From Nitrospirae bacterium MYbinv3 (lineage in GTDB: Bacteria; Nitrospirota; Thermodesulfovibrionia; Thermodesulfovibrionales; Magnetobacteriaceae), in assembly GCA_002753395.1 (NCBI GenBank), contig PEAB01000008.1, positions 25,843-71,578 on the forward strand: 45,736 nucleotides of DNA. Direction: 5' to 3'. Below the pieces are notes generated by a model that saw nothing but the letters and a program-made list of their open reading frames with translations, was not told the DNA's origin and ran no database searches. The translations under genes were made by a program, and so were the position numbers. This document shows positions 1 to 45,736 of this stretch, piece after piece. Every line of letters begins with the position of its first letter. Within the stretch, counting starts at the first letter, position 1.

Positions 1-173
1 GAAACAAGGGAACAAGTTCCCTTGTGGGAGGGTCTAAGGGAGGGCAAAGCCCTCCTTTTTTCATCTTCACAACCTTAAGTCAACAACATTATCCCTAACC
101 CTCCCACAAGGGGGCCAGTCCCCTTGTGGGAGGGTGTTAAGTTTACTGTCACCACTACTTGTGCAGGACTACC
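1..173 (-). repeat. MITE-like element, partial copy at window edge
   Basis: This is the reverse complement of the left half of the element seen whole at 5983-6262 and 32002-32289. It ends with the shared terminal sequence GGTAGTCCTGCACAAGTAG (read on the minus strand) and continues past the window start. It contains the GC-rich internal module with nested hairpins. Its outer border falls on the last base of the fdhA stop codon, so the element abuts the gene exactly. Confidence 0.75.
39..61 (+). terminator. Terminator-like hairpin inside the repeat
   Basis: GGAGGGC, a three-base loop AAA, GCCCTCC, then six T residues. This has the form of a rho-independent terminator for plus-strand transcription entering from the left, facing the minus-strand fdh operon. 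The same hairpin recurs in the other copies of the element. Confidence 0.55.
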
Positions 174-2920
174 TAAAGTTTATCTATCCTGACTGCGCAG
201 GACTTGTACTCTGGCGTACCAGCGATGGAGTCGCGGTAGCCCGATGTCAATAAGTTTGAAAGGGCATCATCGTAGTGAAAAGCTAAAAACACGTTACCTG
301 CCTGTGACCGCTCAGTTACGTTTACTTTGACATTTATCTGTCCTCGACGTGATGACACCCTGACCATTTCACCGTTAGCTATGTTCAACTTCTTTGCGTC
401 GGCAAGGTTTATCTCTATGAGTTCCTCAGGGGCCAGCTCCATGATACCTCTGACTCGTCTTGTCATAGAACCGTTGTTATAGTGTTCTAATCTCCGGCCT
501 GTGATTAGGACATATGGATACTCTGCATCTGGGATCTCGCCAGAGCCTATGTGTTCCAGTGATACAAACAAAGCCTTTCCACCGGGGCGGTTGAACTGCT
601 GCTCATAAAGCGTAGTGGTGCCAGGATGGTCTTTGGTAGGACATGGCCATTGTATCCCTTGTTTCTCAATCCGCTCGTAGCTTATGCCGCCGTAGTTGGG
701 GGTTAGGCTTGCTATCTCATCCATGATCTGAGATGGATGGGAGTATTTCATCTCGTATCCCATTCTCGTTGAGATCTCTTGGAGAACCTGCCACTCGGCC
801 TTACCGCAAAGGGGTTCAATGGCCTTTCTGATCCTCTGAACCCTGCGCTCGCCGTTTGTAAACGTACCGTCCTTTTCAGCAAAAGAGGCACCGGGCAGAA
901 TGACGTCGGCAAAGCGGGTTGTATGGGTGTGAAACAAGTCGCAGACTACGAAGAACTCAAGGGCGTCGAATGCCTTCCATATGTGATTAAGGTTTGCATC
1001 GGTCTGGGCCGTATCTGCCCCCATGACAAATAGTCCCTTAAACGTCCCTTCAACGGCCTTATCAAACATCTCCACGGACTTAAGACCAGTCGTAGTTGGA
1101 AACGCTACACCCCATGCCCGTTCAAACTTCTCCCTGACCTCGGGTTTTGACACATACTGGTATCCTGTACATACTGCTGGAGAAGGTCCCATGTCAGAGG
1201 CGCCCTGGACGTTGTTCTGTCCCCTCAGCGCCATTATGCCCGTTGACGGTCTGCCAAGGTGTCCACATGCAAGGGCAAGGTTGGCTATGGCCATGGCATT
1301 TTCAGTACCCGTGCGATGCTCGGTGACCCCAAGACCGTAAAGGATCATGGCCTTGTCAGCCTTGGCATAGAGTCTTGCTGCTTTTTCAAGCCTGTCTATC
1401 GAGACACCTGTAATCTTTTCCGTGTATTCTGGTGTGTATTTCTTGACGGCCTCCTTAAGATCATCGAATCCCTCGGTGCGGCTTCCTATAAACTCGTTGT
1501 TCTGAAGTCCCTCTTTCAGTATGATGTGGATAAGACCGTTGAGTAGCGCGATGTTTGAACCGGGTTTCAAGTTGAGCCAAACATCGGAGAATTTCACAAG
1601 GTCTATCCTTCTGGGGTCGCCTACGATGATCCTGGCGCCGTTTCTAATAGCGTTATTAACGTGAAGCGACACTATGGGGTGTCCTTCAGTGGTATTTGAA
1701 CCAAAGATAAACAGTACATCTGCATCCTTAATCTGCTCCAAGGAATTACTTGCTGCCCCTGCTCCCAATGAGGTGGCCAGACCGGCCACAGTTGGGGCAT
1801 GTCAGACACGGGCACAGTTGTCCACATTATTTGTGCCAAGCGCCGCCCGTACCCATTTTGCAAGCAGGTAGTTCTCCTCATTCGTACACCGTGAGGATGA
1901 AAACCCGCCTACGGAATCGTTACCGTATTTAGCCTTTAGTTCTGCAAACTTAGATGCTACAAGGTCAAGTGCCTCATCCCACTCTGCCTCTCTGAACACG
2001 GCCATTGGGTTTTTCAGCACCTCCGGGGAGGTATCATCAACACCCTCACGGCGTATGAGTGGTTTGGTAAGTCTGTCAGGATGCTGTATAAAGTCGTATC
2101 CAAAGCGCCCCTTTACGCAGAGGTTTCCACGGTTGACGGGGGCCTCGTAGTCGGATGTGACCTTGACAATCTTTCCGTTATTGACGTTGAGGTAGAAGTT
2201 GCAGCCTGTACCACAGTATGTACAGGTTGTACGCACGCGGTCGACGCTTCCAACCCTGCCCTTGCCCATGGCCTGTTTCTCGGTGAGCGCCGCGTCGGGG
2301 CAGGTCGATACACACTGGCCACAGAACACGCATATATCTGGAGTGAGGGGCTTGCTAAAGGCCGTGTCCGGTTTGGAGTAAAACCCCCTGCCGGTCATAT
2401 CTATCGTGCCCTTCATCACCACGTTCTGACAGATGTTGACGCAGCGGCTGCACAACACACATTTATTGGGATCGTAGGAGATGAATGGATTGTCATCCTT
2501 TTTAGGCAGGTTCCACATCTCACCATAGTACTTATCGTATCGGACGCCATACCTGTAGACAAGCTCCTGAAGTGCGCACGAGCCAGCCTTATCGCAGAAC
2601 ATACAGTCGTTGGGGTGATTAGACAACAGCAGCTCCAGCACTGTCTTTCTCAGTCTAGTGATTCTGTCGCTCTCGGTCGTCACCTCCATCCCTTCTCTGA
2701 TCGGGGTTGTACAAGATGACAGTGGCCGCACCTGCCCTTTGATCTCCACTATACAGAGCCTGCAGCCGCCATAAGCCTCCAAACGCTCGTCGTAACACAG
2801 CGTTGGTACATATATACCGTTTTCACGGCATACCTGCAAAACCGTCTTACCGCTTTCAGAGGTTACTGCCTTACCATTTATCGTGAGTGTTATTGTATCT
2901 TCCATAATTGCTGTTGTCAT
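173..2920 (-). CDS. fdhA: Selenocysteine-containing NAD-linked formate dehydrogenase, catalytic subunit
   Basis: Molybdenum or tungsten bis-PGD formate dehydrogenase that oxidises formate to CO2. Two open frames, 1802-2920 and 173-1801, form one gene of 915 residues joined by an in-frame TGA at 1804-1802 (residue 373). The context CARV-Sec-HAPTVAGL matches the active site of E. coli FdhF (CARV-Sec-HGPSVAGL). Domains in order: plant-type 2Fe-2S (Cys 42, 53, 56, 70); His-Cys3 4Fe-4S (His 102, Cys 106, 109, 115); two 4Fe-4S clusters (Cys 154-164 and 197-207); the cofactor-proximal 4Fe-4S cluster starting CTYCGTGC (233-240); the molybdopterin oxidoreductase domain; the dinucleotide-binding domain. 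The iron-sulfur-rich N-terminus is that of cytosolic complexes working with NuoE/NuoF-like partners, encoded just upstream. The start has a Shine-Dalgarno AAGGAGAT. No Tat signal is visible, so a cytoplasmic location is likely. The stop codon is at the border of a MITE. Confidence 0.95.
1764..1804 (-). promoter_or_regulatory. Bacterial SECIS element and selenocysteine UGA codon
   Basis: Read on the minus strand, UGA (1804-1802) is followed after a short gap by CCCAA (1796-1792), then GUGGCC-GGUCU-GGCCAC (1789-1773), then UUGGG (1768-1764). The upper stem is a perfect 6-bp helix, and its GGUCU loop is the same as the SelB-binding loop of E. coli fdhF. CCCAA and UUGGG close the lower helix. This is strong evidence that the UGA is decoded as selenocysteine and is not a nonsense mutation. 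Confidence 0.93.
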
Positions 2921-2949
2921 GTTATATCTCCTTTATACTTTATGACGTT

Positions 2950-4734
2950 TCAACGTTTGTCAACCGCGTTGAACTTACACACGTCATAACATGAGTTGCA
3001 CTTTATACACAGACTCTGGTCAATATAGTGAGTTTTTTTCTTCTCACCAGTAATAGCCTTTACCGGACATACCCTGGCGCACATCGTGCAACCTGTACAG
3101 GTTGCCTCGTTGATGGTGTATGTCAGCAGTGCCTTGCATACTCCTGCAGGACAACGCTTCTCTGTGATGTGAGCGACGTACTCGTCTCTAAAATACCTTA
3201 GGGTGCTGAGGATGGGGTTTGGTGCTGTCTGACCTAATCCGCACAGGCTTGAGTCTATGACGTCAACTGACAGGTTTTCAAGCAGTTCCAGGTCATTGGC
3301 CTTGCCCTTGCCCTCGGTTATACGCGTGAGGATCTCTAAGAGCCTCTTTGTACCCACTCGGCATGGTGTACACTTGCCACAGGATTCGGCCTGTGTAAAT
3401 TCAAGGAAGTACTTCGCTATGTTGACCATGCAGTCATCCTCATCCATCACGACCATACCGCCAGAGCCCATGATGGAACCAACCTTGGCCAGCGACTCGT
3501 AATCCAGATGTGTGTCCAAAAGGCTCTCCGGTATACATCCACCGGATGGCCCGCCGGTTTGTACGGCCTTAAACCGTCTGTCCTTCTCTATACCACCGCC
3601 TATGCCATAGATGACATCGCGCAGTGGGATGCCCATTGGCACCTCTATGAGACCGGAGTTCTTTATCTTTCCAGTGAGGGCAAACACCTTTGTCCCCTTG
3701 CTCTTTTCTGTCCCAAGGGAGGCAAACCACTCAGCCCCTCGTCTGATTATGTATGTAACATTTGCTAGTGTCTCAACGTTGTTGATGACCGTGGGCTTAC
3801 CAAACAATCCCTTTTGTGCTGGAAACGGGGGCTTGCTCCTTGGCATACCCCTTTTACCCTCTATGGAGGCTATCAGCGCCGTCTCCTCACCGCAGATAAA
3901 GGCCCCGGCTCCAAGCTTGACCTTTATATCAAACTTAACCCCGTTGTCAAAGATGTTGTCCCCAAGGAAGCCCTTTTGGCGCGCCTGTTTTAGTGCCAGT
4001 TCCAGTCTCTGTACAGCCAGCGGATACTCCGCCCTTATGTAGACATAGCCCTTGGATGCCCCAATGGCATAGGCTGCTATGATCATCCCCTCTATGACGA
4101 CGTGTGGGTTACCCTCTACGACGGATCTGTCCATAAAGGCGCCTGGGTCGCCCTCATCGGCGTTACATATGATGTACTTCTGATCGGCCTGTTCATTGGC
4201 TCCGAACTCCCATTTAAGACCTGTGGGAAAGCCGGCCCCGCCCCGTCCCCTCAGACCTGACCTCTTTATGGTGTCGATGGTGTCTCCTGGCGATAGTGAG
4301 GTCAGTACCTTTCTGGCCGCCTCATAGCCGCCAACCTTTAGGTAGGCCTCTATGTCTTCGGGGTCAATCAGTCCGCACTCTGAGAGAACCACCTTCACCT
4401 GTTTGCCTTCAAAGTTGTGGTAGTCTTCACCGGCTGCAAAGTCCTCAACGGGTTGCCCGTCTATGATGTGCTCGTTCACTATGCGGTGGACTCTATCCAG
4501 AGTTACCTGTTCATAGGTTGTTTTTACACCGTCTATTGAGACATCCACAAGAACGTCTCTTGCACAGAACCCCCTGCATCCTACCCTGTGGAGATCGCAT
4601 TGTTTCTTGGAATGCAGTTGTGCCTCTATCCCTACCCCGGCTAATTCGGTAGATAATTTATCCATGACCTCTTGGGCTCCGGCTGCCAGACCCCCCGTGC
4701 CCATACACACGCTTATACTGATCTGTCTACTCAT
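2950..4734 (-). CDS. NuoF-like NADH-binding subunit of the formate dehydrogenase complex
   Basis: Flavin and NAD(H)-binding electron-transfer subunit, 594 residues. The N-terminal ~100 residues form a thioredoxin-like 2Fe-2S domain (Cys 10, 46, 53, 57). A NuoF core follows, with the glycine-rich FMN/NADH segment GRGGAGFPTGLKW, the NADEGDPGAFMD motif, an SLBB region and the 4Fe-4S motif ESCGKCTPCRVG. The C-terminus is a two-cluster ferredoxin domain (two CxxCxxCxxxCP-type motifs). This architecture is known from HndC, HydB and soluble formate dehydrogenase beta subunits, not from canonical complex I NuoF. Next to fdhA it should pass electrons between formate oxidation and NAD(P), perhaps with ferredoxin. 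It starts 8 bp inside the nuoE-like gene with a GAGGG ribosome site. The gene-level role is secure; the exact acceptor is not. Confidence 0.9.
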   Translation of the reverse strand: MSRQISISVCMGTGGLAAGAQEVMDKLSTELAGVGIEAQLHSKKQCDLHRVGCRGFCARDVLVDVSIDGVKTTYEQVTLDRVHRIVNEHIIDGQPVEDFAAGEDYHNFEGKQVKVVLSECGLIDPEDIEAYLKVGGYEAARKVLTSLSPGDTIDTIKRSGLRGRGGAGFPTGLKWEFGANEQADQKYIICNADEGDPGAFMDRSVVEGNPHVVIEGMIIAAYAIGASKGYVYIRAEYPLAVQRLELALKQARQKGFLGDNIFDNGVKFDIKVKLGAGAFICGEETALIASIEGKRGMPRSKPPFPAQKGLFGKPTVINNVETLANVTYIIRRGAEWFASLGTEKSKGTKVFALTGKIKNSGLIEVPMGIPLRDVIYGIGGGIEKDRRFKAVQTGGPSGGCIPESLLDTHLDYESLAKVGSIMGSGGMVVMDEDDCMVNIAKYFLEFTQAESCGKCTPCRVGTKRLLEILTRITEGKGKANDLELLENLSVDVIDSSLCGLGQTAPNPILSTLRYFRDEYVAHITEKRCPAGVCKALLTYTINEATCTGCTMCARVCPVKAITGEKKKTHYIDQSLCIKCNSCYDVCKFNAVDKR

Positions 4735-5194
4735 TTGTACCCTCTTTCATGGACTTTACCATCCTTAATAAATGGTTTATGTTGGCCTTACCGTGTACCT
4801 TTTTGTTGACTATGGCTACGGGGGCAATGCTGCAGGCCCCCACGCAGGCCACCTTTTCGATGGTTATCAAGCCATCAGAGGTGGTGTTATCTGATGTGGT
4901 CAGGCCGGTTTCTTGTTGGAGTCTTGCAATCAGTTTCTCCGATCCCTTGACGTGACATGCAGTGCCGCAGCAGAGGGTAAAGATGTTTTTCCCACGCGGT
5001 TTCAGGTGAAATTGAGCATAAAAGGTGGCAATCCCATAAAACTTGCTAACAGGGATTTCTAGTGAACGCGATACATATTGGACTGCCTCCTGAGGGATGT
5101 AGTTAAACTCATCCTGCAGCTTCTGTAATATGGAGACAAGGTTGCCCTCGTTGTGTAGATAATCGTCTATTATACTATCTAGTTTTTCTGTCAT
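4727..5194 (-). CDS. NuoE-like 2Fe-2S subunit of the formate dehydrogenase complex
   Basis: Thioredoxin-like [2Fe-2S] protein of 155 residues, the usual size for the NuoE/HndA family. The cluster ligands are visible as LCCGTACHVKG (Cys-x4-Cys) and, further on, VACVGACSIAP (Cys-x3-Cys). The N-terminal helical region contains the typical YIPQEAVQYVSR-type segment. It partners the NuoF-like protein encoded next. Its ATG overlaps the purE stop codon (ATGA, 5194-5191) and its end overlaps the following gene by 8 bp, so all four genes are probably translationally coupled. Confidence 0.92.
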   Translation of the reverse strand: MTEKLDSIIDDYLHNEGNLVSILQKLQDEFNYIPQEAVQYVSRSLEIPVSKFYGIATFYAQFHLKPRGKNIFTLCCGTACHVKGSEKLIARLQQETGLTTSDNTTSDGLITIEKVACVGACSIAPVAIVNKKVHGKANINHLLRMVKSMKEGTNE

Positions 5195-5709
5195 TTTTCC
5201 ATTTCCTCACTTTTTTCAAGTAGTATATTCTTGGTCTTGAGTCTGTAGGCATCCAGACCTTCTTTTATTTCAGGGTACTTGATAGACAGTATAGATGCGG
5301 CCAAGAATGCCCCGTTGGCTGCACCGTTTATAGCAACTGTAGCCACAGGTATCCCCGATGGCATCTGAACTGTTGACAAGAGGGCGTCTATGCCATTTAG
5401 TTCCCCTGACTTTATTGGCACTCCGACTACTGGGAGCGTTGTATTAGCGGCTATGGCTCCTGCAAGGTGGGCAGCCATCCCAGCTCCGGCAATGATGACC
5501 TCAATCCCTCTATCTCTGGCTGTTTTTGCGTACTCCGCTGTCAACTCTGGCAGTCTGTGTGCAGAACTTACCTTCAACTCGTACCTGATCCCTAGGTCAA
5601 TTAACACCTCGGTTGCCTTCGACATCACACTCATATCGCTGGCACTGCCCATCACAATCCCTATAACGGCCTTATTTGCCGCAACAGTGCGCTCAAGCCC
5701 TTCGTCCAT
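5191..5709 (-). CDS. purE: N5-carboxyaminoimidazole ribonucleotide mutase
   Basis: PurE catalyses interconversion of N5-CAIR and CAIR in purine synthesis. The 172-residue product has the class I signature: GSASDMSVM near the N-terminus, SAHRLPE, AGAGMAAHLAGAIAA, and a GIPVATVAINGAANGAFLA segment. The start at 5709 has a GGAGGT ribosome site five bases upstream. It is the first gene of the operon with the formate dehydrogenase and overlaps the next gene by 4 bp. No purK lies nearby in this window. Confidence 0.95.
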   Translation of the reverse strand: MDEGLERTVAANKAVIGIVMGSASDMSVMSKATEVLIDLGIRYELKVSSAHRLPELTAEYAKTARDRGIEVIIAGAGMAAHLAGAIAANTTLPVVGVPIKSGELNGIDALLSTVQMPSGIPVATVAINGAANGAFLAASILSIKYPEIKEGLDAYRLKTKNILLEKSEEMEK

Positions 5710-5820
5710 TTACACCTCCAAAACGCAACTGGCATAAGTTTGCAATCTGCAAACAGTCACAAGAAACAAAAAATTTAAACATATTTAGCATAAAAATAGC
5801 AAGGGGACGAATTCTGAAGT

Positions 5821-5955
5821 AGCGATTCTCACTGATAATAAATGTAACTTATTGATATGTAAGTAATATACTATAAAAACACCGCGAAAAATATTTTTCA
5901 TATACACAGTAAAATCCTTATAAAAAGCCATTCTGCAAATTCAGTGAGAATTGCT
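5821..5955. repeat. Short inverted-repeat-bounded segment
   Basis: The 15-mer AGCGATTCTCACTGA at 5821-5835 reappears inverted at 5941-5955 with one mismatch. The word CTGAAGT lies just outside the left arm (TTCTGAAGT) and again just after the right arm (TCCTGAAGT). The interior is AT-rich with no gene. It lies in the 5710-6381 gap together with the MITE at 5983-6262. It could be a small non-autonomous element or a transcribed stem; only one copy is seen here. Confidence 0.4.
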
Positions 5956-5982
5956 GATCCTGAAGTGTAATAAAAAAAATGA

Positions 5983-6262
5983 GGTAGTCCTGCACAAGTA
6001 GTGGTGACAGTAAACTTAACACCCTCCCCTAACCCCTAATGCTGTTGACTTAAAGGATGTAAAGATGCAAAAAAATAGAGAGGGCTTTGCCCTCCCTAGA
6101 CCCTCCCACAAGGGGATTCGTCCCCTTGACCCCGTAAATGTCAGGCGTGGCTGCTAAAGATGTTACTTGCTATACATCAATAATGCTTAAGTCAACAGCA
6201 TTACCCCTAACCCCTCCCATCAAGGGAGGGGGATTGAATATCACTACCTCTGCAGGACTACC
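5983..6262 (+). mobile_element. MITE-like element, full copy
   Basis: A ~280-bp element bounded by imperfect terminal inverted repeats. The left end is GGTAGTCCTGCACAAGTAG and the right end is the complement of GGTAGTCCTGCAGAGGTAG. The subterminal arms ATGCTGTTGACTTAA and TTAAGTCAACAGCAT are also inverted. The centre holds the GC-rich module (GAGGGC/GCCCTC hairpin and AAGGGG-N-CCCCTT hairpin). It encodes no protein. A second full copy at 32002-32289 is close to identical in both ends. No convincing target-site duplication is visible. Confidence 0.75.
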
Positions 6263-6381
6263 CAAAAATAGACCTTGTAAGAAAAAACGCTGTTATAAAT
6301 TTATTTTTATTGATAGTTATGATAAAATACATAATGATCGTTTTAATAATAATTAAGAGCTGAGAGAAAGGGGATTTTAAA

Positions 6382-7119
6382 TTGGCAGGTCACTCTAAAT
6401 GGGCGCAAATAAAGCGTAAGAAGGCTACTACTGACTCAAAACGCGGTAAGATCTTTTCTAAGATAGTGAAGGAGATTTCGATAGCTGCTAAGATGGGCGG
6501 GACAGACCCAGAGGGTAATGCTCGGCTGCGGACGGCTGTTGAAAAGGCAAAAATGGCTAATATGCCAGTAGATAATATCAAACGGGCGATCCAAAAAGGC
6601 TCAGGTGATTTGTCGGGACACAACTACGAAGAAATAGTGTATGAGGGATATGGTCCTGGCGGAGTTGCACTACTCATAGATATCCTCACTGATAATCGAA
6701 ACATGATCGTCGGGGAGATCAGACACATCCTAACCAAACACGGAGGTTCCTTGGGAGAGAGCGGTTGTGTTGCATGGATGTTTAAAAAAACAGGCTATTT
6801 ACAGGTTGACAAGAAATTGATCAGCGAGGACTCACTCCTCAGTCTTGTGCTCGATACTGGCGTCGATGATGTCAAAAACGATCCAAAAGAAGATACATAT
6901 GAGATTTTCACACCACTTGAGGGTTTTATACAAGTCAAAGACGTCCTTGAGAAGTCTAAGCTCAAGACCGTATCAGCTGAAATTACCATGCTGCCTAATA
7001 CCTATATAAGCGTAGACACACCAACGTTGGAGCAGAATATGAAGATCATTGATGTCCTTGAAGACCTTGATGACGTCCAAAATGTCTATGCTAACTTTGA
7101 ATTGCCAGATGAGATGTAG
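6382..7119 (+). CDS. yebC: YebC/PmpR-family protein
   Basis: Member of the YebC/PmpR (TACO1) family, cytoplasmic proteins linked to transcription regulation and, more recently, to translation of difficult peptide stretches. The 245 residues begin [21 protein letters not shown], the near-universal N-terminus of the family, which fixes the start at a TTG codon. GAGAAAGGGG lies upstream as ribosome site. The segments [20 protein letters not shown] and [16 protein letters not shown] are also typical. Length is normal. In many bacteria yebC lies beside ruvC; here it is followed by an htrA-type protease. Confidence 0.95.
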
Positions 7120-7166
7120 ATATCGGTTTAACTTAAATATGCCGATAAATCTTAAAGCTATATAAA

Positions 7167-8267
7167 ATGACCAATCTTCGTTTATTTTTTAACAAGACTG
7201 TAGTTGAAAAGTTTAAAGGGGTGATAGTCCTGTTATCTCTTGCATTACTGCTTGTTCCAGAGCAGCTATGTGGCGGTAAATTAACGCCCGAGGAAGAAAT
7301 CACTATCACCGTCTACAAACAAAACAGCCCATCGGTAGTAAACATCACAACAACAACGTTAATACAGGATTTCTTTTCTGTATACCCACAAAAAGGCTCA
7401 GGCTCAGGTTCAATTATCAGCACAGACGGCTATGTACTAACAAACACACACGTTATTAAGGATGCAACGGAGATAAGCATCACAATGACAGATGGTCAAA
7501 AATATCGCGCTAAATTTATAGGCTCTGACCCAGATAACGACATTGCAGTCATAAAAATCATAAGCGATAAGTCAGTATCGTTTAAGGCCGTAGAGCTTGG
7601 CAACTCTGACGAACTTCAGGTTGGCCAGCGGGTCTACGCTATTGGTAACCCATTTGGGTTAAACTCAACGCTGACAACAGGGATAATTAGCGCCCTAGGC
7701 CGTCCTTTAACTACTGGAGGGGGTAAGGTCATGGAGAATGTTATACAGACCGACACACCTATTAACCCAGGTAACTCTGGCGGCCCGCTAATTGACACGA
7801 GTGGAAAGATGATAGGTATAAACAGCGCTATATTTACGCCATCTGGCGGTAGTGTTGGGATCGGTTTTGCCGTGCCCATAAATACCGCAAGAACGCTCAT
7901 ACCGGACCTCATAAAATACGGCAAAATAAGGAGGCCCTGGATTGGTATCGTCGGTGTCCCTCTCTGGGATAAACTTGCAAATGCGCTGGGGCTTTCCGTA
8001 AGCAACGGCATACTGGTCTCCAAGGTCATCGCAGCAAGTCCAGCACATAGGGCTGGGATTAAAGGCGGAGTCAGGGCAGTTGAGATCAACGATACGATAA
8101 TATACCTTGGAGGTGACGTTATACTTGAGGTAAACGACGTAAAGGTATCATCAATGCAGGATATTGCAAAAGCCCTAACAGCCGCAGACAGCAAGACTGT
8201 TTCTGTTAAAATTCTAAGAGGTAAACGGAGCTTTAAGGTAAGTTGTGCAGTTGAACTCAGACCTTAA
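7167..8267 (+). CDS. HtrA/DegP-family trypsin-like serine protease with one PDZ domain
   Basis: Envelope quality-control protease of 366 residues. A hydrophobic stretch at residues ~18-31 is a signal anchor or signal peptide. The catalytic triad is visible: His95 (TNTHVIKDA), Asp125 (DNDIAVIK) and Ser204 (NPGNSGGPL). A single PDZ domain follows (residues ~265-360, with SPAHRAGIKGG). One PDZ and a membrane segment resemble DegS/HtrA-like proteins more than two-PDZ DegP. No strong ribosome site precedes the ATG at 7167. Family assignment is secure; the specific substrate is unknown. Confidence 0.93.
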   Translation: MTNLRLFFNKTVVEKFKGVIVLLSLALLLVPEQLCGGKLTPEEEITITVYKQNSPSVVNITTTTLIQDFFSVYPQKGSGSGSIISTDGYVLTNTHVIKDATEISITMTDGQKYRAKFIGSDPDNDIAVIKIISDKSVSFKAVELGNSDELQVGQRVYAIGNPFGLNSTLTTGIISALGRPLTTGGGKVMENVIQTDTPINPGNSGGPLIDTSGKMIGINSAIFTPSGGSVGIGFAVPINTARTLIPDLIKYGKIRRPWIGIVGVPLWDKLANALGLSVSNGILVSKVIAASPAHRAGIKGGVRAVEINDTIIYLGGDVILEVNDVKVSSMQDIAKALTAADSKTVSVKILRGKRSFKVSCAVELRP

Positions 8268-8313
8268 ACTTTTATTCTAAGTAAGCGACATTAGTATTTA
8301 AGAGAGGCTAAGG

Positions 8314-9720
8314 ATGAAGATACATGCAATAGTATTAGCAGCTGGTCTAGGAAAGAGAATGAAATCGGCAACACCCAAGGTTATCCATAATATCCTAGGT
8401 AAGCCTATAATAAGCTATATAGTTGATGCCATTAAAGAAGCTGAGAAAATTGATAAGATAGTCATCGTGATCTCAAAACACACAGAGGCAATACGGCAAT
8501 TATATGAGAAAAGAGAAACTTTGATGGCATATCAACAAGAGCCTTTAGGTACGGCTGATGCCTTGAAATCCGGTTTGACGTCTATTGTTGAGCCTTTTGA
8601 CCATCTACTTGTACTGGCTGGCGACGTACCCCTTATAAGACCTGTAACCTTGGAAACACTAATCCAGCAGCATACAAGAAACAACAATGCACTAACACTC
8701 ATAACCTTCAATGCTTCAGATCCTGCCTCATATGGAAGGATAAAGAGAAATCCCGATAGCACCATCAACAGCATCATCGAGGCAAACGACGCTAACAACG
8801 AGGAAATTAAAATTAGCGAGGTAAATAGCGGCATATACGTTTTTAACAAACAAGCCCTGCCATACCTCGATATGATCGAACGTAACACCAAAAAAGACGA
8901 GTTCTACTTAACCGACATAGTGTCGCTCTGCAATAGGGCAGGTTTGAGGGTCGAGGGTGTTGTCATGCCTGATGAGGCAGAGTTTGTAGGGATCAATAGC
9001 AGATACGAGCTGCTTATGGCACAGAGACTGCTCCAAAGACGTATTGCTGCTAAATGGATGGATGAAGGAGTAACCTTTATGGATATCGAATCCATCCTGA
9101 TCGGTCCAGATACGCGTATAGGAAGAGATACGATTATCTACCCAAATGTCGTCTTGGAGGGTAAGACAGATATTGGTCAAGGATGCACAATATATCCCAG
9201 CGTGATTATTATAGACACGATAATCCAAGATAATGTTATAATTAAACAGTCAACCTTGATTGAAAACTCGAAAGTAGACACTTTGGCAACTATAGGGCCT
9301 TTTGCACACCTGAGACCTGGCACACATGTTGGGTCAAAGGCAAAGATAGGTAACTTCGTTGAAATAAAAAACTCCACGGTTGGGGTTAACAGCAAGGTGT
9401 CTCATCTGAGCTATATTGGTGATGCCCAAATGGGGGAAGACGTCAATATCGGTGCAGGAACTATAACTTGCAATTATGACGGTAAAAATAAATACAAGAC
9501 AGTGATTAAAGACAACGTGTTTGTTGGCAGCGGCACGGAGATTGTGGCACCTGTGACCATAAACGAAAACGCCTTTATTGGCGCCGGTTCAACAATCACC
9601 GTAGATGTGCCAAAGGGGGCGCTGGCTGTTGCCCGATCGGGTCAGAGAAATCTTGAGAACTGGGCGGGTAGAAAACGCCTAGCACAAAAAGCGAAGGAAC
9701 AACCTTCCAGTAAAGAATAA
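8314..9720 (+). CDS. glmU: Bifunctional UDP-N-acetylglucosamine pyrophosphorylase / glucosamine-1-phosphate N-acetyltransferase
   Basis: Makes UDP-GlcNAc for peptidoglycan and LPS in two steps. The 468 residues have the expected two halves: an N-terminal nucleotidyltransferase starting with LAAGLGKRMKS and containing QQEPLGTADALKSGL and LAGDVPL, and a C-terminal left-handed beta-helix of hexapeptide repeats with the acetyltransferase segment around HLSYIGDAQMG and GAGTITCNYDG. Length is standard. GAGAGG lies just upstream of the ATG. It is followed by glmS, so the two GlcNAc-pathway genes are neighbours and probably co-transcribed. Confidence 0.97.
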   Translation: MKIHAIVLAAGLGKRMKSATPKVIHNILGKPIISYIVDAIKEAEKIDKIVIVISKHTEAIRQLYEKRETLMAYQQEPLGTADALKSGLTSIVEPFDHLLVLAGDVPLIRPVTLETLIQQHTRNNNALTLITFNASDPASYGRIKRNPDSTINSIIEANDANNEEIKISEVNSGIYVFNKQALPYLDMIERNTKKDEFYLTDIVSLCNRAGLRVEGVVMPDEAEFVGINSRYELLMAQRLLQRRIAAKWMDEGVTFMDIESILIGPDTRIGRDTIIYPNVVLEGKTDIGQGCTIYPSVIIIDTIIQDNVIIKQSTLIENSKVDTLATIGPFAHLRPGTHVGSKAKIGNFVEIKNSTVGVNSKVSHLSYIGDAQMGEDVNIGAGTITCNYDGKNKYKTVIKDNVFVGSGTEIVAPVTINENAFIGAGSTITVDVPKGALAVARSGQRNLENWAGRKRLAQKAKEQPSSKE

Positions 9721-9809
9721 AACAGAAGCCATTTGGCTTAAACATGCACTCTTAAACATGAGCTTAACACATGTCATAAACCCTGTTGTAATGGGAAAGG
9801 AATCTCAGT

Positions 9810-11636
9810 ATGTGTGGAATAATAGGATACATTGGCAATAACAACGCAATAGAGTTAATCTTAGACGGTTTAAAGAAACTCGAATACAGGGGATATGACT
9901 CAGCAGGGATTGCCTTTATTAATGAATCTGCTGCGTTGGAGATTGTACGTTGTAAGGGCAAGATAAGCGATCTGATAAACAAGTTAGGACATGCCTCCAT
10001 TAAAAGTAATACGGGGATAGGTCATACACGATGGGCTACTCACGGCAGCCCAACTGAAAACAATGCCCACCCCCACAGGGTTGAAAGCATCGCATTGGTA
10101 CATAACGGGATAATAGAGAATTTCATTGAACTCAAAAAAGATCTGTTGAAAAAAGGGGTTAGATTTAGTTCAGATACGGATACGGAGGTCATTTGCCACC
10201 TGATTCATACATACTACCAGGATGGATATCCATTTGATGAGGCCGTATCAACAGCAATCAAACTGATTCGAGGCTCATACGCCATTTGCGTGATCAACGA
10301 AAAAGAGCCAGATAGGATAATCTGTGCCAAGAAGGACAGCCCTCTTGTAATAGGTCTTGGTAATGGTGAGTTCTTTGCAACTTCTGATGTGCCGGCTTTT
10401 TTAAGCAACACAAGGGACGTGATCTTCATGGAAGACTACGAGCTGGCTATACTTACAAAAGAAGGCGTGATCTTCAACAACTCTAGCGGAGAGGCCATTT
10501 ACAAAAAACCTACAACAATAACGTGGTCTCCCTCAATGGCAGAAAAAGGCGGCTATAGACACTTCATGCTCAAGGAGATCTACGAACAACCAAGGGCGAT
10601 AGCTGATACGATTACGGGTAGGGTTAACGTTGAAAAAAATGCAGCTAACCTATATGAATTTGGCTTTGACGAGGATTTAATCACCACCATAAAAAAGATT
10701 TATATAACAGCCTGCGGTACATCGTGGCATAGCGCCCTTTGCGGTAAATACATGATAGAGCAACTTTGCCGAATTCCTGTGGAGGTTGATATTGCCTCAG
10801 AGTTCAGATATAGACAACCTATTATCGGCAGCAGCGACCTCTTTATCAGCATAACACAATCTGGTGAGACAGCCGACACGCTTGCGGCAATGAGGGAGGC
10901 AAAAAAGGCAGGGGCTAAGACCCTGACTATATGCAATGTTGTAGGCAGTACAGCGGCAAGGGAGGCTGACTTTGTCTTTTATACCCACTCAGGGCCAGAG
11001 ATAGGGGTGGCATCAACCAAGGCGTTTGTTACGCAACTTACCTCCCTGTATCTATTAGCCACGGGGTTAAGTAGTAGAAACCCTGTTGCTCAGGATTGTC
11101 AGGGCCTTATTGATGATCTGCTGCGGCTGCCATCGGTGTTAGAAGAGGTTTTGATAAGTGAACCTGAGATTGAGCACATGGCAAGGGTGCTTTCAAAAGC
11201 CAGCGGCTTTTTGTTTTTGGCCAGGGGCATACTGTACCCTATAGCACTAGAAGGTGCTCTAAAACTAAAAGAGATATCCTACATACATGCCGAGGGCTAC
11301 CCAGCCGGGGAGATGAAACATGGACCTATTGCCCTTATCGATGAGAACCTGCCAGTAGTTATTTTGATCTCAAAAGGCATGTTGTATGAAAAAATCATAT
11401 CAAATATAGAAGAGGTAAAATCTCGGGGCGGTAAAACTGTAGTAATCTCAAATAGCGATGAACCTGCAGTGAGAGAATTGTCTGACCTGTTTCTTTGGGT
11501 ACCCTCCTTAAACAACTTTCTAAATACGGTGATAATGACCGTACCTCTGCAGTTGTTGGCCTACCACATTGCAGTGATAAAGGGATGCGACGTTGACCAG
11601 CCAAGGAATCTCGCAAAAAGCGTTACCGTAGAATGA
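9810..11636 (+). CDS. glmS: Glutamine-fructose-6-phosphate aminotransferase (isomerizing)
   Basis: Makes glucosamine-6-phosphate from fructose-6-phosphate and glutamine. The product has 608 residues. It begins MCGIIGYIGN, so Cys2 becomes the N-terminal nucleophile of the glutaminase domain; LEYRGYDSAGIA and GHTRWATHGSPTENNAHPH are further glutaminase motifs. Two SIS domains follow (residues ~285-600) with ACGTSWHSAL, SQSGETADTLAA and ending DQPRNLAKSVTVE, the conserved C-terminus. AAAGGAA precedes the start. The 89-bp gap after glmU is too short for a glmS ribozyme. Confidence 0.97.
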   Translation: MCGIIGYIGNNNAIELILDGLKKLEYRGYDSAGIAFINESAALEIVRCKGKISDLINKLGHASIKSNTGIGHTRWATHGSPTENNAHPHRVESIALVHNGIIENFIELKKDLLKKGVRFSSDTDTEVICHLIHTYYQDGYPFDEAVSTAIKLIRGSYAICVINEKEPDRIICAKKDSPLVIGLGNGEFFATSDVPAFLSNTRDVIFMEDYELAILTKEGVIFNNSSGEAIYKKPTTITWSPSMAEKGGYRHFMLKEIYEQPRAIADTITGRVNVEKNAANLYEFGFDEDLITTIKKIYITACGTSWHSALCGKYMIEQLCRIPVEVDIASEFRYRQPIIGSSDLFISITQSGETADTLAAMREAKKAGAKTLTICNVVGSTAAREADFVFYTHSGPEIGVASTKAFVTQLTSLYLLATGLSSRNPVAQDCQGLIDDLLRLPSVLEEVLISEPEIEHMARVLSKASGFLFLARGILYPIALEGALKLKEISYIHAEGYPAGEMKHGPIALIDENLPVVILISKGMLYEKIISNIEEVKSRGGKTVVISNSDEPAVRELSDLFLWVPSLNNFLNTVIMTVPLQLLAYHIAVIKGCDVDQPRNLAKSVTVE

Positions 11637-11697
11637 AGGCTTGTGATGTACTTTAAACCTTGTAATTTATGGACATATCGAGTTAAGGAGTTGAGTA

Positions 11698-13806
11698 ATG
11701 CCTGAACATCTTTTATTAGACAGTCTAAATCAACAACAAAGGGTTGCTCTAGAAAACATCGATGCCCCTGTACTGGTTTTGGCCGGTGCTGGCAGCGGTA
11801 AGACACAGTTGGTTACTTATAAGTATGCTTACCTCTATTCATCGGACAAGAAGAAATACGGTACAATAATGGCAGTAACTTTTAATAACAAGGCCGCCAT
11901 CGAGATGAAAGAAAGAATAACGTATTTGCTCTCAGAAGACCTTAACAACACCTGGATTGGCACGTTTTACACCCTTTGTAACAGGATACTAAGACAGGAG
12001 AACAACCTTATAGGTCTTAAAGGTGATTATGTTATATATGACGTTGACGACCAGTGCAGGCTCATCAGACACATACTCAACGACATGAAGATCTACGAGG
12101 CACTGTACAGAGGGATTGCATCTAAGATTAATTGCTTCAAATCCACGCTGTTATCGCCTGATGACCTAATATCCAGCTCTAATAACTTTGACTTTGATGA
12201 GAAACTGCTTAAGGTCTACGTCAGGTATCAAGACGAGATGAAACGGTCAAACGCCCTTGACTTTGACGATCTAATCATATACACAATAAACCTCTTTCTA
12301 CAGCATCCACAGGTACTACAACGATACCAGGAACAGTTGTCTTACATCTTAGTGGACGAATTTCAGGATACCAGTTTTGCTCAGTACCATTTTCTTAAAC
12401 TATTAGGATGTGCCAAACGAACCATACTCGTCGCCGGTGATGATGATCAGAGCATTTATAAGATGAGAGGGGCTGAAAATGAAAACGTATTGAATAGGTT
12501 TGAAACAGACTTTCCTTCCACCAAGATAATAAATCTAAAACAAAACTACAGAAGCACTGAAAACATCCTCAGGGTCTCACACAGCGTTATCTCTCAAAAT
12601 AAATGCAGAACCCCAAAAGAGTTATGGACAAACAGGGGAATCGGTGAAAAGGTATGTCATTACTGGTTTATGACTGAAGAAGAAGAGGCCAAGTACGTTG
12701 CAAAAAACATAAAAGACCTGTACCTTAAGGGCAGCTATTCCTATGATGACATAGCAATACTATACAGGGTAAACCTTCAATCAAGAGTCATTGAAGAGGC
12801 GTTAAAAAACGAAAGGATACCATTTAAAATAATTGGTTCTGCCTGCTTTTATCAAAAAAAGGAGATAAAAGACTTAGTTGCCTATCTAAAGCTTATCGTA
12901 AACAAAGACGATAACGTCAGTCTCAGAAGGATAATAAATCAACCACCAAGAGGGATTGGTATAAACACACTTATTAAGGTAGAAAATGAGGCAAAACGGG
13001 AAGGCATAAGCTTATACAAAACTATCCAACAGATGACTCAATCAAAGGGCTTAACGGGAGCTGTTAAGGAAAAGCTCAATGGTCTGATAATTTCATTAGA
13101 AGAAATCTCTAGTCATGAGATAAACACCTTGACTGACGCCATTAAGCTGATAGGAAGTTACATAGGTTACATAGAGACACTGGATGAATGTAGTTTAAAT
13201 AACATCTCAGAGCTTATGTACTCACACGGCAAGACCCCACTGGACGTTTTTTTAGACACCGTCTCCCTCACGACATTAAATGATGACTTGGTAACCAGAG
13301 GCTACGTGTCACTTACCAACCTGCATAACGTAAAGGGGCTTGAGTTTGCAGTAGTGTTTATAACGGGTCTTGAGGATGGCCTGTTACCGTATTTTAAGGC
13401 GATCGATACGAGCGAGGATCTGAATGAGGAACGGCGGCTGTTTTACATGGGTATGACAAGGGCAAAGGACATTCTTTTTATGACAGGAGCCAAGAAGCGC
13501 CGTCTGTACGCAAAATTTCAAGACCAGGAACCCTCAAGGTTTCTTAAAGACATCCCCAAGGACTGCTGCTTTTGGGTAGAGAAAAAGGCCGTGCCACCAA
13601 GTCCCACATCAAAGCTACAGATTGATAAAACCATCCCTATGGAGTTACCATACAACACTGGCTGCCGCGTTAAGCATCCCAAGTGGGGAATAGGGGTTAT
13701 ACGAGACTGCTATGGCGAGGAAAACGACATCAAGGTAACGGTTAACTTCCCCAACGTTGGCATCAAACGGCTTGCCCTTAAATATGCCAACCTAGAACGC
13801 ATATAA
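11698..13806 (+). CDS. UvrD/PcrA-type superfamily 1 DNA helicase
   Basis: ATP-dependent 3'-5' DNA helicase of repair and replication restart, 702 residues. Motifs in order: Q-motif region (LNQQQRVAL), Walker A AGAGSGKT (residues ~30-38), motif Ia AVTFNNKAA, Walker B LVDEFQDT, motif III VAGDDDQSIYKMRGA, motif IV LKQNYRST, and motifs V/VI near VKGLEFAVVFITGLEDG and RRLFYMGMTRAKD. The C-terminal ~50 residues (CRVKHPKWGIGVI) form the Tudor-like domain characteristic of PcrA. AAGGAG is placed well for the ATG. Whether to call it pcrA, uvrD or rep cannot be settled without a tree. Confidence 0.93.
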   Translation: MPEHLLLDSLNQQQRVALENIDAPVLVLAGAGSGKTQLVTYKYAYLYSSDKKKYGTIMAVTFNNKAAIEMKERITYLLSEDLNNTWIGTFYTLCNRILRQENNLIGLKGDYVIYDVDDQCRLIRHILNDMKIYEALYRGIASKINCFKSTLLSPDDLISSSNNFDFDEKLLKVYVRYQDEMKRSNALDFDDLIIYTINLFLQHPQVLQRYQEQLSYILVDEFQDTSFAQYHFLKLLGCAKRTILVAGDDDQSIYKMRGAENENVLNRFETDFPSTKIINLKQNYRSTENILRVSHSVISQNKCRTPKELWTNRGIGEKVCHYWFMTEEEEAKYVAKNIKDLYLKGSYSYDDIAILYRVNLQSRVIEEALKNERIPFKIIGSACFYQKKEIKDLVAYLKLIVNKDDNVSLRRIINQPPRGIGINTLIKVENEAKREGISLYKTIQQMTQSKGLTGAVKEKLNGLIISLEEISSHEINTLTDAIKLIGSYIGYIETLDECSLNNISELMYSHGKTPLDVFLDTVSLTTLNDDLVTRGYVSLTNLHNVKGLEFAVVFITGLEDGLLPYFKAIDTSEDLNEERRLFYMGMTRAKDILFMTGAKKRRLYAKFQDQEPSRFLKDIPKDCCFWVEKKAVPPSPTSKLQIDKTIPMELPYNTGCRVKHPKWGIGVIRDCYGEENDIKVTVNFPNVGIKRLALKYANLERI

Positions 13807-13840
13807 ATTGACTCTTATAGAATGAAACAAGGAGCTTCCC

Positions 13841-14128
13841 ATGAGTATATCACATAAAGACGTACAACACATATCCGCCCTCTCACGGCTAAAATTGACA
13901 GAAGATGAGAAAGACCTCTTTGGCAGTCAACTCAACGACATCCTCTTATACGTGAATCAGCTTAACGAGCTTGACACAACAGACGTTCCCCCAACCTCTC
14001 ATGTAGTGCCATTAAAAAACGTCGTCCGACCTGATTCCACACAACCATCACTAGCATTAGACGACGCCCTCTCAAATGCCCCAGATCGGGCCGGCAACTT
14101 CTATAGGGTTCCAAAGATTATAGAATAA
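13841..14128 (+). CDS. gatC: Aspartyl/glutamyl-tRNA amidotransferase subunit C
   Basis: Small subunit of GatCAB, which converts Glu-tRNA(Gln) and Asp-tRNA(Asn) to their amide forms. The 95-residue length and the sequence fit the family: an N-terminal helix with VQHISALSRLKLTEDEK, the linker LDTTDVPPTSHVVPLKNVVR and a C-terminal segment ending FYRVPKIIE. AAGGAG lies before the ATG. gatA usually follows gatC, but here a MITE-type hairpin begins two bases after the stop codon and no gatA or gatB is present in the window. Confidence 0.93.
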   Translation: MSISHKDVQHISALSRLKLTEDEKDLFGSQLNDILLYVNQLNELDTTDVPPTSHVVPLKNVVRPDSTQPSLALDDALSNAPDRAGNFYRVPKIIE

Positions 14129-14130
14129 AC

Positions 14131-14236
14131 GGTAGTCCTGCAAAGGTAGTGATATTCAATACCACTCCATTGATGGGAAGAGGTTAGGTTGGGAGGGTGT
14201 TAACGTTACGGTTACCACTACCTGTGCAGGGCTACC
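14131..14236 (+). repeat. Short deletion form of the MITE-like element
   Basis: Both termini of the MITE family are present (GGTAGTCCTGCAAAGGTAG at the left, and the complement of GGTAGCCCTGCACAGGTAG at the right) but the internal GC-rich module is missing. The two arms can fold into one long imperfect hairpin of about 105 bases. It starts two bases after the gatC stop codon and may act as a 3' end structure for that gene. Confidence 0.65.
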
Positions 14237-14272
14237 TTATTTTCTACTTGCTGCTTGAGGCGTGTGGAACCT

Positions 14273-14347
14273 TGGAGCGGACGACGGGATTCGAACCCGC
14301 GGCCTAAAGCTTGGGAAGCTTTCACTCTACCACTGAGTTACGTCCGC
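14273..14347 (-). tRNA. tRNA-Gly (anticodon CCC)
   Basis: Minus-strand cloverleaf. The acceptor stem is GCGGACG (14347-14341) with CGTCCGC (14283-14277). The D arm contains CTCAGTGGTAGAG, the anticodon stem is AAAGC/GCTTT around loop TTCCCAA (anticodon CCC), and the T arm is GCGGG-TTCGAAT-CCCGT. The discriminator is T and the 3' CCA is encoded. It borders a region of IS and toxin-antitoxin remnants. Confidence 0.95.
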
Positions 14348-14398
14348 ATACTAAGATTGTGTAGTATACCGAATGTCATAAAAAAAAACAACACTTTT

Positions 14399-14521
14399 TT
14401 ATAGGGTGGTACATAAGAAAATCATGGTACTCTTAACTACGAAAATCTCTAAGCCATTATTAAGTCTAAAAATTATCAAATCCTCTAAATAAGGCAACCA
14501 CTCGACTTTAAAGTAAGCCAT
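14399..14521 (-). pseudogene. RelE-like toxin remnant
   Basis: A 40-codon frame starting ATG at 14521 with MAYFKVEWLPYLEDL, which resembles the N-terminus of RelE/ParE-type toxins (MAYKVEW... followed by a helix). Its ATG overlaps the end of the Phd-like antitoxin remnant in another frame, the usual arrangement in such operons. It is far too short to be a complete toxin. The similarity is short and judged by eye, so the identification is tentative. Confidence 0.35.
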
Positions 14522-14644
14522 CAGCTTTTAAACGCTTGCTCACTTCTTCCATAGGAATGGTTGGCTCGTCTTTCCTTTGAGTTATAACAGCAATACATCT
14601 AAATCATCTAAAAGCTCCTCGTATTCTTCTCTTGACATAATAAC
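14508..14644 (-). pseudogene. Phd/YefM-type antitoxin remnant, truncated and frameshifted
   Basis: On the minus strand the segment reads VIMSREEYEELLDDLDVL and then, after a frame change near 14590, AVITQRKDEPTIPMEEVSKR and LKADGLL. This is the C-terminal half of Phd/YefM-type antitoxins, where VIMSREEYEELL is a typical motif and the tail binds the toxin. The N-terminal DNA-binding half is gone: the sequence is cut by the end of the ISL3 fragment at about 14645. One frameshift separates the two parts. This is a dead antitoxin gene. Confidence 0.6.
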
Positions 14645-14885
14645 GGTTCCTTTTCATTTCAAGTGGGTAATCCAATCTTTGTATAATCCAGCTTACCTGC
14701 ATGCTTGTAGATAATAGTCTTTATGTTTTTGAAAGTTTTATAACCCCTTGCTTTAGCTGTCTGTACTAGACTATTAAGCCCTTCTAATATTCCGTTGTTT
14801 ATTCTACTTTCATACCATCTTGTTACCCCTGACCAATGACTCTTTATTGTTTTGGCTGCTTCATATATCGGCCTCAAGCGACTAT
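14645..14885 (-). mobile_element. ISL3-family transposase C-terminal fragment, copy 1
   Basis: The minus strand encodes a 72-codon frame (14877-14659) with IYEAAKTIKSHWSGVTRWYE, then SRINNGILEGLNSLVQTAKA and GYKTFKNIK. This matches the last part of ISL3 DDE transposases, including the conserved W...S-x-I-NG-x-LEG-x-N segment. A second copy at 22594-22840 matches over the same interval, and both lose similarity at the same left border ATAGTCGCTT. The remainder of the transposase is absent. It interrupts the antitoxin remnant described at 14508-14644. Confidence 0.8.
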
Positions 14886-14899
14886 GAGTTGCCTAAAAA

Positions 14900-15027
14900 T
14901 AAGTACCTGACCATAATTAATTATATACAAGAAATGGGAAAGAAGGTAGGGCTTTACCTACTGACGCAGGGGTTCGCAACCTCCTTCCTCAGACCCACCC
15001 ACAAGGGGGCCAGACCCCTTGACCCCC
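14900..15027 (-). repeat. GC-rich dispersed repeat (family 1), with attached AT-rich arm
   Basis: Reverse orientation of the family-1 consensus: GGGGTCAAGGGG, CCCCTTGTGGGTGGGTCTGA, GGTTGCGAACCCCTGCG, then a GGCAAAGCCCTCC-type hairpin. The similarity with the copy at 19837-19963 continues through an AT-rich arm that includes ATGGTCAG and TACTTA, which at 19949 is the start of a permease gene. The region 14348-15264 holds only remnants and this repeat. Confidence 0.7.
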
Positions 15028-15264
15028 ATGGATGCTCACTCTAAATCTTAATAAATATATTTATGTCCATCTATTAATTTATATCCATGACTTCACAGAG
15101 TTGTATACTATATCATAAAACTCATAAAAAGGTATCTATAGACATATGGTAATTTAGAGTTTAAGCTGGCGTATAAGAAAAACCCCCGAATTTCTTATGC
15201 ACCCTCCCCTTCTTAATCCTTGCCTTTGTTACACAGAAATATGTTATACTCGTACATGGATGAC

Positions 15265-15711
15265 ATGATGGGTAAGGTGATATCAATCAACATAAGTGAA
15301 AAGAAGGGGCAGAGGAAAAAGCCTCTTAAAAAGGCCCTCCTATTGGAAAACTTTGGCATCGAGGGAGATGCCCATGCCTCCGGTGAATGGCACAGGCAGG
15401 TCAGCCTCCTTGCCTTGGAAAGCATCAAGAGGATGCAGGAGATGGGCCTTGATGTCACATGTGGTGACTTTGCTGAAAATATAACAACCGAAGGTATCGA
15501 ACTAAAGACACTCCCCATCGGGACAACGATGAGCCTTGGAGACTCCATAGAGGTAGAGGTGACTCAGATTGGTAAGGAGTGCCACAGCAAGTGCGAGATA
15601 TTTTACCAGGCCGGACACTGCGTTATGCCAGAGGAAGGTATATTCATCAAGGTTCTAAAGGGCGGAACGCTTATGCCCGGTGATATAATAAAGGTTCATG
15701 GACTCAAATAA
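15265..15711 (+). CDS. MOSC domain protein
   Basis: MOSC domains bind molybdenum-cofactor-derived sulfur and occur in sulfurtransferase and detoxification enzymes; stand-alone bacterial forms such as YiiM are known. The frame can be extended upstream to a TTG at 15220, but the domain begins at MGKVISINIS, so ATG 15265 or 15268 is the more likely start. FGIEGDAHASGEWHRQVSLL matches the MOSC core (GDxHxG...RQVSLL), followed by GDFAENITTEGIEL. Conserved cysteines are seen in KECHSKCEIF. It overlaps the next gene, a molybdopterin adenylyltransferase, by 14 bp, which supports a role in molybdenum cofactor metabolism. Confidence 0.88.
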   Translation: MMGKVISINISEKKGQRKKPLKKALLLENFGIEGDAHASGEWHRQVSLLALESIKRMQEMGLDVTCGDFAENITTEGIELKTLPIGTTMSLGDSIEVEVTQIGKECHSKCEIFYQAGHCVMPEEGIFIKVLKGGTLMPGDIIKVHGLK

Positions 15712-16207
15712 AATAACTGCTGCGGTTGTCACAGTCAGCGACAAGGGCGCTATCGGACAGAGGGTTGATGAGAGCGGTCCAGCAGCAGGCGAACTCCTTA
15801 AGGAGATCGATTGTCAGGTACTGCACTACGAAATCGTACCCGACGAAAGGCATATAATAAAACAAAGGCTGATAGAGCTTTCTGAAAAAGTAGACCTGAT
15901 TATAACCAGCGGAGGCACGGGTCTAGCCCCCAGAGACGTAACCCCAGAGGCCACCCTTGACATAATCGACAGAGAGATTCCAGGGATCGGGGAGTATATG
16001 AGGGCTGAGGGGATGAGGTTTACCAAGCGATCTATGCTCTCCCGTGGAGTGGCCGGTGTACGTGGCAAGACCTTGATAATCAACCTGCCAGGCTCCCCAA
16101 AGGCCGTGAAGGAAAACCTTAGGGTTGTCTTAGACGTGATTGCCCACGCTGTCGAGAAAATAAAGGGCAGCACAGTTGATTGTGCCAGAGATGATAACCA
16201 TAGTTGA
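15698..16207 (+). CDS. MogA/MoaB-family molybdopterin adenylyltransferase
   Basis: Adenylylates molybdopterin before metal insertion. The 169 residues show the family motifs: AVVTVSDKGAIGQRVDESGP near the N-terminus, LIITSGGTGLAPRDVTPEAT in the middle (the MPT-binding GGTG signature) and NLPGSPKAVKENL near the C-terminus. AAAGG lies before the ATG, which is inside the end of the MOSC gene. Its product would serve the Mo/W formate dehydrogenase at 173-2920. Confidence 0.93.
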   Translation: MDSNKITAAVVTVSDKGAIGQRVDESGPAAGELLKEIDCQVLHYEIVPDERHIIKQRLIELSEKVDLIITSGGTGLAPRDVTPEATLDIIDREIPGIGEYMRAEGMRFTKRSMLSRGVAGVRGKTLIINLPGSPKAVKENLRVVLDVIAHAVEKIKGSTVDCARDDNHS

Positions 16208-16213
16208 CGCCTC

Positions 16214-16975
16214 ATGACAACCGAGATGTCATACCCGCTTGCATTCTTGGGCGGTGTGCTTTCGTTTGTATCACCGTGTGTACTGCCTCTATTTCCAAGT
16301 TACCTTTCCTTCATAACCGGTCTTACCTTTGAGACTCTTACAGGTAGTGACAATAACAATGCTGCATCGGTTAAGAGGCGTGTACTTGTTATAACTGCGG
16401 TCAATTCGCTGGCGTTTGTTGCTGGCTTTACGTCGGTATTTATGGCATTAGGCGCTTCGTCGTCACTGGTGGGCAGCTTCTTTTTGCAATATCAGAAGTG
16501 GATAAGGATAATTGGCGGGGTCGTCGTTGTCTTATTTGGGTTGTTTATAGCTGGTGTCTTTAAGATGGATTTCCTGCTCAAAGAGAAGAAGCTGCATCTA
16601 CAGAATAAGCCAGCCAGTCTGCTGGGGACTTTTTTCGTAGGGATGGCTTTCTCTGCCGGATGGACGCCATGCATAGGCCCAATACTAGGTACCATCCTGC
16701 TTTACTCGGCAAACATCCACACAACCGATCCATCCGTCTCGGCGGCATATGGCCTAAAGCTGCTGGCCGTGTATTCCATCGGCTTAGGGATACCGTTCAT
16801 AGCTTCTGCCCTGGCCTTAAACACCTTTTTGTCGTTTTCCAAGAAGCTCCTGCTACACATGCCCGTCATAATGAAGGTAAGCGGCGCTGTCTTGATAATA
16901 TTTGGCTTGCTGCTCCTAACTGATAACTTCAAGGTGCTCTCGTCTCTATTACCTGACCTTGGTATTAAACTGTAG
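16214..16975 (+). CDS. ccdA: CcdA/DsbD-like transmembrane thiol transporter
   Basis: Inner-membrane protein of 253 residues that moves reducing equivalents to the periplasm, typically for cytochrome c maturation. About six hydrophobic segments can be counted. The two family cysteines are present in SPCVLPL (TM1) and GWTPCIGPILG (TM4). It follows moaB by 6 bp and so probably belongs to the same operon, although its function is not molybdenum-specific. An alternative start is ATG 16226; neither has a strong ribosome site. Confidence 0.92.
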   Translation: MTTEMSYPLAFLGGVLSFVSPCVLPLFPSYLSFITGLTFETLTGSDNNNAASVKRRVLVITAVNSLAFVAGFTSVFMALGASSSLVGSFFLQYQKWIRIIGGVVVVLFGLFIAGVFKMDFLLKEKKLHLQNKPASLLGTFFVGMAFSAGWTPCIGPILGTILLYSANIHTTDPSVSAAYGLKLLAVYSIGLGIPFIASALALNTFLSFSKKLLLHMPVIMKVSGAVLIIFGLLLLTDNFKVLSSLLPDLGIKL

Positions 16976-17077
16976 GGAGAGACTAAGAAGCTCACCACAG
17001 AACTATCCGCAAGGGTATCAGTTCCATTTAATGCCGGTGGTTGGGAGTATAAGAAACTTCTGAGTTTTTAGAGATAG

Positions 17078-17160
17078 AAGTGAGGGCTTTGCCTACTAAC
17101 GCAGGGTTCGCAACCCCCTCCCTCAAACCTGCCCACAAGGGAACTCGTCCCCTTGACCCC
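17078..17160 (-). repeat. GC-rich dispersed repeat (family 1)
   Basis: Reverse-orientation copy with GGTTGCGAACCC, AAGGGGACGAGTTCCCTT and the GGCAAAGCCCTC hairpin half. It fills much of the gap 16976-17289 between ccdA and the cyclase-like gene. The remaining bases of that gap show no gene; a TTCTTATGCACTCG border word follows at about 17191. Confidence 0.65.
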
Positions 17161-17289
17161 GTAAATAACCTTAACTCCCCATGTTTTTCTTATGCACTCG
17201 GTGCTTGGTGCCCCCTTGACTCCATAGGTTTTATTTGGTAGTATACAGATAAAATTAATTGAAAAAACAAGATATTTGAATAGGCAAAA

Positions 17290-18732
17290 ATGGATAATAA
17301 CAATGAAAAACAGACTGAGACAAAAACAATAGTTTATTTTGATATTGTAGGTTATACAAAAAAAGATTATAAGGAACAGGTACGCTGTGTTGAAAGACTT
17401 CAAGAGATCATAAGAAATATTATTGCAGGCAATAAAGTCGTAACCGTAGTTGAGGCTGGTGATGCATTTGCTTTAGACTTTGCAAACGCCGAGGATGCGA
17501 TAAAGTTTGCGATACAGTTGAACAAAGAGGTGAATAAAAAGGCGGACGAATATGAGGTGAGTTTCTCCATTAGAACCGGGATTTATACAGGACAAATAAC
17601 AAAAATGAAGACAATAAACGACACTTATAATTTTTTTGGTATAGGAATAGATTTTGCTCAACGACTGGCCAGTTGTTGTGAAGCTAACCAGATATTAGTG
17701 TCCAGTAATGTATGTGTTTCAGCAAATTTCACAAGTGAAATAAAAAATTTTTTTACATCAGAAAATGAATGTGAATATACGGTAAAACATTCAGAGAAAA
17801 TTAAAGCTTATAACTTGTATTCTGAGGAAGAAGTATTTGGTATCCAAAACTTACTATTAAAACAGGGTGCATCAGATTCTTCTTTAGTAATAATCATAGG
17901 CGATAGGAGAGAGAATCCTCCAAGTACCATCGGAGATCTTTTTATTTTGTCGCCGAGTATAGATGATCTAAGTCATGTTTTTCAGATGAATTGGCCACCA
18001 AACTCAGTGCTTAGAGGAGATAAACTTGTATGTTGGAATTTAGATAGTTCAAGGGAAATAAATGATAATCACATATTCGTCGTAGGATCTCCTAAAGTTA
18101 ATATAGCAGCTTTTAAAATTAATGAAAATTCAATCTTTAACTTTGCTATAGATGATAATGACAAAAAAGAGATAGAAACTTTTCAGAGTAGATTTTCTAC
18201 AAAGGAAGCTAATGATAAAAGCTTTTTAGAATGGGTAAACAGTGAAGAAGGAAAAAAATTAATTGATAAAGATCCTAATAACTTGCAGGTTGTGTGTATT
18301 AATGATACTTTTAACGAAGGGAAGAGAATTTATGCAAATAAGCATAGAAATGTAACGTATGGTTTGATTTCATTCGCATCGCACCTAAATAATAATAATA
18401 AGTCTAAATTAAGTGTATTTATTGCAGGAATAGATCTAACTGCAACCTTAACCATTACACGCGAATTTTTTAAGATAAATTTTTCTGACCATATGTTTGG
18501 TGGAATTATCAAAGTAAATTATTCGACTAGTGATCGTCACAAACCCCATGAATTACCACATCATGGATATTTAGATAGTGGAAGTGACTACTGGTATACT
18601 GCCAAGTATGATGAGAAAGCAATAAGGGAAGCAAAAAAGGGAAACACAAGAATAGGTGAGCTTATAGATTATCTTATACGAAATAAATTCACATTTGAAA
18701 ACTTTCAATCTTTTATAGGTAAATACCAGTGA
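17290..18732 (+). CDS. Class III nucleotidyl-cyclase-like protein with unassigned C-terminal domain
   Basis: 480 residues, soluble by inspection. Residues ~12-185 resemble class III cyclases: the metal-binding segment VYFDIVGYT (Asp18), VVEAGDAFALDF (Asp58), a RTGIYTGQI strand, FFGIGIDFAQRLASCCEANQ and ILVSS. Two features differ from canonical adenylyl cyclases: the lysine four residues before the second Asp (K-x-x-GD) is Val54, and the Asn of the G-x-x-V-N-x-A-x-R motif is Asp121, while Arg125 is kept. Substrate may therefore differ, or activity may be lost. Residues ~205-470 look like alternating strands and helices (LVIIIGDRREN, HIFVVGSPKVN, SVFIAGIDLTAT), suggestive of a Rossmann-like ligand-binding or effector domain that I cannot name. 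Base composition is AT-rich compared with the genes before it. It is followed by the PfkB-like gene. Confidence 0.7.
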   Translation: MDNNNEKQTETKTIVYFDIVGYTKKDYKEQVRCVERLQEIIRNIIAGNKVVTVVEAGDAFALDFANAEDAIKFAIQLNKEVNKKADEYEVSFSIRTGIYTGQITKMKTINDTYNFFGIGIDFAQRLASCCEANQILVSSNVCVSANFTSEIKNFFTSENECEYTVKHSEKIKAYNLYSEEEVFGIQNLLLKQGASDSSLVIIIGDRRENPPSTIGDLFILSPSIDDLSHVFQMNWPPNSVLRGDKLVCWNLDSSREINDNHIFVVGSPKVNIAAFKINENSIFNFAIDDNDKKEIETFQSRFSTKEANDKSFLEWVNSEEGKKLIDKDPNNLQVVCINDTFNEGKRIYANKHRNVTYGLISFASHLNNNNKSKLSVFIAGIDLTATLTITREFFKINFSDHMFGGIIKVNYSTSDRHKPHELPHHGYLDSGSDYWYTAKYDEKAIREAKKGNTRIGELIDYLIRNKFTFENFQSFIGKYQ

Positions 18733-18736
18733 AGAG

Positions 18737-18901
18737 TATCTTTTTTATATTTCATGGTAATAATGCTTTTAAATTTTCAGGATTCCTGCTTATACAGGAA
18801 TGACATACTTGGAAAACACCGATTACTGTCATTCCCACGAAAGTGGGAATCTATGTCTTGAAACCATAAGAAAAAAATTACCATGTTTTTTTAAGAGGAT
18901 A
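18737..18901 (+). repeat. Nested-palindrome dispersed repeat (family 3), copy A
   Basis: About 165 bp shared with 45043-45232. Outer arms CATGGTAAT (18754) and ATTACCATG (near 18880) are inverted. The inner arms GGATTCCTGC/CAGGAATGAC and TGTCATTCCCACGAAAGTGG/GAATC form further hairpins. The conserved right end AAGAGGATACA contains a Shine-Dalgarno-like AGAGGA directly before the GTG of the next gene. Confidence 0.65.
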
Positions 18902-18903
18902 CA

Positions 18904-19740
18904 GTGAAGATATCAGTTATCTCTGATATAATGATTAACTATAAGATTGATAGAGATAATGCTCTACCAATAGATTGTTTGCAAAAGGAATATGGTGGTA
19001 CATTGTTTAATATCTCTATCGCTTGCAAAGAGTTTTTCGATGAAGTAATAGCGATTGGAATAGTAGGGGAAGACGATTATGAAGCAGTATATAAAAAATT
19101 TATAGACAATAAAGTTGTACCGTGTTTATTTACAGATAAGTCCGATGATACAGGAGCCTGTATTATGCTTTACAAGAACGACGTTAGGGAGAACATCTTT
19201 TCATTTAGAAAAATAAATCTTCAACTAGATTATGATAAGATTGATATTAAGAAAGTATTGGATTCGTCGTTTGTTTTTTTTACTGGCTGGTCTTTTCTAC
19301 CATCTTCACTAACCTCCAATAGCTGTATCAGACTAATGAAAATTGCAAAAGTCAATGGAATACCTATAATCTTTGACATTCTTCCGCATAGGCTAAGACC
19401 ATCAGAAATTACAGAAGAGTATAGAAATGCCTTGCTTATGGCTGATATACTAATAGCTGAAAGTGATACATATGAAAGAATATTTAATAATTATAACAGT
19501 GTACACATAACCAATAATGCTAAACTATATCTTCTTTTTGATTGGGTTAAATCTTTTAAGGTTATTGATAATTGTCATAATTTACTGTACAGTGGTTTAA
19601 CAAATTACTCTCATAAATCTGAACCATATCACTTAGATCGCGTAGCTATTGAGAACATTATAAGATTTTACAATAAAAGTTACCTCCAAAATCCTACTTT
19701 AGTTACAATAAGACAACAGATATCTCTTGTGAATTCTTGA
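18904..19740 (+). CDS. PfkB-family carbohydrate/nucleoside kinase-like protein, lacking the catalytic C-terminus
   Basis: 278 residues with the N-terminal two-thirds of a ribokinase/PfkB fold: MKISVISDIMIN, YGGTLFNISIACKEFFDEVI and AIGIVGEDDYE (PfkB motif 1 region), then FFTGWSF and GIPIIFDILPHRLRPSE. The strongly conserved DTTGAGD-type motif that holds the catalytic base and anion hole is not found; the C-terminus ends in unrelated-looking sequence. It may be inactive, truncated, or a binding protein. The start is a GTG at 18904 with AGAGGA supplied by the repeat just upstream. AT-rich like the cyclase gene before it. Confidence 0.65.
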   Translation: MKISVISDIMINYKIDRDNALPIDCLQKEYGGTLFNISIACKEFFDEVIAIGIVGEDDYEAVYKKFIDNKVVPCLFTDKSDDTGACIMLYKNDVRENIFSFRKINLQLDYDKIDIKKVLDSSFVFFTGWSFLPSSLTSNSCIRLMKIAKVNGIPIIFDILPHRLRPSEITEEYRNALLMADILIAESDTYERIFNNYNSVHITNNAKLYLLFDWVKSFKVIDNCHNLLYSGLTNYSHKSEPYHLDRVAIENIIRFYNKSYLQNPTLVTIRQQISLVNS

Positions 19741-19836
19741 CAAACTATAGACTCTAACCTTAATTGATGTTTATAATGCTAATTTGCATCCAAAGAGGTA
19801 TATTATGTTTCAGAATGTAAGATGTTGTATTGCACT

Positions 19837-19963
19837 GGGGTCAAGGGGACTGGTCCCATTGTGGGTGGGTCTGAGGGAGGGGGTTGCGAACCCCTGCGAC
19901 AGTAGGCAAAGCCCTCCCTTCTTTCCCTTTTCTTGTATATAATTAATTATGGTCAGCTACTTA
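19837..19963 (+). repeat. GC-rich dispersed repeat (family 1) extending into a permease start
   Basis: Forward copy: GGGGTCAAGGGGACTGGTCC, GGTTGCGAACCCCTGCG, GGCAAAGCCCTCCCTTCTTT. The match with the inverted copy at 14900-15027 runs on through the AT-rich arm to ATGGTCAG and TACTTA, which are the first codons of the downstream dppB-like gene. Confidence 0.65.
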
Positions 19964-20875
19964 CATGTAATTAAGAAGATTCTTGTCCTAATTTCAGTTC
20001 TTTTGGGGATAACCTTTCTCGTCTTTTCGCTGATCAAGGCACTGCCGGGGAACCCCGTGGCCGGACTGGTGGGACAACGCGCAGACCCTGAGGATATTAA
20101 ACGCATTGGCATCGCCCTTGGAGTCGATAAACCGTTTCTGATACAATACACAGGCTTTATCAGGCTCGTGCTCAGGGGTGAGCTTGGCCGATCGTACTAC
20201 TCAAACAGGGACGTTCTAGGAGAAATTGCCCACAAACTGCCAAACACGATACGTCTGGCTACAGCGGCAATGGCCCTGGGACTGACAATCGGACTGGTGT
20301 TTGGTTTTGTGGCAGGTCTCAAGAACGGCAGCAATATTGACAAACTGTTTTCGATGTTATCACTGGTTGGTTTAAGCATACCGGTGTTTTGGAGCGGGCT
20401 CTTGCTAATGGTGCTGTTGAGTCTGAATCTTCAGCTCCTGCCGCCTAGCGGCACCGGAGGGTTGAGGTACATAATCCTGCCGGCCATTACCCTTTCACTT
20501 CCAGCCTCTGCTACAATAGCACGGGTCGTCAGGACATCGGTGGTTGATACCCTACAACAACCGTTTATCAGGTTTCTTAAGGCCAAAGGGCTGAGGCATC
20601 AGAGGATTGTCGCTATCCACGTGCTCAAGAATATCCTCATCCCCCTCATCACAATCGTCGGTCTGGATTTTGGGAGCTTCCTAAACGGCTCCGTCCTAAC
20701 CGAGACGATCTTTGGATGGGACGGGCTAGGCAGATACACGGTGGAAGGGATCTTTAAGCGGGATTATCCAGTAGTCATGGGATGTATATTGACGGGGAGT
20801 TTTGTGTTTGTCCTTATCAACACCCTGGTGGATATCGCTTACCACTTTGTGGATCCGAGGTTAAGGCGTACTTAG
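19949..20875 (+). CDS. DppB/OppB-type ABC transporter permease
   Basis: Inner-membrane permease of the peptide/nickel ABC importer family, 308 residues with about six membrane segments. The N-terminus has the family pattern (LGITFLVFSLIKALPGNP) and a long periplasmic segment follows. The EAA-like coupling segment is ARVVRTSVVDTL and IRFLKAKGLRHQ, and the C-terminus ends AYHFVDPRLRRT, as is typical. No ribosome site precedes the ATG; a TATAAT word ends six bases upstream. Neither a substrate-binding protein nor ATPase subunits are present in the window, so the substrate is open. Confidence 0.92.
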   Translation: MVSYLHVIKKILVLISVLLGITFLVFSLIKALPGNPVAGLVGQRADPEDIKRIGIALGVDKPFLIQYTGFIRLVLRGELGRSYYSNRDVLGEIAHKLPNTIRLATAAMALGLTIGLVFGFVAGLKNGSNIDKLFSMLSLVGLSIPVFWSGLLLMVLLSLNLQLLPPSGTGGLRYIILPAITLSLPASATIARVVRTSVVDTLQQPFIRFLKAKGLRHQRIVAIHVLKNILIPLITIVGLDFGSFLNGSVLTETIFGWDGLGRYTVEGIFKRDYPVVMGCILTGSFVFVLINTLVDIAYHFVDPRLRRT

Positions 20876-20881
20876 ACGCAG

Positions 20882-21661
20882 ATGATAAAGATGCTACCAG
20901 TTGTAGTCCTGTCCTTAATACTCCTGATGGTTGTTTTTGCCCCATTTATTACACGATACGACCCACTCCGCATCGACTTAGACAACGTCAGGGCAACGCC
21001 TTCCCTTGAACACCCATTTGGCACTGACGCTAAAGGCAGGGACATATTTTCGAGGGTACTGTATGGCGGCAGGGTCTCTTTAGGTGTCTCCTTTATAGCC
21101 TCCATGTTGTCATTCGTTATAGGTTTTTCTGTGGGCTTAGTGGCTGGGTGGTACCGGCAATGGTTAGACACGGTGCTCATGGCCCTAGTCGACCTGACGC
21201 TGGCATTTCCCTCGCTCCTTCTGTCGATAGGGATTTCAATCCTCATGCCCCCTAACTCATACAGTACGGTGATTGCTATATCGGTTGTTGGCTGGGCCGC
21301 CTTTGCTCGATTGATAAGAGGGCAGGCGCTGTTGATCAAAAATATGGTCTACATAGACGCAGCAAAGGCGTTAGGGATGGGCGATCTAAGGATACTAACT
21401 TTTCATGTATTTCCACAGTGTTTTTCATTAGGCGCTGTGATGATGGGACTAAAGTTTGGCAGCTACATATTAACTGAGGCCTCGCTGAGTTTTCTTGGAC
21501 TTGGCACCCAGCCTCCAGTTCCAAGCTGGGGGAATATGATCAATGAATACCGTACATACATACTCTCTGAGCCTTGGATGGTGGTCGCACCAGGGATTGC
21601 TATAGCGTTTAGCGTGTTTTGCTTTAATTTAATCGGGGATGGTTATGATAAAAAGCACTAG
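20882..21661 (+). CDS. DppC/OppC-type ABC transporter permease
   Basis: Second permease of the same importer, 259 residues, six bases after the first. Family features: FAPFITRYDPLRID, HPFGTDAKGRDIFSRVLYGG, the coupling segment DAAKALGMGDLRIL, and SFLGLGTQPPVPSWGNMINE near the C-terminus. It is slightly short because the cytoplasmic N-terminal extension found in OppC is minimal. An alternative ATG lies at 20891. Confidence 0.92.
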   Translation: MIKMLPVVVLSLILLMVVFAPFITRYDPLRIDLDNVRATPSLEHPFGTDAKGRDIFSRVLYGGRVSLGVSFIASMLSFVIGFSVGLVAGWYRQWLDTVLMALVDLTLAFPSLLLSIGISILMPPNSYSTVIAISVVGWAAFARLIRGQALLIKNMVYIDAAKALGMGDLRILTFHVFPQCFSLGAVMMGLKFGSYILTEASLSFLGLGTQPPVPSWGNMINEYRTYILSEPWMVVAPGIAIAFSVFCFNLIGDGYDKKH

Positions 21662-21684
21662 ATATTTATTAACGTGTATAGGAG

Positions 21685-22098
21685 CTACTCCTCCCTCATT
21701 TTTTCTTCTTCCTCTTGTTCCATCTTGCAATCGATACATAGTGTAGTTACAGGGCGGGCATTTAATCTTTTAAATTCTATCTCCGTCCCACAACTCTCAC
21801 ACAGACCATAAGTGCCCTTTTCTATTTTTTCAAGAGCCTTTTCTATCTTCTTAAGGAGTTTTTGTTCCCTTCCCCTTAGTCTAAAGACATAGTTCCTATC
21901 TATCTCTGCACTTGCCTGATCCCCCAAATCTGGAAAGGATGTAGTATCGGGTATGGACGTTAACGTGGCCTCCGCCTCCGTAAGCAACTGCTGCTTGAGC
22001 GTGTGCAGTTTCACCCTGATAGTCTGTATGTCTTCCTGCCTTGTATTCAACAGCGGTTTGCTCTCTGTATACAGCTCTCTATTATGATATTCTTCCAT
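21685..22098 (-). CDS. DksA/TraR-family zinc finger regulator
   Basis: 137 residues of the DksA/TraR family, proteins that enter the RNA polymerase secondary channel and act with ppGpp. A coiled-coil region contains DLGDQAS, which fits the acidic DxxDxA tip motif required for DksA activity. A four-cysteine zinc finger follows, YGLCESCG and TLCIDCK. The family also contains spore and general-stress forms. It points toward the permeases (convergent). Confidence 0.9.
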   Translation of the reverse strand: MEEYHNRELYTESKPLLNTRQEDIQTIRVKLHTLKQQLLTEAEATLTSIPDTTSFPDLGDQASAEIDRNYVFRLRGREQKLLKKIEKALEKIEKGTYGLCESCGTEIEFKRLNARPVTTLCIDCKMEQEEEEKMREE

Positions 22099-22274
22099 AA
22101 GTCATTACAACCATTTCAAAGGTATTTATATCTCCATTCTTTCCTAATGTTTATTATATATTATCATAAAAGCTCTTTTTGAGTCAAGAAATAATTGTTT
22201 GAAGTGTAATCAAAAAATGAGGAGTGGAGTAAAATATAAGTAGATACAAATAAATAAAGGGAGGTAATAAGCAG

Positions 22275-22560
22275 ATGCTAGAACATTATATAAAGATACT
22301 AGAGTTAAACAATATAAGCAGGTGCTTAGCAAAGGTTATAATGAACATAGCGTATGGATTATTATTGTGTAAGAAACCGATAATGAGACAGATCGCTTTA
22401 TACTTGCCTGTGGAAGGTCAAAAACAATCGAGAGTGAATAGGGTCTAGAGATTTTTTCATAAGATGCACATAAGTCAGAAAGACTTTTCCAGGGCATTTA
22501 TAGAGACGATACCAAAGATAGTAAGGAATAGGTACGTAATAATGGTTCTTCCACAAAGTG
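22275..22560 (+). pseudogene. IS4-like transposase remnant, N-terminal part
   Basis: After a good ribosome site (GGGAGGT, nine bases upstream) the frame reads MLEHYIKILELNNISRCLAK, later KKPIMRQIALYLP and GQKQSRVNRV, then a stop (TAG), then RFFHKMHISQKDF. This fits the N-terminal region of IS4-type DDE transposases (a helix, then R-x-N-R-x-x-RF). A second stop ends the frame at about 22560, and no DDE domain follows. The downstream sequence belongs to a different family (ISL3). Confidence 0.6.
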
Positions 22561-22593
22561 AGTGGGTAATAGTATAATATGGGTAAAACAGAT

Positions 22594-22840
22594 ATAGTCG
22601 CTTAAAACCGATATATGAAGCAGCCAAAACAATAAAAAGACATTGGTCAGGAGTAACAAGATGGTATGAAAGTAGAATCAATAATGGAATATTAGAGGGA
22701 CTTAATAGTTTAGTGCAAGCAGCTAAAGCAAAAGCAAGGGGCTATAGAACATTTAAAAACCTAAAGGTTATTATCTACATGCTCACTGGTAAGCTGGATT
22801 ATACTAAGGTTGGGCTACCCACTTGAAGTTAGAAAGAACC
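22594..22840 (+). mobile_element. ISL3-family transposase C-terminal fragment, copy 2
   Basis: Open frame with LKPIYEAAKTIKRHWSGVTR, INNGILEGLNSLVQ and GKLDYTKVGLPT, ending at TGA (22825). It is collinear with 14645-14885 between the same borders, ATAGTCGCTT and about AGAACC/GGAACC. A six-base insertion relative to copy 1 lies in the AKAKARGY segment. No start codon or DDE residues are present, so it cannot be a functional transposase. Confidence 0.8.
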
Positions 22841-23045
22841 ATGAATTTCTTATGCACCCGTTCTTATGTTCTTATGGGCGCATATAAAACTTATGGGTAC
22901 AAAAACATACTTTAATGGGGTCAAGGGGACTGGTCCCCTTGCGGAGGGGTCTGAGTGGAGGGGTTGCGAACCCCTGCGACAGTGGGCAAAGCCTCCCCTT
23001 CTTTGTTCTACAAACCCATGAAATTCTTATTCACCCGTTCTTCCT
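22838..23045 (+). repeat. GC-rich dispersed repeat (family 1) with flanking direct repeats
   Basis: The GC-rich core is at 22917-23005. It is preceded by CTTATGGGTACAAAAACATA, shared with the copy near 45330. The whole unit is flanked by near-identical words ATGAATTTCTTATGCACCCG (22841) and ATGAAATTCTTATTCACCCG (about 23021), which may be element ends or a duplicated target. The 22099-23114 gap contains this repeat and the two transposase remnants. Confidence 0.6.
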
Positions 23046-23058
23046 TTCCTCAAACCCC

Positions 23059-23089
23059 TTGACAAGTGTCTCGGAGGCAATGCTAACAT
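23059..23089 (+). promoter_or_regulatory. Candidate sigma-70 promoter for the DUF29 gene
   Basis: A perfect TTGACA (23059-23064), a 19-base spacer and TAACAT (23084-23089). The word CCCCTTGACAAGTGTCT recurs at 23606, where TTGACA is followed after 18 bases by TACGCT. The spacers are not ideal, so this is moderate evidence. Confidence 0.4.
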
Positions 23090-23114
23090 AATTTATTATG
23101 TGGAGATTATATCT

Positions 23115-23579
23115 ATGGATACTTTAACAGATAAAGACATGCTTGCAGCTCGTGCTCTCTATGAGGTTGATTTTTATCAATGGGCGTTTCATAATGCCGA
23201 TCTGTTGCGGCAGGGTAGATTCGCAGAAATAGACCTGGAAAATATAGTAGAGGAGCTGGAGGATATGGCCAGGAGCAGTAAAAAAGAGCTATTTAGCCGA
23301 TTAAAGGTGCTAATAATGCACCTGCTAAAATGGCAGTACCAACCAAGACTGCGTGGTAGAAGTTGGAGCGCAACAATAGGTAATCAAAGAACAGAGATTG
23401 AGTATCTACTTGAGAACAGTCCAAGCCTAAGAAATAAAATAGAAACCATTATAGATAAAGGATTTATAGCAGCTAAACGAACATTTGAAGATGAGACAGG
23501 AATTAGCGCCAATGAATTACCTGAGACCTGCCCTTATACGTTCGAGCAATTAATGGATTACAGTTTCCGCCCCGAATAG
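23115..23579 (+). CDS. DUF29 family protein
   Basis: Small soluble protein, about 154 residues, of the DUF29 family, which is common in cyanobacteria and some proteobacteria and has no established function. Family features: YEVDFYQWAFHNADLLRQGR, the segment IDLENIVEELEDMARSSKKE, LLKWQYQPRLRGRSW and a C-terminal LPETCPYTFEQLMDYSFRPE. A GTG in frame exists at 23100, but ATG 23115 has GGAG nine bases upstream and begins nearer the conserved part. DUF29 genes are often found near mobile elements, as here. Confidence 0.85.
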   Translation: MDTLTDKDMLAARALYEVDFYQWAFHNADLLRQGRFAEIDLENIVEELEDMARSSKKELFSRLKVLIMHLLKWQYQPRLRGRSWSATIGNQRTEIEYLLENSPSLRNKIETIIDKGFIAAKRTFEDETGISANELPETCPYTFEQLMDYSFRPE

Positions 23580-23685
23580 TCCGGTTCATAAAAATCTTCC
23601 CCGGCCCCTTGACAAGTGTCTAATCGCTATGATACGCTTTTTTATGGGGAGTATATATTTATTTGAGGCAGGGAGTATAGAGCGC

Positions 23686-23847
23686 ATGGCTGGCATTGTC
23701 CTTGCTCATACATATAACCCTTTAATAGCTTATTTTACCGTACCAATATACCTCATCGCTGTTTTTCTGTCGTTCTTACCGCAATCCACAAAAGGTGAAT
23801 ATTGCATGGTTATCGCTTATGGTTGTTTGCTCAGTTGCGCTCTCTAA
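23686..23847 (+). CDS. Small hypothetical membrane protein
   Basis: About 53 residues starting MAGIVLAHTYNPLIAYFTVP, with one or two hydrophobic segments. The frame can be extended upstream to ATG 23629, but ATG 23686 has GGGAG ten bases upstream. No family is recognised and coding is not certain; the size and hydrophobicity are compatible with either a real small membrane protein or chance. Confidence 0.25.
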   Translation: MAGIVLAHTYNPLIAYFTVPIYLIAVFLSFLPQSTKGEYCMVIAYGCLLSCAL

Positions 23848-23955
23848 GGTCGCTGGGGTTGATTTTAGCCGTTTTGTGCAATCAGTTAATAGAATAGGCC
23901 GATCTTACCGGTCGTGCAGGGGACAAAAAGTTAAGACGTAATTTGAGGAGGATGT

Positions 23956-24015
23956 ATGTTTAGAGGAAGTAATGACCGAAAAGAGAGGAGGTCTTTCCTG
24001 TATTACAGAAAGTGA
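23956..24015 (+). CDS. 19-codon leader ORF coupled to the large secreted protein
   Basis: ATG 23956 follows a strong Shine-Dalgarno GAGGAGG (23945-23951). The frame reads MFRGSNDRKERRSFLYYRK and its TGA (24013-24015) overlaps the GTG start of the next gene as GTGA. The peptide is strongly basic. It could be a coupling leader. Alternatively, a single-base indel has split one gene: joined to the following frame it would give a natural n-region for the signal peptide. Confidence 0.45.
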   Translation: MFRGSNDRKERRSFLYYRK

Positions 24016-27000
24016 GTGTAAGGGCGCTGCTTACCCTGATGCTGGCTGCCGTGATTGGAATCGTGTGTCTTGGCAGCTTTGCTGCTAACGCCTTTGCGGA
24101 AGACTATGTCTTTATAGGCAAGTGGGGGAGTTATGGCAGCGGTGATGGTCAATTAGATCGGCCATACGGGGTCGCTGTTGATGCCTCTGGATATGTCTAT
24201 GTTGCCGATATGAATAACAACCGTATTCAGAAGTTTAGTTCAAGTGGTGCTTTTATAGCCAAATGGGGGAGCCAAGGCAACGCTGATGGTCAATTCAATG
24301 GACCATACGGGGTCGCTGTTGATGCCTCTGGATATGTCTATGTTGCCGATATGAATAACAACCGTATTCAGAAGTTTAGTTCAAGTGGTGCTTTTATAGC
24401 CAAATGGGGGAGTCAAGGCAACGGCGATGGTCAATTCAATGGGCCATACGGGGTTGCTGTTGATACCTCTGGAAACATCTATGTTACCGATTGGAAAAAC
24501 AACCGCATCCAGAAGTTTAGCTCAAGTGGTGCTTTTATAACCAAGTGGGGGAGTTATGGTAGCGGTGATGGTCAATTCAATGGGCCATACGGGGTCGTTG
24601 TAGATACCTCCGGAAACGTCTATGTTGTCGATCTTTATAACAACCGCATCCAGAAATTTAACTCAAGTGGTGCCTTTATAGCCAAATGGGGTAGCCAAGG
24701 CAACGCTGATAGCCAATTCAATAATCCAATAGAAGCAGCTGTTGATGTCTCTGGAAACGTCTATGTTACCGATTGGAATAACAACCGCATCCAGAAATTT
24801 AACTCAAATGGTACATTTACAACCAAGTGGGGTAGTCTTGGTAACGGTGATGGTCAATTCAAGTACCCAGTAGGGGTCGCTGTTGATGCCACTGGAAACG
24901 TCTATGTTGTCGATTACGGTAACTACCGCGTCCAGAAGTTTGCAAAGGATGGAGGGGGGTCTAAAATAGTTAACCCTGGCAATAACCACACCTATCAAAG
25001 AATTGATAAACAAATGACATGGCCTGACGCTAAGGTTTATTGTGAAAATTTGGGCGGATATTTAGCAACCGTAACCTCAGATAGTGAGAACAAATTTCTG
25101 ATCGATAAGTTGTTACCTGCAGATTTTTTTGATAGTACGAATAATTCTTGTTGGCTTGGGGCAACCGATGTAGAGACTGAAGGCACTTGGAAATGGGTAA
25201 CTGGTGAAAAATGGGATTTTACATCGTGGGCTTTCGGTGAGCCTAATAATGAAGGAGGTAATGAAAATTGTCTACTTTATTATAGTAAATACGGCCATAT
25301 ATATAATTTGTGGAATGATGGTAGCTGTTCAAACGCCCACCTACTAATTTGCGAATGGAATCCAACACCCACCCAAGTGAAGCTTACGGTGACAAAACAG
25401 GGAACTGCCTTTGACACAGTTACCACCTCGACTGGTCTTATAAGCTGGAACGACAATACCGTCGTTGCCTCCTATGGCAGCGGGGGGTGTACTGGACCTG
25501 GCTGCACGTTAACGCAAACAGGTACAGCATACTATAACAGCGGAGCCAACGTTACACTAACGGCAACGGAAGTCTCAGGTTCAAAATTCACTGGCTGGGG
25601 TGGGGACTGTACCACTGCCTCGGTGAATCCAACCTGCACGTTAGAAAGGATGTCGGCGAACAAGAACATAACGGCGACGTTTACGGCTTCATTGCAACCT
25701 TCACCACAGATAGTTGGCACGGTGCATTCCAAATTGACCCCACAAAGCGAATGGACTCCAAGCAAAGCAACGGTAACATTAAAAAGTGTTGATGGAACTT
25801 CATCACAGTCTTATACTACGAAAGACGATGGATATTACACCTTCAATGGCCTATCTACAGGTACTTATAATATTTTAGCACGTTCCAATGAAAAAAGTGC
25901 TATGGAAACTGTAACAATTAACCCCACAACTGGTATGGGTAGTACCATTTATACTAACACCATACAAACACGGGATTTAAGAATGACAAATAATGCTAAA
26001 CCGTTAATCTATGTGCCTGGTGTAATGGGTACAAGTGATATGGATTCACAGGTGTTCGGTTGGTCTGTAAACACACTAAAAGTCAAACTTCCCCCGGACT
26101 TATGTACCTCTACCGATAACCTACAAGTATTTGATCCAGTCGTACGGATTGAACTGGCATACTTAGTTGATCCATTTTATTGTATAGCGACAGAGTTAGT
26201 CGGGACTAAGACATATTGTAGAGTCAAACCAGTAGATTTTGAAAAATTCAAAGAATTCTTTGAGAATAATGGATTTAAGGTTTACCTAGCTAAATACGAT
26301 TGGCGACTTTCCTTGGATGATACAAAAAGTTGCCCAGGTGGTAAAAAACCGTGGGAGAATTACCTTAAACCAGTGATTGATAACGCTAAGAAAGAAACAG
26401 GCTATCAAAAGGTATATGTTGTTGGTCATAGCATGGGTGGTCTTCTAACACGAACATACATTCAAGACAGTCAGTATAGTAACCGTAACGATATTGAAAA
26501 GTTTGTGATGTTTGGAACCCCTAATGAAGGTTCGGCAAACGCTTATTATTCATGGGAAGGTGGGGACCCACTGAGCGCAGACATCTTAACTAAATTTACC
26601 CTTCCAGATAGAGTAAAACTGAAATTTACTAATATGTATTACGACTCAACGATAGCTAATTGTGATAGTATGTCAAAATCGTGTAAGACCTACAGCGAAA
26701 GAAAGAAATTTATCAGAGAGAATATTAAGGGGCTTGGAAATTTATTTCCGACTTACCCATTTTTAGAGGTATGGAAAGATAATGTGAATGAACCACCTGT
26801 TACACCAGTGCCTACTAATTCCCCAGCCTATAACATTTTCTTGAATAAGCTTAATGGTGACACTAATAAAAGCAGAATGAAAGCTAATTGCAGCTCAGAC
26901 AATGTTTGTGTTCCAACAAAATTATTCATGACAAACGATCAAGAAACCATAAATTATATACGTGTTAAACTTGGTTATCTCGGTTGTGTGGATTATGAGG

Positions 27001-28835
27001 ATGGATGTCCAACATCTATTATACAAACAGATGGTACTGAGCCTGGTACTGTATTACCCCATATCGTTAAGATTTTCCCAGAAACAGCAACGATATATAA
27101 TGGTGACGGCACAGTAGTTCCTGACAGAGCAAAAGAGACTTTTAATGATATTAACGGTAAGCCGTCTATTGATTATGAAGAGGGCAGCTTTACTTCACAT
27201 GGCACAATGCCTTCATCTGAACTCCTGCAAAAGAAGATTCTTACCTATTTAAACCCAAATAGCAATGCTTCTTCTATGCAGTCAGTAACAAAATACTCTA
27301 AAAGGGACACAGCGCCTACGACAACGCTTAGTTTTTATCTAACAGGTGGTGTCCAGCCTTACATGACAGACCCTCAAAAGAGAACGGAGGGAGTGAATTT
27401 CACTACAAGTCAGGTAGAGCAGAATATTCCAGATACCACGTTGAAATTACTTGGTAACTCATCATCCATTTTCATAAACAACCCCGTCAATGGAACCTAC
27501 ACCATTGACCTGAAAGGCAATGCCGGATTGTTTACTGTAAACGCGGTATCTTTCAACCTTGCAAACGGATTAGGAGCTGAGACAACCAAAAATGGCTTTT
27601 ATAAAAACGGTATCTTTAACCTATGGCTTACCCTTGATACCAACTCAGGGGTATTGACCATCACCAGCAAGGTTGCGCCACCCACTGATGTAAAGGCGCA
27701 AAACAATGGTGGAAAGACACGCTTGACATGGACACCATCTGCGACGGCCAGTGTCATAGGATATAACATCTATGGAAAGACCTTTGATCAAGATGGCTTT
27801 ACCATACTCGCAAGCACCGGCAAGGACACTACGTCATTTGATACAGGTAAGGACTGGGCATCAAGTGATACGGCAACCGTATGGTATTACGTGGTAACAG
27901 CATTTGACTCTGATGTTACAGAAAGCCTGTGGGATACAACTGTGTCAAACACAAACCCGATAAAGGCCGATTTCAATGCCTCAAAGACAACGGTTGCGGT
28001 CAATACCCCCGTGTCGTTTTCGGACCTCTCAACGGGTAATATCACATCATGGCAATGGGACTTTGAAAACGATGGGGTAATAGACAGCACATCACAAAAC
28101 CCGACACACACATACACATTTCCTGGTACCTATTCCGTGAACCTGTATGTAAAAGACAGCGACGGCAAGACAGATTATACCTCCAAAGGTGCATATATCA
28201 CGGTTACGTCAACTACGTCAAAAGCACTCGGTAAGAAAGTAAACCTCGACGGCGATGGCAAGAGCGATATCCTGTGGCGAGATGCTACCACTGGCGACGT
28301 AGTTGCATGGTTGATGGACGGGACTGTGATAAAAAGCGGCGGATATCTGGCTAAAGGCGTACCGAACAACTGGCACATAGTAGCCATCGGTGATCTCAAC
28401 GGCGACGGCAAGAGCGATATCCTGTGGCAAGATACCACCACTGGCGACGTCGCTGCATGGTTGATGGACGGTACCAAGATAATCAGCGGCGGATATCTAG
28501 CTAAAGGCATACCAAACAATTGGCACATAGTAGCTATAGGTGACCTTGACGGCGATGGAAAGAGCGATCTCTTGTGGCGAGATGCCACCACTGGCGACGT
28601 CGCTGCATGGTTGATGGATGGTACCAAGATAATCAGCGGCGGATATCTGGCTAAAGGCGTACCGAACAACTGGCAGATAGTAGCTATCGGCGATCTCAAT
28701 GGGGACGGCAAGAGCGATCTTGTGTGGCAGAACACCACCACTGGCGACGTCGCTGCATGGTTGATAGACGGGACTGTGATAAAAAGCGGCGGATATCTGG
28801 CTAAAGGCGTACCGAACAACTGGCAGATTCAATAA
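24012..28835 (+). CDS. Large secreted mosaic protein: NHL repeats, C-type lectin, lipase, PKD and FG-GAP-like repeats
   Basis: 1607 residues with an N-terminal signal peptide ending ANAFAED. Domains in order: six to seven NHL beta-propeller repeats (~30-315, unit containing GVAVDASGYVYVADMNNNRI); a C-type lectin-like domain (~322-452, with CWLGATD, GEPNN and LWNDGSC); a divergent InlB-type repeat (~455-555); a carboxypeptidase-regulatory-like domain (~565-655); an LCAT/PGAP1-like alpha/beta hydrolase (~665-1085) with GHSMGG (Ser807), GDGTVVPD (Asp1032) and SHG (His1063) as a plausible triad; an Fn3-like segment; a PKD domain (~1315-1400, WQWDFENDG); and four FG-GAP/VCBS-like repeats (DGKSDILW) to the end. 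The GTG start lacks its own close ribosome site (see the leader ORF). The last repeat stops mid-unit. Likely an extracellular or surface lipase/esterase that binds polymers; the substrate is unknown. Confidence 0.85.
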   Translation: MSVRALLTLMLAAVIGIVCLGSFAANAFAEDYVFIGKWGSYGSGDGQLDRPYGVAVDASGYVYVADMNNNRIQKFSSSGAFIAKWGSQGNADGQFNGPYGVAVDASGYVYVADMNNNRIQKFSSSGAFIAKWGSQGNGDGQFNGPYGVAVDTSGNIYVTDWKNNRIQKFSSSGAFITKWGSYGSGDGQFNGPYGVVVDTSGNVYVVDLYNNRIQKFNSSGAFIAKWGSQGNADSQFNNPIEAAVDVSGNVYVTDWNNNRIQKFNSNGTFTTKWGSLGNGDGQFKYPVGVAVDATGNVYVVDYGNYRVQKFAKDGGGSKIVNPGNNHTYQRIDKQMTWPDAKVYCENLGGYLATVTSDSENKFLIDKLLPADFFDSTNNSCWLGATDVETEGTWKWVTGEKWDFTSWAFGEPNNEGGNENCLLYYSKYGHIYNLWNDGSCSNAHLLICEWNPTPTQVKLTVTKQGTAFDTVTTSTGLISWNDNTVVASYGSGGCTGPGCTLTQTGTAYYNSGANVTLTATEVSGSKFTGWGGDCTTASVNPTCTLERMSANKNITATFTASLQPSPQIVGTVHSKLTPQSEWTPSKATVTLKSVDGTSSQSYTTKDDGYYTFNGLSTGTYNILARSNEKSAMETVTINPTTGMGSTIYTNTIQTRDLRMTNNAKPLIYVPGVMGTSDMDSQVFGWSVNTLKVKLPPDLCTSTDNLQVFDPVVRIELAYLVDPFYCIATELVGTKTYCRVKPVDFEKFKEFFENNGFKVYLAKYDWRLSLDDTKSCPGGKKPWENYLKPVIDNAKKETGYQKVYVVGHSMGGLLTRTYIQDSQYSNRNDIEKFVMFGTPNEGSANAYYSWEGGDPLSADILTKFTLPDRVKLKFTNMYYDSTIANCDSMSKSCKTYSERKKFIRENIKGLGNLFPTYPFLEVWKDNVNEPPVTPVPTNSPAYNIFLNKLNGDTNKSRMKANCSSDNVCVPTKLFMTNDQETINYIRVKLGYLGCVDYEDGCPTSIIQTDGTEPGTVLPHIVKIFPETATIYNGDGTVVPDRAKETFNDINGKPSIDYEEGSFTSHGTMPSSELLQKKILTYLNPNSNASSMQSVTKYSKRDTAPTTTLSFYLTGGVQPYMTDPQKRTEGVNFTTSQVEQNIPDTTLKLLGNSSSIFINNPVNGTYTIDLKGNAGLFTVNAVSFNLANGLGAETTKNGFYKNGIFNLWLTLDTNSGVLTITSKVAPPTDVKAQNNGGKTRLTWTPSATASVIGYNIYGKTFDQDGFTILASTGKDTTSFDTGKDWASSDTATVWYYVVTAFDSDVTESLWDTTVSNTNPIKADFNASKTTVAVNTPVSFSDLSTGNITSWQWDFENDGVIDSTSQNPTHTYTFPGTYSVNLYVKDSDGKTDYTSKGAYITVTSTTSKALGKKVNLDGDGKSDILWRDATTGDVVAWLMDGTVIKSGGYLAKGVPNNWHIVAIGDLNGDGKSDILWQDTTTGDVAAWLMDGTKIISGGYLAKGIPNNWHIVAIGDLDGDGKSDLLWRDATTGDVAAWLMDGTKIISGGYLAKGVPNNWQIVAIGDLNGDGKSDLVWQNTTTGDVAAWLIDGTVIKSGGYLAKGVPNNWQIQ

Positions 28836-28963
28836 CAAGTAAATACCACAAGCCCAGCGGGAAGAGGTCAAGGGTAGACCGGGCCCCAAAACTGAAGGGG
28901 GCGCTCTCACCCCCTTGCAGTAGAGGTCAAGGAGGGCCTGGAGCGTCCTTGGTGCGCCGAGAA

Positions 28964-28990
28964 GGCGGAACCGCCCTCCTTAGTTTCTCT
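28964..28990 (+). terminator. Terminator-like hairpin after the large secreted protein
   Basis: GGCGG-AA-CCGCC followed by a pyrimidine-rich run. A wider inverted pair AAGGAGGGC (28929-28937) and GCCCTCCTT (28973-28981) surrounds the same area. It resembles the GC-rich repeat modules elsewhere but is diverged. The 28836-29119 interval holds nothing else recognisable. Confidence 0.35.
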
Positions 28991-29087
28991 CTTTTCTTCT
29001 CTATTTTATGTACCACAATCTTACTGCGATGTGGTATGATATGAGTTTGCAGATTGTTATAGAAGGTGCTATAGAAAGAGATTAAAC

Positions 29088-29106
29088 ATGCTATCTATAA
29101 TAGCAT
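29088..29106 (+). promoter_or_regulatory. Palindrome before larE
   Basis: ATGCTAT-CTATA-ATAGCAT is a perfect 7-bp inverted repeat that ends three bases before the AAAGG ribosome site of larE. It could be an operator or an mRNA hairpin near the initiation region. No regulator is known for it. Confidence 0.35.
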
Positions 29107-29119
29107 ACAAAGGCATGAC

Positions 29120-29941
29120 ATGATGACAGACGTTATTGAAGAAAAATATAACAGATTAGTATTAAATCTAAACTCTATGGGTAGTTGTCTTTTGGCGTAC
29201 TCAGGCGGGGTTGACAGCACTCTCCTGCTTAAGGCCCTCTGTGAGTCTCAGGCGGAGGTACTGGCTGTAACAGCCGTTTCAGCCTCAATGCCCCCTGATG
29301 ATCTTGACATGGCACGCAGGATGACCACCCTACTTTGCGTGAGTCATGAGGTCGTCTATACCGATGAACTCAATGACCCCCAGTACGTTAAAAACACACC
29401 GGAACGATGCTTTTTCTGCAAGAGTCGTATCTTTAAAACCTTTAAAGAGCTTGCACTCAAAATGAATTACTCACACATACTTGATGGCAGCAATGCCGAA
29501 GATGCAGGAGACTACAGACCGGGCCTGCGGGCAAATGCTGAGTTAGGCATTAGCAGTCCCCTTATGGAGGTGGGTCTTACAAAACAGGAGATACGACACT
29601 TGTCTAAGAAAAAGGGACTTCCTACGTTTGACCGGGCATCCTCACCATGCCTGTCCTCAAGGGTGCCATACGGTGAACCCATAACGCTCAGGTCGCTGCA
29701 GATGATCCAGAAGGCCGAGGCCGTCATTAAGGGACTTGGCTTTGCAGAGTTGCGGGTGCGTAAACAGGCTGAGACCGCGCGCATAGAGCTATTGCCACAC
29801 GACATAGAGAAGGCCCTTCAGAAGCCAGTACGACAACAAATCGTAGAGGCCCTCAGAGAGCTTGGATTTCAATACGTCACGTTGGACCTTGAGGGCTTTA
29901 GCAGCGGGAAGTTAAACAGGGTTGTTCTTGAACAAATATAA
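29120..29941 (+). CDS. larE: LarE-type ATP-dependent sacrificial sulfur transferase
   Basis: LarE supplies sulfur to the pincer cofactor of nickel-pincer-dependent enzymes such as lactate racemase. The 273 residues have the PP-loop motif AYSGGVDSTLLL, the NTPERCFFCKSRIF segment (Cys97, Cys100), and SSPCLSSRVPYGEP with Cys177, which by alignment corresponds to the sacrificial Cys176 of Lactobacillus LarE. The start is ATG 29120 (or 29123) with AAAGG six bases before. No larA, larB or larC is present here. It is followed by a GlcF-like protein, compatible with lactate or other 2-hydroxyacid metabolism. Confidence 0.9.
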   Translation: MMTDVIEEKYNRLVLNLNSMGSCLLAYSGGVDSTLLLKALCESQAEVLAVTAVSASMPPDDLDMARRMTTLLCVSHEVVYTDELNDPQYVKNTPERCFFCKSRIFKTFKELALKMNYSHILDGSNAEDAGDYRPGLRANAELGISSPLMEVGLTKQEIRHLSKKKGLPTFDRASSPCLSSRVPYGEPITLRSLQMIQKAEAVIKGLGFAELRVRKQAETARIELLPHDIEKALQKPVRQQIVEALRELGFQYVTLDLEGFSSGKLNRVVLEQI

Positions 29942-30000
29942 AAAATGCCTATGAAGTTTACTCCGCTCTTTACTGAACATGTCTGTTATTGTGTGTCATT

Positions 30001-30115
30001 CCCCTGTTCAAGCCAGGGTCAAGCTCTGCGAAAGCAGAAATCTATCCACCCTTTGTTGTTCGGAAGAGTGGATTCCCGCTTACGCTGGAATGACAGTGGG
30101 GGCGGGAATGACAAA
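30001..30115 (+). repeat. Nested-palindrome dispersed repeat (family 3), diverged copy
   Basis: Contains TTCCCCTGTTCAAGCCAGGG (also near 45105), GTGGATTCCCGCTTACGCTG and GGAATGAC, the same words as the copies at 18737 and 45043 but rearranged. Several inverted GGAATGAC/GTCATTCC pairs can be drawn. Nothing else is recognisable in the 29942-30193 gap. Confidence 0.5.
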
Positions 30116-30193
30116 TTGAATGGGTATGGTAAATTGGGTTTGCACAATAGGCAGCGGAGTTAACTCAAAAGGCAATATATAATATGTTGGAAG

Positions 30194-31465
30194 ATGAATG
30201 AGAAAGCGTTTCTAAATGCCCTGACGTTGTGTGTCCGCTGTGGTGGTTGTAAGGCACAGTGTCCATCCTTTGATGCAACCAACCAGGAGACCCATACGGC
30301 CAGAGGCCGGCTGAGGCTGCTAAAGGCCCTTGTTGAACGGCAGGTACCCACAGGCGCTAGGCTAAACGATAAGCTATTCAGTTGTCTAATGTGTGGCAGT
30401 TGTACTGTATCTTGCCCCTTGAAGATCGATATAGAGGAGGTTTTTTATCATGCCAGAGCGCTTTTAAAGGAAAACGATTCAAAAAACTCCGCCGTCAGGA
30501 TGCTTACAAAGCTGGTCTTCAAAAATACCGATCTGACACTAAAATTTGTCAAACCGTTTCAGAAGGTAATTGAGAGAAAGCTATCCGGTATGAATCTTTT
30601 ACCGCACAACATGGGTTTGATAGAAAACCCGTTTAAGAAGACTGAGGTATTCAGACCTGTAGAAAAGATAGGACGTGTAGCGGTGTTTTCTGGTTGCAGC
30701 GTAAAGCATATATATCCTGAGCTGTCGTTTTCCCTGGCCAGCGTCTTAAATGCTGTTAAGTACGAGGTTGTGTTTCCTCATTCAGAGGTGTGTTGTGGCG
30801 CTCCGTTTCGATCACTTGGCATGGATGCAGACGCCAGGGCTTTTGCGGAGAAAAATTACGAGGTCTTTAGCAAGTTAAAGGTTGACGCCATACTGTCGTT
30901 GTGTCCGACGTGTGTGGTTGCGCTGAAAAAGTACTACCCAAGGCTTATTGGTAAGGAACTGCCTAACGTCTACGACGTATCGACCTTTCTTAAGGATAAG
31001 ATTACCTTAAATAAGAAGCAGGTAAAGCTAAAGGTCACTTTTCATGATCCTTGTCATCAGAAGAACTTCTTAAGGGTTACAACGGAGCCAAGGGAGCTTT
31101 TAAAGCAGTGTGGTGCCGAGCTGGTTGAACCTAAGAGGCATATGTGTTGTGGCTTTGGGGGTACCTACAGCTTCTTTCACAAGGAAACCTCTGACAAGAT
31201 ACTTAATACCACGGCAACTGAGCTGCTCAGTACTGGTTGTGATGTGGTGGTTACCTCGTGTCCCAACTGCATATTTCAGTTGAGCAAAGGACTTACAGAG
31301 AAACCAATCCTACATATAATAGAGGTGCTGGAGGAATCCCTATGCACGGAAGAGGTACAACCCTCTGAGGAAGCTGAAGGTGGAGAAGGAACTAAAGAAG
31401 GAGATATAAGTACGGGGAGCGTCTCTCCCCCTCAGAGCCACTCGCAAGAGAATCCGTCCCAATGA
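30194..31465 (+). CDS. GlcF-like iron-sulfur oxidoreductase subunit (two 4Fe-4S, two CCG domains)
   Basis: 423 residues similar in layout to GlcF, the iron-sulfur subunit of glycolate or D-lactate oxidase/dehydrogenase. Two ferredoxin-type motifs lie at the N-terminus (CVRCGGCKAQCP and CLMCGSCTVSCP). Two CCG domains follow, with EVCCGAPFRSLG, LCPTCV, FHDPCHQK, RHMCCGFGG and TSCPNCIFQL. The C-terminal ~40 residues are Glu/Ser-rich and not part of the family. The cognate FAD subunit (GlcD) is not in the window. Related heterodisulfide-reductase-like subunits cannot be excluded. It follows larE. Confidence 0.85.
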   Translation: MNEKAFLNALTLCVRCGGCKAQCPSFDATNQETHTARGRLRLLKALVERQVPTGARLNDKLFSCLMCGSCTVSCPLKIDIEEVFYHARALLKENDSKNSAVRMLTKLVFKNTDLTLKFVKPFQKVIERKLSGMNLLPHNMGLIENPFKKTEVFRPVEKIGRVAVFSGCSVKHIYPELSFSLASVLNAVKYEVVFPHSEVCCGAPFRSLGMDADARAFAEKNYEVFSKLKVDAILSLCPTCVVALKKYYPRLIGKELPNVYDVSTFLKDKITLNKKQVKLKVTFHDPCHQKNFLRVTTEPRELLKQCGAELVEPKRHMCCGFGGTYSFFHKETSDKILNTTATELLSTGCDVVVTSCPNCIFQLSKGLTEKPILHIIEVLEESLCTEEVQPSEEAEGGEGTKEGDISTGSVSPPQSHSQENPSQ

Positions 31466-31501
31466 GACAAAAGTGTAACAGCTGGCAATCCACTGACGTA
31501 A

Positions 31502-31945
31502 CTACAGTAGCCCTGCGTGTTTAAGGGCATCCTTTAAGTCTGGGTTCTTCGCAGCCGTTTCCTTGAGGACTTTTACAAGCAACTCGGATCGTTCATCGAT
31601 TTCCTTGGTTTTTCGTATGGCTGGGGCAAGGGCTGTACGTCTGTCCCATAACACAAACCCCAATAAAAGTCCCATACCACCAAAAAGTACCCCAAAACCC
31701 CAGAGCATCAGCGTCATTATATCGGTCTTCATACTTTTCATATCGGCTCTTATATCGTCTATCCGCTTATTCAGTGAGGAATCCAAAGCATCTATCCGCT
31801 GATTTGTGGACTTTAACCCTTCTTCAAGCCTTATAATCCGGTCCCTGTCTTCCTGCGTAAATGGTACGTCTCTAGCCTGTGAAGGCAGAACAACAGCCAG
31901 AACAACTATTACTGCCATTAATAAACGCACTATCGACTGTCTCAT
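31502..31945 (-). CDS. Hypothetical membrane protein with signal peptide and coiled coil
   Basis: About 147 residues from ATG 31945. Features: an N-terminal signal peptide (VRLLMAVIVVLAVVLPSQA), a coiled-coil segment rich in R/E/D heptads (DRIIRLEEGLKSTNQRIDAL), one membrane span (MLWGFGVLFGGMGLLLGFVL) and a basic C-terminal helix. Similar small proteins are widespread in Nitrospirota-like and delta-proteobacterial genomes without known function. The open frame extends to 32041, but that part lies within a MITE, so I take the start outside it. No clear ribosome site is seen. Confidence 0.65.
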   Translation of the reverse strand: MRQSIVRLLMAVIVVLAVVLPSQARDVPFTQEDRDRIIRLEEGLKSTNQRIDALDSSLNKRIDDIRADMKSMKTDIMTLMLWGFGVLFGGMGLLLGFVLWDRRTALAPAIRKTKEIDERSELLVKVLKETAAKNPDLKDALKHAGLL

Positions 31946-32001
31946 AATTAAATAATACCACGACTGTGACATGCTAAGCAAGTCTGTAACACGGTTAATT
32001 T

Positions 32002-32289
32002 GGTAGTCCTGCACAAGTAGTGGTGACATAAAGCTTAACACCCTCCCCTAACCCCTAATGCTGTTGACTTAAGATTGTGAAGATGAAAAAAGGAGGGCTT
32101 TGCCCTCCCTTAGACCCACCCACAAGGGAACTTGTTCCCTTGACCCTGTAAATGTCAGGCGTGGTTGCTTAAAATGTCACCCATGTGCATACATTTTGCA
32201 TACATATTAATGCTTAAGTCAACAGCATTACCCCTAACCCCTCCCATCAAGGGAGGGGAATTGAATATCACTACCTCTGCAGGACTACC
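32002..32289 (+). mobile_element. MITE-like element, full copy
   Basis: Same organisation as 5983-6262: left end GGTAGTCCTGCACAAGTAG, arms ATGCTGTTGACTTAAG and CTTAAGTCAACAGCAT, and a right end ending in AGGACTACC. The core contains AAAAAAGGAGGGCTTTGCCC, i.e. a terminator-like hairpin with its T tract on the minus strand. No protein is encoded and no obvious target duplication is seen. Confidence 0.75.
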
Positions 32290-32391
32290 TAAAAAAGATA
32301 CGTTAATTTGTTCTCCATCTTCAAAAACCGGATTAAACGCCTATTTAAGGAAAAGTGCAAAATACAGAATAATTTTACCGTGCCCTTAATT

Positions 32392-32430
32392 GGCCATACA
32401 ATGGTAAAATGGTTTGCCATTGTGTATAAT
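32392..32430 (+). promoter_or_regulatory. Promoter with overlapping palindrome before glycerate kinase
   Basis: TATAAT (32425-32430) with an upstream TG. An inverted pair ATACAATGG and CCATTGTGTAT (one extra base) flanks and overlaps the -10 box, a good place for a repressor. No clear -35 is seen. With this -10, transcription would start near 32437, which argues against translation from the TTG at 32430. Confidence 0.45.
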
Positions 32431-32447
32431 TGTCTAAGGAATCTATT

Positions 32448-33788
32448 TTGAAGACAACAGAGCTTCTAAGGTCGCTGTATGATGCTGCGCTGGAGGCTGT
32501 CTCCCCCTACGAGACGGTGCTTGAGCACATGGACTACGTACAGCAACTCTACGTAGAAGGAGACTATAGGAGATTAGTCGCTGCGGCCTTTGGCAAATCT
32601 GCGTATGCGATGATAAGGGGCGTTGAAGAGACCCTCTCTGACTTATTGTACGATGGGGTTGCGATCACGAAATATGGCCACACCTCTCCCGCTCCACTAA
32701 AACATGTAAGAGTCTTTGAGGCAGGACACCCTACGCCTGATGAAAATGGCCTGATGGCAACAAGACACCTCTTGAACCTCGCTCATGCCTTGGATGAACG
32801 CACCATGCTCCTGTGCCTGATATCAGGAGGCGGGTCATCCCTCTTTGTCTGTCCAAGACCGAACATAAGCCTAAAGGATAAGCAGATGGTAACCGATCTG
32901 CTCTTAAAAGCTGGCGCCAACATAAACGAACTTAACGCCGTGCGAAAACACCTCTCTCTGGTCAAGGGCGGACAGTTCGCGAGGATGTGTCACCCTGCCA
33001 AGGTGGTGTCGCTTATCGTATCCGACTGCGTGGGCGATCCCCACGACGTTATAGCCTCAGGCCCCACCACGGCTGACTCAACAACGTTTTCAGACGCCTT
33101 CGACGTCCTAATCAGATATGACCTGACACAGCATCTGCACGCAAACGTAGTGCAGACCTTAATCGATGGCCAAAACGGTCTATGCCCGGAGACACCTAAA
33201 AACAACGACGCAATCTTTAATGACATCGAAAACATCATCGTTGCCAATAACCGTAAGGCACTGGATGCAGTATACAAAAAAGTAACTCAGATGGGCATTG
33301 ATGCTCACATACTGACAGATTCACTCAGTGGTGAGGCTCGGGGCGCTGCCAAATGGTTGGCTCAAAAGGTCAAAGAGCTTAGGATCACGGGCAGACACCC
33401 CGCCACGCCCCTGTGTCTGATAAGCGGGGGCGAGACCACGGTCACCGTAAAGGGACATGGAGCCGGCGGTAGAAACATGGAACTAGCCCTTGCCTTTGCA
33501 ATTGAGATCGAGGGACTTGATGGGGTAACACTCCTGTCGGCTGGTACAGATGGCACAGACAACGTTTCTGACGCCGCCGGAGCCGTCGTCAACGGTTATA
33601 CTACCTTAAAGGCAAAAGAGTTGGGTCTACCCCCCCAAAGGTTCCTGGACAACAACGATTCTTACAACTTCTTCAAACAGCTAGGAGACCTATTTACCCC
33701 CGGCCCAACGCAAGTGAACGTCATGGACATCCAGTTGATAATCCTTCAAATGCCACATTCGGGTACACAAGAAAAACATGATGAGTAA
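32448..33788 (+). CDS. Glycerate 2-kinase (MOFRL family)
   Basis: Phosphorylates glycerate to 2-phosphoglycerate. About 446 residues. The N-terminal DUF4147 domain contains GKSAYAMIRGVEE, AGHPTPDENG, LISGGGSSL and VRKHLSLVKGGQ; the C-terminal MOFRL domain contains LISGGETTVTVKGHGAGGRN and LSAGTDGTDN. I choose TTG 32448 as start: AAGGA lies seven bases upstream, whereas the TTG at 32430 is inside the -10 box. It probably works with the 2-hydroxyacid genes upstream (larE, GlcF-like) in glyoxylate/glycerate metabolism, which is inference from proximity. Confidence 0.9.
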   Translation: MKTTELLRSLYDAALEAVSPYETVLEHMDYVQQLYVEGDYRRLVAAAFGKSAYAMIRGVEETLSDLLYDGVAITKYGHTSPAPLKHVRVFEAGHPTPDENGLMATRHLLNLAHALDERTMLLCLISGGGSSLFVCPRPNISLKDKQMVTDLLLKAGANINELNAVRKHLSLVKGGQFARMCHPAKVVSLIVSDCVGDPHDVIASGPTTADSTTFSDAFDVLIRYDLTQHLHANVVQTLIDGQNGLCPETPKNNDAIFNDIENIIVANNRKALDAVYKKVTQMGIDAHILTDSLSGEARGAAKWLAQKVKELRITGRHPATPLCLISGGETTVTVKGHGAGGRNMELALAFAIEIEGLDGVTLLSAGTDGTDNVSDAAGAVVNGYTTLKAKELGLPPQRFLDNNDSYNFFKQLGDLFTPGPTQVNVMDIQLIILQMPHSGTQEKHDE

Positions 33789-33797
33789 GCGTATTTA

Positions 33798-33860
33798 CGG
33801 GGTCAAGTGGGCGAGTCCCCTTGCGGAGGGGACTGAGGGGAACGGGGCCTCCCATTCTTC
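33798..33860 (+). repeat. GC-rich dispersed repeat (family 1), short copy
   Basis: GGGGTCAAGTGGGCGAGTCC, CCTTGCGGAGGGGACTGA and a degenerate GGGGCCTCCC end. It separates the convergent glycerate kinase and epimerase genes and could serve as a terminator region for both. Confidence 0.5.
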
Positions 33861-33874
33861 TCACTTCCTTTCTC

Positions 33875-34936
33875 TTACAGGCGTTTTTGCAGTGTAGCGT
33901 GTATCTGAGACATGATGTCCGTAAGGTTGTATTTCAAATCCCACTGGGGGTAGTGTGCCTTGAACTTGCTCACGTCGCTAATCCACCAGATGTGATCGCC
34001 TATGCGGTTAGTCTCAACATAGCTGCAACTCATCTTCTTACCTGTGAGTCCCTCGCATAAAGCTATTGCCTCAAGCATCGAGCAACTTGAGCGCCTCGAA
34101 CCTCCAGCGTTATAGACGGCCGCTGCCCTTGGTTGCTGGTAAAAGTGCCAGAACATGTTCACAAGGTCATGGGAATGGATGTTGTCGCGTACCTGCTTGC
34201 CCTTGTACCCAAAGACGGTGTAATGTTCACCAACAATAGCACACCTCATCAGATAAGACAAAAAACCATGTAACTGAGTGCCGCTGTGATTAGGGCCTGT
34301 CAGACACCCGCCCCTAAAGCAGACGGTCTTCATACCAAAGTACCTGCCATACTCCTGAACCAACATGTCAGCAGAGGCCTTGCTCACACCAAAAAGTGAG
34401 TGCTTAGTCTGGTCGATGCTCATGCCCTCGTCAATGCCATTTTTGTAGTACGGGTGATTGACGTCTACCTCCCACCTAGTTTCATTCTCAACTAACGGCA
34501 GCGTGTTGGGAGTATCACCGTATACCTTGTTTGTGGAGGTAAAGATAAATACGGCATCTGGACAGTGCCTCCGGGTCAGTTCAAGCAGGAGCAGGGTTGC
34601 GTTGGCGTTGACTGAGAAATCCGTCAGAGGATCCTTTGCAGCCCAGTCGTGACTAGGTTGAGCGGCCGTATGTACTATCAACTTAATGTCACCACTGTAT
34701 ATCGAAAACACGCCCTGCATAGCCTTTTCATCACGGATGTCCACGTCGTAATGCTTATAGTTTGCAACGGTCTCTTCAAGCCTCAGTCTGTTCCACTGCG
34801 TTGAGGCCTCCGGGCCGAAAAACACCTCTCGCATGTTGTTGTCAATCCCAACTACGAGGTCAAACTTGCCGGATAAAAACTCCACTGATTCGCTGCCTAT
34901 AAGCCCCGCTGAACCGGTTATCAACGCTATGTTCAT
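33875..34936 (-). CDS. RfbE-like NDP-sugar epimerase (SDR family)
   Basis: Short-chain dehydrogenase-type epimerase, 353 residues, cytoplasmic, of surface polysaccharide synthesis. The NAD-binding motif is TGSAGLIG (residues ~7-14), and [20 protein letters not shown] is a hallmark of the CDP-paratose/tyvelose 2-epimerase (RfbE) subgroup. The catalytic Ser/Thr region is [10 protein letters not shown]. The usual Tyr-x-x-x-Lys appears as FGVSKASAD, with Phe in place of Tyr, as also seen in RfbE-type enzymes from memory. It overlaps the upstream epimerase gene by 4 bp. The actual sugar is unknown. Confidence 0.85.
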
Positions 34937-36003
34937 TTAAGTATCCCCTCTAACGTGCGTTCGTTTTCTTTTACCCATAAGGATATCTCCTCAACTATGT
35001 CATCAGGGGTTCGTTGCGGACGCCATCCGGTAACACCTATAACCTTTGAGTGGTCGGTCAGGTATATAGGTATATCGGCGGCCCTGTTCTGCGTAACCCT
35101 GTCTATCTCAACACGATTGCCTGTGTATCTTTCACAAAGTGACGTCAACTCCTTTAGAGAGAGGCTTACGTCTCTACCTCCTCCGACGTTGTACGTCTGA
35201 CCGATGTGGTCATCAATCCTGCTTAACTGTGTATCAATGAGTCTAAATAGGTCATCGACGTGCAGGATGTCTCTGACCTGCTTACCCAACCCGCCAAAGC
35301 CGATGTAGGATAGCCTCTGCATCCAGAAGTGCCTGGCTATCCAGTGAACTATCACCCCCTGGTCAACCTTGCCAAACTGCCAGGGACCCGTCAACAGGCC
35401 GCATCGGTTTACAACGCCCTTAACGCCATACATATCGACGTACTCCTGGAGGATCAGCTCCGATGCAAGTTTAGTCGCCCCATAGAGAGAACGTGCCCCA
35501 TCCAGAGGGAACTGCTCGCTAAATCCTTTCTGTGAGGCTCCGGTAACGTCTTGTTGATCAGACAGCTCAAATCGGGTATACGTCTCCTCGATGTTCAAGC
35601 AGCTGATCGTCTTGATGGGGTACACCCTGCTGGTTGATAGAAAGATGAAGGCCGCCGTATTTTCACGAGCCAGTTCAAGGCAGTTAATCGTACCCATAAG
35701 GTTGGTGTTGACAAGATACTGAGGCGATGAGTTATACCCGGCTAAGACGGAAGGCTCCGCCGAGCACTCTATGATCACGTCAGAGTGGTCAAGGCCCTCC
35801 AGGTCTTCCTTGTTTCTGATATCCCCATGGACAAACTCCACGGCAGAGCTTTTCAATCGGGCGATATTGAGTTCGCTGCCCCGTCGTTTTAGGTTATCCA
35901 GGCAAATAACAGACATGTGAGGATAGTGTCTCTTAAAACTTAAAGCCAGCGAAGAACCAACAAAACCACAACCACCCGTAATTAGCATCCTGTTCATCAA
36001 CAT
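34933..36003 (-). CDS. NAD-dependent sugar epimerase/dehydratase (SDR family), RfbE-like
   Basis: About 356 residues with Rossmann motif [19 protein letters not shown], and the catalytic YGATKLASE (Tyr-x-x-x-Lys). It resembles the same RfbE-like subgroup as its downstream neighbour ([17 protein letters not shown]). The open frame continues upstream to 36153, but that would run through tRNA-fMet, so the start must be ATG 36003 or ATG 35997. TATAAT lies at 36009-36004 on this strand, placing +1 at about 35997, which suggests a leaderless transcript. The pair of overlapping paralogous epimerases is characteristic of nucleotide-sugar operons. Confidence 0.85.
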
Positions 36004-36126
36004 ATTATAGCGGATTTCAATTGCTTGCGATACAAAAAAAATAAGAAGCCTGATGTTGGAGGAAACACTCTCCTCGTTGTTATTTTTGGGGTAGAGTCTT
36101 TGGTGAACTATTAGGGTGCATTGAAT

Positions 36127-36203
<77 letters not shown>

Positions 36204-36339
36204 TTCACATTACATCGTTACGTACTACCATTTAAGGATAACATATAGAATTGGATTTGTCAAGTGGCATAAAAATGGGGGGGTGCATAAGAGTTTAAAG
36301 GATAATGATGGTCTTGCGGGGTGTTGGAGGGTCTATAAG

Positions 36340-36732
36340 TTAAGTAGAGATAATTTGTAAGCCCTCTATCCTCTCAAAATGTTTTCTATTGTTAGTTAAA
36401 ACAGTAAGATTGTAATAAAGTGCGGTTGAGGCAATCAATATATCGAAGTCTCCAATAAGTAGGCCCTGTTTTCTTAATATAGAACGCTCTTGACCAAATA
36501 TTCTGCAAACATTGTCGTCAATGCTCAAAACAAAAACTCCTGTGAGAAAATTCCTTAAATCTGTCTCATCACCAACAGGATCAGAAGAACGACAGATTCC
36601 CTCATAAAGTTCTGCTAATGATATCATACTGACAGCTATACCATCTCTTCTAAAAGAAATAAGCAGATCAGTAACTCTGCGATGACCCCGCAAGTAATAG
36701 GCAATCCAGTCTGTGTCAACGAGATACCTCAC
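36340..36732 (-). CDS. VapC-family PIN-domain toxin
   Basis: Ribonuclease toxin of 130 residues. PIN-domain acidic residues are visible: Asp6 (YLVDTDW), the Glu of SLAELYEGI, and the Asp cluster IGDFDILIASTA. It overlaps its antitoxin gene by 4 bp (36729-36732). The adjacent upstream gene on the plus-strand map is tRNA-fMet, a known target of enteric VapC enzymes; here that is only a positional observation. Length and layout are those of an intact toxin. Confidence 0.88.
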   Translation of the reverse strand: MRYLVDTDWIAYYLRGHRRVTDLLISFRRDGIAVSMISLAELYEGICRSSDPVGDETDLRNFLTGVFVLSIDDNVCRIFGQERSILRKQGLLIGDFDILIASTALYYNLTVLTNNRKHFERIEGLQIIST

Positions 36733-36968
36733 AACCTTACTTCCGATCTACTTAATATTTGACGATCAGCGTAAATATCCCTGATAAGCTCATCAGTGTC
36801 TATTGTTTTTTCCCACCCGCCAGCGGCTTTTAGGAACAAATCTTCGCCTTCTTCTTTTACTGGCTCAAACTCAAAAGTAAGACTCACCTCTTCACCTTCC
36901 AGAATCTCTACTTTTTCTAAAGGCATGAAACCACCATCTATAAACCTGGCCTTAATGGTTCTAATCAT
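36729..36968 (-). CDS. AF2212-like (DUF104) antitoxin
   Basis: 79 residues beginning MIRTIKARFIDGGFMPLEKV, the typical beta-strand start of the AF2212/DUF104 antitoxin family (I-x-A-x-Y-x-x-G-x-x-x-P-L). The C-terminal half is acidic and helical, as expected of the toxin-binding tail. It is the first gene of the pair with vapC. Autoregulation is usual for such operons; no operator is evident. Confidence 0.82.
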   Translation of the reverse strand: MIRTIKARFIDGGFMPLEKVEILEGEEVSLTFEFEPVKEEGEDLFLKAAGGWEKTIDTDELIRDIYADRQILSRSEVRL

Positions 36969-37071
36969 GTATTTTATCCTCCCTTCAATTAAATCTTAAA
37001 TGAATTTATAATAATTGTCAAGAAAATATAGTGTTTGGCTTATACTAATGTGAATAAACCGTGATATAATG

Positions 37072-37135
37072 GGGTCAAGGGGGCTGGCCACCTTATAGGG
37101 GGGTCTGAGGGGGGGCAAGGCCGCCCCCTTCTTTC
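37072..37135 (+). repeat. GC-rich dispersed repeat (family 1) overlapping the end of a glycosyltransferase gene
   Basis: GGGGTCAAGGGGGCTGGCC, GGGGTCTGAGG and GGCAAGGCCGCCCCCTTCTT. The preceding word CCGTGATATAATGGGGTCAA closely resembles that before the copy at 42482. Its right end lies inside the 3' end of the minus-strand gene at 37093-38280. Confidence 0.6.
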
Positions 37136-38280
37136 TTTGTTCTGTTATTGAGTTTTTTGGTGAGTGCCTGCTTTACCTCATCCGGAGTAATGTCGTCTAG
37201 GCAGTTACTTATCTTTGAACCATTGCAGCCATCCTGATTGCAGGGGATACAGGGCCAGTCCCTCTGGATGACGGTGTGGATGCCACAGATCTGTACGCCA
37301 CTTCTATGAGGGTAGGGATGCAGCGATCGGGCCTCATTGTCCCAAGGCCCCCAGTTAAAGGCGCATGTTGGCCCAAACAACGCAGCAACGGGTGTGTTGA
37401 CCGCTGCTGCAATGTGCATGGGCGCCGAATCCACGCCAAAGAACACTGCACAACGAGCAGAGATGGCCGCAAGGGTCTTCAACGAAATTGACCCGTCAAG
37501 GGTTATCAACCCGCCATTACGCTCTGTGGCGCTTAAGGCGGTCAACGAGACGATTCGCTCCAGACGCTCCCTCTCTTTGGCATCAGGCGCTGCAGTTAGG
37601 ATGACCTTTACCCCGTTTTTGTTGAGCCATGTGATGATTTCAGCCGTGTAGTCATCCTTCCAGCATTTAAAGAACCACCTCGACATAGGGTGCATATGTA
37701 CCAGCGTATCGGAGTAACACACTGCTCTGGCCTCTAAGGCCTTTGACACCGTCTGCATAACCTCATCAGGTACGTGTATCTCCACAAGTGCATGTCTTTG
37801 GACGTCGTTTATGGATAGCGTCTTTAGCATCTGAAGGTTTTGAACTACGACGTGCTGTGTGTGGTCGACACGTGTCAGGTCTGTATAGAGTGTCTTTTTA
37901 CCCCATAGGCTGAACTTGTGTGTGTGTCTTCCAATCCTAAGACCAGCGCCACAAAAGTATGAGGCAATGGCACCGCGGTCGCCGCCGGTAAGATCGATTG
38001 TGGTGTCAAACCCCCTGTCTCTGATCTCTCTAAGGAAGAAGGTCTCACTCTTGAACCTTTTTATAAGAGGAAGTTTCTTTATCGACCTATCGAAGACGAT
38101 GATTTCGTCGATGTTGGGGTTTCCAGTCATCATCTGTTCAGTGCCGGAGTTTACCAGCACGGAGGTGTGTGTCTCAGGCAGCTTGCTCTTGATAGCCCTG
38201 TACACAGGGGTCGTCAGCAGGACATCGCCGATGTGACGCAGCTTTATTACAAGGATTCTGTGTATGTCTGCAGGTGTCAT
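37093..38280 (-). CDS. Glycosyltransferase family 9 (heptosyltransferase-like)
   Basis: ADP-heptose:LPS heptosyltransferase-type enzyme of 395 residues acting at the cytoplasmic face of the inner membrane. The N-terminus has ILVIKLRHIGDVLLTTPVYR; the donor-binding region has FFGVDSAPMHIAAAVNTPVA and LFGPT; a Cys-rich segment WPCIPCNQDGCNG near the end is frequent in the family. The last ~14 residues (KKEGGGLAPPQTPL) are encoded by a dispersed repeat and are not family sequence. It lies 6 bp after a family 4 glycosyltransferase and is probably co-transcribed with it. Confidence 0.9.
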   Translation of the reverse strand: MTPADIHRILVIKLRHIGDVLLTTPVYRAIKSKLPETHTSVLVNSGTEQMMTGNPNIDEIIVFDRSIKKLPLIKRFKSETFFLREIRDRGFDTTIDLTGGDRGAIASYFCGAGLRIGRHTHKFSLWGKKTLYTDLTRVDHTQHVVVQNLQMLKTLSINDVQRHALVEIHVPDEVMQTVSKALEARAVCYSDTLVHMHPMSRWFFKCWKDDYTAEIITWLNKNGVKVILTAAPDAKERERLERIVSLTALSATERNGGLITLDGSISLKTLAAISARCAVFFGVDSAPMHIAAAVNTPVAALFGPTCAFNWGPWDNEARSLHPYPHRSGVQICGIHTVIQRDWPCIPCNQDGCNGSKISNCLDDITPDEVKQALTKKLNNRTKKEGGGLAPPQTPL

Positions 38281-38286
38281 GTTTTA

Positions 38287-39408
38287 TTAATCCCTTGTCT
38301 TTGTGTAGGCTCGGATGAGGTTCAGGAAGTCTAAGGCTGCCCCTGAGATAGGATATGCCAGGGCCTTTTGAGCCGCATTTAAGGCATAGCTTTCTCTGTT
38401 TTCGATTATCTGTGTGATCTTGTCTGCTAATTCTGAGGCGTCGTTTGTGTTTTCTAAGATGAGGCCGTCTTTACCGTGTTGTATTATCTCGGCTGCCCCG
38501 TTATTTTTTGTTGTTACCACGGGGATACCTGAGGCCAGCGCTTCAAGGGTGGCATTACTGAATGGGTCATATAACGTTGGCAGGACAAAGACGTCAGAGG
38601 CTGCATAGAGCCTTTCAACGTATGTTTGCGGGCCGGCAAAGATGACCATGTCTGTCACCCCGAGGTCTCTTGCCAGCGTCTTGTATCTTGATGTACCACC
38701 CGCCCCTGCGATAATCAATCTGAACTGCCCATTGAGTTGTGCAAGGGCGGAGATGGCTGTCTTCAGTCCCTTTCTCTCAAACCCTGAGCCTACAAACAGC
38801 AGAATTGGGCAATCCGCTGGTATGACATATTCATTTCTTACCCAACGTTCCCACAACGACCTGTTAATGGGCTTAAACCGCTCCAGATCGACCCCGTTAT
38901 ACAGGACGGCTATCTTGTCCGCGCTTATACTGTAGTGTTCCATTATATGAGATTTGACCATATTTGAATTGGCGATGATAAGCGGGGTAGCAGAGAAGCA
39001 CTCCCGTTCTATTGACAGGATTGCCCTGTGCATGGGGTTAAGGGCGAAGGAGAGTCTCTTGAGTTTACCCTTGTCTTGGCCTCGGAGGATAAGCCACTGT
39101 TTGTGGCATCCGTCCCCTGCGCGATAGATATCCTGCCACGTGGTGCGTTCAAAGCTCACAGTGCAATCGCAGGACAGCATCTTAGCGGTACGGGTGGCAT
39201 TGCGGTTAAAGCTAAGGGTCGATGTAAGGGAGTTGAAGGAAACGGTGTCTATCTTATGGATGTTTACGCCCGTCTCCGTACTCGTCCAGCTGGTTGACAG
39301 GACGTGGATATCGTTGTCAGGCGCCTTTAGGTGGCTGATCAATGAGTTTAGGTAGTTCTCCGCCCCACCGTAGGGTGTAAAGCTCTTTCTTATAAACGCT
39401 ATTTTCAT
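38287..39408 (-). CDS. Glycosyltransferase family 4 (RfaG/WaaG-like)
   Basis: GT-B retaining glycosyltransferase of 373 residues, likely in lipopolysaccharide core or other surface glycan assembly. The N-terminus MKIAFIRKSFTPYGGAENYL is like WaaG-type enzymes. The GT4 donor-binding motifs are LLFVGSGFERKGLKTAISAL and FSNATLEALASGIPVV. It is the first gene of a two-gene unit with the GT9 enzyme. Acceptor and sugar are not deducible. Confidence 0.9.
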   Translation of the reverse strand: MKIAFIRKSFTPYGGAENYLNSLISHLKAPDNDIHVLSTSWTSTETGVNIHKIDTVSFNSLTSTLSFNRNATRTAKMLSCDCTVSFERTTWQDIYRAGDGCHKQWLILRGQDKGKLKRLSFALNPMHRAILSIERECFSATPLIIANSNMVKSHIMEHYSISADKIAVLYNGVDLERFKPINRSLWERWVRNEYVIPADCPILLFVGSGFERKGLKTAISALAQLNGQFRLIIAGAGGTSRYKTLARDLGVTDMVIFAGPQTYVERLYAASDVFVLPTLYDPFSNATLEALASGIPVVTTKNNGAAEIIQHGKDGLILENTNDASELADKITQIIENRESYALNAAQKALAYPISGAALDFLNLIRAYTKTRD

Positions 39409-39491
39409 CTATCGTACCCTGTTCTTTTTTGCGGCATCTATACGATTGATTATAGCAGATGCGGAGAGGAAAGGAAAATCAGCCCTAATAG

Positions 39492-39554
39492 AGAAGGGGG
39501 AGCTCTGCTCCCCCTCAGACCCCTTCGCAAGGGGACTCGACCCCTTGACCCCGT
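39492..39554 (-). repeat. GC-rich dispersed repeat (family 1)
   Basis: Reverse copy with the hairpin AGGGGGAGCTCTGCTCCCCC and the AAGGGGTCGAGTCCCCTT module. It separates the minus-strand glycosyltransferase operon from the plus-strand cassette at 39818-42418. The rest of the 39409-39817 gap contains the operator array and promoter listed below. Confidence 0.6.
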
Positions 39555-39699
39555 AAATATACTTAGTACCAAATTATTTTTATGCACCCGTCTAGTGAGA
39601 TATTTTGATGTAGTGTTTCAGTTCTTCATGGGTTAAAGGACAAATGTATCTTTAATAACGGTTATTTATGCGGTATTAATCAACGTATGCAGGTCTTGT

Positions 39700-39782
39700 T
39701 ATGTGAAGTATAGTTCACAGATATGCGCTAGTATGTGAAGTAAAGTTCACGGAATTAGGCTTTTATGTGAAGTAAATTTCTC
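39700..39782 (+). promoter_or_regulatory. Three operator-like palindromes with an exact 32-bp period
   Basis: Sites GTGAAGTATAGTTCAC (39703-39718), GTGAAGTAAAGTTCAC (39735-39750) and GTGAAGTAAATTTCTC (39767-39782). The half-sites GTGAA/TTCAC form an inverted repeat, and each site is preceded by TAT. Starts are 32 bp apart both times, i.e. about three helical turns, so the sites face the same side of DNA. The third, weaker site directly abuts the -35 box of the promoter. This is the arrangement of cooperative regulator sites. Confidence 0.7.
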
Positions 39783-39811
39783 TTGATCTCATTAATTTCA
39801 TTGTTTATAAT
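39783..39811 (+). promoter_or_regulatory. Sigma-70-type promoter of the PRTase cassette
   Basis: TTGATC (39783-39788), a 17-base spacer and TATAAT (39806-39811). Predicted +1 is near 39818, which is the A of an ATG. A consensus -10 and ideal spacing make this one of the clearest promoters in the window. Confidence 0.65.
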
Positions 39812-39817
39812 CCAAGC

Positions 39818-39904
39818 ATGGTAAGAAATAATACAGAAGAGTCTTTACCAATAGATGATGCAAAGGGTTGGGGAAATGGCTGTCGAAAGAGAAGGAGGCT
39901 ATAA
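39818..39904 (+). CDS. 28-codon ORF at the predicted transcription start of the cassette
   Basis: MVRNNTEESLPIDDAKGWGN then GCRKRRRL. Its ATG coincides with the predicted +1, and its TAA overlaps the ATG of the next gene (TAATG, 39902-39906). It would be a leaderless leader peptide whose translation passes over the GGAGG of the following gene, so coupling is plausible. Chance cannot be excluded for so short a frame. Confidence 0.35.
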   Translation: MVRNNTEESLPIDDAKGWGNGCRKRRRL

Positions 39905-40413
39905 TGCGCTCTTTACGGGAACGAATAGATACAGAACATACAATGGCGTTTACACTATATGTTGTTATTATATCAGTTCTCTACAGCGTAATAATCGGAG
40001 CGTCTGATGGAAACTCATCATGTCCTGATTCTACAACAGGACAAAATGAATCTGCGGTGTATTTAAAGAAAATTGAGAATGCTATTAATGGTGTAAAGAA
40101 GATTGAGTTGTTAGATCCGTTCATTATTTTGGCGTTTTTTGTGCTTTTGTTTTTCTATCAAAGATGGATTTATAAGTCACTTATTAACTATGAAAATACA
40201 TTATACAATTTTAAGCGTATTTTATGGTGCGAAATTGGTAGGGTTGTTCTAGTTTTATTAATTACTGCATCGACTTTCTTTTTACCTGTTGGAATAAAAG
40301 ATAGCCGTATATCAATGCTTCTCTTATTTACATTTTTAAGTATGTATATTAGTTTTATGGTCATCCTTGCTATCAATTTATTTCCAATACGTGTTGGGAA
40401 AGAAACTCAATAA
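39904..40413 (+). CDS. Multi-pass membrane protein of the PRTase cassette
   Basis: 169 residues starting MRSLRERIDTEHTMAF; the frame extends upstream to 39868, but GGAGG five bases before ATG 39904 fixes the start. About four hydrophobic segments: ~15-35 (AFTLYVVIISVLYSVIIG), ~72-90 (IILAFFVLLFFYQ), ~112-132 (VVLVLLITASTFFL) and ~138-160 (MLLLFTFLSMYISFMVILAI). The loop after the first holds CPDSTTGQNES. No known family recognised. Its stop overlaps the next ATG (TAATG), and the AT-rich composition is shared by all three cassette genes. A membrane effector or transporter-like role is possible but unproven. Confidence 0.65.
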   Translation: MRSLRERIDTEHTMAFTLYVVIISVLYSVIIGASDGNSSCPDSTTGQNESAVYLKKIENAINGVKKIELLDPFIILAFFVLLFFYQRWIYKSLINYENTLYNFKRILWCEIGRVVLVLLITASTFFLPVGIKDSRISMLLLFTFLSMYISFMVILAINLFPIRVGKETQ

Positions 40414-41273
40414 TGATAGAAATATTTAAACAATTTGTTTTAAATTATGCTTTATATTTGATTATACTATTATTCGTACTACTATTTATAGTACTCGCTT
40501 TTATTACATCGCTATTACTTCGAGAATATAACCTTAGAAATGTTATATCTCGATATCCTAAAGATGTATTTGAAGGTAGTAGTTCGATTGAAATACCTTT
40601 TATGACTATGTTAAATCAAATACCTCCTGAGAGTAATTGTCTCAAACCTAATCATAAGCTGAAAATGCTTTATAAGTTAAAGGAATTTTGGCTTTTTAGA
40701 AAACCGCTCGGTTATGAATTTGTAAGTAGTCTATACGCTGCCTGTATTGCCAATCTATCTGAAGTGGCACGTAGAGAACTTACTCAAGATGAGACAAAGA
40801 TCCGTATACTTAAGGAAGAGGCACGTACGTTGTACGAAGGAATCCAGTTTAGGAGAGCAGATTGTATACTAAATTCAGTTGCTAATACATATAGAGTTAT
40901 GAGAGATATAGAAGTTCGTGAAAGTAAATCAGAGCATGTGATGAGTAATGATTTTATCAGATTATTGGAAAATGTTAGATTTCTGTTAAACGAGAGCGAG
41001 TGTGATGTTTTTAAGGCATATATAAAGTTGACTTCTGTTGAAAACTTAAGGGATAAGACAAGTTTGTATATAAGCGATCTAAATGATGGCGAACTTATCT
41101 TCTATGAGAAATTGAAGATTAAATTAAAGTCTTTTGTCTATTCATTTGAATACCATACAACAGAAGACTCGATTAAGGTTAGTATAAAAAGCATCACTGA
41201 TCTGATTGAGCAAATAATATGCAAGAAAATTAGTAAGTTTAATTCAAAAGAGCTTATTAATAATTACTGTTGA
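40413..41273 (+). CDS. Single-span membrane-anchored protein of the PRTase cassette
   Basis: 286 residues. A long hydrophobic N-terminal segment (residues ~8-36, LYLIILLFVLLFIVLAFITS) is followed by a basic LLLREYNLRN and a largely helical cytoplasmic domain of ~245 residues with many Glu/Lys/Arg residues (for example ARRELTQDETKIRILKEEAR). No catalytic motif or family is recognised. It overlaps the preceding gene by one base and is followed within three bases by the PRTase gene, so the three proteins are probably made together and may form a complex. Confidence 0.65.
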   Translation: MIEIFKQFVLNYALYLIILLFVLLFIVLAFITSLLLREYNLRNVISRYPKDVFEGSSSIEIPFMTMLNQIPPESNCLKPNHKLKMLYKLKEFWLFRKPLGYEFVSSLYAACIANLSEVARRELTQDETKIRILKEEARTLYEGIQFRRADCILNSVANTYRVMRDIEVRESKSEHVMSNDFIRLLENVRFLLNESECDVFKAYIKLTSVENLRDKTSLYISDLNDGELIFYEKLKIKLKSFVYSFEYHTTEDSIKVSIKSITDLIEQIICKKISKFNSKELINNYC

Positions 41274-41275
41274 GT

Positions 41276-42418
41276 ATGGGTTTAGAATCTATAATAAAAA
41301 ACGTAGTACATAAAAAATCAGATAAGTTCATCTGGGATGAATGGTTTTTTTATGAAGACGTTGCCTCTTTTTTAGATGTTTATAATCAATTTTGTGAAGA
41401 GTTCTCGCAAAGAGCAATAGAGTATGATTATATATGTTCTTTAAGTAAACCTGGATATCCGTTATCTTCAATATTAGCTTATGATCTTGATATACCCCTT
41501 ATAATCAACTCGTTTTCAGAGCTTGTTTATAAGGAAAGCTCATATATATTTGGTATACCACCAGAGATAGAGATACCGATAAAAGATAAGAGTATATTTT
41601 GTGTAGATTTACATACAAGGACTGGTGGTACAATAGTTTTAGCAAAAAATATAATCGATTTAAGACATGCAAAAAAAATAGACTTTGCTGTAATATTTAA
41701 TTGTTATAATGGTAAAAGCAAAGATATAAATAATATCAAATGTTTATTTGAATGGAAAGTTATTGAAAAAGAGTTAAACGCAATTGTTAAAGATGCACAA
41801 AGAATTAATGAGACTGAATTTTGGATGATACATGATGAATATTGGCTGACTTCTGACAGATTTAATGAATTAAATATAGATAAATACCCTAATGAAGCTA
41901 TCAGACCTGAAATCTTATTGCCTGCTAATACAGTCGAGCAGTTAATTAAAAATGAACTTATCAGACCGACAGAATCCTATCTAAAGACTAATATTTTTAA
42001 GGCGCTTGTGGAAGAGACTATTAAAAATTTGCAGAAGCGTGGTGTAGATAAAGAGATAGACACTGTTGTTGCATTGTCTACAGCAGCAATTCCATTAGCA
42101 TTTAATATAGCAACAGAAATAAGCAAATCATTACCAGGTAACAACGTAAAGTTTATCTTTTTAATGAATGAATCATTGGAAGATTACAAAGCAAAATTCG
42201 AGGCAAGTCAAGGGATATTGCTGTGCGAAGACACCGTTTTATCTGGTGGACTAATGTACTCATTTTTTAAGTTGTTGATAGGAACAAATACCAAAGATAA
42301 AATTAAGGCAATCGTTACGATATTTGATTGTAAACAATTCCCCAAAAAAGGAAGAAAATACCTCCGCGCAATACTCTCGGAGACTGGCGCTGCCTATCTT
42401 GCCGGTCTAAGTCAGTAA
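41276..42418 (+). CDS. Tandem phosphoribosyltransferase-fold protein
   Basis: About 380 residues with two PRTase-like halves. The N-terminal half has YDYICSLSKPGYPLSSILAY followed by DIPLI, and a PRPP-loop-like IFCVDLHTRTGGT (107-119, with only one acidic residue, Asp111). The C-terminal half has VVALSTAAIPLAFNIATEIS and a good PRPP motif GILLCEDTVLSGGLM (313-327, Glu318-Asp319, Ser-Gly-Gly). Such motifs bind PRPP in type I PRTases. The N-terminal site may be degenerate. No partner hood specific to purine, pyrimidine or NAD synthesis is seen in this member, and no biosynthetic genes flank it. TTG 41270 is an alternative start overlapping the previous stop. I infer a nucleotide-related accessory function. 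Confidence 0.65.
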   Translation: MGLESIIKNVVHKKSDKFIWDEWFFYEDVASFLDVYNQFCEEFSQRAIEYDYICSLSKPGYPLSSILAYDLDIPLIINSFSELVYKESSYIFGIPPEIEIPIKDKSIFCVDLHTRTGGTIVLAKNIIDLRHAKKIDFAVIFNCYNGKSKDINNIKCLFEWKVIEKELNAIVKDAQRINETEFWMIHDEYWLTSDRFNELNIDKYPNEAIRPEILLPANTVEQLIKNELIRPTESYLKTNIFKALVEETIKNLQKRGVDKEIDTVVALSTAAIPLAFNIATEISKSLPGNNVKFIFLMNESLEDYKAKFEASQGILLCEDTVLSGGLMYSFFKLLIGTNTKDKIKAIVTIFDCKQFPKKGRKYLRAILSETGAAYLAGLSQ

Positions 42419-42481
42419 ATTTATCGGTTGGTAATAGTTCATTATACGGTTGAGACATAGTGTGTAACCGTTCGATATAAT

Positions 42482-42543
42482 GGGGTCAAGGGGGCTGGTC
42501 CCCTTGCGGAGGGGTCTAAGGGGAGGCAGAGCCTCCCCTTCTT
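42482..42543 (+). repeat. GC-rich dispersed repeat (family 1), likely bidirectional terminator
   Basis: GGGGTCAAGGGGGCTGGTCC, CCTTGCGGAGGGGTCT, then AGGGGAGGC-AGA-GCCTCCCCT followed by TCTTCG. It lies between the 3' ends of the convergent PRTase cassette and VIT/VWA gene; the hairpin ends two to three bases before the VIT/VWA stop codon. Confidence 0.6.
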
Positions 42544-42545
42544 CG

Positions 42546-44966
42546 TTATTTGATCACTATGGAGAATGTTACGGTTGTCTTGGTCTTTGGCAGGGGTAGT
42601 TGAGCTATTTTCTCTACCAGACAGGCCAGTATGCTCTTATCCACGTTTCCTGAAAGCACTGTTGTTGACAACACCTTCACCAAGCCATCGGAGTTGACTT
42701 GCAGCTTAAACTCAACCTCTACGACGGCGCTCAGAAGCTTCCCACCCCTGTACTGCGCATAACACCGCTCTAAGACGTCTTGATGCTTATGCAGGGCCTC
42801 TCGGATCTGCTTGTCCGTGAGCGTGCCAAGGTCTTTGATGACGCCAACGGTAACCATGCCGGAGTCTGCCTTACCAGATGCAACTACACCAGTTTTAGTT
42901 AAATCAATAGCGTCTTTAGAGTCTGCCTTGTCCTTTTCTCTATGCAGGAGTTGTCTCTCCTCTTTCGCTTGTTTCTTTGGTTCTGCTGCCTGCGTAGGAC
43001 CGTTGGCACGTTCCGCTTGTGCGGATACAGACTCACTGGCAGGAACTGGCGCTGCTGCCGGAGCAGCCAACGACTTAAATGCCATTGTACCGCCAACAGC
43101 GTAGTCAGATACTCCCTTGGGAAGCGGTAATGGCTGCCTGATCGTTACGGCCTTGTCGTCCTTAAGCCGTACCTGTGTATCTATGGCGATAAAGGACGTG
43201 TAATCAGTAAGGAGGTTGTACTTCAGTCCAAGCTCAGTAACCTCTTTGACTCTCGCTGCGTCTAAGGATAGCTTATTGTAGTCGGAAAGCAGTTCAACAC
43301 GTTTCCTAGCCCACAGGTATCTCAGGGCGCTGTTGGTCTCAGCAGGGTTCGTCTTACTGACATCAAATCTCTGTACGTAACTGCCCTTGCCAGTTTCACC
43401 TTTTAACGTAATCTGCCCAGTGGCAGCACCCCGCCACTTGCCAAAGACAACAATTGGCCGCTGTGCCATAACATCCGGAACCGTCAGGGGTTCGACATCA
43501 TAGGTGCTAAACTTATCATACTCAATGGTTATGTTAGTCAACACGGGTGAGGCTATGAGCTTTCTGAATTTCTCAGCCATAGCAGGGGCCTCTTCCTGTG
43601 ACGCTATGACAAATGGCTCGCCAAGACCTACCCGCGCCATGCCTTCCAATAGAAAACGATTAACGCTTGTACCTATGCCAAACGGAAACACGTTGCTGTT
43701 GCCAAGAGACCTGCGTATCAGGTCAAACACCTCGGCCTCTACAGTAATATAACCGTCTGTGGCAATTATGACGCTCCTTGAGTAGTGCTCCATAGTTGGC
43801 AGGGCAAAGACCCTCTTAAGGGCAGGTAAGAGTTCTGTGCCGCCTCCACCTTTTTGCCCTTCGATGAGTGCAATGGCGCTAGTAATGTTCTCCGGGGTGG
43901 CAGGTACGGACTTCTCCGACATTAGCGACGACCCCCCTGCAAAGAGCAGGACGTTAAACATGTCAGTAGTGCGGAGATTGCCAATAAGATCCTTGAGCAG
44001 CTTCTTAGATATCTCTAACGGAAAGCCGTACATGGAGCCTGAGACATCCACTATGAATATGTACTCCCTGGGCGGGATCTGAGCGGTAGTGACCTCCTTG
44101 GGCGGCTCTACCATTAGGAGAAAGAAGTTTTCGTCCTTGTTGTTATAGAGTATAAGCCCAGATTCTATCTTGCCTCCTGACAGGCGGTAGTTTAGTATAT
44201 AATCACGGTTTCCTGCATTGCCCTCCGAGCCGTCCAACTTCACGGCAGCAACCGAGGAAGATTCATACTTGATGTTTGTCTTATGAGATGTGCACGTCAT
44301 GTCCTTAACTGGCATACCTGACGTCACCTTGACGGTGATATCAAAAGTGGCAGGCGAACTCTGTCCCTCATGCAGATAGGGGTTGGCGACCCATTTTTCG
44401 GTATTTTCCTGATTAGCGTAACGAGGGCCAACGACGGTAGGATAAACGAATTCGTACACACCATTGGTTGGGACAAGGAGCTCGGTGTACTTGAGTTCTA
44501 CCTTAATGGTGTCACCTGGCAGGATGTTTGCCACGTTCATCTGAAACACGTTTGGCCTCTGCTGCTCTAACAGGGATGCGCTCTTACCCTCTTCCTTGGC
44601 CATTTCGTACTGTTTCCTGGCCTCTTCCTTTTTCTCAATCTTTGCAGTGATAGTCCGTTCCCCAATGGTCATCTTCATCCCGTAGACAGCAGCACGAGTT
44701 GATGCAGGGAAGATGTAGATGGTCTCCAGTGGTCTCTTGCCATCGTTGCGGTAGACCTGTGTGACCGTGACGTCGGCAATAACACCAACCACATTGGCCT
44801 CTACTGTTGTTGACTTAAGTGAGAAATGGTCAACATCAGAACTGTCGCTTTTTACAAAAAAGAAAGGTGATAACGTCTTGTCCTTTTCAGCGTAGGCGCT
44901 TCCTGCTAACAACATAACCAATACTACTACCATTACTTGTGTCAATAGCCTTGTTACTTTTTTCAT
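42546..44966 (-). CDS. Secreted VIT and VWA domain protein with AgmX/PglI-type C-terminus
   Basis: 806 residues with signal peptide (VMVVVLVMLLAGSAYA). The VIT domain (~30-165) includes VTVTQVYRNDGKRPLETIYI and FPAST. A VWA domain (~300-470) carries the metal-ion-dependent adhesion motif IVDVSGSM. A long linking region contains an Ala/Pro-rich stretch and a charged segment. The last ~100 residues (TLTDKQIREALHKHQDVLER, CYAQYRGGKLL) match the AgmX/PglI-type, TonB-like C-terminal domain with its conserved CY. VIT-VWA proteins act in the envelope or outside; their bacterial roles are poorly defined. Length is normal for the group. Confidence 0.85.
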   Translation of the reverse strand: MKKVTRLLTQVMVVVLVMLLAGSAYAEKDKTLSPFFFVKSDSSDVDHFSLKSTTVEANVVGVIADVTVTQVYRNDGKRPLETIYIFPASTRAAVYGMKMTIGERTITAKIEKKEEARKQYEMAKEEGKSASLLEQQRPNVFQMNVANILPGDTIKVELKYTELLVPTNGVYEFVYPTVVGPRYANQENTEKWVANPYLHEGQSSPATFDITVKVTSGMPVKDMTCTSHKTNIKYESSSVAAVKLDGSEGNAGNRDYILNYRLSGGKIESGLILYNNKDENFFLLMVEPPKEVTTAQIPPREYIFIVDVSGSMYGFPLEISKKLLKDLIGNLRTTDMFNVLLFAGGSSLMSEKSVPATPENITSAIALIEGQKGGGGTELLPALKRVFALPTMEHYSRSVIIATDGYITVEAEVFDLIRRSLGNSNVFPFGIGTSVNRFLLEGMARVGLGEPFVIASQEEAPAMAEKFRKLIASPVLTNITIEYDKFSTYDVEPLTVPDVMAQRPIVVFGKWRGAATGQITLKGETGKGSYVQRFDVSKTNPAETNSALRYLWARKRVELLSDYNKLSLDAARVKEVTELGLKYNLLTDYTSFIAIDTQVRLKDDKAVTIRQPLPLPKGVSDYAVGGTMAFKSLAAPAAAPVPASESVSAQAERANGPTQAAEPKKQAKEERQLLHREKDKADSKDAIDLTKTGVVASGKADSGMVTVGVIKDLGTLTDKQIREALHKHQDVLERCYAQYRGGKLLSAVVEVEFKLQVNSDGLVKVLSTTVLSGNVDKSILACLVEKIAQLPLPKTKTTVTFSIVIK

Positions 44967-45042
44967 GTCCTTATCCTCCTAATATTTTTTCTATGTGCTT
45001 TAGACATTAAAGAAAATGAAAAGTTCCAGACATGAAAAAAAT

Positions 45043-45232
45043 GTATCTTCTTTATATTTCATGGTAACTATGCTGTTACGCTTTCTGGATTCCTGCTTAC
45101 CCCTGTTCAAGCCAGGGGCAGGCTGTGGAATGACATATTTGGAAAACGGCCATTACTGTCATTCCCACGAAAGTGGGAATCCATAAGTCTTGAAACCATG
45201 AAAATCTTACATGCTTTCTAAAGAGGATACAA
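45043..45232 (+). repeat. Nested-palindrome dispersed repeat (family 3), copy B
   Basis: Shares GTATCTT, TTTATATTTCATGGTAA, GGATTCCTGCTTA, GACATA-TTGGAAAAC, ACTGTCATTCCCACGAAAGT, CTTGAAACCAT and AGAGGATACA with the copy at 18737-18901, with an extra CCTGTTCAAGCCAGGGGCAG hairpin. Frames spanning it are repeat sequence, not genes. Confidence 0.65.
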
Positions 45233-45284
45233 AAAATGCTATTGAAGATCAGTCCCGCAAGACCGCTGTTAATAACTTGGTTCC

Positions 45285-45436
45285 CATGAAATACTTATTC
45301 AACCCACAAAAACAGGCGCATAAGAAACTTATGGGAACAAAAACATACCTTAATGGAGTCAAGGGGACTGGTCTCCTTGTGGGTCTGAGGGAGAGGGTTG
45401 CGAACCCCTGCGGCAGAGGCAAGACCCTCCCTTCTA
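45285..45436 (+). repeat. GC-rich dispersed repeat (family 1) with AT-rich left arm
   Basis: Left arm ATGAAATACTTATTCAACCC and AACTTATGGGAACAAAAACA, as in the copy at 22838-23045; the GC-rich core is at 45355-45436. Together with copy B of family 3 it fills most of the 44967-45567 gap. Confidence 0.6.
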
Positions 45437-45482
45437 TTTCTAAAATCCCATGAATTTACATGTAACATGTTTTTTTTGAGGC

Positions 45483-45512
45483 TTGACAATGAAGCAACGG
45501 TAGTTATAGTAT
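45483..45512 (+). promoter_or_regulatory. Sigma-70-type promoter of the terminal lipoprotein gene
   Basis: Perfect TTGACA (45483-45488), an 18-base spacer and TAGTAT (45507-45512). It lies 55 bases before the ATG at 45568. Confidence 0.55.
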
Positions 45513-45567
45513 GAGGTTAGCAAGCAGTACGTTTGATAGACGGAAGCTAAAGCTGTAAGGAGGGAAT

Positions 45568-45736
45568 ATGAAACGTTTCATAGTGGCATTGATGTTGTTA
45601 CTGAGCCTTATGGGATGCACGGCACACATGGCCCCCGATGGGAGTGCAACTATTGTTGCGCCAGTAGTAGTGGCTCCTCCGCCTGGTCCCCCTGGACCTC
45701 CGGGTCCCCCCCCGCACCTGCCGCCCCCCCCGCCAC
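45568..45736 (+). CDS. Proline-rich lipoprotein, 5' part only
   Basis: Starts MKRFIVALMLLLSLMGCTAH after a strong AAGGAGGG ribosome site. The hydrophobic segment ending LMGC is a lipobox, so the protein should be lipid-anchored at Cys17. After about 15 residues it becomes almost pure Pro/Gly (APPPGPPGPPGPPPHLPPPP). The gene runs off the window. Such Pro-rich linkers are found in small outer-membrane lipoproteins; the function is unknown. Confidence 0.75.
   Translation, partial: MKRFIVALMLLLSLMGCTAHMAPDGSATIVAPVVVAPPPGPPGPPGPPPHLPPPPP

Follow-up and report, generated by a model that had tools for sequence, protein, structure and literature searches.

The minus strand of the window, by which we mean the whole 45,736-nt stretch of Nitrospirae bacterium MYbinv3 DNA analysed here, carries two open reading frames (ORFs), and the question raised by this locus is whether they are two genes or one gene containing a UGA codon that is read as selenocysteine (Sec), and what kind of formate dehydrogenase (Fdh) is then encoded. 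ORF calling placed them at 173-1789 and 1802-2920, exactly the coordinates given in an earlier sequence-only reading of this DNA. Both belong to a single 915-codon frame interrupted by one TGA, at codon 373 (window 1804-1802), and the flanking residues are NVDNCARV-U-HAPTVAGLATSLGAG. The features concerned are as follows:

173..2920, minus strand: fdhA, predicted 915-residue Sec-containing formate dehydrogenase alpha subunit
1802..1804, minus strand: in-frame UGA, predicted Sec373, in the motif CARV-U-HAPTVAGL, as identified by frame translation and by UGA in homologues
1773..1789, minus strand: upper stem and loop of the putative SECIS hairpin, GUGGCC-GGUCU-GGCCAC, within the coding sequence

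The profile TIGR01591 (formate dehydrogenase alpha) matched residues 231-912 without a break across the UGA, scoring 858 bits against a curated cut-off of 666.25, and codon 373 was aligned with the Cys of FdsA. Pfam analysis revealed Fer2_4, NADH-G_4Fe-4S_3 and Fer4 domains ([2Fe-2S] and [4Fe-4S]) in residues 8-213, ahead of the molybdopterin domains, the catalytic part predicted to hold Mo/W-bis-PGD covering residues ~228-912.

With fdhF of E. coli K-12 used as the yardstick for the register, the loop of the hairpin was found to begin at +21 nt relative to the U of the UGA, and E. coli fdhF carries an identical loop in that position. Folding of the 71-nt region gave a z-score of -0.71 relative to shuffled sequences, which is not significant, and when the peptide was recoded with randomly chosen synonymous codons, GGUCU fell at +21 in 24% of trials and the loop together with a 6-bp stem arose in 2.7%. 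Searching the whole window with Rfam at gathering thresholds detected two tRNAs and no SECIS-type match. Taken from this single sequence alone, the hairpin is thus modest to weak evidence, and in view of the fold z-score and the 2.7% chance of loop and stem, comparative data were used instead.

The comparison set consisted of the active sites of all loci fetched, 83 of which were distinct (75 with UGA and 8 with Cys). In the UGA sites, the loop at +21 was GGUCU in 69, AGUCU in 5 and GGGCU in 1, and each of the six stem pairs could be formed in 73-75 of the 75. The third pair was G-C in 66 sites, U-A in 6, C-G in 2 and A-U in 1, and in the fourth and fifth pairs, too, both sides were seen to change. 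Codons +6 to +8 (Ala-Gly-Leu) were nearly fixed as GCC GGU CUG, whereas neighbouring codons used many synonyms, the freedom of the wobble base collapsing only around codons +5 to +9. In contrast, among the Cys homologues GGUCU was kept in one of eight, the innermost pair was formed in four, and codons +5 to +7 were free to vary. This covarying stem provides, as judged from the aligned relatives, decisive support that the hairpin is more than a product of chance. In the bacterial SECIS model, a hairpin directly 3′ of the UGA has an upper stem of 4-16 bp and an apical loop of 3-9 nt with G in its first two positions (PMC13188914); the fdhA hairpin, with its 6-bp stem, 5-nt GGUCU loop and covariation, agrees with this model. 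The proposal of a SECIS hairpin with an exact GGUCU loop, made earlier from the letters of this window, is therefore upheld at 1789-1773, in the register of E. coli fdhF and with the loop shared by 69 of the 75 UGA homologues. Likewise, the TGA that had been assigned to an FdhF-type active site corresponds to UGA at 75 distinct homologous sites. It was also noticed that in one of the loci encoding the Cys form of the enzyme (L062, L075, L108, L117-L120 and L122), namely L062, a SECIS-like stem is still intact around a GGCCU loop, as if Sec had recently been replaced by Cys.

The host genome (3.71 Mb, a draft of 175 contigs, 96.6% complete) was then searched by family for the Sec machinery, the whole absence of which had been named as the finding that would speak against a selenoprotein. 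All four genes implied by the sequence-only reading were found: selA (597.6 bits), selB (378.8 bits), selC encoding a 98-nt tRNA-Sec with the anticodon UCA (75.5 bits), and selD (315.8 bits). At the N-terminal Sec/Cys site of selD itself (locus L018), in AAG-U-GSKLGP, there is an in-frame TGA (codon 1531-1533) with a hairpin of the GGGUCC-GGC-GGACCU type after it, and host SelD is therefore probably a selenoprotein too.

Named relatives were mostly metagenome-assembled genomes of Nitrospirae/Thermodesulfovibrionia, with some Desulfobulbaceae/Desulfocapsaceae, and included Candidatus Magnetomicrobium cryptolimnococcus (78% identity) along with a Candidatus Magnetobacteriaceae bacterium; the host is thus very probably a member of Nitrospirota close to that family. 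Among the 60 related genomes searched, selA scored above the cut-off in 54, and nearly all of the best Fdh matches had one TGA; that of genome G058 had no stop and is presumably a Cys form. In a genome of the same genus (G001, 92% complete), a close Fdh and selA were not found, and neither SelB nor tRNA-Sec exceeded the cut-offs, which fits a loss of the entire trait; lacking Fdh, selA, selB and selC together, this genome serves as a small natural control tying the trait to fdhA. A genome of the same order (G048, 99% complete) had a UGA-containing Fdh and tRNA-Sec; no selA and no selB over the cut-off were found in it, and these were taken as a gap or a divergent gene.

That the TGA arose through faulty sequencing or assembly, or through a true nonsense mutation in a Cys-type gene, making the locus an artefact or a pseudogene, would need only one base change (TGC/TGT to TGA) in a draft of 175 contigs, but this is already refuted by the same TGA and covarying SECIS in independent genomes, besides the frame being otherwise intact over 915 codons and the full Sec machinery being present, and we consider it exceedingly improbable. 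Mechanical ORF calling does yield two ORFs, which would correspond to a 372-residue Fe-S protein and a 538-residue molybdopterin protein starting at GTG 1789. However, this internal GTG is the first triplet of the SECIS stem and no Shine-Dalgarno sequence was found before it (ATG 2920 has AAAGGAGATATAAC just ahead on the 5′ side), and the split would cut the molybdopterin domain (Pfam PF00384, residues 283-718) at the catalytic residue. Two separate genes are thus very unlikely. The claim of a single 915-residue selenoprotein, in turn, is borne out by the continuous TIGR01591 match and by UGA being kept in homologues down to 47-50% identity. Based on these comparisons, it is very highly probable that 173-2920 is one gene with UGA encoding Sec; the host almost certainly reads the fdhA UGA as Sec, so that the two apparent genes are one. 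For the formate dehydrogenase family, it is already well known that genes split by UGA are single genes.

Directly upstream of fdhA, three further genes on the same strand overlap one another, purE with hydC by 4 nt and hydC with hydB by 8 nt, and a repeat lies just 3′ of fdhA:

2950..4734, minus strand: HydB/HylB-type NuoF-like flavoprotein of 594 aa with an FMN/NADH domain, SLBB and C-terminal 2x[4Fe-4S], as assigned from profile and structure-chain matches
4727..5194, minus strand: HydC/HylC/NuoE-type thioredoxin-like [2Fe-2S] subunit of 155 aa, as assigned from profile matches
5191..5709, minus strand: purE, 172 aa, as assigned from the ORF and profile matches
98..135, no strand assigned: perfect inverted repeat of 16 bp around a 6-nt loop, one copy of a palindrome dispersed in the genome

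The purE gene heads the fdh operon and is probably co-transcribed with hydC-hydB-fdhA without being part of the enzyme; among the loci fetched, only the closest relative (L052) also has purE adjoining fdh. The inverted repeat may act as a terminator. Its palindromic word, CCCTCCCACAAGGG, occurs at window 19-32, 99-112, 121-134 and 6101-6114, and 107 times in the 3.7-Mb genome versus once for the word read backwards; it resembles an intergenic repeat family of the REP or MITE type. Elsewhere in the window, 24012-28835 (plus strand) encodes a protein of 1607 residues in which NHL repeats, a C-type lectin domain, a hydrolase segment resembling LCAT/lipase, PKD domains and FG-GAP repeats were recognised; it is probably a large protein that is secreted or located at the surface.

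When compared with solved chains, the HydB-like protein scored 770-809 bits with 9bov_B, NfnB 9n5u, StnB 8oh5 and HydB 7q4v, versus 377 bits with FdsB 6tg9. An FdsB/NuoF assignment for 2950-4734 was rejected, since the solved bifurcating HydB-type chains score far higher than FdsB. The C-terminal 4Fe-4S domain of this protein was found by Pfam, and such a domain is a hallmark of the StnB/HydB bifurcating module (PMC10482914). Three gene features of bifurcating Fdh were thus found: 1) a HydB/HylB-type protein with C-terminal 2[4Fe-4S], 2) a HydC homologue with fdh, and 3) HylA clusters, here fused to the N-terminus of FdhA with no separate subunit. Describing FdhA as a subunit with a NuoG/HylA-like N-terminal extension, belonging to a HydBC-type complex, refines the earlier claim and does not contradict it.

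The catalytic subunit, for its part, has as its best solved relatives the FdsA-type chains 9wxb_B and 6tg9_A, with Cys in place of Sec, and many homologues lack adjacent HydBC, as would be expected if the Sec enzyme were a simple NAD+-linked, non-bifurcating Fdh of the FdsABG type. We regard this as rather unlikely, for the NuoF-like partner is HydB/StnB-like, has the extra C-terminal 2x[4Fe-4S] and is far nearer to bifurcating enzymes than to FdsB. Only about half of the homologous loci have HydB and HydC beside fdhA; neither was in the flank of 51 of the 110 loci, some flanks being short, and loci with a 5-kb flank, for example L053 (78% identity), lack both. This makes the partner of fdhA exchangeable and leaves bifurcation less secure than Sec.

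The fdh cluster of Clostridium aceticum (CACET_c32690 FdhA plus HydB/HydC) has been predicted to encode an electron-bifurcating Sec formate dehydrogenase (PMC7911925), and, as here, its Sec FdhA has a HylA-like N-terminal extension and adjoins the HydB and HydC genes with no separate hylA (PMC7911925); its operon has hydB and hydD duplicated, whereas here one hydC-hydB-fdhA set follows purE, in Nitrospirota. HylABC-FdhF2 of Gottschalkia (Clostridium) acidurici bifurcates electrons to NAD+ and ferredoxin (Wang et al. 2013, reviewed in PMC5861303); it shares with the present locus a NuoF-like HylB, HylC, a Sec catalytic subunit and the proposed reaction, but its HylA is a separate polypeptide rather than clusters fused to FdhA. 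The NAD+-dependent FdsABG (PDB 6tg9/6tga) has an FdsA-like catalytic architecture like that of FdhA (full-length match, 765 bits), with Cys aligned where FdhA has Sec373; the flavoprotein at 2950-4734 is much closer to HydB than to FdsB. E. coli FdhF (formate dehydrogenase H), which works with a formate-hydrogen lyase, has Sec at the same site, the same SECIS loop and register and a homologous catalytic domain (1aa6, 603 bits), but at ~715 residues it lacks the N-terminal Fe-S extension of FdhA.

The upstream genes being of HydC/HylC and HydB/HylB type, with the best solved relatives bifurcating and not FdsB, it is fairly probable that the complex is a ferredoxin- and NAD-linked electron-bifurcating Fdh of the kind found in C. 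aceticum and G. acidurici; a reversible ferredoxin-/NAD-linked enzyme is favoured because C. aceticum has the same arrangement and the G. acidurici complex bifurcates. In our model, in which Sec insertion itself, assembly of the complex, bifurcation, the choice of metal and the direction of the reaction in the cell are all inferred, SelB with GTP and Sec-tRNA(Sec) would bind the GGUCU-loop hairpin when the ribosome reaches the UGA at 1804-1802, and Sec would be inserted at residue 373 instead of termination. The FdhA product would then assemble with the HydC- and HydB-like products of the genes immediately upstream, and its most likely function is the reversible conversion of CO2 and formate at a Mo- or W-bis-PGD/Sec site. 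Electrons would travel along the N-terminal Fe-S clusters to HydB and its FMN, where they would be exchanged with NAD(H) and ferredoxin by bifurcation. Formate would probably be supplied to the Wood-Ljungdahl pathway; the host genome has an acetyl-CoA synthase gene (acsB-type CdhC), which suggests service to that pathway.

FdhA and SelD are the commonest bacterial selenoproteins, one of the two being present in every selenoprotein-containing organism surveyed, and FdhA occurs in 89% of Sec users (PMC1794560). The finding was thus to be expected and is no surprise. It is mainly a matter of annotation: if the UGA is not read as Sec, the enzyme is reported as two fragments and the formate/CO2 metabolism of the organism is missed. 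Beyond annotation, we lean slightly towards the view that a Sec-dependent bifurcating Fdh with fused HylA clusters drives CO2 reduction in Nitrospirota near the magnetotactic Candidatus Magnetomicrobium, and that the whole selenium trait may have been gained or lost within one genus.
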